Assembly: GCA_003999685.1 (NCBI GenBank)
Contig: CP021225.1
Coordinates: forward strand, 1,302,001-1,366,000
DNA from: Taiwanofungus camphoratus
Taxonomy: Eukaryota; Basidiomycota; Agaricomycetes; Polyporales; Taiwanofungaceae
DNA: 64,000 bases
Direction: 5' to 3'
Below, in pieces: positions 1-64,000 of this stretch. Numbering within the stretch: the first letter of the stretch is position 1; every line of letters begins with the position of its first letter. The position numbers and the translations under genes are program-made. Below the pieces are notes generated by a model. It saw nothing but the letters and a program-made list of their open reading frames with translations. It searched no databases and was not told where the DNA came from.

Positions 1-643
1 AATCCTGTTACAGTATCTTGCGTATAGCAGTTGCATAATGCCGTAAATCGTCTCGAATGATTCCATCCGTATCTAGGACCTCATTAAGTTCTAGTGAGTG
101 TCCCTTGCCGATACCTGCCTGGTCTTTGCCGCAGAATGACACCGCACAGTACCAAATACATTCATGTTTTAGCTTTGCCACTTCGACATATGAGTCGTCA
201 ATTTGTATTCCTTGAGGATTGTGGTCACTAGAAGCTGAGAGTCATCGCGATGAAAGTTCGCATGTGAGTTTGAAAGTTTCTATGCGATTCGAGACGCGGC
301 CTGCTTACATAATTTGACAATAAATATCCAACATAAAATTACTGAAGGAAAAATAAACAGACGTCGAGCGCCACTACGCCGGCCTTGCTTTTTTACTCAA
401 CTTTATGCATTGTCACCTCGTGTATCGCTTTCTTTCTCGGAAACATACACCCAAATGTACAGTGGTACTTCTTTCATCTGATAGCGAACCTGCTGACACT
501 GTACGTACAGAGGCTATCCGAGTCTGCCTGTGTCATATGTACACACGCTTTCAAACTGGATCGTCTTGATTTCACCTCGTCTTATAACAGAGGGATCGCG
601 CTCTCCCGAGGTGCGTCACCCATTAATACTCAGAGCGAGCAAT
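1..643. other. Intergenic, no gene seen
   Basis: No supported gene. Short open frames here have no recognisable motif and no plausible splice partners. The 3' part is presumably the promoter and 5' UTR of the plus-strand gene that begins near 644. Confidence 0.5.
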
Positions 644-3364
644 ATGCTAAGTACTTTGCAAAGTGCCATGCAATCCGAATTCGCGCAACAATTCAGTAAT
701 GATATTGACATCGATGCGAACGCGGATTCCGACTCGCTTTTTGGTTCCCCTCCACCCTCGCCAGGCGGCAGAGGTAGGTCACCGTCACTGCCACCGCTAG
801 CTCTACCTAGCGGTGCATGTTCTGCACAAAACGTGGGGACCCTTGCACTTCCTGGTTCCCATCTTGTCGCTGAACTCCCAGTCCATCCGCCAGCGTCGTC
901 ACTGCACACTGGGTTACAATCTGCCGTAGCGACTCGGCCGTCTTTACCCCAAAATCCTCCCGCAAGATTTTCAACTGTACCCGCTTCAGCGCCAACGTCG
1001 GCGTCTGGCGTTCCCCGCTCTCTACAAGCGCATAGAACTAGGAAGGGTAAAGAAAGGGCCTCAGCATCGTCTCGCTCTTCTACTCCGCGACCTACTCCTC
1101 CCCCAATCGAACTTCCCTCCCCTGATGAGCCCCCACCACCCAACTTTCTGCGGAACCAGCAAGCACTTCTTGGGCTTGCGGGTCTCGTTGGCGGGATCAA
1201 TCCCGCAAACCTATCCACTCGTGTGGCTCGTGGCTCGTCTGCTCGCAATCCTATTGTCATCAACGACACTGACACCGAACCTCCTGCGAATGCAGGGCCC
1301 CTCACAAGTCAACCGCCATCGCTTGCCCGCCGACCGCTTGCTGCATCCACGACCCTTCCACAACAATTGCCACCGCCGACAGGAGAGGAGGTTCTTGCAA
1401 CGCTTGTGAGCCAAAAAAACATCTTCCCGGTCGTCGAATCCCTGCTTCGTCTCCTGGCTGGTTCCGCTCAATCTGCCCCACTGCCACCTCACCTCCCGAC
1501 GCGAACAGGGTGGGAGCGTGTTGCCCCGGGGAGTGCCCCTGCGTTGAAAAGACGGAAACTGAACAAAGTTCCGGCAGGCGCGGCGGATTGGGACGTACCA
1601 TATCCATTCCAAAGTGGACAAGGTCCCGCAGACTATCAAATGACGTGGGCGCGCGAGCGTGCCAGGCAGCTCCTTGCGGACTTGGTAGGCCTTGTCCAGG
1701 GCGCGGCGAAGAAGGCCGCAGTGAAGGCTTATTATCAGCAGCAGGACAGAGAAAGGAGAAGGAAGTGGATGGAACGAGGAGGGGAGATCAAGATCGCCGG
1801 CCATTATAGGCCCGAGACGGCGTTCTACGGACTTGAAGGACACAGGCAGACCCAGCAAGGTTCTCGAAGTAGATCTATGTCGGGAACGAGTACGCCTATC
1901 CCGAGCACGAGTGCTCAGGTCGGCGGGAGTACCCGTGGTGCTGGAGAATTGGCTGAGCAACGCGCCGGTGACGCAGGACAGCAGTCTTTAGTATCTTTTG
2001 AAGACGTAATGGCGTCTTTCCTGGGCTCAACGGATCAGCATCAACCCGGTCTGTCTAATACAAGTGCACAAGAACAGGCCACAACTTCATTTAGTGCGCA
2101 TTTCACCTCTCCCTCGCCTACGCTCGCGGAAAGCACGCCACCGTTCTTCAATGACTGGCTCACATTACTCAATGCATTTCCACCCGGAGACCCGAACGAC
2201 CCCAATATCAGCCCTGCATATGACGACACACTAGACGCCTTCGCATCCGCCTCTGCTTCTGTTCCAAACTCCCTGTTCGGCGACCCAACATATACCCAAT
2301 CTCAGGCTTCTGTTCGGGATACACCGTCAACGAACGAATCTATTCCTGACTACCTCATAGATCCGGCGTTGTTCGCGCTCTCCCCACTACCTCCCTCAAA
2401 TCAGGTGTCAGCTACGTTGATCGCTCCCGCTATAAGACCAGAAGCAGAGCCAAGTACCGGCGCGCCTTCTACTCCGACATTAACCAGCATTGGCTCGCCA
2501 CTCGCGTCGACGGCTGAGCTGGCAGATCCACCTACACCCGACTGGGCATGGGCGTTTGGAGAACCGGATGTTGCAGGGGTGTTCAGCGAGCAAGGTGCGC
2601 TACTTCCGAATATATTACGCCAGATCGGGATTGATGGGAATGCCTGTGCTACCCTTGGTTTAGGTACCGCCGGGGTGGGAAGCGTGGGTGCGTTTGCGAT
2701 GGATTTTGCGAAGGAGTTTGAGACTGCGTGTGCACCTACTGTCCAAGCGCACTCAGCCTCGCGAGCGACCGATCCGTCCACAACAGAGAAGCCACATACC
2801 GAGCCGTTACATAGCGAGGGGATGCCTTTTGTGTCTTCACCCGTACAGACACAGGCGTCACCGTACCAAACGGAGACTCAAAATAACAGCCAGACGCTTG
2901 TGCCATCCCGACTCTCGACCCCATCTCTACCGCAGAGCCAAGCTGCACCTACACCTCGGTTACAGGTCCAGGCTACTTCACCATTTCCTAGTCACCTATG
3001 TGTACAAACCCCATCGTCTGCTCAAACGCACATGCCCGTCCCACAAACGAATATCTTCTCATCATTTCCTCATATAGCGAACGCGGTCTCCAACTTCCTA
3101 ACGAGCTCTGTTCCTGCTGGCCTCTGTACAGCCGGCTATGCGTCACCGGCAACGGCTGCACCCCCATCAACGGCTAAAGAGGCTCGCGCTCGGGTTCTCG
3201 AGCGAGCGCGGTCCTTGCGAGGGGCACTTCAGGCCGCCGCAGAACGTGCGAAGGTGGAGCTCTGGGAGACGACGGTCGAGCAAGGCGTGCTCGTTGGGTT
3301 GGTGAAGGAGCTAGACGCTTCTGTGGATGGTGAAACAGCAGCACAAATAGGCAAGGAAAAATAA
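644..3364 (+). CDS. Large disordered hypothetical protein
   Basis: A single uninterrupted frame of about 906 codons when started at the ATG at 644; the frame is open upstream to 530, so the start is a choice. I do not recognise the product. Most of it is Pro/Ser/Ala/Thr-rich and probably disordered. Two stretches look ordered. One is a charged helical segment near residues 345-425 (around ERARQLLADLVGLVQ and DRERRRKWMERGGE). The other is a C-terminal coiled-coil-like helix (around EARARVLERARSLRGAL). A short hydrophobic-acidic patch, NPIVINDTDTE, resembles a SUMO-interacting motif (inference). There is no signal peptide, membrane segment or catalytic motif. A nuclear regulatory or scaffold role is possible but not shown. 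The long open frame and coding-like composition make it a real gene. Confidence 0.75.
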   Translation: MLSTLQSAMQSEFAQQFSNDIDIDANADSDSLFGSPPPSPGGRGRSPSLPPLALPSGACSAQNVGTLALPGSHLVAELPVHPPASSLHTGLQSAVATRPSLPQNPPARFSTVPASAPTSASGVPRSLQAHRTRKGKERASASSRSSTPRPTPPPIELPSPDEPPPPNFLRNQQALLGLAGLVGGINPANLSTRVARGSSARNPIVINDTDTEPPANAGPLTSQPPSLARRPLAASTTLPQQLPPPTGEEVLATLVSQKNIFPVVESLLRLLAGSAQSAPLPPHLPTRTGWERVAPGSAPALKRRKLNKVPAGAADWDVPYPFQSGQGPADYQMTWARERARQLLADLVGLVQGAAKKAAVKAYYQQQDRERRRKWMERGGEIKIAGHYRPETAFYGLEGHRQTQQGSRSRSMSGTSTPIPSTSAQVGGSTRGAGELAEQRAGDAGQQSLVSFEDVMASFLGSTDQHQPGLSNTSAQEQATTSFSAHFTSPSPTLAESTPPFFNDWLTLLNAFPPGDPNDPNISPAYDDTLDAFASASASVPNSLFGDPTYTQSQASVRDTPSTNESIPDYLIDPALFALSPLPPSNQVSATLIAPAIRPEAEPSTGAPSTPTLTSIGSPLASTAELADPPTPDWAWAFGEPDVAGVFSEQGALLPNILRQIGIDGNACATLGLGTAGVGSVGAFAMDFAKEFETACAPTVQAHSASRATDPSTTEKPHTEPLHSEGMPFVSSPVQTQASPYQTETQNNSQTLVPSRLSTPSLPQSQAAPTPRLQVQATSPFPSHLCVQTPSSAQTHMPVPQTNIFSSFPHIANAVSNFLTSSVPAGLCTAGYASPATAAPPSTAKEARARVLERARSLRGALQAAAERAKVELWETTVEQGVLVGLVKELDASVDGETAAQIGKEK

Positions 3365-3838
3365 AGATAATGCTTGGGCGTGTATGCGACTGGCTGAATT
3401 TTTAAAAGCCATTTGATGTGCGATTGGCTGTTGGAATCATGGTGTCAATGTGTTATTCAAGCTCGGCCTCAATCTTGCAAGTACAAAAGTGAGCTTCCAA
3501 CAATGAAGCATTAAAGGTAGAGCGTCTACGCAGTTGATCTCGTCGAGTCGACTCGAGGAACTTCAATTGTTCTGAGACGCGATGAACATTCGAGAGGAAA
3601 GCTATAAGTTGCCCTGGGTACATGGAAATTGGCCGTCGCCGGAAAACACATGGACTCCTCTCTAGTCAGAGTACAGCTTTACAATAGTCTGCAATATACT
3701 GCATTGAAATGATTGGCATCACTGGATGTTTGACGAAGCAGGAATGTCCTTCATAAGGTAAGAGTATACATAACAGGAGAGACATGTAGTACATTCGCCT
3801 CAGTAATGAAGACAAGGCTTAAGTATGATTTGTCCCAA

Positions 3839-3892
3839 CGGTCTCGGGACGAGGAAAGCGTAGTACGCTTTCCTCGTCCCGTCCCGAGACCG
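3839..3892. repeat. Long hairpin (inverted repeat) in the BUB1 upstream region
   Basis: The left arm of 22 nt (3839-3860, beginning CGGTCTCGGGACGAGG) and the right arm (3866-3892) are exact reverse complements, except that the right arm has five extra bases where GTCCC is duplicated in tandem. The loop is only TAGTA. It is not flanked by an obvious target-site duplication. It may be a cruciform-forming promoter element or the remnant of a foldback insertion. Confidence 0.85.
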
Positions 3893-3921
3893 TAAAGGCT
3901 TCATCGCGCATCACGTGCACG

Positions 3922-3927
3922 ACGCGT
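3922..3927 (+). promoter_or_regulatory. ACGCGT (MCB-like) box upstream of BUB1
   Basis: ACGCGT lies 109 bp before the BUB1 ATG, next to a CACGTG palindrome at 3912-3917. ACGCGT is the MluI cell-cycle box bound by the fungal MBF complex (known in yeasts). A role here is inferred from position and from the cell-cycle role of the gene. Confidence 0.4.
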
Positions 3928-4035
3928 CGAACACGAACTTGCCGCAAGGCTCTTGCTTGCCGCCAGGTATCGACCTGATACTATATGCGCATCGACATAA
4001 TCGAGCCTGTCGTCGCCACCTCTTTGATATCTTGA

Positions 4036-7000
4036 ATGGAGCAAGGCTTATCTTCAAGCCAGCTTTCCAAGGAGCGTGAACAATACAGGGCCCAGATTGC
4101 CACTGCCCTCCAGGAAGACCCCGACCCCCTCACCGCCTACGACGGCTTTGTGAAATGGACGCTCGACAACTACCCCAGAGAACAGCTCTCTCACTCTGGA
4201 CTGATTGAGCTGCTAGAGGAGGCAACACGGCGGTTCAAGGACGACACGGCGTACAAAGGGGACCTGAGGTATCTCAAAATATGGTCGTTGTATGCCAGTC
4301 ATGTCGAAGACCCGACCACCATTTATGCCTTCCTTCTAGCCCATGACATTGGTACAGTATACGCCCAGACGTACTGGGAGTACGCTACTGCTTTAGAGAG
4401 GAGCGGGCGGTGAGTCGTACATGTGTGTACTGACTGTCTTGACATATAAGTTTGGTGTATCGCAGGCGCCCACAGGCTGAAGCTATCTACCAACAGGGCA
4501 TACAACGACGTGCACGTCCTGTAGAACCTCTAAGGCGACGCTATGAGGAGTTTAAGGGTCGTTCCGGCGCGCCTCCTCTTTCAGCCTCTGACTCATCCCT
4601 GTGGAAGACTGCACCACCGCAGACCCAGGCCCTCCGCCGTGACCCGCTCATGAACCATAGTTCTAATAAGCCCTCCGTTCAGGAGTCGTCCTCTTCCTCT
4701 TCCTCTGCCCTGGCCAAGCATACCCATGACCGCTATGCCCCCATGCTCGCGCCGCCTGTGCCCGGCAAGCGCCCAGAGAAGCTGCGCTTCAACCTATCTC
4801 TCCTTTTTACCGAGGATGGCACTGAATATAGCATGCAAGAAGCGCGGGCACGTTCTATGGGGTTGCTTGGCAAGAAGTGGGGCCCACCACCCCCATCCGA
4901 GGTCGTGCGTATCGACTTCAAGGACGGGCCGGGCACGCGGGGCACACGCACACTCACCGGGCGGAAGGGCTTCGCGGGCGGAGAGCCGACGGTGACGCTC
5001 GCGACAAAGGAGGCGCTTGCAGATGTGTTTGGGATGTACAACTCACCAGAGAAGTCGATGCGCTTTGGCGCGGTCGCCGGCAGCAAGCATGCGCCAGTGC
5101 GTAAGGTTGATCCTGTTACGCCTGTCGCTCTGCAGAGCCAGTTTAGGGCGGTCAGTAACGAGAATGCAAACGTGCCTGCGAAAACACCGAGTAAGTGCCA
5201 CACTTGTCAAGTTGATATTGATCTAATGCGGTTTGTTCGCTCATACCCAGCATTTCAGCCGTTCGTGGATGAAAACGTCAAGCGCAAGGAGAATAACATG
5301 CCAGCACCACCATCAAAGGTGAAAATTCGTATCTTTCTCTTAAGCTCACAACTGATCACCTTAACAGTTCAAACCGTTTGTTGACCCGGAACCGCCGAGC
5401 AAACTGCCCACTTTCACACCCCAGCTTGGCCGACGTGCTCTGTCTATCAAAGAGTCAACTACGCCGGCTCCGAAGTCAGTTTCGGATAAGAATGCACATG
5501 CACTGAAACCGCCGAATGTACTCAAACCTATTTCTGAGGAATCCAGACCCGCAGCGGTCTTCTCTACTGTATTCACTCCTTTACCGGCTGCACAGAAAGA
5601 CAGGCCACAAATCCGTAGAGATGTCTTCATCGAGGAACAGGCCCGAGGAAACAGCGCAAACACCTCTCCCTTAGAGGGCGTGAATGTATTTCAAGCGCCT
5701 GTGAAGGTGTTCAGTCGACCGCCCTCGCAAAACGAAAATGCACCTGTCGCACAAGCGAGTGTATTCAAACCCTTTGTCGATGCGGCCGACGCCAACAAGA
5801 TGCCGGCTGCGCCTTCCACGCGCGCTGTGCTGAGCGAGCGCACGCCTTTCCAGGCGTTCACCCCGCGGTCAATACCAGGGTCCCAGGAGCAGCAGCATGA
5901 AGACGACACGGATGACACGGATGAGGATCCGTACGACGAATATGGAGAACAAGGCGCCGAGTTTGACAATATCCCTGCCGCTCAGGAGGGCGAAGACAGT
6001 ATGTATGATGATGACCCGGTCGAAGATGCAGACTACCATGCTCCTTTGGGGGGACGGTTTGGCCAATTCAACGTCATGACACCGATCACGGAGCGGACAT
6101 TTGAATATACCGCAAGCACGCGGGCATCGGGTACGCCGAATGGCATGCTGGAAGGAATTCAAATATACCGCGACCCAGTGGAGACTGCTGAATTGCTCGC
6201 TGCGGAGTTGCGAGAGGACGATCAGCAACGAGTAGAATCAGCGACTGCGTTGCTTGAAGAGAAGACAGGTGCGCTCAGTCTGTCGGATGCTCTCTCTGTA
6301 GCGTCGACATTCAAGCCGCCAAACCCCTGCAATCCGTTCGATCCGCCAATCGTGTCGACATTGCTGTCTCTCATCCCTGCGGATCATGGTTTTCACGACC
6401 TCAGACAACAGGAGGCAAATCAACTGAATGCGCTTCAGAAGTTTGCTAAACAGAAGACGCGTCGAACAAGTGGGAACACCACCTCCACGCGTCTAATGGA
6501 ACAAGCGGAGACTCTGGAAGTCAGTCTGTTCGATCGCCGTTTCTCAGTGACCGACAAGTTGGGCGAAGGAGGGTTCGGCGCTGTCTTTGAAGCCAAAGAC
6601 CTGCATATGATCACCGAACGTGACGATGAGGATGAAGATGAGGAGCTAGACGAAAAGTGCAAGGTGGCTTTGAAGGTAGTCAAACCACGGAATCTGTGGG
6701 AGTTCCATGTCTTGCGCAGAATACATCGCACTCTCCCAGCACATCTCCGACGATCTGTGATCACGCCACAAGCCTTGTACGCCTTCGGTGACGAGAGTTT
6801 TCTCGTGCTCGAGCTGTGCAAGCAAGGGACGCTTCTGGACATTGTCAATCGGGCAAGCCAGGCAGGCATCACACAACAAGGCGCCTGCCTGGACGAGCTC
6901 CTTGTCATGTTCTTCGCGATCGAGCTTATGCGTCTGTTAGAGGGTCTGCACAATGCGGGTTTCATTCATGGTGACGTCAAGATCGACAATTGTCTTTTGC

Positions 7001-7566
7001 GCCTCGAGGATGTGCCTGGCCCTGCGTCCGCGTGGTCTAGCGCATACCAGCCCTCCGGCGAGGGCGGTTGGAGCTATAAAGGCATTAAAATGATAGACTT
7101 CGGGCGCACCATCGACACGCGGCTGTTTCCCGCTGGACAACGATACGTGGCGGAGTGGCCGACGGACGCGCGTGATTGTCTTGACATGCGGGAGGGTCGG
7201 CCGTGGACGTTCCAGACCGATTACTTCGGGCTTGCAGGGATTATATACTGCATGCTGTATGGGAAATACATCGAGGCCCCATCCGTTGTTCCTGCCTCCG
7301 CCGCGGAAGAAGAGCAGCGATACAAGCTTTCCACACCATTTAAACGATACTGGCAGGTCGATCTATGGACGAGATTGTTTGATGTACTACTGAACCCTTG
7401 CCTTGTACGTCCAGACGGGCAGCTACCCGTTTGCGAGGAGCTGGCGGATCTGCGGATGGAGATGGAAACATGGCTTCAAACAAATTGCAATCGTGCCAGT
7501 AATAGCTTGAAGGGACTTCTCAAGAAAATCGGCATTTCAATCTTAGGTGGTAAGGATAGCCGATGA
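4036..7566 (+). CDS. BUB1: Spindle checkpoint kinase Bub1 with Mad3-type N-terminus
   Basis: Four exons (4036-4409, 4466-5190, 5251-5318, 5368-7566) give 1121 residues. Residues 1-165 form the Mad3/BUB1 TPR region, ending in the typical IYQQGIQRRARPVEPL segment. A KEN motif is at about 379-381. FQPFVD/FKPFVD repeats surround it. A conserved motif, FNVMTPITERT, is at about 623-633. The kinase domain covers about 781-1121, with glycine loop GEGGFGAVF, VALKVVK lysine near 825, HGDVKIDN near 923-930 and DFG near 966, so it looks catalytically competent. The family binds kinetochores (Bub3, Knl1) and delays anaphase. Carrying KEN plus kinase in one polypeptide matches an undivided Mad3/Bub1 gene. 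Introns 1-3 all have clean GT-AG borders and phase-consistent joins. Confidence 0.95.
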
Positions 7567-7919
7567 CATAGTCAAATAGGGAACGCATGCTGCGCTGTTG
7601 TATTCCTGTCTAGACCTTGTAGATTATACCACCTCCACAACAACATACCTTCAACATTGTATTCCGCTTACAACATACGTTATGACTTGTCACATGCTCT
7701 GTATGCATTTTTGTGATTTTCGAGGTGCATTGCATCACAACAAACAGATTGCAGCGAACAACATGACGAACAACCAAAGACAACACTGAACGCAACGATG
7801 GTACACACAAGCCGCCCCTGACATCGAGCCCGCAGCTCGTGCCGAGCCAATGGCTCCTCGACCTCCATCATAGGGCAAACAGTATGAACAGCTACGCCAC
7901 GCGATAGTCGTACATCGCC
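7567..7919. other. Short convergent spacer between BUB1 and PBP1
   Basis: The 3' UTRs of two convergent genes meet here. Only short antisense frames are present and no feature is supported. Confidence 0.6.
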
Positions 7920-10900
7920 TTAGGCGTGGCCGACGCCGCCCATGGGGACAGGCGGTGCCTGTGAGGCATCGTATGGATGTGGAGGTCCAGGCGGGGGCAT
8001 CATCATGTAAGGGACCGCATGTTGCACTGAAACCAAGTGAAGTTAACTCGGATGACTACCCGACAGCCATAAATAATAGTGAAACTGACGTTGGGGACTT
8101 TGGTGGTAGTATGGGTGCGCGTGGGACGGGATCGGAGTTGGGGGCATAGACGGTCGCGGGGCGGCTCCATTTGGCGGAGGATATGCGCCAGGGGGAGGGG
8201 GTGGCGGCATGTAGGCTTGTGGCGCTGGACACGAATACAAAAACAGTCAGCTATGACATTTAGAAGTAATGAGAGAAGTCTTACGGGGCATTTGGCCCAT
8301 TGGGGTAGTGGGGTACATCGCTATTACAGTACATATCCTGATTGACACAACGGTAATAGTAAGAAGACAATGCGCGACATACCGTTCGGAGGCATGTGTG
8401 GATATGGCATATGTTGCATGAACGGCGGACCTGGGATATACGCACCCGGTGGGGGCGGCCCCATCCCAGGCATCATTGGCTACATACAAATACCGTGAGC
8501 ATCTAAGCCTGACCATTTCATCCCATTGGAAACTGACCTGCCCTGGATAACCATAGGGGTAAGGGGCGTACACATAGCCGCGCGCAGCAGCCTGCGCGGC
8601 GGAGTCTTCCTCGTATGACGGAGGCGGCATGGGCGGCGGAGGAGGAGGGGCCATATGAGGAGATTGCTGTTGAGGCTGTACCTGAAGTGGCGGGAACATC
8701 TGCATGTAGCGCTTGCCCTGGTACGGCCACATTGGTGCTGCGCAGACACGACATATCAGCGATCGCTTGACTCTAATATATTTTCCGCAGTATGGAAGGC
8801 CATATAAGGGTGCAAGGAGCTTACCAACTTGTGCTGCCTCCACGACCTTGTGGTACTTGAACGGGTTGAAATCTTCTTTGATGTACACGGGCGGGCCTTT
8901 CTTTAGTACACGCGTGCCGAAGAACGGGTTCGGCGGGCCTTGCGCCTGCGGCGACGTGCTACCGTCGGCAGGCTTGGTCTTCGGAGAGGCAGATGAGGAC
9001 GATGTGCCATTGGGATTTGGCGAGCCACCCTGCAAGTATGGACAGCGATCCCAATCAGACGTTGCGCGCATCGCTAAATGGAGGGGACATCAAATGGAAT
9101 GACGTACAGGAGGCGAGAAAGGCTTGACGTTTGGTCTGAACGAATTTGCGTTCGCATTCAGCCGGTTCGCGGCGGCAGCAGCAGCGGGAGACAGAGGGCT
9201 ATTTGAGGCAGGGGGCTGGGAGCGCGCTCCCGAGGATGTAGTAGTACTCGCGCCAGAAGCCGAAACACTCGCCGGCGTGCTCGTGCGCTTGCCCTTGAAG
9301 GGCGGAATGGGCTGGATGATCATACTAATCCTCTTGGCAGGCTCTCCCGCTTTCGCCTGCGTTCCCGCCGGCTTCTGTGTCCCCGAAGCACCTGCAGCGG
9401 GAGAGGTAGACTTGTGAATGGGCGGCTTAGCGCTGGACGGCGGGTTCTGCGAAGTGGGGGCGACGCGCACGACAGTGGGAGAGGCGGTGAGTGTGACGGT
9501 GGTGCCGATCGCACGCGCGTGCGTGGACTCGGCATCGCGGGTGGATTTTTCGCGAATCTGGCGCTGCTTGTCTTCGTCCTTGGCGAGGATAGGCACGAGA
9601 TCGTCCGGGATGGGCTTGTTGAGCTGTGTATAGCAAACAGGTCAGGCGATGCTGGGTGATAATGACGGGAACCGGAGACGCACCTTAAAGTTCTGGCTGA
9701 ACTTAACGAGCTCTGCCATACGCTTATCCATCTCGTTCTTCATGAGCGCCTGTTTCTTCTTGAGGAGCCGGTCCTTCTCGTTCGACACGAAGTCACGAAA
9801 CGCGGGGACCGCATCTACTGCGGGCTATAATATATACCGAGCCAGTAACGTACCAGTCAATCTTTACCTTCCCTGCGCTTCAACCCAGGCATCAGCAGGA
9901 AGACGCACCTTGCCACCAGCTGCAGGTGCAGGTGAAGGAGTCTTCGGAGGGGGAGTTCCCGTGGCTGTCTGGGTCTTGCCGACAATGGAACCATCTGGAG
10001 CGTTTACTGCGACTTTAGGGACATCCGATTTGGGATTGAGAACCGTAGTGGGGTTTATGCCGGGTTTACGCGCCCCTGGAGGAACGTATGCATTCACGCT
10101 GCGCACAACGGCGCCGTACCTATGATGCAAGCCTGTCAGCGAAGACTAGGTAAGAAAGGGGGAGCAGGACGCACTTGTCTTCCTCATTGGTGCTGCCATC
10201 GCCGACAGGGTTCTGTGTTCGCTCCTCCGCAATGTGCGGATTGTTCGTCGTAGACTATATCAGCGCCCGACCCGACCAAACGTCAATCGGTGAAATATCA
10301 GTCACTACTAACCCCACACCCACCTGCATAATCTCATTGGCAATCGCCGCCGCCCGCCGCTCACGCTCCTTATAGTCCGGTGCATTCCGATCCAGCCGCG
10401 TCGTGTACGCCTCCTCGTCGAAGCCCGCGCGGACGCCGAACAGGCGCTCGTTTACCGCGAACTGGTCCCACGCCGCCCCGCCCGTGCCCGCACCGGGCCC
10501 GAACGTCAGCTCGTCCCGCCCACCCGCACCGTTCAATGTTGACGGGGCAGACGGCCGCGGGGATGTCGGCGCGGAGGCGTTGGACGTGGAGGAGGCCACG
10601 ACGACTTCATCGGGCTGCCACGCTTGCAGCTCGCGCTCGCGTCGCGCTAGTCCGGTTTTGCTGATATCGGTGTCGGTCTTGAAGCCTGTGCGTTCAAGTA
10701 TACCCTGTCGTCAGTTGTATGTCTCAACACCCACGAGCAGTCCATGGAATGGCATGCAGAGGTGCTCCACCTCTGACATCCGGACCCGAATAGCACCCAA
10801 ATGAAATGAACAACTCGACACTCACTATCGCCATTCTGGGCGGGCGTCCTTGCGTCCGCGGGGCCCGAGGTCCATTGGTCAATGTTCGTCGCCGCGATGA

Positions 10901-11906
10901 AGAGCTGGTCCTTGAGCGGCGCGCCGGGACTCGACAGCTCCTTCACGTCCCGCAGCGTCACGCCCGTCGTGTCACCCTCCCCGCTTGTCGACGCCACCGT
11001 TCCCTCGTACCGCACATTCGTCTTTGTCGACAGCGTGATCGTCGTACCCTGCAGCGAGTGCACGACATAGGGACATGTCAGCGAAATAGGGTCGACAGCA
11101 TACCAAACGGCACCAGAAGCTAGTGTGCGAGCCAAACTGCACGAGTCCCGCCAGTCTGTGCTGGCCAGGGTTCCTCTCGCGCAAAGGTTCTCGATGACAG
11201 AACCTGGCGCTTAAGCCCGCCGACTGTCGAGCACGATTTCGAAACCTCGGGACTTGTACAATCGTGAATCACAGATGTCCTGTCAGATCCAGCGGATAAT
11301 AGATATTGTCCTGAACCACTCCAACTCGCCTACTACCCTTTGCATGCTAGATAGGCAGGATCCGAATAGCGGCAACTCAGGGCCTGCAGGTGGGCGGTAA
11401 CCTGCGGACATGCAGGCAACACGCCTCCAACGGCCATCGTCTGCCCTAGCATGCCATTGTATCCGCCGACGATGAGCGCAAGCCGCCGAGAACATTGCCC
11501 AGTTCACCAGCCTAGCTCCGGTGGCAACATAAGGGAGATGGAGACGCACCGTCAATCCAGAGAGCTGCGCGAGCACGCGCTCGTGCGGGGCGTCCTTGTC
11601 TGCGCGCGGACCACCCTGTGTGCCGTTGGTGTGGCCCAGGGGTGGGAAGGCGCCGGGACTCCCAGGCTGTGCACCGTTGGGCAGGCGCGCGCTGGCGGCG
11701 CCGGGAGAGAACGTCGGTGATGCGCGTGGACCTGTCCATGCGGGGCCTCGTCTGCAGATGCGGGGTCGAGCGGGAGCAGGCCGGTGGAAAGAGCGTCAGA
11801 TACGGTCAGATAGCGGTGAACGGCGGACACAGAGAGAGACAGACCGGGCGGCGGGCTCTGGCATGCCTTTCCTCTGTGGTTTGGGTTGTCTCGCGGTCGT
11901 GGCCAT
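7920..11906 (-). CDS. PBP1: Ataxin-2 homologue Pbp1 (poly(A)-binding-protein binding)
   Basis: A multi-exon gene read from ATG 11906 to TAA 7922-7920. Exon 1 is 11906-11845 and exon 2 is 11751-11550, ending in HERVLAQLSGLT. Exon 3 (11048-10826) carries the ataxin-type LSm fold (GTTITLSTKTNVRYEGTVAS). Exon 4 (10685-10324) carries the LsmAD domain (FKTDTDISKT, WDQFAVNERLFGV, RAAAIANEI). The next exons hold KYGAVVRSVNAYVPPGA. A PAM2 motif for binding the Pab1 MLLE domain follows (LNANANSFRPNVKPFSP). The tail is Pro/Met-rich low complexity, ending VPMGGVGHA. The family acts in stress granules, poly(A) tail control and TORC1 signalling. The intron splitting the LSm fold is long (about 500 bp). The junction near 9,850-9,930 is uncertain; a GTGCGT donor after GGK fits phase best. 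Confidence 0.92.
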
Positions 11907-14900
11907 ATAATGTTCCTGTTGCGTGCTGAGGGTAGAAAGAGACGAGAAAAGAGAAGAGATGGACTAGGAACAGGAAGTAGGAACGAGGAAAGAAGGAATA
12001 GAACAGAAGCAAGTGCGATAGCCGGAAGACAAGTGACTGAAGTTGAGAGAAAACAAGCAAGCTCGCTGCTGTCTTTCCGTCACAAAGAGTGGACGGGTGC
12101 GGGGAATGTCGGTCGTCGTCGTCGTCGTTGGCGAGAAGAGGGGGAAGCGGGTTCTGTACGCTTGATGAGGCTCAATTCCTCAAAAGTTCCCAGAAGGACC
12201 CCGACACACCCTGTTCCGGGCGGCTGTGATATCCTCTTGACTACTTATTGCGCAACACTCGCCCACTTTTTAATTTTCTGTTCAACATTTTCAGTCACTC
12301 TGATGAAGACGATGGGCATTGTGAATATCTAGTAGATGGTCAGTGTGAGAGACTGGATATGCCTGGTCCGTGCCCTGCGCTCGGGGTCCTTGCGCGTGTT
12401 GCGGTTCGAGACTGCATTTCCTTCCGCGAATTGGGATTTCCATCTTCTATCAAGCAATGTCAATCACAATTGTTGTTACTCGCTAACAAATACTGTGAAC
12501 ACTGAATAGTCGTCTGTAGCTCAGTCTTTTCGTACACTGACGGATTTATCGTCGAGCCCTGGCTGTGAACATTTCTCTCCCAACATTGAATTATTTGTTT
12601 GGCAGCAGTCCGGCACGGTGCGGTGACCGCAGCAGTAAGGCCGTGCGTAGCATTGATATTTCAACAGCTAGACATAATGACATCTGTACATAGTTATCAT
12701 CACCGTGACCCGTCCGCTCTACTGATGACCATCGGCACACTTATCGTCGCGGACGGACCTCGTCTAGGCGAGTTTTGTGGTCCCGGGACAGTGTTTGTAG
12801 CTGGTGACAACTAACAAGTTCGTAGACACCGCCTTAAGGCCTTGAAGCCCTCCGTGCTTCGCACTTTCGCACCGCATAAGGCGTCACGATGGCAAAATCT
12901 GTCCCAAGTCCTTGTTTCACTTCGCGTTCCCACAAGACCTCGTCCTTATTGCTGCTCATGATCAATGCTTGCACCTGACAGTCTGACACGACGTATGCAC
13001 GGCGAATGGAAGCTGGCCTAGCTGAGAAACACCGCCCCGAGTTAATTTTACTGCTGAGGGGGAAACCCAATTGAGAGCCCCGCATGAAACCCTGCTGTTC
13101 TTGTATCATTATGTGGTTTGCCTCCTTGCGTATCTCTGCAAGATCATCAGCGCTTAGGCTCTTATCAAATTGCCGTGCGAGTCGTTCATCTTTAAGGCCA
13201 CTTGTGTGATACGTCCGGTCATCCTGATATATCGGTCAACTCGTCGTTCCGTGAGTGATCTTTTTCGCCGAATGGTAGCTACTGTCTATGTTTTCCTCTG
13301 ACTGAATTTGCGATGGAGGGTATGCTACTTTGCAGCGATGTTGGCAGCCTATGGGGCAGTCCTCGAGCAGTGGGTGATGAACCAGGGCGCGTCTGACCCG
13401 GGCTAGCTATTCAGAACATTTTTCGTTGGTGATTTTCTTGTCAAATATGGCATGTTGCTGCCTAGATCGTCGCTTATGTGTCACCTATGCCATGCTCGTC
13501 TCGCTCTGCTCATACGAGGCGCTTATACGAGGCGCTAGTGCGGGCGTTTTTCGGCGTGAATGGAAACGAATACAACAGTAAAAGATTTGAAGTCAGATGT
13601 TGGAATGTGAGGGGGCGAGTAAATAGGGCTCGGCGATAGCACTGGCATCGGGCCCCTCCTCTCAGTGTCTGCGTTGAAAATAACTTCACCGCCAGAACGG
13701 CCGGGATCGTGCCCTTCGGTCATGCTCTGCTACGCATCTCGCCTACCATCTTAGACTTGATTAGCCTGGCTTCGGGGATACCGAGAGTGGACGACAGTAG
13801 CTCAAGGCGGTACTTTTGTTCCTCCTATAATTTCGTCGCACTGACCTCAATGCAAAGTATTCCAGACATGTTCTAGACTGGAATGGCCTTCCATACTGTG
13901 GCGCCCGTCGCGTGTGTGGTTCAGTGCGTACCTGCATTACCATCCGAGGACGATAGCTGACTTTGGCATGTAGCTTCACCTTGGGGGGCATGAATTCTTA
14001 TAAATGTTCTGTTGTGGGCCAACACGTGCGCCGACGTGCAGCTGGCAGACGCATCAGATCCTTTTCCGTTTGGTTCAAGAACGTCGGCCAAACAAGGTAG
14101 CATTGCCTTCCTAGCAATAATATCTGTGCCTTCAATGTCGATGTGGAGTCTCACTCTCGTGATTGATGCTTTCCTTGTTTTGGCATTTCCCATCCAGGCA
14201 TATTGCTGGCGACAACAGGTGCAGATGGATTGAACACCAAAGAAGATAACAATTTTTACGCTTGAGGATGAGCTTGTGATGCTGACCTTGACAGAGGGCT
14301 AGTAGTGCAGCCACAGGCGGACGGGAGTCCGGTCTGGACAATGATGGAGATGAACGCACAATGAACGCGTCCTACGACGACACGACGACAGAAATGGAGA
14401 ACAACCTCATGTTTGTAGGTGGCAACATCATCACAACAGTGTCAACCTTGACGACGTTCGGCTGGTCTATGCACTCGTCTTATGTCGCAAAATTTCTCCC
14501 CTGTCTGGCTCTCATTGAGTGAGTTTTTGCATGCAATTTCCATTGCTGTTGTTTCGTGTTTCTACTGAATTGCCTAGGTTCATATGATTTCCATCTCCAT
14601 TCACCAGACCGCATTAATTGTACTTTCTCAGAGTCCTGCATCTCTCCTGACTGGAGTCCACTATTTGATATTGGGTCATTTGGTCGCTCTAACAGTCCTA
14701 GTAAAAAAAATTCATCATTTAGATCAAGAGTGTCCTTGTACCAACGACATACGCTCCAGTAAAGATGCTCAATCACTGCGATGCGAATTTAAATAACATC
14801 ATTGTTCGGATGGCTAGGTATAGCTCAGGGTAAATTCGGTGGAGAAATAGGGAGTGTACAGTGTGCAACAGTGCAACCACCACAACCCTACTCCCCTACA

Positions 14901-15398
14901 AAAAGCATAAAGTCTTCTAATCAACATTGACAGTTCTCGGCTCCCTCACCGTTGTGAAATGATGGTGGCCAACGGTTTACAGACTTCGCGCAGGTACGTC
15001 TTGGTATTGTGGCTCAAATTACTGTAGAATAGCCTGAAGGGCGGCAAGTTTGATATGAAGAGCTGCCTGCTGCTCGCTGGACTATCGCTAGGCATTGAAA
15101 ATGGGACCTACGAATAACACAGACGAAATACATCATCTTGCGAAGTTGCATCGGCGTCGTTCGGACGGAATAGAACTTATGGAGCTGATTTACCGTAATT
15201 AAATTGAGGATCAACAGCCGTCAAGGGCTTCAGAGCCATTGCAATCAATTACGTAGGGACAGATGATCCTGTCGCTGGCATGACCGGTACAAATGCAATA
15301 ACGCATCCTCTATACGTTCCTTAAGAAGCCTATAGTTCCAGAATGGAAGAGGGGTGTTGAGATGTGATTAGTTATATGTGCGCTACGAATACAGATTG
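11907..15398. other. Gene-poor stretch of 3.5 kb
   Basis: The region begins with the PBP1 5' side, where a GTCGTCGTC-type trinucleotide run lies near 12,110-12,130. It then holds only short unconnected frames. A short direct repeat (ATACGAGGCGCT) occurs twice near 13,513-13,536. The only frame with protein-like composition is the minus-strand exon listed separately at 12,834-13,230. I see no transposon ends or RNA genes. Confidence 0.5.
12834..13230 (-). CDS. Possible exon of an unknown protein
   Basis: An open minus-strand frame of about 130 codons starts after an AG that could be a splice acceptor and ends at TAA 12836-12834. Its composition is protein-like and charged (for example ADDLAEIRKEANHIM, NKDEVLWEREVKQGLG). 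I found no convincing upstream exon and recognise no family. It may be the 3' exon of a decayed gene or a chance frame. Confidence 0.25.
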
Positions 15399-16532
15399 CT
15401 ATGATGACTGGCTAGAGGTAGGCTTGCGGTCCTCGAATTTTGGTGCCATCTCGTATCCACCAAATCCTTGCGAAGCCTGGAGGATATCGTCGGGTGCATC
15501 CGGTTCTAGATGTCCTTGCGCGTTTCTTCGGGCCCTAAGTCAGAGCAAGAAATTCAGTAAGAACCACAGGAGGTCAGTTCGAAAATTCACTTGAAGAATG
15601 TGTAGGACAACACGACATCATCTAGATTTCTGCAAGCAGGATCGTCCAGGGCATCCTTATCGATGAAGAATAGGAGAGGCATATCGACTTCTTCGCCGGC
15701 CAGCAGCTTTTGTTCTTCAAAGCAGAAACACTCGACCTTGCTAAAATACGGGGCGATCTAAATCGCAAAAGCGGGGATCAATCATTGGACCATGCAATAC
15801 TTGTAAAGACAGATACCCTATCAGGCGTCACATTGTAGGTCGCAATACCAATAATGTCGTGCTTGGAATTATTCTTTGCCTTGTAGAAGGCTAGGCTCGT
15901 CTCGCCGGGAAGCACACTCACAAATTTCTGCTGCGGCGTGAATGTCCAGGGGAGCGCATCCGACGTGTCTGCGTTGAAATGCACCTTGATGCGCTTCGCA
16001 TTCTCGACAGGGACGAGCCGTTCTGCCTCAAACTTGCCCATGCCGACCTTAGGAGTGCCCGCGAACCCGGTAGCCGCACAGAACATGCGATAGAGCGGGA
16101 CCGCAGCGTATGTCGCGCCCACAGCGAGAACAATCTAAGGAGGTAACAAGGTGGGATCAGAGAGCAAAATCACTGGTGTGCAGCAATGTGTACGTACCAC
16201 CGCGGAGGTGTACATCAGCAGGCTACGATTCCTAGCAGCATAAGCCGCCTGTCGGGATACATGATGTCGTGAAGGTCTCGGAGGTGGTGAACTACCTGAC
16301 GATGATGCCCCTGTGGACATTGTTCGCCATGCTTTTGGTGGGACAGAGGTCCACGAAATCCGCTGCCCTGAGGTTCTACATAGCCGAGGAAGCTGTTTGT
16401 GGTGACATTTGTTCTATTGCGGACTCAGCCATGGATATCATAGTCTCGGAATCTCAGACTTACAATAGCCGCAAATGAGTGAAAACTGGTCGTGAAAGGC
16501 GGTCGCAACGATGCGGACCGGAGACAGTTCAT
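15399..16532 (-). CDS. COX11: Cytochrome c oxidase copper chaperone Cox11
   Basis: Five exons (16532-16464, 16413-16198, 16134-15817, 15757-15591, 15534-15399) join in phase to 301 residues. Exon 1 encodes a basic Ser-rich mitochondrial presequence (MNCLRSASLRPPFTTSFHSF). The single membrane helix follows RNRSLLMYTSAV and runs into VLAVGATYAAVPLYRMFC. The Cox11/CtaG domain has FNADTSDALPWTF, PGETSLAFY and the copper-binding CFCF motif (KVECFCFEEQ). It ends in a mushroom-type tail (APDDILQASQGFGGYEM). The protein delivers copper to the CuB site of cytochrome oxidase at the inner membrane. I prefer this start over the internal ATG at 16320 because it supplies the presequence and keeps the frame open. 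It is divergent from the J-protein gene, with 199 bp between. Confidence 0.95.
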
Positions 16533-16731
16533 CAGAGCCAGTGACAACAACAGACGGCTGCGGGCGTCTTCTCTTCCGACCTCGACGTCCACGCTCTCGA
16601 CCACAACGCAATTAGCTTTATTTCTCAACTCGGGCAACTTTTCGGTCAGTCTACACGTGGAAGAGCGTCGTCTCTAAGTTCCTTTCCATACAAACTTGTT
16701 CGATTGGAAAGCGAGCATAACAAGCCCCCCA

Positions 16732-17796
16732 ATGTCTGCGCAAGCATCTACCTCTACTTCTGCAGGTACGGGTTCAGATGTCGATATCGAGAAACTTCTC
16801 AGTCGGGAGGCTACTGCCTTCCAAAGGGAGATGGAGGTCGAGCGGATCCTGAAGGCCTTCAAGCTGAAGTATGTCACATCACTAGGCTCTGACTGTTGTT
16901 GATCGCTTTCCCCCTGATCGTTCCCCTTGAACAGTCCGTACGAGATTCTTGACATTAACGAAGACGCTTCGCCCGAAGACATCAAGAAGAAATACAGACA
17001 GCTCTCGCTTTGTGAGCCTACCCACCTCCGGCGCACACCCGTGGCCTGCCCCCTGATGTCCGCGTATTGATATATTGATGGCACCCTCGTACGTTGTCTG
17101 ATATCTAGTCATCCATCCTGACAAGACCCCCCACGCTCGCGCACCAGATGCATTCGATCTCCTCAAGAAGGTCTGTTCCTCTAACTCATGCGTTTTCCGG
17201 TACACCCGCATACAGTTCATCCCTTGATTCGTTCATATGTTCAAGCTAGAATACATAGCTGACATCATTAATAACCTAGGCCGAATCTGAGCTGTCGGAC
17301 AAGACCAAGCGAGAAGAACTGGATGCAGTGATCAGCCAAGCGCGAGCGGTTTTATTGAAGTCGCTGAACCTCCCGACCAACACTCCTGACAACGACCCCC
17401 GACTGAAAAACCTTACACCGCCATGGCGCCAGCAATTTTTAGCCAAAGTGAAGGAGTTCCTCATCGACGAGGAGGTTCGACGCAGGAAGTGAGACAATCT
17501 GGGCCAGTATCACATGCACAATTGAACTGACGATGCCACAGAGCAGTCAAAATGAATTTGGCCAATGAGGGTCTTGAAGCCCGCAAGAAGGAAGAGGAAG
17601 TCAACGCGAAGAAGCGCAAGGCCGAGGATGACGCCCGGTGGGAAGGTATGCATAGTCCAGACTAAGTCGACAAAAATTCTTTCGTTGATACCGACTGTGT
17701 ATCCTAGAGAACCGCGACCAACGCGTAGACAGTTGGCGGTCCTTTACCAACACGAAGAACAAGAAAAAGAAGTCCAAGATCGCCATCCTGGGGTGA
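16732..17796 (+). CDS. spf31: J-domain splicing protein, DNAJC8/Spf31 type
   Basis: Six exons (16732-16868, 16935-17011, 17109-17170, 17280-17488, 17542-17645, 17708-17796) give 225 residues. A short N-terminal region leads into a J domain with NPYEILDINEDASPEDIKKKYRQLS and an intact HPD motif (FIHPDKTPHARAPDAFDLL). A long charged helix rich in Lys/Glu follows (EGLEARKKEEEVNAKKRKAEDD). It ends in a lysine cluster. This layout matches DNAJC8 in animals and Spf31 in fission yeast, J proteins found with spliceosomal complexes. The length agrees with the family. All splice joins are in phase. Confidence 0.93.
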
Positions 17797-18108
17797 TCGC
17801 TCCTCGCTTGTGCAGCGCACGTACCCAGGGATTACACTTCTGTTATCATCTACCCTCGTGCATGTCGCTTACAGGTTGTACTTAACATTATCCGTTTCTC
17901 GCATATCGCTGCTGTATAGTTCCATGTTGATAATACGTAAATAGATGATCTGACAGTCTACACCTGCAGTTCGTACACGTTCGCGAAAGCGTAAAAAAGC
18001 AGTCTGCAATGGGTTCGATGGGTATAAGTGTGTCCGCTCCCTTATCGTCCTTTGCCCCTCACCTCCTCTGTCATCGCCCCAACCTTCTGCAACTTCAGGC
18101 TTTACAAC
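17797..18108. other. Convergent spacer between the J-protein gene and RMI1
   Basis: The 3' UTRs of two convergent genes. No feature seen. Confidence 0.6.
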
Positions 18109-20059
18109 TCAGTCCGACAATATGATTACTTCGTCTGCTTCTGCATCCAGGCTCGCTATCCGCCTGCGCACATGTCGCGTGGGTACAGGTACGTTCTCCT
18201 TGTCATCTTCCTCAGAATCGTCGATGGCGATCACATCCAAGTCGACCCTGTCCATCGCCGCACTTCCGCCCTCTCCCTGTGCTGCTCCTATTCGACTGCT
18301 GCCAGCTGTACTGGGACCCGATCTTGATCCTGATCCTGACCCGGACGCTTCATTAGACGACTGAACACTTGTCCTCTGCGTAGCTGATGCACTTGTCCCG
18401 ACGAGAGTGGAAGTCGCGACTGTAGTCTGAGTCACTTGTGTTGGCCCTGCATTTAAACCAAGCGCCTCTCTCTCCATACGGTCTACTTGTTCGAGGAATG
18501 AGTCATCCGCGAAGTCGGACTCGAAGTCAAACTCATCGCTGGGTGCATTTGTGCTCATAGCCGTTCCTCGCGGAGGTTTCGCACTAACAAGGGTGGCGCT
18601 AGGGGTATCAAACTCGTCCTCGTCACTATCGGGCACGACGACCGGTGGTTGGCGGTGCGGGGAGAAGAGGCGCTCGCGTGCGAGGTCTGCGGAGGGATTT
18701 CGCACATATGCCCCGTGTGAACTTGCTCCGGGAGAGAAATAGCGGGAGTGCGTCTGCGTTCCGGGACGGTTGGCGGTGCGTGGGGGTGGCGTGGGCGATG
18801 GGCTACGTCCAGCACGACTGGGAAGCTTGCGGCGTCGCGGTTGCCCGGCGTCGTCGTCATGTGAGGGGCGTGAGGGGCCGGCGGCGAGCGGCGATGGCGG
18901 GTCTGAAAGTTCGCGGAGGGGAGAGCGGACAGATGTCATTTGCGCGACTTGCGCTCGCGCAGCTGCGGCCTCGGGGCGCGGATCGCCCTGGGCAGCGCCT
19001 GCAGCAGGATCTACAGCGGGGGCTGCGTCGGCGGCGGGTGCTACTGCCTCTGGGGCAGGGGCGTGCTCTGCAGGATCGTCTGGAAGACTGGCGCATGAGC
19101 CACCTAGGTCAGCTGCAGTGTTTAAGGTTTGTTACTTGACAGAAGGCTGCTCACCCGAGGCGTAAGCGGAGACTCCGCGCGAAGTCGCGGTCCTGCATTG
19201 CGTTGAGGTCCGCGTTCTGGTGACCTTTCATGATCACGGATTTAGGCTCTAGGAACGCGAGTCCTTTACGGACACAAACGTCTTTGAGGATCATCTAGTG
19301 AGCGGTCACGTGTGAATACAAGGGGCGCGACAAAGAAAATAAACGCGGGCCATTGGATGGTAGTAACACGCGTATGCATGGAACATTGATTGCACGCTGC
19401 AAGTCTCATGTGCCAGATGCGCGAAGCGAGAGCATGGAAGGCGCGTGGTAGGAGCGTGCACGTCAAAGAGGAATGATCTGTACTCACCTTGTACCCTAGC
19501 GGCGTCTCGCCAAGCTCAAGTTCTGGCAGACGACGATGTTCAATTGCCTGGAGGATTGTCGAGCCATCGCTCAGTTGGAAGCGAAGCATTGAACGAGGGT
19601 ATCTTGGGATAGGCCCTTCCTCATCATCATCATCCCCTCCTGCTAACCCCGCCATATCTGCGCGCTCGAGGCGGGCCTGCCGAACGTTCTGTAATGAAAA
19701 TGCGCTGTGGCCAATTTCGGTTATCGCTGTAATCTGAACAAGGATGGGACCGCGCAGGACAGTATTGCCTAGGTCAGCGAGGTTCTGTGGAAGACCTGTG
19801 CCGGTAATCATAGAATCCTGCAGGTCAGATTCAAGGAGTTGATTGTCGACGTGACGAAGGATTTCATCGAGTTGAGTTGTGGGGTTGAGGTTGAACTCGC
19901 TCTCAATCCAGGAGTAACAGCCTTCCAGCCATTCCTTGAAACAAGACGCTCGACTTAAAAGTTGATGAAAAAAGGGGTTAGTGATATACGCACAGGATCA
20001 ACTTGAGGTTTCGGGTATGTGCGTCTTAGCCATTGCGCTATTTGTGGTGGGGGAGCCAT
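18109..20059 (-). CDS. RMI1: RecQ-mediated genome instability protein Rmi1
   Basis: Read from ATG 20059. Exon 1 (MAPPPQIAQWLRRTYPKP) joins an exon starting at 19934 with EWLEGCYSWIESEF. The N-terminal helical RMI1 domain leads into the OB fold (GNTVLRGPILVQITAITEIG, GETPLGYK). Later exons start at 19294 and about 19087; the last acceptor is uncertain. OB fold 1 binds Top3 in the BLM/Sgs1-Top3-Rmi1 dissolvasome, which resolves double Holliday junctions. Unlike the small yeast protein, this one has a C-terminal tail of several hundred residues that is acidic, Ser/Pro-rich and probably disordered. The tail ends in DEVIILSD right at the stop, a good match to a SUMO-interacting motif; DVIAIDDSEEDD lies nearby. 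An ACGCGT box is at 20250-20255 upstream. Confidence 0.9.
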
Positions 20060-21654
20060 TGTCTGACAATGTCATCAGGTTGAGTTGCATAGCAACGAGA
20101 AACGTATATACGCACAAGATATAGAGAGAGTATATATGGAATACAAAATTAGTGCATGAACAGTAGGATACAGTCGTTAGACTTAGAGACCGTAGCAGCA
20201 GTCGATGAACGTGAAAGAACGCGGTTGTGGCATCCAAAGTGGAAATGAGACGCGTCTATGTGCGCGTCTACGCGACTCACGTGCACATCTTGCCTCGAGA
20301 CTGATCAAGTGGATATTGTAGGAGAGGAGGCAATGCTCATGTTTATTGATACCGTTTGATCTGTGGTCCAAAATTGTCGTCTATCAAAAGGTTCACAGCA
20401 GGAACAATTGTTCATTGAGGTATGGCTATCAGTCACGTACACTTGGACCTACTTTCAACCACTCACCTCTTAAATAGCGGATTATGGGAGCTACAGACAT
20501 GGCTAAGACGACCTCTGGAGTACTCTCGTTTGGACAGATCATCGTTGGGACAACGTCCCAGTGCCTGCGCTGGTATTCTTTGGAAAGGTGCGAGCTCTAC
20601 CATTTATTGACAGGGAAGGGTTACCTTATGGTCTTTCTAACCAACGTCAGCCGGATCTTTTCTCTTAGGTGTGGCACGTCCAGGAGCGATGCTAAGATGG
20701 ACCCATCTGCAAATTGAAAGCAGTGTTTGTCATAAGAGAGCGGAGATGCCAAAACGACATGCCATCGACTAGTGTTTGATAGGCGGGGTGTTTGTGCATG
20801 TTCGACCCAAGCTCAGATTGCCGTTATCGAGTCAGCCTCCAGAACCGCGCAATTGATCTACTTTGCGAACAGATTAGCGATGACTAGGATAGCCGGAAAC
20901 TAACGTCTCTTGCACGGGTCTGGTTAGCTATTCTCAGAGGTCGTACTGCTAACAATGTCTGTGATTGCGATCGCCACCAGCGGAGACGGCTGAACTCACC
21001 CTTCTACGCCAACAATTGGCACGACACGTTACCCTTCTTCTATCTCATCAAGTTCGTGTCACAGACTGCCTGCCTTCAGTCCCCTGGAAATGTATTAAGT
21101 CATTGCTGCTGTAGCTTATGCTTCCTTGGCAGCTTAAGTATGCAAGGGGCACAAAGGAATCGATGTTCTTCTCAAGATGAATAAACTTCCGTCGAGCTTA
21201 CTGATTCAGCTGGGGCTGTACCTTCCCAGAGCGCTATTGTGAGCTATCTCAAACCATCTCTCGAGATCTTCGACCATAAAGATCTTTGTTCCTCACAACC
21301 CTAGGGCAGCTCGACTGGGCATCACCTGCAATCTGATCCCTTACCAAGTCAGGTTAGTCTTCTGTCATTCCGCAGGGGGCATTGAAACTAATTCCTCGTT
21401 CTATGGTTCAGAAGCCAGTACCAATTGCTGGATTATGGCAAACAAACTGTTAAAGTCCTTCAGCCGAAGAATATCGCATGACCAAGCTGTATGGTACAAC
21501 AAATCGGTCATGAGCTTGCTGTGTCAGTGCGCGCCTTTTTTGTCTGTATCCGTAACAATTTAGCATTGAATCAAGCTAGCCAAGGCAAAGCTTTTGGGAC
21601 AGAACCTGTATTGAGATATTGAAGAGATGGCCGAGTTAGTTGGCTGATCGTGAA
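20060..21654. other. Gene-poor region upstream of RMI1
   Basis: About 1.6 kb with only short frames. Near the RMI1 start it holds an ACGCGT box (20250-20255) and a CACGTG-like site (around 20,279). No other supported gene; the downstream part may contain more of the P450 relic listed next, but I cannot align it by eye. Confidence 0.5.
20250..20255 (-). promoter_or_regulatory. ACGCGT (MCB-like) box upstream of RMI1
   Basis: A palindromic ACGCGT 191 bp upstream of the RMI1 ATG, in a stretch with further CGCG steps. ACGCGT is the MBF site of G1/S genes in yeasts; function here is inferred. Confidence 0.35.
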
Positions 21655-21830
21655 TATGCATGTCTTCTGTTACCGCAGCGACCTCTGGTTCCCTCACGCA
21701 GGCTCTGGAGCTCCTTGCTCTCCATCCGTACGTACAGGAGATGCCGCACCAGGAGATTGTGAAAGGTGGCCGTGACATTCGATACCTGGACTCTGTTCCG
21801 GGAGACTTTACGACGAGCTGTCGGTCTTTT
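21655..21830 (+). pseudogene. Cytochrome P450 relic (I-helix to K-helix piece)
   Basis: After a plausible acceptor, the plus strand encodes TSGSLTQALELLALHPYVQE then HQEIVKGGRDIRYLDSV. This matches the P450 I-helix and following region (TTS..L...L..LA.HP.VQE..R.EI, then YLD.V). The expected CRETLR of the K helix appears only in another frame (RETLRR directly after YLDSV), so a frameshift of about two missing bases separates them. No haem-binding Cys loop and no convincing N-terminal exons were found nearby. I read this as a broken copy of a host P450. Identification rests on a short segment. Confidence 0.45.
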
Positions 21831-22253
21831 TCTCTGACAGGTGATGTTTATATTATTACAGATACCACGAAGATCAGAATTCATCTCGCTTGCATGCAAC
21901 CTCTCCGTGATAGCTAACATTGACCGGTCGCATTAGTAAATATGTCATGAGGACGTGTCTCTGAGTAGTCTGCTAGACTGTACCGCTGTCGGGAATCTTG
22001 TGTACTCAAATGACTCGTGAATGGAGTAGATTCTGCAGCTTCCTTGAGCCGTTTAACACATTACATAGTGTTGAATGCGCCAACGTAGCTAGGTTTAGGC
22101 CGCCTCCAAAAGCTTCAATAATATGTGTGTGCTGAGCGCTACGTGAAGGTTGTTGCTCAGACCATTGCGATGAACTTTCCGAGCCTGCCCGTTCGCGGAG
22201 GCATTTGTTCCGCCATTTATTTTTCTACATAAGGTCGGATCTAATGATGCAAA

Positions 22254-24822
22254 ATGTTTCAGCAATCAATCATTCGACGGATTAGTCCCTCTATGCAAGC
22301 GCCTTCTAGTCTTGGTACTGTCCGGGCCAGGTCCAAGAGTCCTATACTTACGCTTCCTCGCCTGCCTGTCCCCGACCTTCACCAGACACTTGAGAAATAC
22401 ATCCAGTCCTTGGAGCCTTTCTTCTTAGAGGACGAAGCTCGTGGTGGGCCGTCGTCTGAGTCCAGCCGTAGCACCCGTGTCAAGTGGGCTCAGGACTTTG
22501 AACGAGGAATCGGTCGACTTGGTCAAGAACGGCTAATTGGTCTGTCTTTTTAATCTTAAATTTCGCTGAGGAGACTCACACCTCTTCGTCGGTAAAGCTC
22601 TCGACAAGGAATCTCCAAATAACTGGCTTGACGATAATATTTGGCTCAAGAAGGCATACCACGAATGGCGGGCACCTCTCCTCATAAACTCTAACTGGTG
22701 GTTGGTACTCAACAATGACCCTAATGTGCCATCGATTGTGCTGCACGGACTCCATCATTCGAGCAGAGGTGGATACACTGATTGGCAAATAAGGAGAGCT
22801 TCATGGTTGGTGCACAGGGTTCTCGATTGGAAAACGCGTTTAGAAAGGTGAGCATAGCTCGTACTTTTACGCATGTGTCTCAAATTTATGTCACTTCTGC
22901 TGTTCGGCGGATAGACAAGAGTTATACCCTGATACTACTCGAGCAGGCACGTTTCATCCGCATGTCGTCTTCTCTCTCATTAAATTATTCTTACTCATAG
23001 GAATATGGCTTCGCGAAACGACTGCCAAAATGTTCAACATCTCTCGCTTGCCCCAACCACATTGTGATGCTTTCTCCCCGCCCCCCTACCTTGCCGCTCG
23101 AGATGCACGCACGCTTTTGCTCCTTCTTCACGACTGGTTCTACGTCGTTGAAGTACTTGATGAGGATTTAAAACCGCATCCTCCTGGGGACATCGAACGG
23201 AGGATCAGAGCAGCAGTGTTAGATGTAGAGGCGCGTTTGGACCGCGGTGAAAAGGCTGTCCCCGTGGGTGTGTTGAGCGCGGACGAGAGGGATCGTTGGG
23301 CCCAGGTAACTTGACGAAACTTAGACTGCTCGCCTAGGTCACTCACCGACTTCGTTAGAATCTGCAACATATACTCTCTCTCTCTCCCCAAAACCACGAA
23401 ATCCTCCGTAAAATCAACCATTCCATCTTCGCGTTGAGCCTGGACCACTATACCTACGTCCTCCCCGGCTCTTCGCATGCACCCTCCCCTCCGCCCGATA
23501 GCGTTCCAGAGGTCACTGCGCACCGGCATAACATTCGATCAGGAGACTCGTCCCGCCCTGCACACAACCGCTGGTTCGACAAGCCGTTCACAGTCATCGT
23601 CGAGTCCAATACACGCTCGGGAGTGCTGGGCGAGCATTCTCCTTGCGATGCGCTCGTACCGAGTATTGTTGCGGAGTATGCCGTGGTACAGGGCATCGAC
23701 GAGCTGGCCTTCGAAAAGGGCGGCCGTGACGTTGCCGGCGGCTGGGAGAGGCTCGACTGGGTCGTCGATGAGCACATTGACCGGGAATGTGTCGCTGCGG
23801 AGGAGAGGGCCAGAGCTATTGTTGCTGACTCTGATGACGGCTTCCTGTGGTACACTACCTATGGCGCAGATTGGATCAAGAACACAGGTACGTCCGACAT
23901 AATTTTCGTATAACTGACTATGTTCTCATGAACATCTCCTTCAACCGTTTACCTGCGCCGGGTTGACTATTATGTACTATCAATCGACTGAAATCTGTTC
24001 GGATTTATCATGTGCCGTTACAAACGCAGCTCGCCTCTCTCCGGACGCGTACGTCCAGATGGCTATACAGCTTGCATGGTATAGGACGCGCGGATGCTTT
24101 ACCGCAACATACGAGACAGCGCTGACGCGCCTGTTCAAAAACGGTCGTACCGAGACTATTCGTACGCTTACTGCCGATAGCCGCGCATTCGTCCTCGCCA
24201 TGGTCGACCCCCAAAGCACGGTAAGACTGACTGCTAGCTCGACGATCTCATTTAGGACTAAACCTGCTAAATTTGCACTAGGCGCACACCCGCTATTCTC
24301 TTCTTCGTCGCGCCATACAGACACATACAATTCTGACCCGTCATGCTGCTACGGGACGGGGAATCGATCGTCATTTGCTTGGGTTGCAGTTGATGCTACA
24401 AGACATTGACGCAGGAGAAGGTCAAGAGCTGTTCAAAGATGCACTATTTGCGCATAGCCAGACCTGGAAGCTGAGTACCAGCGGTTTGAGTGCAGGTTAT
24501 CAGTTTCGTGGGACAGGGTGAGCTCTTCTTGCAACTTACATTCCTTGAATTGATTTTGATGCTCTGGGCCTTGATCCAGCTTTGGGTCACCTTATAATGA
24601 TGGTTTTGGAATCAATTGTGAGTTGCTCATCATGTCTGCGTAAATACATGGTATTACAATTTATCTTTCTCAGATCTTGCTGGCCCTGATGTCATTAAAT
24701 TTGGGATTGAATCAAAACACTCTAGCTTATCAACATCTACTAAAATCTTCAAAATGGCTATTGTTGAAGCTATGCATGACATAAGATCTGTGTGTATAGC
24801 AGATGTAATTGCTCACCTATAA
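22254..24822 (+). CDS. Carnitine O-acyltransferase (carnitine acetyltransferase type)
   Basis: A multi-exon gene from ATG 22254 to TAA 24820-24822. It follows the choline/carnitine acyltransferase fold: LPRLPVPDLHQTLEKYIQSL, then SPNNWLDDNIWLKKAYHEWR, RAGIWLRETTAKMFNISRLP, HNRWFDKPFTVIV and the active-site segment GEHSPCDALVPS with the catalytic His. ARLSPDAYVQMAIQLAWYR follows, and near the C-terminus the FGIESKHSS and STSTKIF segments. The canonical EHSP.DG has Ala in place of Gly. The enzyme moves acetyl or acyl groups between CoA and carnitine in mitochondria, peroxisomes or cytosol; there is no clear C-terminal peroxisomal signal. One intron (22947-23000) appears to use a GC donor. The last two exons sit in DNA almost without CpG, unlike the rest of the gene. 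Confidence 0.92.
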
Positions 24823-26650
24823 TTGAAGTGCTTTCTAGCTAATTCAACAATTGTTCTATTTATTTGAGGGTTTTATATGTTTTTAAGAGTGTATAGGATC
24901 AACAAGACATGTACATAAAAGTGTGCCTGAAAAATCTGAATTTGATTGAAATATTGAAGAATTCAAAATTTGCCTGTTTCCAGGTGTTCAATACTCAACC
25001 AAGCCTCATCATCCCAAGCTGCAGCCATCCTGCCCACCAAGGTATCAGAAGCCACACCATATAGAAAATTCCAACTAGAACAGATGTACATCCCACACTT
25101 GCAACGTGATAACATCACATTGGTTCGACGCATATCAGTGAGAAAGCCAAGGTCTTTTGACCTTACAAGGGAGATAACAATATAGTCATCTTCATTCCCT
25201 AAAAATGAAATTAGAATAATGATGTGCTTCAGAAGCCAAAATTCATACCTTGAAAAGAGTCAATATTGAAACATTTATTCTGCCATTTAAGGCCATACTT
25301 CTTCATATCATCCTCTAGAGCACTTCTTTGTGCATCATATGGAGTGATGATTTTATAGCTTTTATCCTGATCTTGAAGCCTTGCAGCAATTTTAAGAACT
25401 GCAAGGCGTTCACATTCATTCTATCAAATACTAAGATAGTTGAAATTGAAAGCAATTGATCTTACATACCACCCAGCTTTTTTCATAATGTTTTTCACAG
25501 CCCTCAACATCAACAAAATAACAAGATGCAAGAGAGTGACCAATGAGATGATCTGGATTGCTTTGAAGTTGCCCATCATATACTTGATCAGATATAAAGT
25601 CACCAATTTGAGGTGGCATTCGATCTTTGAAGTACATAAATGTCAATCAGCAATATATAGAAAGAACATGATATACAGCACATACATTGCATATTTAAGA
25701 AAATGGCTGAGGAATGAAGGTGAGAAACCTCAAAAACACTTTTCAGTTCTTCAACTTCTTCTTGCCCATATGGAGGTACTGTAGTTCAAGTTAGCACAGT
25801 AATAATGATACAGTTATACAACTCACATTGCTTATCATCACCTATAAAGCATAGTTTTTGAATTGAAGAAATTGTAGATAATAAAGGTATGTAATCTGAC
25901 AAAGCTATTTGACTAGCTTCATCAATTACAACAGTTGTAATAGGAACAACATTGGTGAATGTCTTGATCCTTGGGTTGGCTAACATTGAGAGTGTACACA
26001 GAACCACAGGACAACCCAGAAGTTGTTCTTCTGCACCTTTGAATTCATCAGATCTAATCATGTTTTTATAAACTCTATGATATAGATGTTCATGCCTATT
26101 CAAAAACAAGAGCATGAGCATTATCACAACACTCTCAGAGCATCATTAATGACATACCAGTTTGCATGAAAATCCACAGACACAAGTAATTTCCATTCAG
26201 AAAAGCCCACACTTGCAAGTTTCTCTGCTATATTCTTCACTGCATTATTTGACTGGGCCAGAAGCCAGATACCCTTGACACCAGCAGATACTGCAGAGAC
26301 AACATATGTGGCAATGACAGTGGTCTTGCCTGTTCCAGGTGGTCCTTGAATCATAGTGATTCTAGTTGTATTTGTGTTGGACAGCATACACTCTACAGCT
26401 TGTAGCTGAGACTCATTGAGGGGATAGGTGGACAAAACAGGAGGAATGGAGGACTGTGATATAAATGTGTCTGGCCATTCAAAGTTATCTTCAGGAAACC
26501 ATATGAATTTCAAGAAGGGGTTGTTGAATAGGTCTAAAGTCCCCTGCAGCACATGCAAAAGTGTAGCTGCCTTCTGATTCTCCAGATTAGTAGGTTTGTG
26601 ACCACCAACAGTAGTCACTGAAAGAATAGTCTTGCCATCTAGACTAGTGT
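24509..26650. other. CpG-depleted block across two convergent genes
   Basis: By direct count there are only six CpG dinucleotides between 24,509 and 26,650, and none at all from 25,623 to 26,650. The flanking DNA has several per 60 bases. The block is also AT-richer. It contains the last two exons of the carnitine acyltransferase, the 140 bp spacer and the 3' two thirds of the helicase at 24,963-27,675. Reading frames, introns and motifs are intact, so it is not random decay. Confidence 0.9.
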
Positions 26651-27675
26651 CGGCCTCGATTTTGGCCGATCGTCCCAAAATGTCATCGGTCCGCCCATGC
26701 ACCGTGTATTCCATTCCGGAGGCATCTCTGACAGCCATATTTATGTTCTTAACATTGACATTAGTCTCAGAGAAAGATGAAACTTCAATCAATTTGCTCA
26801 CATGTGACTTCCGAAGTCGGGTTTGATAACGGGTGGATTCCATCTCTACACGATGATGGTGAGAATGTGATGTACTGAACTCATGGCTGGTGGACAGAGG
26901 CTTCTTCATGTCGAGTCGCTGGTCACCTCGTGCCATCTGCGCAATAACATCCAATTGCTTCAAGACCGATGTCGCGACGGTCAGTTCTAGCCAGATATTG
27001 TCTATCACATCTCTCAAGACTCACCATTTCACTGAACTTCTGTGTATTCACCCGCTCCACGCTTCGAAATCGTTCTTCCATATCTCCAAAGTGCGAGAGG
27101 TAGGTCGCGATCCATGCCCTTAGAGCAAGCGTAGTCGTTTGGCTAGGATCCCAATCCAATGTGTCCTGGAAGGCAGCACCTATGTTCTCTTTGTGAATAG
27201 GCACCTGGTCACCAACAGCGAACTCGATAGCAGAGAGCGGCGTGCTATTACTTCGCCCGGAACAAGCACTTTGGAAGTTGATTCCGTTGAGCATGCGGAT
27301 GCGGTGATCATAATACAACGAAAGCGCAAGAGGAGCCAGGTCGAACGCGACGATGATGCTGTCTGGGTGGCACAACAATTCGGACTGCAGAATTTCGCGA
27401 CCTCTTTTCGCTGTCTCCGATTTCTCCTTGCTGTGGAACTGGACAATGAGAACCTTATAATCCGTAGCGATTCCAATTGCGCTCAAACGACCAGATGGCA
27501 CATAGGCAGGGGATATGCCCACTCGACGACTTTGAGAACAATCAGAAGATGGTAAACCGATGAAGTCATGTATAATATCCACTGTTAACGAGGATTCAAG
27601 CATTATCCGCACTTGAATTGGCGGGCAGTCTTCATCTACGAAGTTCTGGTGAATCGAGCGGATTTGCGGAGCCAT
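24963..27675 (-). CDS. UPF1-like SF1 helicase, copy A
   Basis: A multi-exon gene from ATG 27675 (MAPQIRSIHQNF; another ATG at 27693) to TGA 24965-24963. The C-terminal half is a superfamily 1B helicase of the UPF1/DNA2-NAM7 group. It has a Q-motif-like NESQLQAVE, Walker A GPPGTGKTTVI, LLAQSNNAVKNIAEKL, DEASQ box (VVIDEASQIALSDY) and FIGDDKQ. Then come YRMPPQIGDFIS, IITPYDAQRSALE, DSFQGNEDDYIVISLVRS and RRTNVMLSRCK (motif VI). The N-terminal 230 residues resemble a DEDD 3'-5' exonuclease fold but lack clear catalytic acids (inference). It shares exon layout and the last residues (GKF-stop) with copy B, so they are tandem duplicates. RNA/DNA unwinding is likely; substrate unknown. Its 3' part lies in the CpG-poor block. 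Confidence 0.85.
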
Positions 27676-28727
27676 GTTGTGGTTGCAAGTCAAGAGTGTC
27701 GAGCCACCTGATGAAAGACCTTTCGGTGAGGTGGACCTGCCTCACCGTTGCAACGTGTGTGGCCAGACGGGCCATGTCAAAGAACACAGTACAAGCTGTT
27801 AATAAATAGATGGACAAAGGCATGTGACGCCACAAAACAGAGATCTATTTTTATCGGAACCAGCCAGCTGAGCCATCCATCGCCCCTGCTGTTGTCGTGT
27901 TCTTTACGACGCAAGGGTATCCTGCGATTGCTTATCAGAGCGGACGACCGAGGTCATAATATGATCCAAGGAATAAGTTCTCTCATGGAAGTTTGCGAAG
28001 CTTCAACGTTCGTTCCGTGTACCTGCATTGCGCACCCGATTATGTAGTACTTCCAGACTGCGGCAATAGTTGACATATTAAGTGATCACAAATTCAAGGC
28101 CGGATCGATCAACATAATTGTCAATGCAGCATTTGACTGTACCTTGACAATTCTCGTGCGCGACGTGCACCGCCAACGGGGGCAAGCTAGATCTTGCGAC
28201 GAGACCAAGCTTTCAGTCAGTCCCGGAGATTAATTGGTGAAACACATTGCGTGGCGATACCTTCACTGCAGTCAGGTTATGCCGTTTTGTACTTTGTGTA
28301 TCTACGTGTTTGCGCAGATGATCAGCTCGAAGACACCCTCCGAGATCATCTTGACCATATACCGTCACTGTATGAAGTTGTCAGAACTTCCATGAAGCAC
28401 GTATCGTTGATTCGACATTACCGTAGATCTGTCGGCTTGCGTAATGTTTGACCAAGCTTGCTGGGTAGGAGCAAATCATCACCAAGCTCGATCTCGTTCG
28501 CTTCTTTCACAACGACATAGGCACCGGCCCAAAGAGACGAGGCTATACCAGCCAGATGACTTCATCCGAGGGTAACAGGACATGCTGAATGTGCAGAAAG
28601 TAACGCGTAGATACACTAGTAATCGCGGGATTCAGCAATATCATTAGGAAATTCGTGCGATCATAAATCATCGCACTTGATTGACTCCTCTAGATGTCAT
28701 GCCCGTCAACTCCGTGGATCTTGAGTA
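27676..28727. other. Spacer upstream of helicase A
   Basis: About 1 kb with no supported gene. A 42-codon plus-strand frame at 27,673-27,801 contains a zinc-knuckle-like pattern (see findings) but may be chance. The rest shows only scattered short frames. Confidence 0.45.
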
Positions 28728-28896
28728 CAGTCAACTCCCCAACCCCTCTGTGGACGCCGCAAGCTATGGGTTATCAGGGAGTATGGGTTGCGGGGACAAC
28801 TACCACACCCTGTGAACCAACTTGGTGGATCGAAAAACCTATGGGTTTAAAGGGAGTATGGGTTTTGAGAGATATGGGTTAGGAGGGAGTTGACCG
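28728..28896. mobile_element. MITE-like element with TA flanks and CAGT-type inverted ends
   Basis: The ends are CAGTCAACTCCC on the left and GGGAGTTGACCG on the right, reverse complements with one mismatch, and both are directly flanked by TA. The 169 bp body carries five copies of TATGGGTT (starting at 28,765, 28,782, 28,840, 28,857 and 28,873) and no ORF. The TA target and CAGT start resemble the Tc1/mariner group, so this is probably a non-autonomous derivative. Family assignment is inference. Confidence 0.65.
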
Positions 28897-29102
28897 TACC
28901 ACTAAATCATAAACGGTCATATCACTGCTTACCAATCGAAATGGAAGTCATACGCACCCCACAATTTTGAATTCCAGAACCCTCAGCTGTCAGGTCTTTC
29001 GGCAGTGTTCTTGGCGGAAACATTTGACATCACCACCAAGCAGTTATGTTATCTTGCACTAGCTGCTCCGAGACTTGTCACGCACGCTGCGATGGCCGCA
29101 GT

Positions 29103-30430
29103 CTACCTGCTCCTGAAGGACCATGCATGAGCAAGGCAATGATATTCAATGGTAAGGACTCTGCAGGCCGCTTCTACTGGTATCTGGGAGCAAAACATGA
29201 AGCGAGTTCGGAGATGAAGCCAAAAACTCGGCAAAGAGATTCTCTGTATTTGGAAAATGTGCACATGCACTGCACGACGGCCAGTAGCAAGTTGCTCCAC
29301 ACTGGTAAGTGTGGACTCGTTTCCGCCTATAATGAACGCGAAGCAGATTCTTCTACTCGTTGCTGCGGATTTGTCGACAGAAATAGAGACAGACTTGCCC
29401 GACACACGGACAGCGTCTATGGGTAGACTCGACCGGACGCCCTTGAAGGCGATTGGTAAAGAAACTGTCTAGCAGGAAACGATTACTATGCTAACATGCT
29501 CGATCTGATTTCGCATCGCACCTGAGTGTTTGGGTTTCTTATCTTATTCTTCTATTCCCGAAGCGCGTGCGCTATAGATTGAAAACAGTGTCCTTCTTGA
29601 TACTGACATTGTTATTGACCTTGATTGGCTTTAGGGCATCTTAACAATCTTGATCACGAGTGGAATCCCTCGTCTACGCAAGTGTCAGTGTCACGAACTA
29701 GTCGCTAGGTAATGTCGCAGGCCGTTGTATTGAATCCGAATGCCACCGAATCTTCGCGGTGAAGAGTTTCAAAATCTTCAAGGGCACCTTAGACCAAACG
29801 AAACGCCAACCTGCAAAACCAGAAACATGAAGAGATGGCTCTGCATGGCCGTGTCATCGCCCCTATGAGCTAAGAACCCGTCGAAAGCCTCGCTCTTGCG
29901 CAGACCTACTCCACCACTAAATGTTTCCAGCAGGACGGACTGCCTGCGGTACCTGATCATTGGTGGGTCGACACTGCGAATAGTCAGTAACTCAATAACC
30001 GGCAAGCCATAATCCAAGTAAGGAGCTGCTGCTGAGCGGTGCATATTGAAGGCAACACGCGGCGATATCCAGTACCACGATGAGTGTTTATATGTAGGAT
30101 GGCGCAACCCTTCGATGATATCTGCCGAGTGCCCTCGAACGGTTTCGTTGACCTACTCCTCGGGCTTCTCCCGGTGCTGGACATGTGAACGTACAGGACG
30201 GGAGATAGCTTCGAAACAGCGATTACAGAGGGAATACCTGGCGCTCCGTAGCTGGTAGAGACACCCACGACATCTTCAACGTGGCAGTCATCTCCAGACA
30301 AAGTTCCACCTTTGGAACTTGAATACGACATCGTCCAGCTGTGTGACGTGGATGCGCGCATGAGGTGCACCAGAGAGTGCCTGGTGCAGGATACCTGCCG
30401 GAGCAAGAAAACACAACAGTACGCCCTCGG
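29103..30430 (-). pseudogene. Decayed UPF1-like helicase copy C (N-terminal and middle parts)
   Basis: Pieces in several minus frames match copy B in order. ILHQALSGAPHARIHVTQL matches FILHQ...PVHVMQL. VEDVVGVSTSYGAPGIPSVIAVS matches VAGVIGVAPVYGARGVLVVIAF. NMHRSAAAPYLDYGLPVIEL matches DMHRLATALHLDHSLPIIQA. SGKSVSISVDKSAATSRRICFAF matches NGRSATISVDGSISTASKICNVY. No Walker A or other helicase motifs were found, so the ATPase half is lost. At least three frame changes separate the pieces. It lies between intact copies A and B on the same strand, so it is a dying member of a local tandem family. Confidence 0.75.
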
Positions 30431-30813
30431 AATGGGATGGACTCGAGGTGCAGAAACTCACTGCATCGGGCAAGCGCACAGTGAAAAGCGTTGGGTAGCG
30501 TATCAAATAGCTCCCCTTTTCACGACGACCAGTCATCCTAATCTACAACCGAGATAGTATATTAGTCATATCGACGACAAGGGTGAGGCCTAGGTGCTGA
30601 CGTTCGTATCGAATTACACAAAACACGCTCTTTGCATTTCCAAAGAAAAAGCGTGAGGATGAGCGACAGCGCGTGAGATGCCTCGTGACATGGCAGGTCT
30701 CTACTATCTTCCTGATTGAAAATAAATAGGATTGGTCTGCTTCACGTATACATGGATCACATGGTAATGTACAGTACAGGAGGCCTCTTCTGCCCTCCTC
30801 GAAACGATATCTG

Positions 30814-33600
30814 TCAGAATTTGCCGGAAAGTACCTTTCTCCACGTCAGCCAGCTTGCATCTCCCAACTCAGCCCCCAGTTTTCCCATCAGTGATGAAGA
30901 AGCCTTTCCCTTCAAAAAAGCACGACTAGTACATATAATCATGCCCCGTTTGCAGCGGGATAGCATGACATTGGTCCTGCGAAGATTCGCAAGGAAACCA
31001 ACCTTGTCAGAGCGAACCACGGAAATAATTATATAGTCCTCCTCATTGCCTTCCCAAGAAGGAATCAGCGTAAGCAGATAACTCATACCATGAAGGGTAA
31101 AATAGCACTACCTTGAAATGAATCAACATTGAAGCATTTGTTCTCCCATGGCAGCTTCTCGGACTTCAAGCGTGATTCCAGTAGGTTGCGCTGGGAATCG
31201 TATGGCGTGATGACACGGAATGACTTTCCCTCAGTATGAAGTTTGCGAACGATTGCAACGACAGCATTAGCTTCCTCGTAGTTCTAAGAGACAGGGTTAG
31301 TACAAACGATCTCGTTCAGTAAGAATCAACAACGTACTACCCAGCTATGACCTTCCTTCTTCTCCCTTCCGTGATGAACATCGACCAAACGACAGGACAA
31401 CGCTGAGGTGTCTGTGTGAACGGTGTTCAAACGACCACCATATACATATCGCGAGATAAAATCGCCAATAGGCACCGGCATCCGATCTGCGAGCCAATGA
31501 GATTGATAAGGTCGAGACCCAAGAATTTGACAGGATACATACATTGAGTGTCCAAGAACACTGCGTTTTTCCTTAAATGAGCGAGTTCAAATATACTTCG
31601 AAGGTCACCAAGGTCGTCTTGGCCGTATGGTGCCACTGTCGAAGCAGAGGCTGTTAGAAGATTGGAAAACATATATTGCACGCAGCGCACGTTGCTTGTT
31701 ATCTCCAATGAATGCCAGCTTTCGTATATTCTTCCCGAATTTGCTCAGCAAAGGCAGATAGTCGCCAAGCTCAATCTGACTGGCTTCGTCCACAATGACT
31801 GTCTTTATGGGGACGAGTCGACTGAATCCGGAAGCCATCAAACGAGGATGGGAGAGCATGCTCAACGTGCACAGAATTACCCGAGAACCCAACAGTAATC
31901 GCGACGTGCCCACTAAATTGTCGGCAAACTCGTCGGACCGTATAACGTTGGTCTCAATGCTCTCGTACAAGTGTTCGTGCCTTCCCATTGCAAAGAAAGT
32001 TGAGTAATGTGATAGCCGGTTCAAATTATATACGTTTCTTACCAGTCAAAATGGAAGTCCTTGGAGACGAGAAGCTTAAAGTCCAGAAACTCGAGAGCGG
32101 CGAGCTTCTCAGCGATATTCTTCACAGCTACATTGGATTGCGCCACCAGCCAGATACCGTAATCTTTCGCACCCGACGCGACGATACTGGTCACACATGC
32201 TGCGATGACTGTGGTCTTACCGGTCCCGGGAGGACCATGTACGAGACAGACTTGATCATCTTCTCGAGTAGACAAGATCCGACGCACCGCTGCGGCTTGA
32301 GAGTCGTTCAACGGCCGAGCTGGGAAGTGAATTTCGGGCGCAACATCCCGTAGGCCACTTCGTCGCGCTTTGGCTTGGGACGAAGCGCTGATGTTTGATG
32401 GAAAGAATATCCTTCGAACGATAGGCTGCTCGAGCAACTGAGACTTGCACTGCAGCTCACATAGCACGATATCAGTACGCTCCTCTTCTGCAGTAGTGGG
32501 CTCTTCTCGTCCAATAGTATAAACATTGCAAATCTTGCTTGCAGTAGAGATAGAACCGTCCACAGAAATTGTGGCGGACCTGCCATTCACACGGGCAGTG
32601 TGTCCTTGCGTAGTCAAGGTACGTCCCTTCGAGTTTGAGGTCTCCAAGACTACTTTCTGGATAGCATATATAGGTATTTATGATCAAGACCGCTAATATT
32701 AGACAAATCCTACCTGACTGGTAGAAGTCCTGAGACGGGTCTTGAAGCGGGTGAGGCTTACATTGAGTGCTCCGCTCTTCTGGCTAAACTGTGCGCTGAC
32801 ATCGTTCCTAACTTTTGTTGGCTTCAATGCATACAGGCGATCTGCATCGCGAATGAATTTAGCGAGGAGATCAAGCCGCTACGTAACTTGGTCAGTATGA
32901 GGCAGTGGTCTGGCACACGAGAGCATACCTGCTTATCAAATGTCTCGGTGTTGATGGCAGGTACCGCTAAAAGGCCTCTGGCCAAAGAGGCAATCGAGCT
33001 CACTTGGCAGGAAGCCCAAGCGCGAAGAGATACGTTGCGTGCATCTGCAACTTCAGACGCTTGACCTTGAAATGTTTCGATCACTATGTCCTTATTTAAC
33101 TGGAGCTCGCCACCCAGAACCGAAAGCAAGGTGCTTGCAGTATGTCGGCCAGTCGTCTTGGGGAGTATAGACTGCAAGTCGATGGCCTGGATGATTGGCA
33201 GACTATGATCTAAGTGCAGAGCTGTAGCCAGGCGGTGCATATCGAAGGCAAGTTTGCAATACTCCGAGTCACGAAGGAATTTATCGAGGAGGATTTCGCG
33301 ACCCTTTGATAGCGGCTGGCTGCTGCCCTTCCTTCCCCTCTTCGATCTGGACTCGGATTTCTTTGTGGGTATGGTCAATCGTATATGCAAGACACGGGAG
33401 GGCGTCGAGAAGGCAATGACGACCAGAACACCTCTAGCACCATAAACCGGAGCTACGCCAATGACCCCCGCCACAGCTGTTTGCAGGAAGTCGGCCGCCA
33501 TTCGCTCGGTCAGGGCTGTCTCGTTCAGCTGCATAACATGCACCGGCGCATGATGCGCCTTGAAGATCGGCTGATGCAAGATGAAAGTCTGTTCCGCCAT
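30814..33600 (-). CDS. UPF1-like SF1 helicase, copy B
   Basis: Read from ATG 33600 (MAEQTFILHQPIFKAHH) to the stop at 30816-30814. Residues 1-225 form the exonuclease-like N-terminal region (VIGVAPVYGARGVLVVIAF, CKLAFDMHRLATALHLDH). A linker follows (RLDLLAKFIRDADRLYALKP, TRFKTRLRTSTSQ). The helicase core has LNDSQAAAVRRIL, GPPGTGKTTVIA, WLVAQSNVAVKNIAEKL, VIVDEASQIELGDYLPLL, AFIGDNKQ and PVPIGDFISRYVYGGRL. Its C-terminal part has VDSFQ joined to GNEEDYIIISVVRSD and RRTNVMLSRCKRG. All SF1B motifs are present, so it looks active as an ATPase. Base composition is ordinary, unlike copy A. It ends GKF-stop like copy A. Role unknown; UPF1 relatives act in RNA decay, translation termination or genome protection. 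Confidence 0.87.
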
Positions 33601-34204
33601 CGCGAGAGCGTAGCAGCATACAGAGTGGTGGGGGTTTGTAGGCAACACACCGGCCCAAGGCGAACCTTAAAACTAAGGAGAGCGTGCTGGATGCATGCGA
33701 CATGACGCATTGGGTTTTATAGCTTTTTCCCAGCCATGGACCTACAAAAGAAGGGTCTCCAGGCGCCCTCGAGGGCCACAAATCGGCAGGCTATCACGGC
33801 TGGACATCATGCCTGACCCGGTCTTGACGCAGAAATGTCAAAGATAACAAACAGATGGCGAAGACTGACCCTCGACTGCAGCAGAAAAGGCAGGCCAGTA
33901 GCCGATACTAGGATTTATCAGCGCACAGGAACCCAAGGACCTACGAGAACTCTGCAGGCGCCGACGCCCGTGTCGAACAAAACTCGTTCCTTGCCGTGAT
34001 GACCGGCAATATATACACATATAACTCTGGAATGAAACGTTTTCGTGAGGAATTAATTTCGGAAACATGGCAAATGCAATGGACATTGAAGTTGTTGACT
34101 TTAGAAATCCAGAACTCCGTGACTCTAGACAGTCACGACTGTGACATATGACAGATCACGCCCTTCACTTGAAGCATTCGAAACCTTCTCCCTACTGTCT
34201 CTTT
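33601..34204. other. Divergent spacer between helicase B and PAM18
   Basis: Contains the 5' sides of both genes. No further ORF or repeat is supported. Confidence 0.5.
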
Positions 34205-34591
34205 ATGGCGACACCCATAATTCTCGGTGTAGGCGCTGTTGCAGCAGCCATCGCTGGGAGGCAGCTGATGCGCAGCGGTATTATTGGTGCCAAGGGTGCA
34301 GCTGAGCAATGGGTCAAGGGTGGTTTCAAGGCCAAAATGGATCGAAGAGAGGCAATCGCCATACTCGGCCTCAAGTGCGTTCTGTCGTGGTCCTCTCTTT
34401 CCAACTGTGCACTCACTGTGTCCCGTTACTGTTCCTGGGATCGCAGAGACCATCCTCAGCTCAGAAACAGACTCAAAGATGCCCACCGACAAATTATGAT
34501 TGCCAACCACCCAGACCGAGGCGGTTCACCATATCTTGCAAGCAAAATCAATGAGGCCAAGGACTTGTTAGACAAGACAGAGAGGAAGTAA
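34205..34591 (+). CDS. PAM18: Mitochondrial import motor J protein Pam18/Tim14
   Basis: Two exons (34205-34374, 34447-34591) give 104 residues, a normal length for the family without a long presequence. Residues 1-20 are an N-terminal membrane helix ([20 protein letters not shown]). After [20 protein letters not shown] comes the degenerate J domain with [20 protein letters not shown]; the HPD motif is intact. Pam18 stimulates mtHsp70 (Ssc1) at the TIM23 channel, on the matrix side of the inner membrane. An ATG at 34148 is in frame, but 34205 matches family N-termini. The 72 bp intron is a multiple of three without a stop, so retention would still give an open frame. Confidence 0.95.
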
Positions 34592-34978
34592 AGATGCTGT
34601 CAGTGTATTTCGTGAACTTCGTTACCGGCTTACGCCTGGTACTCAGACGCAGTTCCGCAGGTCCAGCCCACTTTGTATCATGTCATCTACTGTATCATAC
34701 CCTTCATAATCCCAGCACTATTCACCGGAATCCTTTACCATCATCTACACGTATTCAGATATTGCCCTCCTGTGCGGGTGAGATGTGATTGAAATTGCAT
34801 CTCTGATTTTACGCCAGACACCAACAGCGAAGCCACAAACTTATCTCGTGATTCTCATCGACTGCACTTTTCGAGTTGCATTGTATTTAAATCGACTCGC
34901 CAGGCTCGTGTAGCGGGTCAGTGTTCTTTCTCAGGTCTGCTGACTAAGCAGCTCCCTCACCTTTTTCACTTCGCCTTC
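34592..34978. other. Spacer between PAM18 and EFM4
   Basis: PAM18 3' UTR and EFM4 promoter region. No feature beyond that is seen. Confidence 0.5.
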
Positions 34979-36009
34979 ATGACCTCGATCGAACCACCAC
35001 CATCCCGACTTGGGACCAAAGAACAGTGAGTTTTGCGAGGTTCAACAGAGAAACCTGAACATGCAACACGAACTTGCAGCTGGGACGATGTCTACTCGTC
35101 CGAACTTGTCAACTTCAAAGAAATCGGTGACGAGGGGGAGATATGGTCAGAAGATCCTCACCATGATGCCTTCTATCTAGTCCCACTCAATACCCTGTGT
35201 GCTACTCCAGGTTTGGAGAAGATACCGTAGAGAAAACGGTTGACTGGGTGCTCGACAATGTCCCCCGGGGCCCTGACGCATCCCCGTTCATCCTGGAGAT
35301 CGGCGCCGGAAATGGCAACCTCCTCTTCGCCCTCTACGATGCTGGCTATCGGGCGGATAGGATGTGCGGCATCGATTACAGTGCAGACGCTGTCAAGCTT
35401 GCCCGTGCGATTGCACAGTCTCGGCACGCACAGGATGAACGAAACGCAGACGAAAAGAACACGGCCAAGGGGAATGACGTCGGCACAGAAGCGATCACTT
35501 TCGACGTGTGTGATTTTTTGAGAGACAATGTCCCGGTGCTGGACACGATGCTACCGCCGGTGGACGGGCAGGGCGGGCAGTGGGACTTGGTGTTGGACAA
35601 GGGAACTTTCGACGCGATGGCACTAGCGGACAAGGATGATGAGGATGTGGCCCCCGCTGATGGCTATCCATCCAGAATAGCGAGGGTCGTGAAGTTGGGA
35701 GGCTACTTCCTCATTACCTGTGAGTTGCTGTGTGTGTAATGAAAAGTCTGAGCTGCTGAGCATATGTCTGTACTTCTTACGGACGGCCCCAATCTGCAGC
35801 TTGCAATTTTACCGAAGAGGAACTCAAGGCCAAGTTCATCACCGCTGGGACAGGCTTTGTCTATCAGTATGTAGCAAGCTTCTACCCGAGACGTGCGAGT
35901 GACTGAACATACTACATTGACCAGCTCCCGAATACAGTTTCCCACTTTCTCATTCGGTGGACAGAGCGGAAACGTATATTCCAGTGTTGCGTTTCAAAAG
36001 CGGGGTTGA
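34979..36009 (+). CDS. EFM4: eEF1A lysine methyltransferase, Efm4/METTL10 type
   Basis: Five exons (34979-35025, 35080-35145, 35211-35719, 35800-35866, 35925-36009) give 257 residues. The family start WDDVYSSELVNFKEIGDEGE is joined across an intron to IWFGEDTVEKTVDWV. SAM-binding motif I is FILEIGAGNGNLLFAL, with GIDYSADAVKLAR after it. The post-I/II region has WDLVLDKGTFDAMAL. The end is TSCNFTEEELKAKF then FPTFSFGGQSGNVYSSVAF, typical of METTL10/See1. The enzyme methylates a lysine on elongation factor eEF1A in the cytosol. Compared with yeast there is an extra charged insert around residues 115-135 (Lys/Asp/Asn-rich). Confidence 0.93.
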
Positions 36010-36102
36010 ACCAAGATGTTTTGCAAATTTTTACAGACTACCGCTGCACTGCAGACTCTCGGACGGCGAGAGACGATGATAGGATCGTCATGAATGCCTA
36101 CA

Positions 36103-39100
36103 CTACAGACCAGCGACTACATCCATTCCCGTCCGTAATGTATCTATTGCGACCTGGCTTGCCCATTTGAGGAACCCGCTATCCTCCCCTCTATCTCCTT
36201 TGAACGACTCGCCGATAAAGTATACCAGCCCTATTGTTAAGGCCTGCATCCTGGTCGCTTTGAGAAACACTTCCTCCAATGGCCCCCTGTTTCTACTTGT
36301 AGGTAGATCCTTAGGATCGGAGCTGAGAATAGGAGTTGACAGCTGGGCGCTGACGAAGAGTTGTATGATCAGTTCCCTGAGAAATATCTGCGACTGAGGT
36401 TTGAGAATAGTAAAATCGACAGGCTGACAATGTTGCGATTAAATATTTCCAGGACAGGTTAGGCATTAGGCATTGAAGGAGCTCACCTTGAGGACGGCTA
36501 GCGTGCAGCAGTCCTTCGCGATCCACCAACTGTACGCCTTCGCAACGTTCCTCATCCTCATGTTCGAGATGTTCTTCACGTTGAAACCAGCTGACACATC
36601 TTCTCCTAGATTCTTGATCACCTCCGCACCGCCTACATTGCTCTCGCCCAAGTCTCTAAGGAAGTCCCATAAGCAGAATTGCAGCGTCACTTTGTGTGAA
36701 TGAGAAGTCCGGCAGAGTTGTTGCCCTACGAGGGTATAGTATGGATTGTATGACTTTTCCTGTGAGAACGGACATGTGAGCTTTCGTTCTTTTGAGCAAA
36801 CGATTGCAAAGACACGTACATTCCCACAGCAATGAAGAATGACACGGATGATCTCACGTTGTTGCACTTCAGTCAGCTTCAGCTGTGACAGCCTTTCGCA
36901 AGCGTCCACGTAGTCCTGCCAGCACGGACAGTGAGTCCCCCTTCTATCCCATGCAGTGAGAAGTCATCCTACCTCGCTACTCATGAGTACCACAAAGATA
37001 CCACGCCGAATCTCAGTATTCATACCCTGTTTCCTTGCTAGCTTGAGTAGCACATTCTCGCTGACAGAGTCTGCCTCTGCCGTAGCCCCACGATGGCTGT
37101 CCTGGTGCTCGACAAGCGGATCGCCGCCCCAGGCTGCGCCGACGAGCCACCACTTGCCTTTGCTCTCGGCAGAACGGAGGTCCTCGAGACTCACGCGGAG
37201 GGGCTCATGTGCGAGGACTTTGGTAATGCATCGTTAGGAGACGCGTTGGAGGATCAGCTGGAAACATCCATTCAGAAACAAAAGCATACCGTGTCGTTTC
37301 TTGCTCAGGCCCGATAGGAATTTCTTCATCCGCTCGACGGCTTCATTTCCTGCTGTCTGGCCCGCGTTACGCTTGATCTTGTTGTTTTTGAGGTTGGTCA
37401 AGGTCTCCACCATGAAGCGCGTACGTGAACTACGATATCGTCAACGAACATCAACGACACGGGCCTTCGGGGCATACCTCATAGCATTGGCTTGTGCCGG
37501 GAGCTTGTTATGTACGATTTGAATGATGCTCTTCAATGCTGTTGGGTCATCCTGCCTCAGCTGCGGTCCAGAGTCTAACACCGCCGGTTCAAATTCCATG
37601 TTTCCAACCAATCAATTGAGCAAGTGACGTACTTTTGGTGATCTTCAGCAACAGCTCGACCTTGAACTCAGTGAGGTCCCCTTCAAGGAGACCGCGGATG
37701 ATATCATAAACAAGTACGCAAGAAATGACCTGGAAGTTGTAGAGCTCGGACAGAAGGACGATAAGGTTCGAGCACTCTTTGCCGAGTATCTCGCCTTCTG
37801 ATTGTCCGTCGGAAGTTTCGGGCATATTTGGCACTGAAACAATGCCTTGTTCCAGCTCAGCGAAATGACGTTCATACGATGTGATCACATTTTGGACAAA
37901 GTATGCGGCTGAAAATCCCTTTGATCAGTATAATATAGAGTGTCGTTGATACCGTACTAACCGAACTCAACACCGATGAGCTTGTGTAGTGCAGACACGA
38001 AGGCGGCATGCAGGACCACGTACGAGTCCAGCAGTATAGAGTGTGCAGATATTCCGTCAATGATAAGCGTTGTCAATGTCGACGTGACATCTACAGAAAG
38101 TTAGCTCTTCTCTTAGCTCCGACCTCACCAAGAAGTGGAGACCGCCATACCATGTCTCCTGTTATTACGATAGGTTTCCTCGATACCATCAATGATCGAT
38201 GCAATATTCTGCTCGCTCATTCTTGATGAAATTCACGTCACATGAGTGAGCTATGATGGCGGTAGGAAGCGCGACCTACCGATTCAGAAGACCCTTCAAT
38301 TGCCTAGTGAGCTTGAGCTGAGCCTCTGAGTCTTGGGTTTCACCCGAGCCCTGAGCACGATTCCTCATGTGCGGGGGAACATACCGCGAGCCTGAGGAAC
38401 CAGGTCATCGATTAGGTTTACTACATTGGTTCGTGCAACATACCTGCCACAGGAGGATCGGGTACCGAAGGAGGCTCAGTAGATGTTATTTGCCGTGCAT
38501 CTGCCTGCGCTGGATCAGCATCGCTCTCGCGCGTATCTTTAAACCCATGCCATTCGTCGTCTTCGTCAGCGGAGACTGCTTGAACATCTTCCTCTTCGCT
38601 CGTTCTCGCACGGTCTCCTTCTTCCTCGTCTGATCTCTCTTGTTCCTCAAATTCTTCATCTATATCCTCGTCACTATCAGCCTGGACAAAATCAGCTGAG
38701 CGGGTAAATTACAGGCAAGACAGCGAGGGCGAACCTTAGGACGTGATAGCATAGCATCGTCAATAGCATCGAGGTCTTTCAAGAGGTCTGTAATTTTAAC
38801 ATGCATAAATGTGCGTCCTATCAATGACAGACAATACACACCATCCAGCCCATCATCGCCTTTCCCGTACTTCGCAGTACGCTTGCTGCCTTTCCTCCAC
38901 CCGAGCTTCGACTCCAGATAGGCTATATATGTTTCCTCTTCTTCTTCTTCTCTTGAGCGGGGTATAACTGTAATCAACGGCCTCGCGGTTTTCTTGTTCT
39001 GGTGAGGGGCAACTTGTGAGCGCTCTGCGAGCTTCTCCAGAGCCGTCTTGGGCTTGATTTCGGAGCGCTTCAGATAAGACTTTGTTAAATGTGACTGTTT

Positions 39101-39491
39101 TGGTTCTGTTCCTCCCTCCCTGCCCTTTTCAGAGGCAGAAGGCACCCTAGAAGGCTCGGAGTGTGCTACCTTCGCCTTCTTTCGGTGGGGCGTTTCTGGA
39201 TGCTCATGCTCGGCATGACGTTTGTTTCGGGTATGGCCACCATTGGAGTAAGGAGATATGAAGAATTCCGCCTTTCTTTGCTTGCGATCGTGACGTTCTT
39301 GTTTCCTAGCTTCCTTGCGAGAAAAGTGTTGCCCTGTCTTTCGTTTGGGCCCGGGTCTATGGCTTCCATCTATCAGTCAAGTAAGTGTAGGTAAGGATGA
39401 CAACGGAGAAGAGTAGGCATGACTTACCCGCTTGGTTGTCGAGCTCCTCGAGGAGGGCTTTGGGCAACGAAGGGCCTGTGCGGACAGGCAT
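36103..39491 (-). CDS. SGD1: Nucleolar MIF4G/MA3 protein Nom1/Sgd1
   Basis: A multi-exon gene from ATG 39491 (MPVRTGPSLPKALLEELDNQ) to TAG 36105-36103. A basic N-terminal region (RKEARKQERHDRKQRKAEF) precedes a long acidic stretch. RYVPPHMRNRAQGS opens the MIF4G domain, with LKLTRQLKGLLNRMSEQNIA, DVTSTLTTLIIDGIS, SYVVLHAAFVSALHKLIGVE and NLIVLLSELYNFQVISCVL. The MA3 domain contains VQQREIIRVILHCCGN, VTLQFCLWDFLRDLGE and NVAKAYSWWIAKD. It ends IDTLRTGMDVVAGL. Family members bind the helicase Fal1/eIF4A3 and are needed for 18S rRNA processing in the nucleolus. The upstream promoter side contains a small inverted-repeat element (39617-39882). The start is inferred; in-frame ATGs lie further upstream, next to that element. 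Confidence 0.92.
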
Positions 39492-39616
39492 GAATTTCGC
39501 AGATCTGGCACCTGATTGGCTCCAAAGTAAATGGTTGTTTGTGCTTGTTGTCCAAAGCCTTCTATCGTCTTGCCTAAAGCAGTACGACTTCTTATACTTG
39601 TAGTCGGTCTCAGGTA

Positions 39617-39882
39617 CAGTACACTTGCTCATAATGCATAGCATGGGCCAGGCACCGAGCTTGTGCGCAGGGAATTATGCACAGAATCTGATTTTGCATA
39701 ATGCATAACCAAATTTGGGGTTATGCATTATCTTATGGGCACGGCATCCGTGCGTGACACATCAAAGGGGGTCACGTGAAGTCACATATCACACTTATGT
39801 GACAAATCTGATCTTGCATAAGACCTCATAATGCATAGGCTGAACCGGGCACCGGCGTTATGCATTATGAGCAAGTGTACTG
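39617..39882. mobile_element. MITE-like element with long CAGT-type terminal inverted repeats
   Basis: Perfect inverted ends of 24 nt beginning CAGTACACTTGCTCATAATG sit at 39617-39640 and 39859-39882, directly flanked by TA on both sides. The 266 bp body has no ORF. It contains a second perfect stem (13 bp, ATAATGCATAACC at 39698-39710, pairing with 39719-39731), so the ATGCATA motif recurs through the element. TA flanks and the CAGT start suggest a Tc1/mariner-type non-autonomous element. Perfect end identity suggests a recent insertion. It lies in the shared promoter of SGD1 and RNH201. Confidence 0.8.
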
Positions 39883-40021
39883 TATATCCTTTTTTTCTGT
39901 TATATCTACTATGGTTATCATGCCAATTTTATCCGGTTTGTGGAGGAGCCAGGGCTTAAACATGTGCAACTAACTCGGCAAATACTGCAAGCCCCTCGAA
40001 GAGTGCAAACAGAAGACAGCA

Positions 40022-40032
40022 ACGCGAACGCG
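40022..40032 (+). promoter_or_regulatory. Paired ACGCG boxes upstream of RNH201
   Basis: Two ACGCG cores (40022-40026 and 40028-40032) lie about 105 bp before the RNH201 ATG, at the same distance as the box before BUB1. The core matches MBF/SBF-type sites of S-phase genes in yeasts; function here is inferred. Confidence 0.35.
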
Positions 40033-40135
40033 ACGAAAGCAACACGTTCCCGATATCATACACAACTCTGCGTAGAAATCGTACAGCACGTTTGAACAAA
40101 AACTGGCGACAACATTTAGTAAATACTGGTCGAAA

Positions 40136-41390
40136 ATGTCGACCGAAGCTGAAACGGCAGCCACGACGAGCATCCCCTCCATCGCAGACCCGTCTGCTCC
40201 TCTTACTGCATCTTACACATACCACTCCCCTACGCCAGTAGCATCAGGCCCCTATATTTTAGGCGTTGACGAGGCAGGCAGGGGTCCCGTCCTAGGTCCA
40301 CTAGTGTACGGCGTCGCGTATTGCCCCGTCGCGTACCAGGAGCAGCTGGATGGTCTAGGCTTTGCAGGTGAGCCGCCCATCCAACGTCTCCTCAGACTTC
40401 TCTCACTACTTCTACCTTCTACAGACTCGAAAACTCTGACAGCGGGCACGCGTTCGTCGCTCCTGAAGACGCTATGCTCTGATCCCAAGAATCTCGGGTG
40501 GTCTGTCAGGGTCCTTAGGTATTCAAGTACTCTTCTACATTGTTAGACCCTCTGACAGTGGAGCTTGAACTAGTCCACAAGCAATATCGAGCGGTATGCT
40601 TCGCCGGCCACCGACCAATCTCAACCGCCAGTCCGAACAAGCCACCATTCTCCTCATCCGCGAAGTCCTGCAACGCGGACTCCAGGTGTCAGAAGTACAT
40701 TTCCACAAACTTCCTTGAGCATTATTTTGTATTCTCACAATTCGCTAGGTATACGTAGACGCCCTGGGCCCGACAAAGGCGTACGAGGCCTATCTCATCT
40801 CACAATTCCCAGGCATCAATTTCACGGTGACCGCGAAGGCCGACTCGAAGTTCAAAATAGTCGGAGCGGCGAGTGTCGCGGCGAAGGTGACGCGCGACGC
40901 GTGGGTTGAGGGGTGGGTCTTCGAGGAGAACCAGCCTTCACAAACGCCCAGGAGTGAGGCCTTTAAAACTGTCAAATCCCTCTGGAGTGAAGACCTCGGA
41001 AGCGGTTACCCCTCAGGTAAGACAGCGTTCTCCCAATGCCTCAGCTTGTGACCAATAACACATCGCTACTTCACTCCATAGACCCGAAGACTCAGGCCTG
41101 GATCAAGAACTCGCTGGAGCCGACTTTTGGCTACCCCTCTCTCGTGCGCTTTTCATGGACGACCATCAAAGTCGTCCTCGATAAAGATGCACACGCTGTG
41201 CAATGGTCAGCGCCTTGTTCATGGTTCACTTCTGCAGAGTCTGAACCAGTTATGCTAACCAATGTACACACGCAGGACGGATGAAGGCCAGGCATCACTA
41301 GTGGATGCCTTCACGGGTGCTACTGGACTAGATAAGGGCCGCTGTGCAGTAACAAAAGACCTTCACATCAAGAGCGTCGCAACGCTCTGA
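40136..41390 (+). CDS. RNH201: Ribonuclease H2 catalytic subunit A
   Basis: A multi-exon gene from ATG 40136 to TGA 41388-41390. After a low-complexity N-terminal stretch comes the RNase HII fold: [20 protein letters not shown] with the first catalytic Asp/Glu pair, [17 protein letters not shown], then [14 protein letters not shown] across an intron with acceptor in [22 protein letters not shown] supplies the next catalytic Asp, and [22 protein letters not shown] completes the site. [14 protein letters not shown] and [10 protein letters not shown] follow. RNase H2 removes ribonucleotides from genomic DNA and degrades RNA-DNA hybrids in the nucleus, with Rnh202 and Rnh203. It is divergent from SGD1, with a small transposon in the shared promoter. 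Confidence 0.94.
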
Positions 41391-41568
41391 GGCACATGTA
41401 TTAGAATTGTATCAGCATTTAGAAACCGTGTTGTAGCATTATCCTTCGTTGACTATACTCTGACTGTCACATCTGAAAGTAATAAGAATTGAGAGCTGCA
41501 TAAACGCCTACCCACATGTTGCACATAACCTCATATAAAAACAATCATACACCGCCATAATCTCTGGA

Positions 41569-44486
41569 CTACCGCTTTTTGGGTGGCGGAGAGCCTTGAG
41601 CCTCTCCTCCTGCTTTCCTCTTCATACCAAGTCCAATAACCAACTTCGATCGATCTGCTGGCACCGGCGTCCCTTCTTTCGGTGATCCTGCAGGCTCCAT
41701 TGCTGCGGAGATCCTGGAGAACCCTGGACGCGGTGCAGGAGAACCTGCGGAGAGACCTGCAGGAGAACCCACAGGAGCAGGACTGCCGCCGTTCGCCATG
41801 GGTGCAGGTAAAGTGATGAAACCCGTGGAATCGAGACGGGAGGCGGAAGCCTTGCCAGCATTCTTCTTCTTGTTCTTCTTCTCTGTCTTTCCTTTCGAGA
41901 GCGGTTGAGCGTCGAGGAACTCGGCAGCCTGTGGAACAGCACTTAAACACGACATGTCAGTCCTGATCCATACGACGGATCAACGACGCAGCAACTTACC
42001 CTCTGTTTCCCACCGACAGTACAAAATGCGCCTGACCAACCTTCTCTTGCCGGATCTGAAACGCCTGATTCATGCTCAATGGCGTATCTCCGCTTGCCAT
42101 GGCCTCCTTCTTCTTCTCCTCTGCAATTTTCTTCAGCCGTTTCTCTGTCTTCATCCTGCCAGACCCCTTTCCATGGAACTTGTGAGAAAGCGCCTTCCAC
42201 GCCTCCTTCGGCGTCAACTCCCGTCCAAACTCGTCGTAGTACACAATGTTGACGTCCGGCTTGTAATTCTTGTACGCCTCTAGATTCTGCCGCGCTTCTT
42301 GCTGCTCGCGCAGCCGATTCTCATATTCGCGCGTTGCCTGGTCCTTGTTACCGCCGCGCATCTTCGCGCGCTCAAGCTCCCGGTGGGCGGTCACCCGTCT
42401 GTAGTCTGCAAGCCAGAGATCTCGCTGCAACTGCACTCTCTCCCGCTCGGTCTGATCAGCGTTTGGCGTCGCGAGAATGCCTTGACTCCGCAGAATATTG
42501 AGTGTTGACGCCAGGCCCGAACTGTATGTCTGCTCGGATTGAGTGCCTACGAGGACGTCGGAATTATCAGCTGCAGCCTCTGTCTCTTTGATGGCATTCT
42601 CGATGGCGTTGAGCATTTCTTCGTCATCGTCTTCCTCTTCTTTCACGACGACTTCGCCCGCTTCGAGCTCCTCAACCGCTTCGTCACCCTCTTCCGCCAT
42701 CTTGACGTCCACTGAGGGCTGACGTGGTTCGGGAGGCGCTCCTGGTGCTGAAGATGCCGGAGTTTCTGTTGGTGGTTCCTTCTTAACAACAATAGGGTCG
42801 TATGTGATAGCCCGAACAAACTCTGAGGTGTCATCAAAAGTCAGACCGGCCTCGCCATCAGCGTCATCTTCCACCATGACAATGGCGTCGCTATTCGCTG
42901 CCCGCGACTGCGCCCGCTCCTCAGCAACTGGACGGTGTCAAGGTCAGTTTGCAATCAACATGGAAAATAGACATGACTCACTTCTTCTGGCAACTTCTTC
43001 TGGCGATAATTTTTTGGCTTTCTGCAGCTTTGCTCGTCGTGAACGAGCGAGCGCGGCTTGTAACTCATCGTCATCTACGAAATTTGTGTCCAGATTACGT
43101 GGCCGAGGAACAACCGGTTTCTTGTCTACCTGCATCTGATCATCACCATTCACTGGTGTAGCGTCGAAGTCCTCGGGGAGTCTACGTGAGGGCCTCTTCT
43201 TCTTTGTCTGGTCAATTACGATTATGAGGTAAGAAAAATTGATCCAGTAGGGACCAAAACATACAGACCTTGGGCTTCTTGAAACCAATGTCTCCTTCTT
43301 TGAGATAGTCAGCGGATTCAAGATTTTCTAGACGCGGAATCAGTCCATGTCCTACGGAAGAGTGCCAATACCTACTAGCATAATCTATAGATAATAAAGA
43401 CTTATTGACGGAAGCTGCAGCCTCTCCCTTCTCCGCACGCTTTGAGTCTGTGGTAGCTAATGTACCGCCTAGACGAAAACCCTGCGCAAAAAGTATTAAC
43501 ATTTTCCAAGCATCAAAGAGGATTCTCCACACCGTCTCTTTCGAGCCTTCCAAAAATTCGTCATACTTAGACAATAGTGAACGCTTCATGCCTGCGTGCC
43601 CAGGTGTGAACTCCTCATCGTCATATCCGGTATAGTCTCTCTTCTTGATCTTCAATTCGTTGTTCTTCTTTGTGCGTTCAGCTTCTGCTAATTCTACGTT
43701 CTGCAGCTCATCCTCTTGAACGAGAAGCAGACAAGTCAATCAATCATCCGTGACCGATAAGTTAGACAAGAAATACCTTCGTTGTCCAGGATACGGCTAT
43801 CTTTGAGTGTAAGTACGCGGGCTTCGCCTTCTTCCATCCCTTCAAAGTCATGGCTAACCTTCAGCCCGACAAGGTCCTCTGAACAGCGACAAAATAGAAA
43901 TCAAGACTTGGATGAGCAGTCTAAGAGATAGAGATGAATCAACGCACTTTCTGTGTACTCGTCACCCTGGAAGACTTTGTCCATGTTCTCCAGCTCCTCC
44001 TGGCGTCTCCGTGCAAGCTCCTTCTCCCTCTTTTTGGTCTTCTTGATCCATTTTAGTGTGTCGTCTACATCGACGTTCGCATCACCAAGAGTTGAACCTT
44101 TCAGCTTCGCATTCAGTTCTCGCCTGTTCCTCACCCTAGATAGATGTTCCAATGAGCAACCTTGCCCACAGCGGATTTGGGCCTAGACGCCCAAAACTCG
44201 GTAGAAGCAACTGCCATAGGAAAAGGGAAAGAGTAATTGCACTTACTTTGCTATGCTATCTTGAATTTTCCTGTACAAAAACAATGAATTGAGATTTGTG
44301 TATCAGACTCAAGACATACTTTGCCTCCCGTTCCTTAACTTCCTCCTCTCGTTGTCTGGCATAGTTATCCTCAGCCTGTTTCTCCTTGTCGTCTGCCGGA
44401 GCGCTATCGTCGGTCAGAGGCTTCAAACCGAGAGAAATACGAATCTTGTTCGTTTCCTCCAAACTGATGCTCTCTTCCATGGACAT
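41569..44486 (-). CDS. SNU66: U4/U6.U5 tri-snRNP protein Snu66/SART1
   Basis: A multi-exon gene starting at ATG 44486 (MSMEESISLEETNKIRISLG) or, two codons later, at 44480, ending at TAG 41571-41569. Family landmarks in order are SLEETNKIRISLGLKPL, the KKREKELARRRQEELENMD coil and EDLVGLKVSHDFEGMEEGE. TLKDSRILDNEEDELQNVEL and the DATPVNGDD region follow. Further on come DDTSEFVRAITYDP, SGLASTLNILRSQGIL, NIVYYDEFGRELTPKEAWKA and LSHKFHGKGSGRMKTEKRLK. The end is a basic NLS-rich tail. Snu66 holds the tri-snRNP together before spliceosome activation in the nucleus. A 447 bp divergent spacer separates it from the DUF155 gene. Confidence 0.94.
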
Positions 44487-44933
44487 GATGTATTCCAATA
44501 AGGACAAAAGAACCCTGGATGTGTAGTGGACAGCGTATGGATATAATGTGGTAGCTGTTCACCGCTCGACACAGACTCGGAGGGTATGTCACATGCTGAC
44601 ATCAGCCACCCCATCTTTCTTTTCCTCTTCGCGTGCTCGTGACCTGCGATTTCCGAATACACATTTATTTGCTCCTTCATCCTTTAATATTCAGCATTGC
44701 GTATGAAAGTCAAGGTAAGAAATAATTATGTTTTCAAATCTTTCAATGTATTCATAACCATCAGAACTCGGGCGGCTGTGAGAACCACGTGATAGATAAA
44801 CAAATACATACATGCCGGTTTTCCATTATTTAAAAATAAGGAAGTAGTTTTTATGTAGGCACTCCCCCACCGCATTACGGCTTCCACAGTGAGCACCTTC
44901 TCGTCCACACACCTAATAGTGCTAATAATCTAG
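44487..44933. other. Divergent promoter between SNU66 and the DUF155 gene
   Basis: Only short frames are present. It presumably holds the 5' UTRs and promoters of both genes. Confidence 0.5.
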
Positions 44934-46372
44934 ATGCATGGTGCCGCCCTTGCTTATGCTCAGCTGCGGCGTAGTGTTGCCAGGAATTGTCGCCAAGCAT
45001 CGCTCAACTTCATTCCTTTAACAAGCCGTTCGCAATGCCGACCATTCGCACAGTCTTCGACCGAGGACACTTCACATGCACCGAAACCCAAGGCATCAAC
45101 ACCACTTCGCAGAGCTGCGTCTGCATCCCTTCCCATACGTTCCAACCCGACACCAACACGGAGCGACATCCGTCCCGTCTTTACACTTGCCACCGCAGAA
45201 CGCTACCTCTTGTCGCAACTCCGCGCATCTCTTCCCTCATCAGCTCACATTCTTCACGAATCATGGTGGGTCCCGAAATGGGGCAAAGAAGGCCAAGAGG
45301 GTGAGATATTCATCTTCGCCAACGGGAGCTTCGTTTGTTGGGGCTTGGGCGAAGACCAAGCAAGGACCTTTGCGACGCAGGTTCTCACTGGTTCCAACGC
45401 CGTACTTTCGCCCTTGGGAGAACCGGAAACTGAGGATCTCGAATTCGTGACGGATCCCACAGAGTGAGTACATACTACTCCTTCGTCACCGCACACCTTG
45501 ACGACCGTCCACCGAAGAAACACTCGCCTGCAGGGAGATCTCATCATCTTGGGACAGAGTCCCCCGTTGAACTCAGACGATGCGATGCCCAGCAAGCTCC
45601 CCACCTCCGCACTGCCCCAAGAGACACTGTTGGCTCGCTATGCTTTCTCACAAGCTCTCTCCCGCTCAACGGCATTGTCCGCGTTGGAAATCTCCTTGGA
45701 GAAATACCTTTCTTCTGTTGCTCAGCTTCCCGACACCCTCCAGCGAACGGGCAAGCCGGGCCTCAGTCGTAAGGCGCTGGTCATGAAATTGGGCGAGCTG
45801 CTCAAGTTCCGACAGGGCCTCAATCTCAACAGAGAAAACTTTTCTGACACACCCGACCTCTATTGGGCTGAGCCTGCGCTTGAAGGTAATCAGTGCTCTG
45901 ATAGCGGTTCGACAGGATCTCACCTAACCTTTGCTCACGTAGGCTACTTCAACTCCCTCAGCAACGCACTTGAGATGAAGGCGCGTACCAGGTCGGTCAA
46001 CGACAAAATCACCTATGCTGCAGAGGTCAGTGCATGAAACTCGCATGAAGCGCAGGCTCCCCTTCGTACTCACTTTCTGTTAGATGCAATCCGTTCTGCG
46101 AGAACTCCTCACTGAGGTCTGCGCTTTCTATCCAATAAATTGACTTACCGCAAATTGACTTAGATCCCAGACTTCTGCGTATAGTATGGAGTTCATCATC
46201 ATCGCTCTCATTACCGTAGAAGTTATCATCGTGAGTCTCAATACATCTATTCCTCGAACTACGCTGAAGGGGTCTCAAGTGCCTCATCCGTGACGGACCC
46301 GAGCTTTGGCACATTGTCATGGACAAGGAACAAGACACTGACGACAAGCCTTCTCAGCATGGCGCCCGTTGA
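44934..46372 (+). CDS. DUF155 protein, RMND1/Rmd1 family, likely mitochondrial
   Basis: Starts at ATG 44934 with a basic presequence-like segment (LRRSVARNCRQASLNFIPL), so import into mitochondria is likely. The DUF155 domain runs from AERYLLSQLRASLPSSAHIL through EGEIFIFANGSFVCWGL and DLIILGQSPPLN to YAFSQALSRSTALSALEISL. It continues with RTGKPGLSRKALVMKLGELL, GYFNSLSNALEMKARTRSVN and QSVLRELLTE. A C-terminal membrane helix (EFIIIALITVEVII) and the conserved tail LIRDGPELWHIVMDKE close it. Family members (human RMND1, yeast Mrx10) tether or support mitochondrial ribosomes at the inner membrane. The small exon junction near 46,120-46,185 is uncertain because no clean in-phase donor is visible. 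The final intron (about 49 bp) joins VEVII to CLIRDG. Confidence 0.85.
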
Positions 46373-46972
46373 CACGTATCATATGGTCTTGCTCGGCAAG
46401 GATTGCGGATGATATCTTCCTGACAAGTGTCCGTATACTCTCCACTCTTGCGTACAACATATATCACTTGTCGATTGAAAAATGGTCATTGACTACCAAA
46501 ACAAAGGATTGGCAATACAATTGAACTCAGACCCTATTTTTCAACCCAGATCTCGAAACTCATTATGCACTACTCATATGTCTAGTATCCGGATTGATTC
46601 GTTATCTGCAAATAAAAAATGGTATAATGGTCTCTCACTCAAGTTTCGCTAGGTAACGAGAACAGTTATCCTTATGTCGGTAGCACTTGAAACATACAGC
46701 CCTGATATGTCAAGTTCAAGTTCATATTCACGGTGGGTTGATGATGATGATGAAATCAGCATTTATATACCGCTACAAGCAAACGAGTGCTAAGACGCGG
46801 TGTTTCCCGGTGTGTACGAATAGTGGGCATTAGAACGCGCCACTGATCTATGCTACGCCAGAATAACGTTTTAGCGGGTTGGAAGATTGTGGGTTCGGTT
46901 TGGGGAACGGTGGGTTGACAGCACGGCCAAAGAAGATAGATTATTGTTACTTTTGGGGTGAATCCAATATCG
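46373..46972. other. Convergent spacer between the DUF155 gene and ACL4
   Basis: No supported gene; a short GAT microsatellite (TGATGATGATGA) lies near 46,740-46,751. Confidence 0.5.
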
Positions 46973-48354
46973 CTATGACATCTCGACATCATCGCCATCA
47001 TCGCTACGCACGTCCTCCCAGCCATCCGCATCGCCACCATCGTCGTCTTCTAGTGATGGCTGTATACCTAACGCATCCAGTTTCACGATAAGTTCTCTCA
47101 CATGCTCCAAGAGCGGTGCGTCTGGATTCCCTTGGCTTACATGGAGCTGCAGACAAACCGAGTATCAGTGGCGTCGCTGCCATGGTTGAATGCGAAAGCT
47201 TACCATCTGACAAGTTTCCAGACAGTCCCGTGCATCTCGGGCGAGCTCTGGCCATGTGTAGTCATCTAACTTTCCACCGTTTTCTTGCGCTTGTTCTGCC
47301 ATCAAGAAGAAGCACCATCCTTCCAAATACCACGCTTCAACGTCCTGATCGTCTGAAGCCATGACACCTTGAAGAACAAGCAGGGCCGGGGCATATAATG
47401 AGAGTTCCAGGAACAATTTGACTAGGGACAGGCGGGCAGGTATTGGTGGTAGGCGAGGATCATCTTAGTCGCAAGCGACAATTAGCAAGGTCAATAGACC
47501 CCTAACTCAGTCGAGACACACCAAGATCTAGATCTTTCCAAGCCGTCCAGGCTTGCTCTAAGCAAGTTTTTGCCTCGTCTGGTCTTTGTTGAGATAATCG
47601 TACGGATGCTAGCATCTGCAGTGCTTCGGTATTACCCGGATCTGTTTGTAATGCAAGGTTGAGCAAGTCCTCGCATGTTCCCTCAGCAGCGGGGTCAAAA
47701 CTACCGTGAAAGACCGTGAGCTCTAGGAACCCGCATTCAAAAGAGCTCTCTCCACGTACCATAGGTCATATGAAGGATCCATCCAGATCTCCACCATTCC
47801 TATGAGGGCGCGCACGATATTCTGCCTCAATTCGGTCTCATCGTCGGTGGAGCCAGCTGCATCGGCAGCCCGTTCCTTACCCTTGAGCTGGGCTGTAAGA
47901 ATATCCACAGCTGCTTGATAGTGTTGTAGAGCCAACTGGGGGTCATCGTCGCTCAACTGAGCCAAGTATAGATGAGCAGATGGAGGCGGAGATGACAGAG
48001 CATCTTGGTGTGGGGGAAGCAACGATTGAAATGTCTAGACGTCCGATACAACTTTTCAGCTCTGCCATTGTGGAACCAGACGGCTGACTCTTTTCTACTC
48101 ACCAACTTTGCAGCATCGATATCTCCAGTCTCTAGCTGTAGCACGCCCAGCATCTCTTTGCCTTGGGAATGGTTTGGCTCGCGCTCTAGTACACGCTGCA
48201 CGAAACGCTTTGCAAGCTCGTAGTCGCATTGGACGATCAAAGATTGCGCCTTTTCAAGTAGGGATGGTATCGAGGGTGCTGTCTTGCGCTCTTCCGCCGA
48301 AGCTTTAATGACAACATGGGTTGCTTTACTTGACTTTGTCCTGGCACGACCCAT
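46973..48354 (-). CDS. ACL4: Ribosomal protein L4 assembly chaperone Acl4 (TPR protein)
   Basis: Read from ATG 48354 (MGRARTKSSKATHVVIKASA) to TAG 46975-46973. TPR helices follow: SLLEKAQSLIVQCDYELAKR, EREPNHSQGKEMLGVLQLET, AHLYLAQLSDDDPQLALQHY, LALQTDPGNTEALQMLASVR and QRPDEAKTCLEQAWTAW, then ARLSLVKLFLELSLYAPAL and DVEAWYLEGWCFFLMAEQ. The protein ends with an acidic tail (SLEDDDGGDADGWEDVRSDD). A superhelical TPR body plus acidic C-terminus matches Acl4, which binds newly made Rpl4 and carries it to the nucleus. The intron joins after DIDAAKL and near ALLNAG are consistent; one short junction is approximate. Divergent from the next gene, with a 243 bp spacer. Confidence 0.87.
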
Positions 48355-48597
48355 TCTTTAAGTACATTTGAAACGACGAAGGATGAAAGAGATTTTCAAG
48401 TCTGCTTCAGACTTGCTTCAACATGAAATGCAGAACGCGATCAAGCAGTTGCCAAATTTGGACTTGTCAATCGCCTCGCGCGCCGGCGCAAGTTGTTCAT
48501 TGTACAGCTTGTTGAACTTCGCTTTCGTTGGTCGAACATTGCATTCTCGTCCAGAGCTTTTTTTTTCGCTATCCCAGTGAATTTAAATTAGGTGAAA

Positions 48598-48758
48598 ATG
48601 TCTGAAACGAGCTTCATTACAAAAGGAAAGGAGCGAGCGATAATGGATGAACTATTTCTCGAGAGACTGGAGACCTTGTTCGACAAGAGCCTGACGGATC
48701 TCCGAGCGTTTGCTGAGAGAGAGTCTTGTCCCTTTGGTGAGGTTTGTATTTTTATCTG

Positions 48759-48795
<37 letters not shown>

Positions 48796-50008
48796 CTCTG
48801 TTCTATCTGAAAGGCGGTATTCTTTGTTCTCACAGGTTAGAAGGTGCATGGCGGAGTGGCATTGCAGATATCTCTTTGACCATGCGACCACTCCAATCCC
48901 CGATGTGCAAGAACGAAGTGAGTAAATAGCATTGCGTATGACCGTGTGCGGGGTTCATCAGAGGTGCAGTACAAAGTGTCCTCCGTGCAACGTCTCAGAG
49001 TCTCGAGTCTCTGCAAGGGATAGCTGGTTTGCAGTCGTTTTTCCTGGTAGTGAACCCGCATGACCCTACAGACGACGGGTTTCTAGGAGGAACAGTACTC
49101 GGGCGAGAGTTCTGGAGAGGGCACCGAGGTTGTGGAGCGTCTGGCGCAAAGGCGTTCACCTCTCTCTGTATCAAGGCTGTGAATGACCAGGTCCGCTACA
49201 AACACACAGCAGGTTCTCCTCCAGGACCGAATCCGCAGCCAACCACAACATTATTGCAAACGAAAGGGACTGCTAGCTCGCTCAAAGCAGAGGTTTATGC
49301 CAACGTTCGAAACGCCCTCAGGTCAGACGGTCATGTTATCGCTGGACCACAATCAGTTTTGAGGAACGAGTAACTGACACGGATGAAACATGCTTATGTG
49401 CAGAAGTACTACGGGCATCCGCAACGCAGAGATGAAGTGGTCTGACCACTCAAAGCTCATTGTGTACGGCACCAGGCTCGTAGGCTGGCCGACAGGAGTT
49501 CCTATGCAGAACCCATCCACGCTGTCGGTTTCCCAGAATAAACAGGTTCTCGAAGCACTCAATAATGGGAGCATGTCATTTATTCGAGTCGGAGATTTAC
49601 AAGCGGGTTCAGTCGTAGCGGTACCGAAGGAGGGGTCACTATTGACGGACGGTGCGGATAGCTCTGAAAACGCGATCGATTTCTCGTGGTTATGTCAGGA
49701 GTCACCTGAATCGTCATCTTCGGTGAGTGCTATATCACAGGGCTATCTATTGCGTGAATACAAGCATATCATGGCCTAAATCTTCGCTGTGACTATACAT
49801 TATAAATTTGTAGCAATTACCCTCCCGTCCTTCAGAAAGTCATGGCAACTCACTCAGCCATCCTCCGACCATCCTTCTTGAGCAGACAACACCAGACTCC
49901 TACTCACATACCTCACCTCAGCACGGGGCACATACCAACTTCTCTTTGGATGATTATATTCACGACCCGGAGACCCTTCCACGGAAGAGACACAGAGAAG
50001 AAACTTGA
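48598..50008 (+). CDS. Conserved basidiomycete hypothetical protein
   Basis: ATG at 48598 (MSETSFITKGKERAIMDELF). Exon 1 ends before a GTGAGG donor at about 48736, and the next exon resumes with EGAWRSGIADISLTMRPLQ. An ordered region follows: GAVQSVLRATSQSLESLQGI, SFFLVVNPHDPTDDGFLGG and TVLGREFWRGHRGCGASGAK. After an intron comes STTGIRNAEMKWSDHSKLIV then GTRLVGWPTGVPMQNPSTLS. The last exon is Ser/Pro-rich and ends LPRKRHREET, a possible NLS. I recall similar hypothetical proteins in other mushroom genomes but know no function. No membrane or catalytic motif. Intron 1 contains a TCTGGC hexamer array. Confidence 0.75.
48755..48800 (+). repeat. TCTGGC hexamer tandem repeat in an intron
   Basis: About 7.7 perfect copies of TCTGGC lie inside intron 1 of the hypothetical gene at 48598-50008. 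The array is pyrimidine-rich on the coding strand and close to the acceptor, so it may be part of the 3' splice region. Likely length-polymorphic. Confidence 0.9.
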
Positions 50009-50208
50009 ACGTCCACGTAACTTTACAAGAGCGGACACCATCTCACGAGGGGAATACCGTCCATGTGATGTTCTGGATTGATCGTTACGTATAACGTTGG
50101 TCGTACTTCAGTCTTTAGATATGTACATTAGAATGCATCGAGTGATAGCAGACTGGCCCACATTTCATGTTCCCTCGGTGCTGCACCTGGGGAAGGTATG
50201 CCCATCAA

Positions 50209-51533
50209 TTAATGAGGGCTGATGTCTAAGCGTATGATGCCTTTTGCATTGACACCAGACATCCGACCGCAGACTATTTCGGGAGCGAAATCAACGGATG
50301 AGTCCCGCTGTGCTTCGATGTCGAATATAAGCTGCTTCAGGCTTTTGAAGCGCATATGGGACAGGACGACGTCAAGCCCCTCTAGGTTTAGGGCACACAC
50401 GTCCACCATACGGATGGAGAACGTCATGCTCTTGAGTGCGGAGGAGTTCGCTGTGGAAAGTAGGATGAGGACCCATGAGAGCGACGGTTGGTAAGTTGAG
50501 TAATGTGGAGGAGAACAACATATCACGAGGCGACGTAATCCTGTACACTGAGTCAGATCCAGGTGTGAGGCTTGGATAACATCTTCAATCTCGAAGTGAG
50601 CAGATGATTTCTCGAGGGATGGTACTCGAACAAACCTGTAGGGTCTCGAGTCTCTTGAAAGCCTATCTCCAGCTGTTCTAGAGTCGGACCAATTGCATGC
50701 AGGAGATCGCGGATAGCAGTAGCACTATTCTGTCCCGATATTGAACAGGAGAGGGACGCAATCTCAGAGCAAACAGACTCCGAGAGCATCCAGGTAATGC
50801 AAGGTGCAACATCAATCTTCCGTGACATTTCCAATCTCTTCAATTTTGGAAACGATTGATAGCATATTTGCGGATATGTGCTCCGTGGTAACCATTGAGC
50901 AGCAATTAAACGCAGGGTGTCCACATGTGGAAAAGCCTGCAGAAGCTCAATGAGGTCTGCAAACGCGAGTGCTTTGCATCCGTCGAATGATAGAACTCTG
51001 ATGTTCTTGAAATGAGGTACCAGGGCGAGGGCGATCGCGTTGCTTATTGGGAACGCAGAGAATTTAAGCGATTGGGCGTTCGCCAAAGGCGGGGTAGTAG
51101 GGGGCAGAATCCTGTGCAACCAGGCTACCATCTCGACTATATCAGACTCGTTACCCTGACGTTGTCGAGGCGCTTGGCCTAGCGTGGGCCATGCCATGAA
51201 AGTAATGAGGGGATCTTTGTCCCACCAGCTAGGGACCCCAGCTCCGCGGATTTCTACTTCTTGGATATACATCGTAATAATCGGACGAGAGTGTACCAAT
51301 TGCTTGAATGCATCGCTTCTGGGTCCAGGGACAAGCATGACGGTGTGGAAAAGATGGTAGCGAGCCCTTGGCAGCCAAGCATGGCACGTCAGACCACAGG
51401 CCTTAAGAGCAGCACGGTCGGTATGGAGATGGTCGATGATGAGATCGCGTAGTTCAGGAGGAATATACCAGCAAAAGCGGTGCATAACAGTAGCAGCGCT
51501 CGACGCTAACATGCTGCAGTGTACAGATTCCAA
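50209..51533 (-). CDS. F-box protein with leucine-rich C-terminal region
   Basis: Starts at 51533 (MESVHCSMLASSAATVMHRF; in-frame ATGs at 51509 and 51485 are alternatives). The F-box is at about residues 24-65: IPPELRDLIIDHLHTDRAAL, ACGLTCHAWLPRARYHLFHT. Irregular leucine-rich repeats follow (NIRVLSFDGCKALAFADLIE, HVDTLRLIAAQWL, FPKLKRLEMSRK). One intron joins ETRDPT to DVIQASHLDLTQCTGLRRLV. The C-terminus is MRFKSLKQLIFDIE and ends DISPH. F-box proteins of this layout are substrate receptors of SCF ubiquitin ligases; the family is greatly expanded in mushrooms. Target unknown. Confidence 0.85.
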
Positions 51534-52302
51534 AACTAGTCACCAGGTTCACACTTCTATTATGCTTCCGTGCTCCTATGTGTTGCTGTCGCGCCAGTGT
51601 CTAAAAAAGAGCTTATAATCCACGGTCTGCAAGCTTTTCCGTAATGACACTGCTGACGAGATCCATCGAATCGATCAACTAGATACTGGCCTGTGATCAT
51701 TCGGCTCACATAGAATCGGTTCCGCTCAATGCACGCCTGTCCTTGCTAGTAAAAACTGCCTATCTGATGTACGCTTGATTCAGTGTTGTGCATACACTTA
51801 TCAGACAACGAATTCGGGTACTCACAGGTGCTGTTCTGAAGTGCGTGCTGAGATTGGCAGCTCCGGCGGGGGCTACAAATACACCTTACTGTCGTCGGGC
51901 ACGATATCAAGTAACATAACCGGTATATTATGATGAGCGCCTTGAGCGCGTCATCAAGCTCTGCGCCGTTGCTGTGTTCAGCGACTCGGGACGAGGAGCC
52001 GGGTCATTTCCATATATGCAACTCAGCCGGATGGGCCAGAGAACACGTCTGCCTTCAAGAGGCCATGACAAGGAACGTCACGACGTAGTAAAACATAGCG
52101 TGGCTACAACGAAGGTACCATGAATCGTCAGTATGCACTATGGCAAATGCTCAACGTGCCTCACCGCGATACTAGAATATTGATATAGGGGGTTCAATAA
52201 AATCTAATGTACCAAGATGATGTGTTGGTTCTTTCGAACGCAGCCAAGTTTGGAGCCCTCTTTGTCTTCTTGAAATCGATTTGTCTAGAGCTAAAAGCAA
52301 TA
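51534..52302. other. Spacer upstream of the F-box gene
   Basis: About 770 bp with no supported gene. Confidence 0.5.
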
Positions 52303-53869
52303 CTACACGGCCAGAACTCTGCGGCATGGAAACGGGGCCTCAGAGTGAGGTCCCCGTAACGGCCCATAGCCGTTATGATTACTACCCTTTTCGTCCTATG
52401 ATTTTACAGTAATTTTGTAAATCCCTTATGTAGTGCTTGAAATTATGGTTGATGTAACATGTAAACAGGCCGGTTACTTCCCGTATGCAGCCCCGTTTCG
52501 GGGCAGGCAGGCAGGCCCGAAACCAGCATCTGGTTGGCATACCGTTATGGCACTGCAGCGTCCCGGAAATCGACCGAGGGTCGAGGCAGCTACAACATTA
52601 TTTACTACCAATATACCGGCACTGGTGCTCTTTCTCGTGACATTACAGGCTTTTTCCAGGGTCAGTGCAGCATTGGAAGCACAACAGTAGCATCCAGTAG
52701 ATGAAATTAACATATTATGGCATGAAACAACAGACAGTAATTATTATACAGGAATGATGTTCGACATGCTGCCACTGGCAGTGGATGAGCTCAGCCATGA
52801 AGATAGGGATTGACCACCTGAAATGGTCTTAAATTGCGACCTGCCAACCCACTGTCAACACCTGGCTCTCTGCATCATTCAACGCAGAATAGTGTTCTGG
52901 AAAATTTCAGTAAAGAACCTAAATAATGGTGTGTCAGTTGAATGCCATCGAAGCAGAGACTGGACGTACATTTTGAGATAATCTTCCTCCCGTGTTAGTC
53001 CATGAGCGTGACCATCCTTGTGCGTTGAGTAGTAAGTAAGTCAAAACACTAGTACTAGATGAAGCTTCAAAGGATGTTCAAGAGAGATTAGAAGGAATGG
53101 ATAGCATCAACCTGCCAGAGGTCAGAGCAAGAGATTATGCTTGGGATGTATGGACTGAATTGCGACAGAATTCCAGACATCGCTGTTGCGCTGCTGTCAC
53201 GGTGAACTTGAATCAAACAAGTGCTTGTATTTGTGCATGTTTGTTTTAGTGGCTGCTCACCAGTAACGGAAAGACTGAAGTTCACGACAAGACTTTTGAT
53301 TTTATTACTACTGTACAAATTGGAAAATAAATTCATGCCATGGAGATCACATTTGTTTCTGCTCACTCTGACTTCCCCACTGGCAAATGGCCTGTACTAT
53401 CAACAAATATAACAAAAGCCGTTACTGCCTACTTTATTATGAGATTATTACAATTTATGTTGTGCCACGGTGCGACGAATGGTGCTAGCTTTTCCGTTAC
53501 AATGAGCTGCAGATCTCATGTAACCCCCGGGCTGAAGCGGGCAGCAGTGAGGGCTGATTGGGGGCCATACAAGCACTGCTTCGGTATTGCACGCTCAGCA
53601 TGTGATGAATGCCGTGGCTGCAGCAGCCATGCCAGGCTGAAGTATCTGGGCGCATTCGCCTTCTCACGGCCTGGAATCGACCCGTTCAACGCCCCGAAAC
53701 CACACTGGAGATACGGGGCCGTTCCGATGACTCTGACCTGGCCCGATACCGGAGCGTGTCCAAATTACAGACACGGGACTTATGTGGGCCCGATTCACGC
53801 CACCATTTTGACCGTTCCCACCCTTTTCGTCCTATGATTTTCCGGTACCAGCCCGTTTTGGCCGTGTAG
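52303..53869. mobile_element. Decayed DNA-transposon-like element with inverted ends
   Basis: The left end CTACACGGCCAGAAC (52303-52317) and the right end GTTTTGGCCGTGTAG (53855-53869) are reverse complements at 14 of 15 positions. A 22 bp direct copy (ACCCTTTTCGTCCTATGATT and two more T) occurs at 52384-52405 and 53820-53841, so the ends may be nested or rearranged. Outer parts are GC-rich; the middle (about 52,690-53,420) is AT-rich and fairly CpG-poor. A short protein-like stretch (KDVQERLEGMDSINLPEVRA) is read near 53,060-53,130 but is not recognised. I see no clear target-site duplication, so the family is unknown. Confidence 0.5.
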
Positions 53870-53964
53870 GAGGGATCCCATAACATATCCATATTTGGTG
53901 ATTACGTCAGACACGGCTTGTGTCGGTAGTGACAATGTGCCTCGAGGACTCTTGAGCAGTTACG

Positions 53965-55405
53965 ATGTTCTCCTCAATTTTCTCGTGAGTGCAGTATGCT
54001 TCACAAACCGAAGCACCTCTTACACCATAATCATAGTACCTCAGCACCGGTTGATCCTCATGCGCCCAATTTTCATCCAGCCTCTTCTGCTCACGAGGCC
54101 TCAGATCTGTTTGGGGAGCTCGAGCCAAAGGATACAGAATGGACCTGCCCAGGAGGATTCGCGGTTGAGACCCAGGTTTGGTATCATTCCCTAGACGATG
54201 GCACGTCCCTCATGTGCCAAATAATCCACTCCGCAGTTGGGTGAGTCGCGATACTGGTCTCCTAAGTAACGTTGGAGACTTATGAGATGTACTTAGCGTT
54301 TGGTATCCCACGGTCCAGTTCACTTGCAAGATATACAACCCTAATACGAAGGAGAAGATCTGGAAGTCCGTCAATGTTGCTAACTTTGTCACTCCTCCCC
54401 CAGGCCTCGACAAGCGCTCGAGCAAATCAGATCAATTCTCCATCATCCACAAGTCCAACCCGGGATCTGAGACGCCAGAATCTTATTCTATCCGTGCTAA
54501 CGTCTCTGATGATCTCCAAATATCCTTGGATATCACCCGTCCGGCATCGGCACCAGGGTGGAAGATTGGCAAGGGTCCAAAGGGCGGATTTTCTTACTTC
54601 GGTCACAATCCGGAAAATGCTGACGGGTACGTCGTGCACCGCTTCTGGCCGCGCGACTATGCGTCGGGCATGGTTATTCGCAAGGGGCAAGCCCAGTCCG
54701 TCAAAGGCCCCGGTATGTTCGTGCATGCAATCCAGGGCATGCGGCCCAATCTTGTTGCGTCGCGATGGAACTTCGCGGATTTCCAGAGTGAGCAGTATGG
54801 CGGTGTATCCGCGATCCAGATGGAGTTCACGACCACGGGCACGTACGGTCGGCATGGTGCAGGCTCTGGATTTGTAACCGTCAACATTGGTTCACTGGTG
54901 GTGGGCGGGAAGCTGATTGCGGTGACCGCGGAGACGAAATGGCCAGATGAGGCATTGCCGGAGAAAGCGGGTGTTATATCGCGGGCGATTCACTCCAAGA
55001 CTGCCCCGGATCCTGACACTGGATATGATGCCCCGACAGAGCTTGTATTCCGTTGGGCGGCGCCGTCTATCGTGGCGGATGCACCCGGACAAGTTGATGC
55101 GACATTGATTGTCGATGTCGGTCAGCCCAACGCGTACAAAGGGCTCATTGAGAAGGTTGACGTACTTGCGGAGATCCCGCAAATGATTAAGACGATGGTA
55201 CATTACGTTGCTGGCACTAAGCCGTACATCTACCAAGTAAGTGCCATGTCTCCCTTGCCCGAAAGATACTTACGTTTCAATGCAAATGCAGTGGTACGAT
55301 CTTGTGACACTCAACGTGACCGTACCGGAAGGTGTCGTGCCCGACGCCTCTGGAGAGTTGCAGATTGAAGGATATCTCTACACTGAAGCCACGTTTATAT
55401 CCTGA
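53965..55405 (+). CDS. SVF1: Survival factor Svf1, lipocalin-like ceramide-binding protein
   Basis: Four exons (53965-53984, 54037-54240, 54297-55236, 55292-55405) give 425 residues. A tiny first exon encodes MFSSIFS, joined to TSAPVDPHAPNFHPASS. The twin-lipocalin fold has ELEPKDTEWTCPGGFAVETQ, TSLMCQIIHSAVGVWYPTVQ, GLDKRSSKSDQFSIIH, PASAPGWKIGKGPKGGFSYF, DGYVVHRFWPRDYASGMVI and SRWNFADFQSEQYGGVSAIQ. It ends WYDLVTLNVTVPEGVVP...TEATFIS. Yeast Svf1 protects against oxidative stress and moves ceramide between ER and Golgi, docking by an N-terminal amphipathic helix (known). The N-terminus here is short and hydrophobic. Confidence 0.93.
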
Positions 55406-56021
55406 TCAATACTTTTCCAGCAGTACGCCTTGTATATTTCAGTAATTGTAAGTTGTATGTCGAATGCATCATGAATCTTATACCTCGGCATGGTTAAGGT
55501 TTAGCACCTCTTCGTACCAACCAAATCCTCGAGCGGGTGATGCATGAATATTGGGACCTCCCGCCATGGCACTGACATGATCTGATGGTCTTTTTCAGCG
55601 TTGCTGCATCAAGTCAGATAGCAGGGACGTGCTAGGCGGTGCTGTATATCATAGCCTTCTGGTGCAGGGGCACGAGCTAGCGGATATGTATTCTTGCTGT
55701 AGACTGCGCTTGCAGTTGTCCTCGACATAGACCATCCTCAAACCTTACATGTCGAGCTCTGCCCGGTTCAGAAACTACACCATCAAAACGTAGATAATGT
55801 CAGAGACATTCCTCACATCCAGGTCCTAATATGTTCTACCGGTGTCTCTTGAGTGCACAGCTTGAGCAACGTTGACCGGAAACGTGCGATCAAAGATGCA
55901 AGGTTTAGCGCCCGCTACTACTCGAGCGGTCCCGCAAGTACCACCCTGAGTGGCGGGAATCTTCGGGAGTCAGAAAGCTATACGCGTCCTGGCGGCCTGC
56001 TGCTTTACAGAACAATGTGCT
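55406..56021. other. Spacer between SVF1 and the M48 protease gene
   Basis: No supported gene; short frames only. Confidence 0.5.
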
Positions 56022-57939
56022 ATGTTGTGTCCATTTCTACGCACTGTCAAATCTTCTCCTCGGCCGCTAGCTCCTCGTCCATGTACAATTCATGCGGTTC
56101 ATCCCTTCTCTACACCCACAAGACGAATAGGCAACGAGAGGTCATTTCACGTACGCCTGACGGCTGAAGCCAGACATCAGAGTAAATTCTCGAGGACGTT
56201 TCATGCTACTTCCAGAAATAATGCCTTTCCACTGGTCCCGCTCCTTGCTGGTCTCCTGAAAGTAGGTAACATCGAGTTCAAAGCCCCTCTCAGAGCGACT
56301 GAAGTACGTTCTTATCTGCATGTTAATCGCAGTCATCCGCAGCCATCCAGCTCGCCGGTACCGTGTCTCGAATTGCACTGACCTTCATGCCTGTGGTGTT
56401 TATCAAAAAAGTGAGGAGTCATAAGCAATTGCGGAGAATTGCAAAAAAGGAGGCGGCCGGTCATAGCAATCTGGAGGAGAAAAAGGAGATCGTGCTGCGC
56501 AGCAAGCGAAATAGCACCATCTTGTTCCATGTACTTCTGTTCACGCCTATACTTCTCTTCTGGTTGACCATCATGGCGAGTCTAGAGAGAACACCCCTGA
56601 CCGGCAGGTAAGCCCCGCCTTTTGACCGCAATTGCAAACCCTCATGAAAATATTTAGATGGAGGCTCATCCTCCTTTCCCCTGAGGAAGAGGGAGACATC
56701 GCCGCTCAACTCGCTGGACCAGGATGGTATAGGGCCGTTGGTGAAATACTCTCGCAAAATGGTTCTCCACGCCTAATCGTTCCCAGTGACTGGAGGTTCG
56801 CGTGGGTGCAGGACACACTGCGCCGCCTCGAAAGTGTCATTCCCGTACTCCAGTGCGAAGAGGAACTCCATCCGGATTGGATGGAGACAGACGCAGACGA
56901 CATTCCTCTGCCGCCACCAGCTGGTTTCCCACTGCGCCCACGACCCCGGGCATCTGAGTACCTTCGGCGCTTCTGCGAGTCCGTGTGCTCGCGCAGTGTT
57001 CATCTGGCACCGCACGCCATCGCTGGGCCGCCTTACTCGTTACTTGTAGTCGACGATCCCGAGTCCTCCAATGCATTCTCTTATGGCTTTGGACCCGACG
57101 GGGCGGGCGGCATCGTTGTCTTTTCTGGGTTCTTGGATGACGTACTCTCCAAGCACCCGCCACCAGATTCCTCCGCTGGTGCGAATCTAGAGCCAGAAGA
57201 GAGGTCATGGTGGACATTCCTCTTTGGTAGCTTCTTCAGCCTGACTCCTTCCCCTCCTTCACATCCTATCCCGACCCAGGAACAGAATTCGGAGCTCGCC
57301 ATACTCTTAGCGCACGAGCTTGCACATCTCATCCTTGCTCATCATATCGAGACGTTGTCGTCCGGCGGTATTGTTTGGCCCGGTGTCATGTCTATCTTGA
57401 CTGACATCGTCCGTTCACTAATTTTCCCCATCACTATGCTCTGTGTGTTTTCTTAATTCCATCATCGTATCACTCTATTGACGTTATCCACAGTTGGACC
57501 TTTTTTTAACGATGCCCTGGCAGGAATGACAAAAATAAGCTCGGGCGAAGTCGCCAAGATTACCGAATATTGCACAAGCCAAAAGCAGGAGATCGAAGCA
57601 GACATTGTCTCTGCCAGGTCAGCCTTCCTGCCCACGCAGCCTGCGTCCATGCTGACTGACTACTTCCACAGGCTGCTTGCACACGCCGGGTTTGATCCTC
57701 AGCATGCTGTGTGCTTTTGGGAGGGGCGTCAAGAGACTCCAAAGACCGCAGAGTGCTCTCCCGCCCGCGCGGAGGAGTTGTACCAAGAGCAGGAGGTCCT
57801 GCCGCGTCGTTGGATGGGCTCGACACATCCGGTGAACAATGTTCGCGTGGAGCGGCTGAAAAAAGAGCTAGTGCGCTGGGAGGAGGCAAGAAGGCGAGCG
57901 CGGGAGCAGCGGCGGAAGGAGAGAGAGCAGGATGGATAG
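56022..57939 (+). CDS. M48 zinc metalloprotease, OMA1-like
   Basis: ATG 56022 (MLCPFLRTVKSSPRPLAPRP) gives a basic, Ser-rich presequence with RRIGNERSFHVRLTAEAR. The next exon carries SRIALTFMPVVF and a membrane helix ILFHVLLFTPILLFWLTIMA. The peptidase has a zinc-binding HELAH motif in AILLAHELAHLILAHHIETL, a second hydrophobic stretch (VWPGVMSILTDIVRSLIFPI) and the downstream Glu ligand in QEIEADIVSARLLAHAGFDP. It ends RRRAREQRRKEREQDG. OMA1 is the stress-activated protease of the mitochondrial inner membrane that cleaves the OPA1/Mgm1-class dynamin and DELE1 in animals, and acts in quality control in yeast. This protein is longer than yeast Oma1 because of the insert between the membrane helix and HELAH and the basic tail. 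Confidence 0.88.
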
Positions 57940-58593
57940 GGAAGCCTTATTTGATTGAGCTGTTGAGATTTCGGATTAAGAGAGACACCTTGCGGGGTGC
58001 ACCATGAGCAGTCATCTGGGTTCCATTTTATACAAGTCTACGTTCATTGTTGTATTGTATTTGTAGTGCACAAGTATCCCCATCTCATCGCTTTTGTGTG
58101 CAAGGCTGGGAATGATTTAAATTGACTAAAATACATGCAATGTTCAGTTGCCCTCTTGCATGTCTGTCATCGTAGCGCTCGAGGTTGTCAACTTGTCCGT
58201 ATATGGATACATAGAACCAGAAAGACAAAGTGGTACAATTTAGAGAAGTTATTGCTGAAAAATGCGGTTTCACGAACGACTTTTCACATGAGCAGCAATC
58301 TTCTAGGGAAAAGGCGAGGGAATTACGTATTCTACCAAATCCACCCTTCCACTGCTTCAGTAACATATTTAATGCTGGGTATCCTATGTATGTTTTGCAG
58401 TCAGCGGATGATAATCATCAAGGCTCCCTGCGCGTTATCATGCTGCCGAGTGGTCTGCCTGGCACTTGAACTGAACTCTAACCCATGCGCAAGTGAACGA
58501 ACGATTGACAGTCGGTCTATGATCGTGCTCAGTAACGGTCTACAAATAGATACAGGCAATTCCCTGGAAGCCGTGGTGAACGAAGGCCCTCGC
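57940..58593. other. Convergent spacer downstream of the M48 protease
   Basis: AT-rich 3' UTR-like DNA; no supported gene. The 224-codon plus frame at 58135-58809 is mostly antisense of the seven-TM gene. Confidence 0.5.
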
Positions 58594-60061
58594 TCAAACG
58601 GGGGGAGACATATCATCGCTTTTCGAAAGTTGCTTTTTGAGGGACGAGGTGCCGAAATCATCCTCCTGATTGACGACGCGAGTGATATTGACAGCAAGCG
58701 GGCGCATCGCGTACGAGTGGTCTGTCCGCTGCTGCGACACTCTGGCAGTGGGAAGGCCGGAGGATTGTTGTTGGGAACCCTTCTGCGCCCAACCAAGTGC
58801 GACACGTAGGTTGATGAGTACATAGGCAATACCACAATCCTGGCACCAAAGATCGCAGGTCGTGAACTGGATGTTGCTCTTAGCCTCGTAGGAGATAAAG
58901 AACACTAGGTTTCCGGCCCTAGAGATACCACAATCAGATGTGCCACGGAATGCGCTGTCAATTAAAGTTTCACATACGTTTGGATAGCGGCACTTTCCAC
59001 GATAATGGCCAGAACACCCTGTGAAATATGGTATCAATAATGAAGATCCAAGACACGGTTGGCGTTAGTTACGAGAGAACTTACCAAGACATTCGCACCT
59101 CCATAGGAATGATTTCTGATATTCGAACGCAGGAGACGGTATGTAATCATCACTGTTATCACACCAGCCCTAGTTAGTCAAGGACTTCTACAGAAGGGCG
59201 CCTGTGGGAGCGCACCAGAACAATATATGTTCGTACTACGCAGATCAAGGAGCAATTCATCAACACTCAGCAGCAGAGGCTAGCATAGGTTTACAAGATA
59301 CATACATGAATGTGAAGACACAGTCGCTGGTGATCCATCGACCAGCCGAAGACAAGAAAACGTTATCACCCGGGATATAAACGGCGAACTGCCATACGAC
59401 GCCAACACCGCACACTGAGAGACACGAATACTGTTAGTCGAGCAGTCTCATAGGAGTCGATCGTACCCATGATCTCACCTACTAGACCGCACCATGTCAG
59501 CATGGGCAAGATGATGATATATTTGTTGAAGCTCCAGACGACATATAAACGGTATATCTGGAGTTTTTTGATAGTCAAAAGAAGACAAAGGATGCCGGAA
59601 CGTTGGGAGATACGTACAATCATTGCATCAGCGATAAGTACGCTAGCCACAAGGAACGCGGTTTTCGCTACCTGTGTCGCAAGCGCAAGGTCACTGTAAA
59701 CGAACAAGGGCATCGTCCCACCTTCGAAATTGACGAAGGCCTCAAATAGGCGGACTACGGTAAGAATCCAATGCTATACCGGAAGCGTAAGTTAATCTGG
59801 TATTTTCACCCCAATTCGAAGAATAGGACAACTTACGCCAGTGCAAGCCAAGGCTATCAAAATAGAGCCCAAGAACATGGGGGTTTTGTATATAGACTTG
59901 TGGTAGTGACCCGGAGCCATCGAGCTACTGGTCATCTCCCGCTCCCGTTTGACTAGGAGGTATGTCGACGTTCCGAAAATGACAAGGAAAGCGCCATACA
60001 GGAGACTCTCCATGCAGACCGTGGCGAGGTTGACGGAAATGAGGGACAGCTCAGCTACCAT
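58594..60061 (-). CDS. Basidiomycete seven-TM membrane protein of unknown function
   Basis: Starts at ATG 60061 (MVAELSLISVNLATVCMESL). Successive exons encode membrane helices: CMESLLYGAFLVIFGTSTYL, PMFLGSILIALACTG, HWILTVVRLFEAFVNF, YSDLALATQVAKTAFLVASV, ADAMIIYRLYVVWSFNKYII and ILPMLTWCGLV, then VWQFAVYIPGDNVFLSSAGR and WITSDCVFTF, and finally YVLINLRVALGWAQKG. The C-terminus is a hydrophilic cytosolic tail (KKQLSKSDDMSPPV). The HWxLT...DAMIIYRLYVVW pattern is typical of a large mushroom family of uncharacterised seven-helix proteins. No ligand or enzyme motif. Exon borders in the 58,900-59,350 part are approximate. Confidence 0.8.
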
Positions 60062-60320
60062 GGCGGAGTCGTCGATAGCCCTCAGGAGACCAAGGGGGGC
60101 GCATACGAAACAATATGCAGCTGGGTAGCTCAAGGATATAAAGCAGCGCTGTTGCACGAATCATGATCGACTGGCCAAATCAATTTCCCCCGGAAAAGAT
60201 AAAGTTACCACCAAGAAAGTCTATACGACCATCGCCGATACCGTAGTCCAGTTTCTTGATAGAAGTCCTCGCTCACTCAGCAAGATCCAATCCTCGATGC
60301 AAGCTTCAATGTTAATAATA

Positions 60321-60423
60321 GAGCGTATTCGCGCCCAATTCGAACTCGAGCAAAAAAAAAAAATAGGCAAATAGCGGTCTCTGATTGGCTTGGGACCCAA
60401 TTCGAACTTGGCTGAATACGCTC
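60321..60423. mobile_element. Tiny TA-flanked inverted-repeat element
   Basis: GAGCGTATTC at the left and GAATACGCTC at the right are perfect 10 bp inverted ends, each directly next to TA. Inside each end lies a copy of CCCAATTCGAACT (one base differs at the end), and the middle holds a run of 12 A. At 103 bp it could be a very short MITE or the scar of a larger one. Confidence 0.5.
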
Positions 60424-62806
60424 TAATGCTCCTTGCACCGACTTTCACGTCGTGTCCAATATCATAGTTGAGGTCTCCATAACGCTGTACATACCAAGTC
60501 GGGCCAACTTGAAAGCTGCATACCTCGCAAGGTACGTTCTACACATGGTCGCCGAGATATCGAGATCTGCGGAGCAGTCTAGCTTCGGCAAAAATGCTGC
60601 TCGCACCATCCGTGAGAGCAAGTGATAGCCTGATCTTCGCTGTCTTACCATCTTCGGACGCGGAAGAATGACAATCCCCAGACTAATCCTGAACCTGTGT
60701 AGGCCGACGCGAAGATGAATGCCAAAGAGGGAATGTAACTGCTTCAACTCAAATCGTATAAGATCTTCCGACTTGGAACATTCGCGGTGAGAGATGCCAC
60801 ACATCAGAGAGGAAGATTTAGCCTTCAGCAAATGCCATTGGCAGCTTGCGATGAACTGTAGTCCGTCTACCGGTTTCAAAGCTCGATGGTATTGTGGTCA
60901 GTGATTTACTAAAAAAATGACAGACGTATTCCCCATGATTGACCGTCCAAATATCGGCATTGCTTGGCATGCAATCACCTAGCCGATCACACACTGTAGG
61001 ACCTAGATACAGCCGCGTCCGAATCGTCGCACAGCAGCGTGCTATCCTTCGGCCGTCGTGGCTGCCGATTGCTAGGGAGGCATGGGGATTTTGTACTTGC
61101 TAAAATTGCGGACATGGCCTATACTTTTGCAACCAGCCATAACTGTGGCACCCAGCTGTATGAGTCAGTATAATAACCAGTAACTACCGAGACTTCGCAG
61201 ATAATTACTCAGGGTTGTAAGAGTCAAACTTGACCCCTTGTCTTTCGTCGGTGTCATGACCTCAAATGAGTCAAGCTGCGAGGTCAAATGTAACCAAGCA
61301 CGTTGGAGCCCGTGCGAAGGTCATGACCCTTAATTTTTTGGCTTGACGGGGTCTTTTTTTTTTATTTTTTATTTAAATTCACCGGGTTTATACTCCGTAC
61401 ACCGTGGTACATGTAGAGTTAGGGATAGTAAGTAGGCTCCGCGCCCCCATGAGCGGTGCACCGTTATCGATCGGTGCCCTCGTTACGTGGCGTGGGCAGG
61501 AAATCCACACGCTCGGAAGGGTTGCCCGGCTCGGTTGTCCGTACCGACAGCACCCGTAAGGGACTGAGTTTGCCCTACTGGTTTCGGGCCTCAGTCATCA
61601 AGTGGGCGGGAAGAGTCATCGCCGGCTCTCGGTGTCGCTATTCTCCCCGCCTCATGGGTGACCCAATTAGGGATGGTCACTGGCACCCAAATAAACTTCC
61701 CACGCGGATTCCTCCCGTGTTCCATGCAGCCCGTTGAAGGAGGCCCGCTTACCCAACGACTGACTGAAGTTCCCCCCCTTCCCCTCCCAGCCTGGCTCAG
61801 AAATCCTCATACCGACAGGACCAGTATATCGGCCCACCCCTTCGACCCCGATCCCCTGGCAACTTGCCCTAACTCCCGTAATGATGAACCATGCACGGAG
61901 GCCCTCTTTTTGGTGCATCTTGCATGGGTGTTGAGTGTTGTCGAGTAGTGATTGCTCCCCTCCCCTTCTACAAGCGACCGTGTTCATCAACAATTGGATA
62001 AGTTTGGGGCTGACCACATTTAAGGTCAAGAGGATTTGGAGGCTGTCGCTTCCGAGTGACAGGTGGCAGATAAGGGAGAGAAGAATGTCGCCGTAGACAG
62101 TGTAGGACAGCGACGATTCTATAATCGAGTTAATCGATGCTCAGAAAGAGAATGTGGGGGTCAAGTTGGATGATCTTGACACAAGAATGAGTGGTATTAA
62201 GAGAGGGATGGTAGAGTAAAGCCTCGGTGAGCGACAAGCACCCAAGGAGATGGTGGTGGTTCGAGGTCAAGAAGCGCGTGCTTGACGGGGTCATGACCCG
62301 TCAACCACAACAATGCAATTACTTGCTTGTGCGAGATGTGTCTATCGCTATCTTGTTGAAAAGCTGCTAGCACAATGGCAATTGCCACCCCTGGCAGAAT
62401 TTGGCAGAAATGTCTGTGAGCTTTCTGCATAGCTAAAGTAAACAAGCTATGCCACATTGTATTGTTACCAGCAGATACTCGGACTACGCTGCCACCTCAG
62501 TGACTGTGCTTGTTTGCAATCTTGAAGTAATTCAGTGAGTAAAACATTGACCCATATTTAGAAAGGGATCATGGGCAAATTGCCAAGGATGGTAATTTAT
62601 CGCAAGCGAGGCCGAAAAGCTGAGAAAAGCAGTGCCTAAGGCACCGAGCGCCCCACAAAGCAAAGCTTGAGGCACCAAAACAGCCACAAAACACTCTGGA
62701 CCAAAATCAGAAATTTGGGTATTCTCAGGATCAATTGTTTACACATCTGCAGATCATTGCAGCACACTCGAATTTTACAGGTCAAGGCAGACTTCCAGAT
62801 AGAGGA

Positions 62807-62852
62807 CCTAAATAGGCAGGTAGGCCACACCCTGGTGGCTTGCCTATTTAGG
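62807..62852. repeat. Short hairpin
   Basis: CCTAAATAGGCA at the left pairs perfectly with TGCCTATTTAGG at the right. An inner stem (GGCCAC with GTGGCT, one G-T pair) closes around ACCCTG. No flanking duplication seen. Confidence 0.75.
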
Positions 62853-63083
62853 CGCACAAATCGAATGTTCGCCTATGGCAAGAAAATTCAAAAGTGGTAT
62901 ATCGATCTGCAAATGAGTGTAAAGGGATCATTGATGATTTTGTAGACCTTCAAATATTTACGTCCCAAGCGCACATTGGCATATCTGCTGCCAGCCTCTA
63001 CAAGAATTCTGCTAAGGTAACTGCCGGGTTGGCCGGCTTAATGGCAGCCCACGTTGTCGACGACCGGGTGAAACTACTTAGTT

Positions 63084-63532
63084 TTTGACAAGGCAGTTAT
63101 TGACTTAGTTAAAACATGTTTTAAACCATGTCAAAAACTGAAGGCCGAAAATTAGGTGTTTAAAAGCGGAGAAACATAGGGTGCCTGTGAGAGACGCAAG
63201 GTCTACTGGATGCGCATTTTTGCAGTTGGATGAGAGAGAATGGCTCGATACTTGTTGCTATATGTCTGATAATGAAATCTGTGCACATGTCCAACCATGG
63301 CTATAGTTAACATTTCAACTTCCGTTTACTCAGATTTCCGGTCCTTTACTGGCACAGACCAGCTCAAGGCTGTGAAGCGCTACCTATACAGAACTTAGAT
63401 CCACGGATCGTCACACAGTGAGCAACATCAGTGTCCTACAGCCAGCGGATTTGAGATCAATATTCTTGATTTTATTTGATTGGTATACAACCTGTTTAAA
63501 ACATAACTGACAATAACTTATTTGCCTTGACA
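63084..63532. repeat. Imperfect inverted repeat pair
   Basis: Sequence at 63084-63126 (TTGACAAGGCAGTTATTG...ATGTTTTAAAC) recurs in reverse complement at 63491-63532 with small gaps. The enclosed 360 bp have no ORF. It may be a decayed inverted-repeat element; ends and target duplication are not clear. Confidence 0.4.
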
Positions 63533-64000
63533 AAGTGTCAATAATCCCGCCGTGAGTTTTACCCGGAACAGTACTCGAGACGTGAAATAGTCCGCAGAGA
63601 CCAGTTCTGGAACGGTCGGGATGGCGACTCGATGCTTAGAGTTGGCCCAGCCTATGCGTTCCTTGGGCTTAGACCTTCACAGGGCTTGCGAAATCAGAAC
63701 ATTGCACGGGACCTTTCACACAACATACCGCTCCCGCCTCCCGCAACCAACGTGTGGAGGAAGACGGAAAATAGTCTGACAGAGCTTCAGATAAGACAAA
63801 AACTGGTAAAAACGAATTGTTTGTCTGTCTTGACATGGTGAACTACAACGCAAAAGGTACGACATGCAACCTTCAGTGGTGGTGGGTGGCGTGCTCCTCG
63901 CCGTGGAAGTCAAGAGCGTACACTACAGGAATTGCTCAATACCAAGGTTAGGCAAGCCTCGAATGACGTGCTTACCGGAACCACATTCGGAGCAGCGCCT

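Follow-up and report, generated by a model that had tools for sequence, protein, structure and literature searches.

The window, by which we mean the whole 64-kb stretch of DNA analysed here (C6:1302001-1366000 of a 33.2-Mb genome in 15 contigs), carries on its minus strand a gene for a UPF1/SEN1-like SF1 helicase (helicase A, window positions 24963-27675), which matches Pfam AAA_11/AAA_12 and PDB chains of SEN1-like, UPF1, NAM7 and SEN1 proteins. The splice model comprises seven exons (27675-27025, 26936-26158, 26095-25827, 25778-25686, 25624-25470, 25420-25249 and 25198-24963) separated by GT-AG introns and encodes 784 residues. For introns 1, 4 and 5 there were two, four and two in-frame options, respectively, from which we picked by hand, for intron 4 with regard to the motif QYRMPP. 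Helicase A converges, at a distance of 140 bp, with a carnitine/choline acyltransferase gene on the plus strand, whose PF00755 matches begin near 22362 and which was modelled over its end alone (24282-24822, the second-last exon being one of two in-frame choices). Intact frames had been proposed by an earlier, sequence-only reading of this DNA; indeed, helicase A contains no stop and the modelled acyltransferase end is open. A paralogue with normal CpG content, helicase B, aligns along the length of helicase A at 30817-33600 on the minus strand, a range taken from the alignment and not from a gene model. Between the two helicases a segment at 28430-28632 on the minus strand matches helicase B by tblastx and is possibly the relic of a third tandem helicase copy.

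The region in which the two genes converge is covered by a CpG desert (24508-26650, 2,143 bp, unstranded). Direct counting bore out the six CpG claimed for positions 24509-26650 (at 24639, 25105, 25126, 25129, 25407 and 25621) as well as the CpG-free run of 1,028 bases at its right end (25623-26650). The observed/expected ratio (o/e) of CpG is 0.08 in this segment versus 0.94 across the window, GC is 0.373 versus 0.506, and the o/e values of TpG and CpA are 1.45 and 1.52, compared to 1.14 for both in the window. When the desert's own bases were shuffled 20,000 times, 74.6 ± 7.1 CpG were obtained and never fewer than 48. Thus, a GC content of 37% fails to account for the desert, and low GC was ruled out as its cause. 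At desert composition, a CpG gap of 1,029 bases has a probability of about 1e-16 per start, and the four largest distances between CpGs in the window (1030, 466, 278 and 214) all lie within the desert, the next largest (140) lying outside. The 528 non-coding bases of the desert hold one CpG versus 13.5 expected, with TpG/CpA values of 1.52/1.48; this sole non-coding CpG (24639-24640, plus strand) is placed by the splice model in the last acyltransferase intron. Two milder dips in CpG were noted elsewhere in the window (52636-53420, o/e 0.43; 62346-62769, o/e 0.38), in neither of which could coding content be clearly made out by eye.

With CpG rates fixed for the desert and for its surroundings, a change-point model placed the left edge at 24454-24582 and the right edge at 26584-26650 (2.5-97.5% limits). 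The right edge was correctly assigned by the sequence-only reading to the inside of one helicase A exon, exon 2 (26936-26158). The left edge had been set at an acyltransferase exon end at 24508, which is nearly right: the exon ends at 24517, and 24507 is the position of the last CpG. That the desert covers the 3′ halves of both genes is true of helicase A, where it begins 1,025 bp downstream of the start codon, near codon 313 of 784, takes in roughly the final 60% of the codons and continues beyond the gene end into the convergent neighbour. It does not apply to the acyltransferase, of which only the last two short exons (24580-24617 and 24674-24822, plus strand, splice model with PF00755) are included, both of them CpG-free. 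Neither self-comparison nor DNA searches of the genome revealed a repeat, TIR or LTR in the desert or at its edges. A transposon insertion beneath the desert was ruled out by the continuous exons, the single DNA match and the absence of terminal repeats.

The loss was examined codon by codon in helicase A, with 472 codons inside the desert (stop included) and 313 outside, using Fisher tests. Pyrimidine third positions followed by G are occupied by C in 0/82 cases inside and in 20/53 cases outside (p = 5e-10), and purine third positions preceded by C are occupied by G in 0/39 versus 18/33 cases (p = 3e-8). In other contexts the shift is mild: where the next base is not G, C is found at 71 of 184 pyrimidine third positions inside versus 65 of 120 outside (p = 0.009), and G at 59 of 138 versus 49 of 90 purine third positions unable to form CpG (p = 0.1). 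The loss in helicase A is therefore CpG-specific. Exon 2, which crosses the right edge, has 15 CpG outside the desert and none inside, whereas its non-CpG third positions have a GC of 42/72 (0.58) outside and 65/121 (0.54) inside. Since the other third positions are little changed, the edge is visible there in CpG alone.

All five coding CpGs surviving in the desert occupy positions 1-2 of arginine codons on the minus strand, as assigned by the helicase A model and a PDB alignment. They belong to Arg599 of the QYRM motif (25621-25622), the codon of which is identical under all four options for intron 4, to Arg654 (25407-25408), and to Arg730, Arg731 and Arg738 within RRTNVMLSR (25105-25130). 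The best PDB match, a SEN1-like structure, has arginine opposite four of the five (599, 730, 731 and 738), and no arginine opposite 654. Either transition at these five CpGs alters the residue, so their persistence would reflect purifying selection that preserves the protein. The other arginines in the desert are encoded by AGR; CGN and AGR codons stand at 5:8 inside and 20:3 outside the desert (p = 0.006). In the motif RCKxGM, Cys741 of helicase A (TGT, 25095-25097) stands opposite an arginine of helicase B (CGG), a difference of the kind that a tolerated change would produce if it went from CGN to TGN.

Helicase B had been put forward as a built-in control with normal CpG, and this was borne out by a tblastn alignment. 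In the range that corresponds to the desert, 35 codons of helicase B start with CG versus five of helicase A, and outside this range 16 versus 20; GC3 of B and A is 0.51 and 0.32 in the desert range and 0.56 and 0.53 outside. The helicase B counts are approximate, as the alignment takes in some codons from its introns. The two proteins are 49% identical inside the desert, in the portion containing the helicase core, and 26% identical outside. The normal CpG content of helicase B also led us to reject a homology-dependent hit involving the two paralogues.

The uniqueness implied by the sequence-only reading was not sustained, as deserts recur in the genome in repeats and in two DNMT1-type genes. 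Twenty 10-kb stretches of C6, including the two that directly flank the window, were segmented, and deserts appeared in three (L007 6933-8707, L022 1728-3049 and L026 1100-1979), and several further stretches showed weaker 400-base dips (o/e 0.39-0.5). Two of the three deserts are repeat-like. The L026 desert has 39-bp inverted repeats (92%) close to its ends. In the L022 desert the first 407 bases of the query are a repeat, with 52 matches listed and 606 initial candidates, and the remaining desert matched little. This repeat of about 400 bp (L022 1900-2306) had listed matches on 14 contigs, and 14 of the 16 rows examined, two of these 16 representing the same copy, had an o/e of less than 0.5. 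The L007 desert looked TIR-like by eye, but self-comparison of it gave no match. The lowest overall o/e among the 20 stretches (0.72, at a GC of 0.55) was that of L025 (C6:1800001-1810000).

Of 13 further genes targeted, not counting the window, which was selected for having a desert, two contain one, and both are DNMT1-type. No desert was found in the four loci of helicase relatives (among them helicase B, L003), in two other PF00145 loci (L037 and L038), in the three RdRP loci fetched out of about six gene places in the genome, or in the two Piwi loci fetched from a larger number of places; all 11 loci represent partial genes that may hold a desert elsewhere. A general desert mark on silencing genes was rejected on the basis of the fetched RdRP, Piwi, L037 and L038 loci, each comprising the match and about 1.5 kb on each side.

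PF00145 had five matches above the cut-off in the genome, which we read as four genes. D1 (L042 and L039, C3 around 3,120,900-3,123,500) combines a DNA_methylase match with a BAH domain, and D2 (L043 and L041, C3 around 1,505,200-1,507,400) combines a DNA_methylase match with a DNMT1-RFD domain; scans of two D1 pieces gave no RFD match, and scans of D2 pieces gave no BAH match. Both deserts are some 2.2-2.5 kb long and are flanked by normal CpG within the fetched stretch, and coding frames are kept in the pieces read. The edges look less sharp than those of the window's desert, and five CpGs within about 110 bp towards the right part of the D2 desert make it less clean. When the tblastx pieces were set side by side by hand, the two deserts overlapped with an offset of about 500-600 bp.

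For D1 and D2 the codon counts were restricted to exon cores that cover part of each gene and were selected by hand from open frames and a tblastx comparison of D1 with D2. At CpG-forming third positions C is present in 0/96 cases in the D1 desert versus 37/81 outside (p = 8e-16) and in 3/81 versus 31/71 cases in D2 (p = 2e-9). Third-position G after C showed the same pattern (1/47 versus 16/25 in D1, 1/40 versus 14/45 in D2). At other pyrimidine third positions C did not drop in D1 (102/196 in the desert, 54/117 outside), and in D2 it was found in 71/173 versus 72/143 cases (p = 0.11). Arginine CGN codons account for seven of the eight coding CpGs left in D1 and for nine of 13 in D2, and the CGN:AGR ratios in the desert and outside are 7:13 and 16:4 for D1 (p = 0.01) and 9:7 and 27:8 for D2 (p = 0.19). 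Both genic deserts thus carry the same signature of CpG loss as helicase A.

We consider it probable that CpG methylation, confined to a domain with sharp edges, has long covered the desert, and that methylated CpG decayed there under purifying selection. In the germ line such a domain would have been seated over the stretch at 24.5-26.6 kb, and deamination of 5-methylcytosine would have converted CpG to TpG or CpA wherever this was tolerated, i.e. at silent codon positions, in introns and in the short intergenic gap. Purifying selection would meanwhile have maintained the proteins, with coding CpGs surviving at arginine codons. The agent would be 5-methylcytosine, maintained over this time by the DNMT1-type enzymes of the genome and perhaps by others. 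The absence of repeats from the desert and its edges suggests that the domain was laid over the genes and did not spread from a transposon.

Decay at silent sites under selection was one of two explanations offered by the sequence-only reading, and it is well supported by the codon-context counts and the identity of the surviving CpGs. CpG-specific depletion together with TpG/CpA excess, as expected from the decay of methylated CpG, is found in the desert, and cytosine methyltransferases are present in the genome (the five PF00145 matches). Against this explanation, helicase A also shows a mild drop of C at third positions that cannot form CpG (p = 0.009), which pure decay of methylated CpG does not predict, and the arginine-codon shift reaches significance in helicase A and in D1 but not in D2. 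Nevertheless, from the sequence patterns described, slow decay of methylated CpG is a closer fit than either a donor tract or a burst of repeat-induced point mutation (RIP).

The main rival, which we regard as unlikely, is a RIP-like or MIP-like process, in which a past duplication of the segment was followed by methylation and CpG mutation of both copies and by loss of the partner. Loss of such a duplicate would explain edges that are sharp yet bear no relation to gene ends, and copies of a repeat family in this genome are CpG-depleted. RIP produces C-to-T transitions in sharply bounded segments as well, but it acts on at least two target copies, whereas DNA searches with E up to 10 returned the helicase desert as a single match (one initial candidate) and no second copy, although a lost or strongly decayed one could escape them; moreover, the paralogue helicase B is CpG-normal. 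A mutational burst would also bring nonsense mutations and strike codons indiscriminately, those for arginine included, while helicase A is open throughout and its coding survivors, all of them arginine codons, are filtered by selection.

Replacement of the segment by a CpG-poor donor allele or lineage, through introgression or gene conversion, was the second explanation of the sequence-only reading, and we think it improbable. It would account for the sharp edges and for the fall of overall GC from about 0.5 to 0.37, and the somewhat lower non-CpG third-position C over the helicase desert as a whole points in the same direction. However, an introgressed tract should show a shift in non-CpG composition at its edge, and exon 2 shows next to none, although its CpG disappears on the inner side. 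Furthermore, the donor itself would need an identical, selection-filtered desert, which merely displaces the problem. Selection or a chromatin or sequence preference against CpG, acting independently of methylation, is very unlikely, as the depletion extends over coding and intronic sequence of two genes and over the gap between them, and is accompanied by TpG/CpA excess. An assembly join or contamination can practically be dismissed, because one open exon spans the right edge without a frame break, and the acyltransferase can be read across the left edge through two introns.

CpG methylation in fungi is generally regarded as a mark of transposons, and gene-body CpG methylation leaves genes with low CpG o/e in invertebrates and plants. 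The desert shares CpG loss and TpG/CpA excess with the decay of methylated basidiomycete transposons, and repeat-like deserts occur in this genome too, but it is single-copy by our searches, coding, spliced, under selection and free of repeats at its edges. Like genes with body methylation in invertebrates and plants it shows CpG decay in selected sequence, starting about 1 kb past the helicase A start codon; unlike them, it has one edge within an exon and extends into the convergent neighbour, and few of the genes examined are affected.

According to the available excerpts of the papers cited here, fungal methylation resides mainly in repeats, and gene-body methylation is absent from most fungi and reported in two ascomycetes (PMC7862722). 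Among basidiomycetes, gene-body CpG methylation is already published for wheat stripe rust, where it is tied to the lower-expressed allele (PMC12129025), genic differentially methylated regions are described in Pleurotus (PMC5974365), and exons of Laccaria and Coprinopsis are generally poor in oxidised 5mC (PMC8889193). CpG-biased hypermutation of genes in Rhizoctonia solani AG8 (PMC4014442) resembles the present case in that an agaricomycete shows C-to-T changes at CpG within coding genes; these changes are, however, dispersed across genes and repeats, whereas here they are nearly saturated within a bounded 2.1-kb desert. A maintained methylation domain would fit the biology of basidiomycete DNMT1-RFD and DNMT5 as reviewed in PMC13297926. 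The excerpts of these papers contain no account of intact genes with bounded CpG deserts, and none for fungal genes was found in the titles and abstract openings listed by full-text searches of an open-licence library.

A nearly saturated record of CpG decay inside intact, selected genes would make the history of methylation readable from the sequence alone. It would provide a natural experiment for separating CpG decay from protein constraint codon by codon, and would let one ask how long a maintained methylation domain lasts with a fixed boundary. As a tentative and rather doubtful generalisation, some single-copy fungal genes may carry heritable, sharply bounded methylated body domains old enough to have erased nearly all tolerated CpGs, with DNMT1-type genes among the targets, and the methylation system may tune its own genes as a sensor or by feedback. 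Feedback on the DNMT1-type genes would be a bold reading of these patterns, and the deserts in two such genes make it directly testable.
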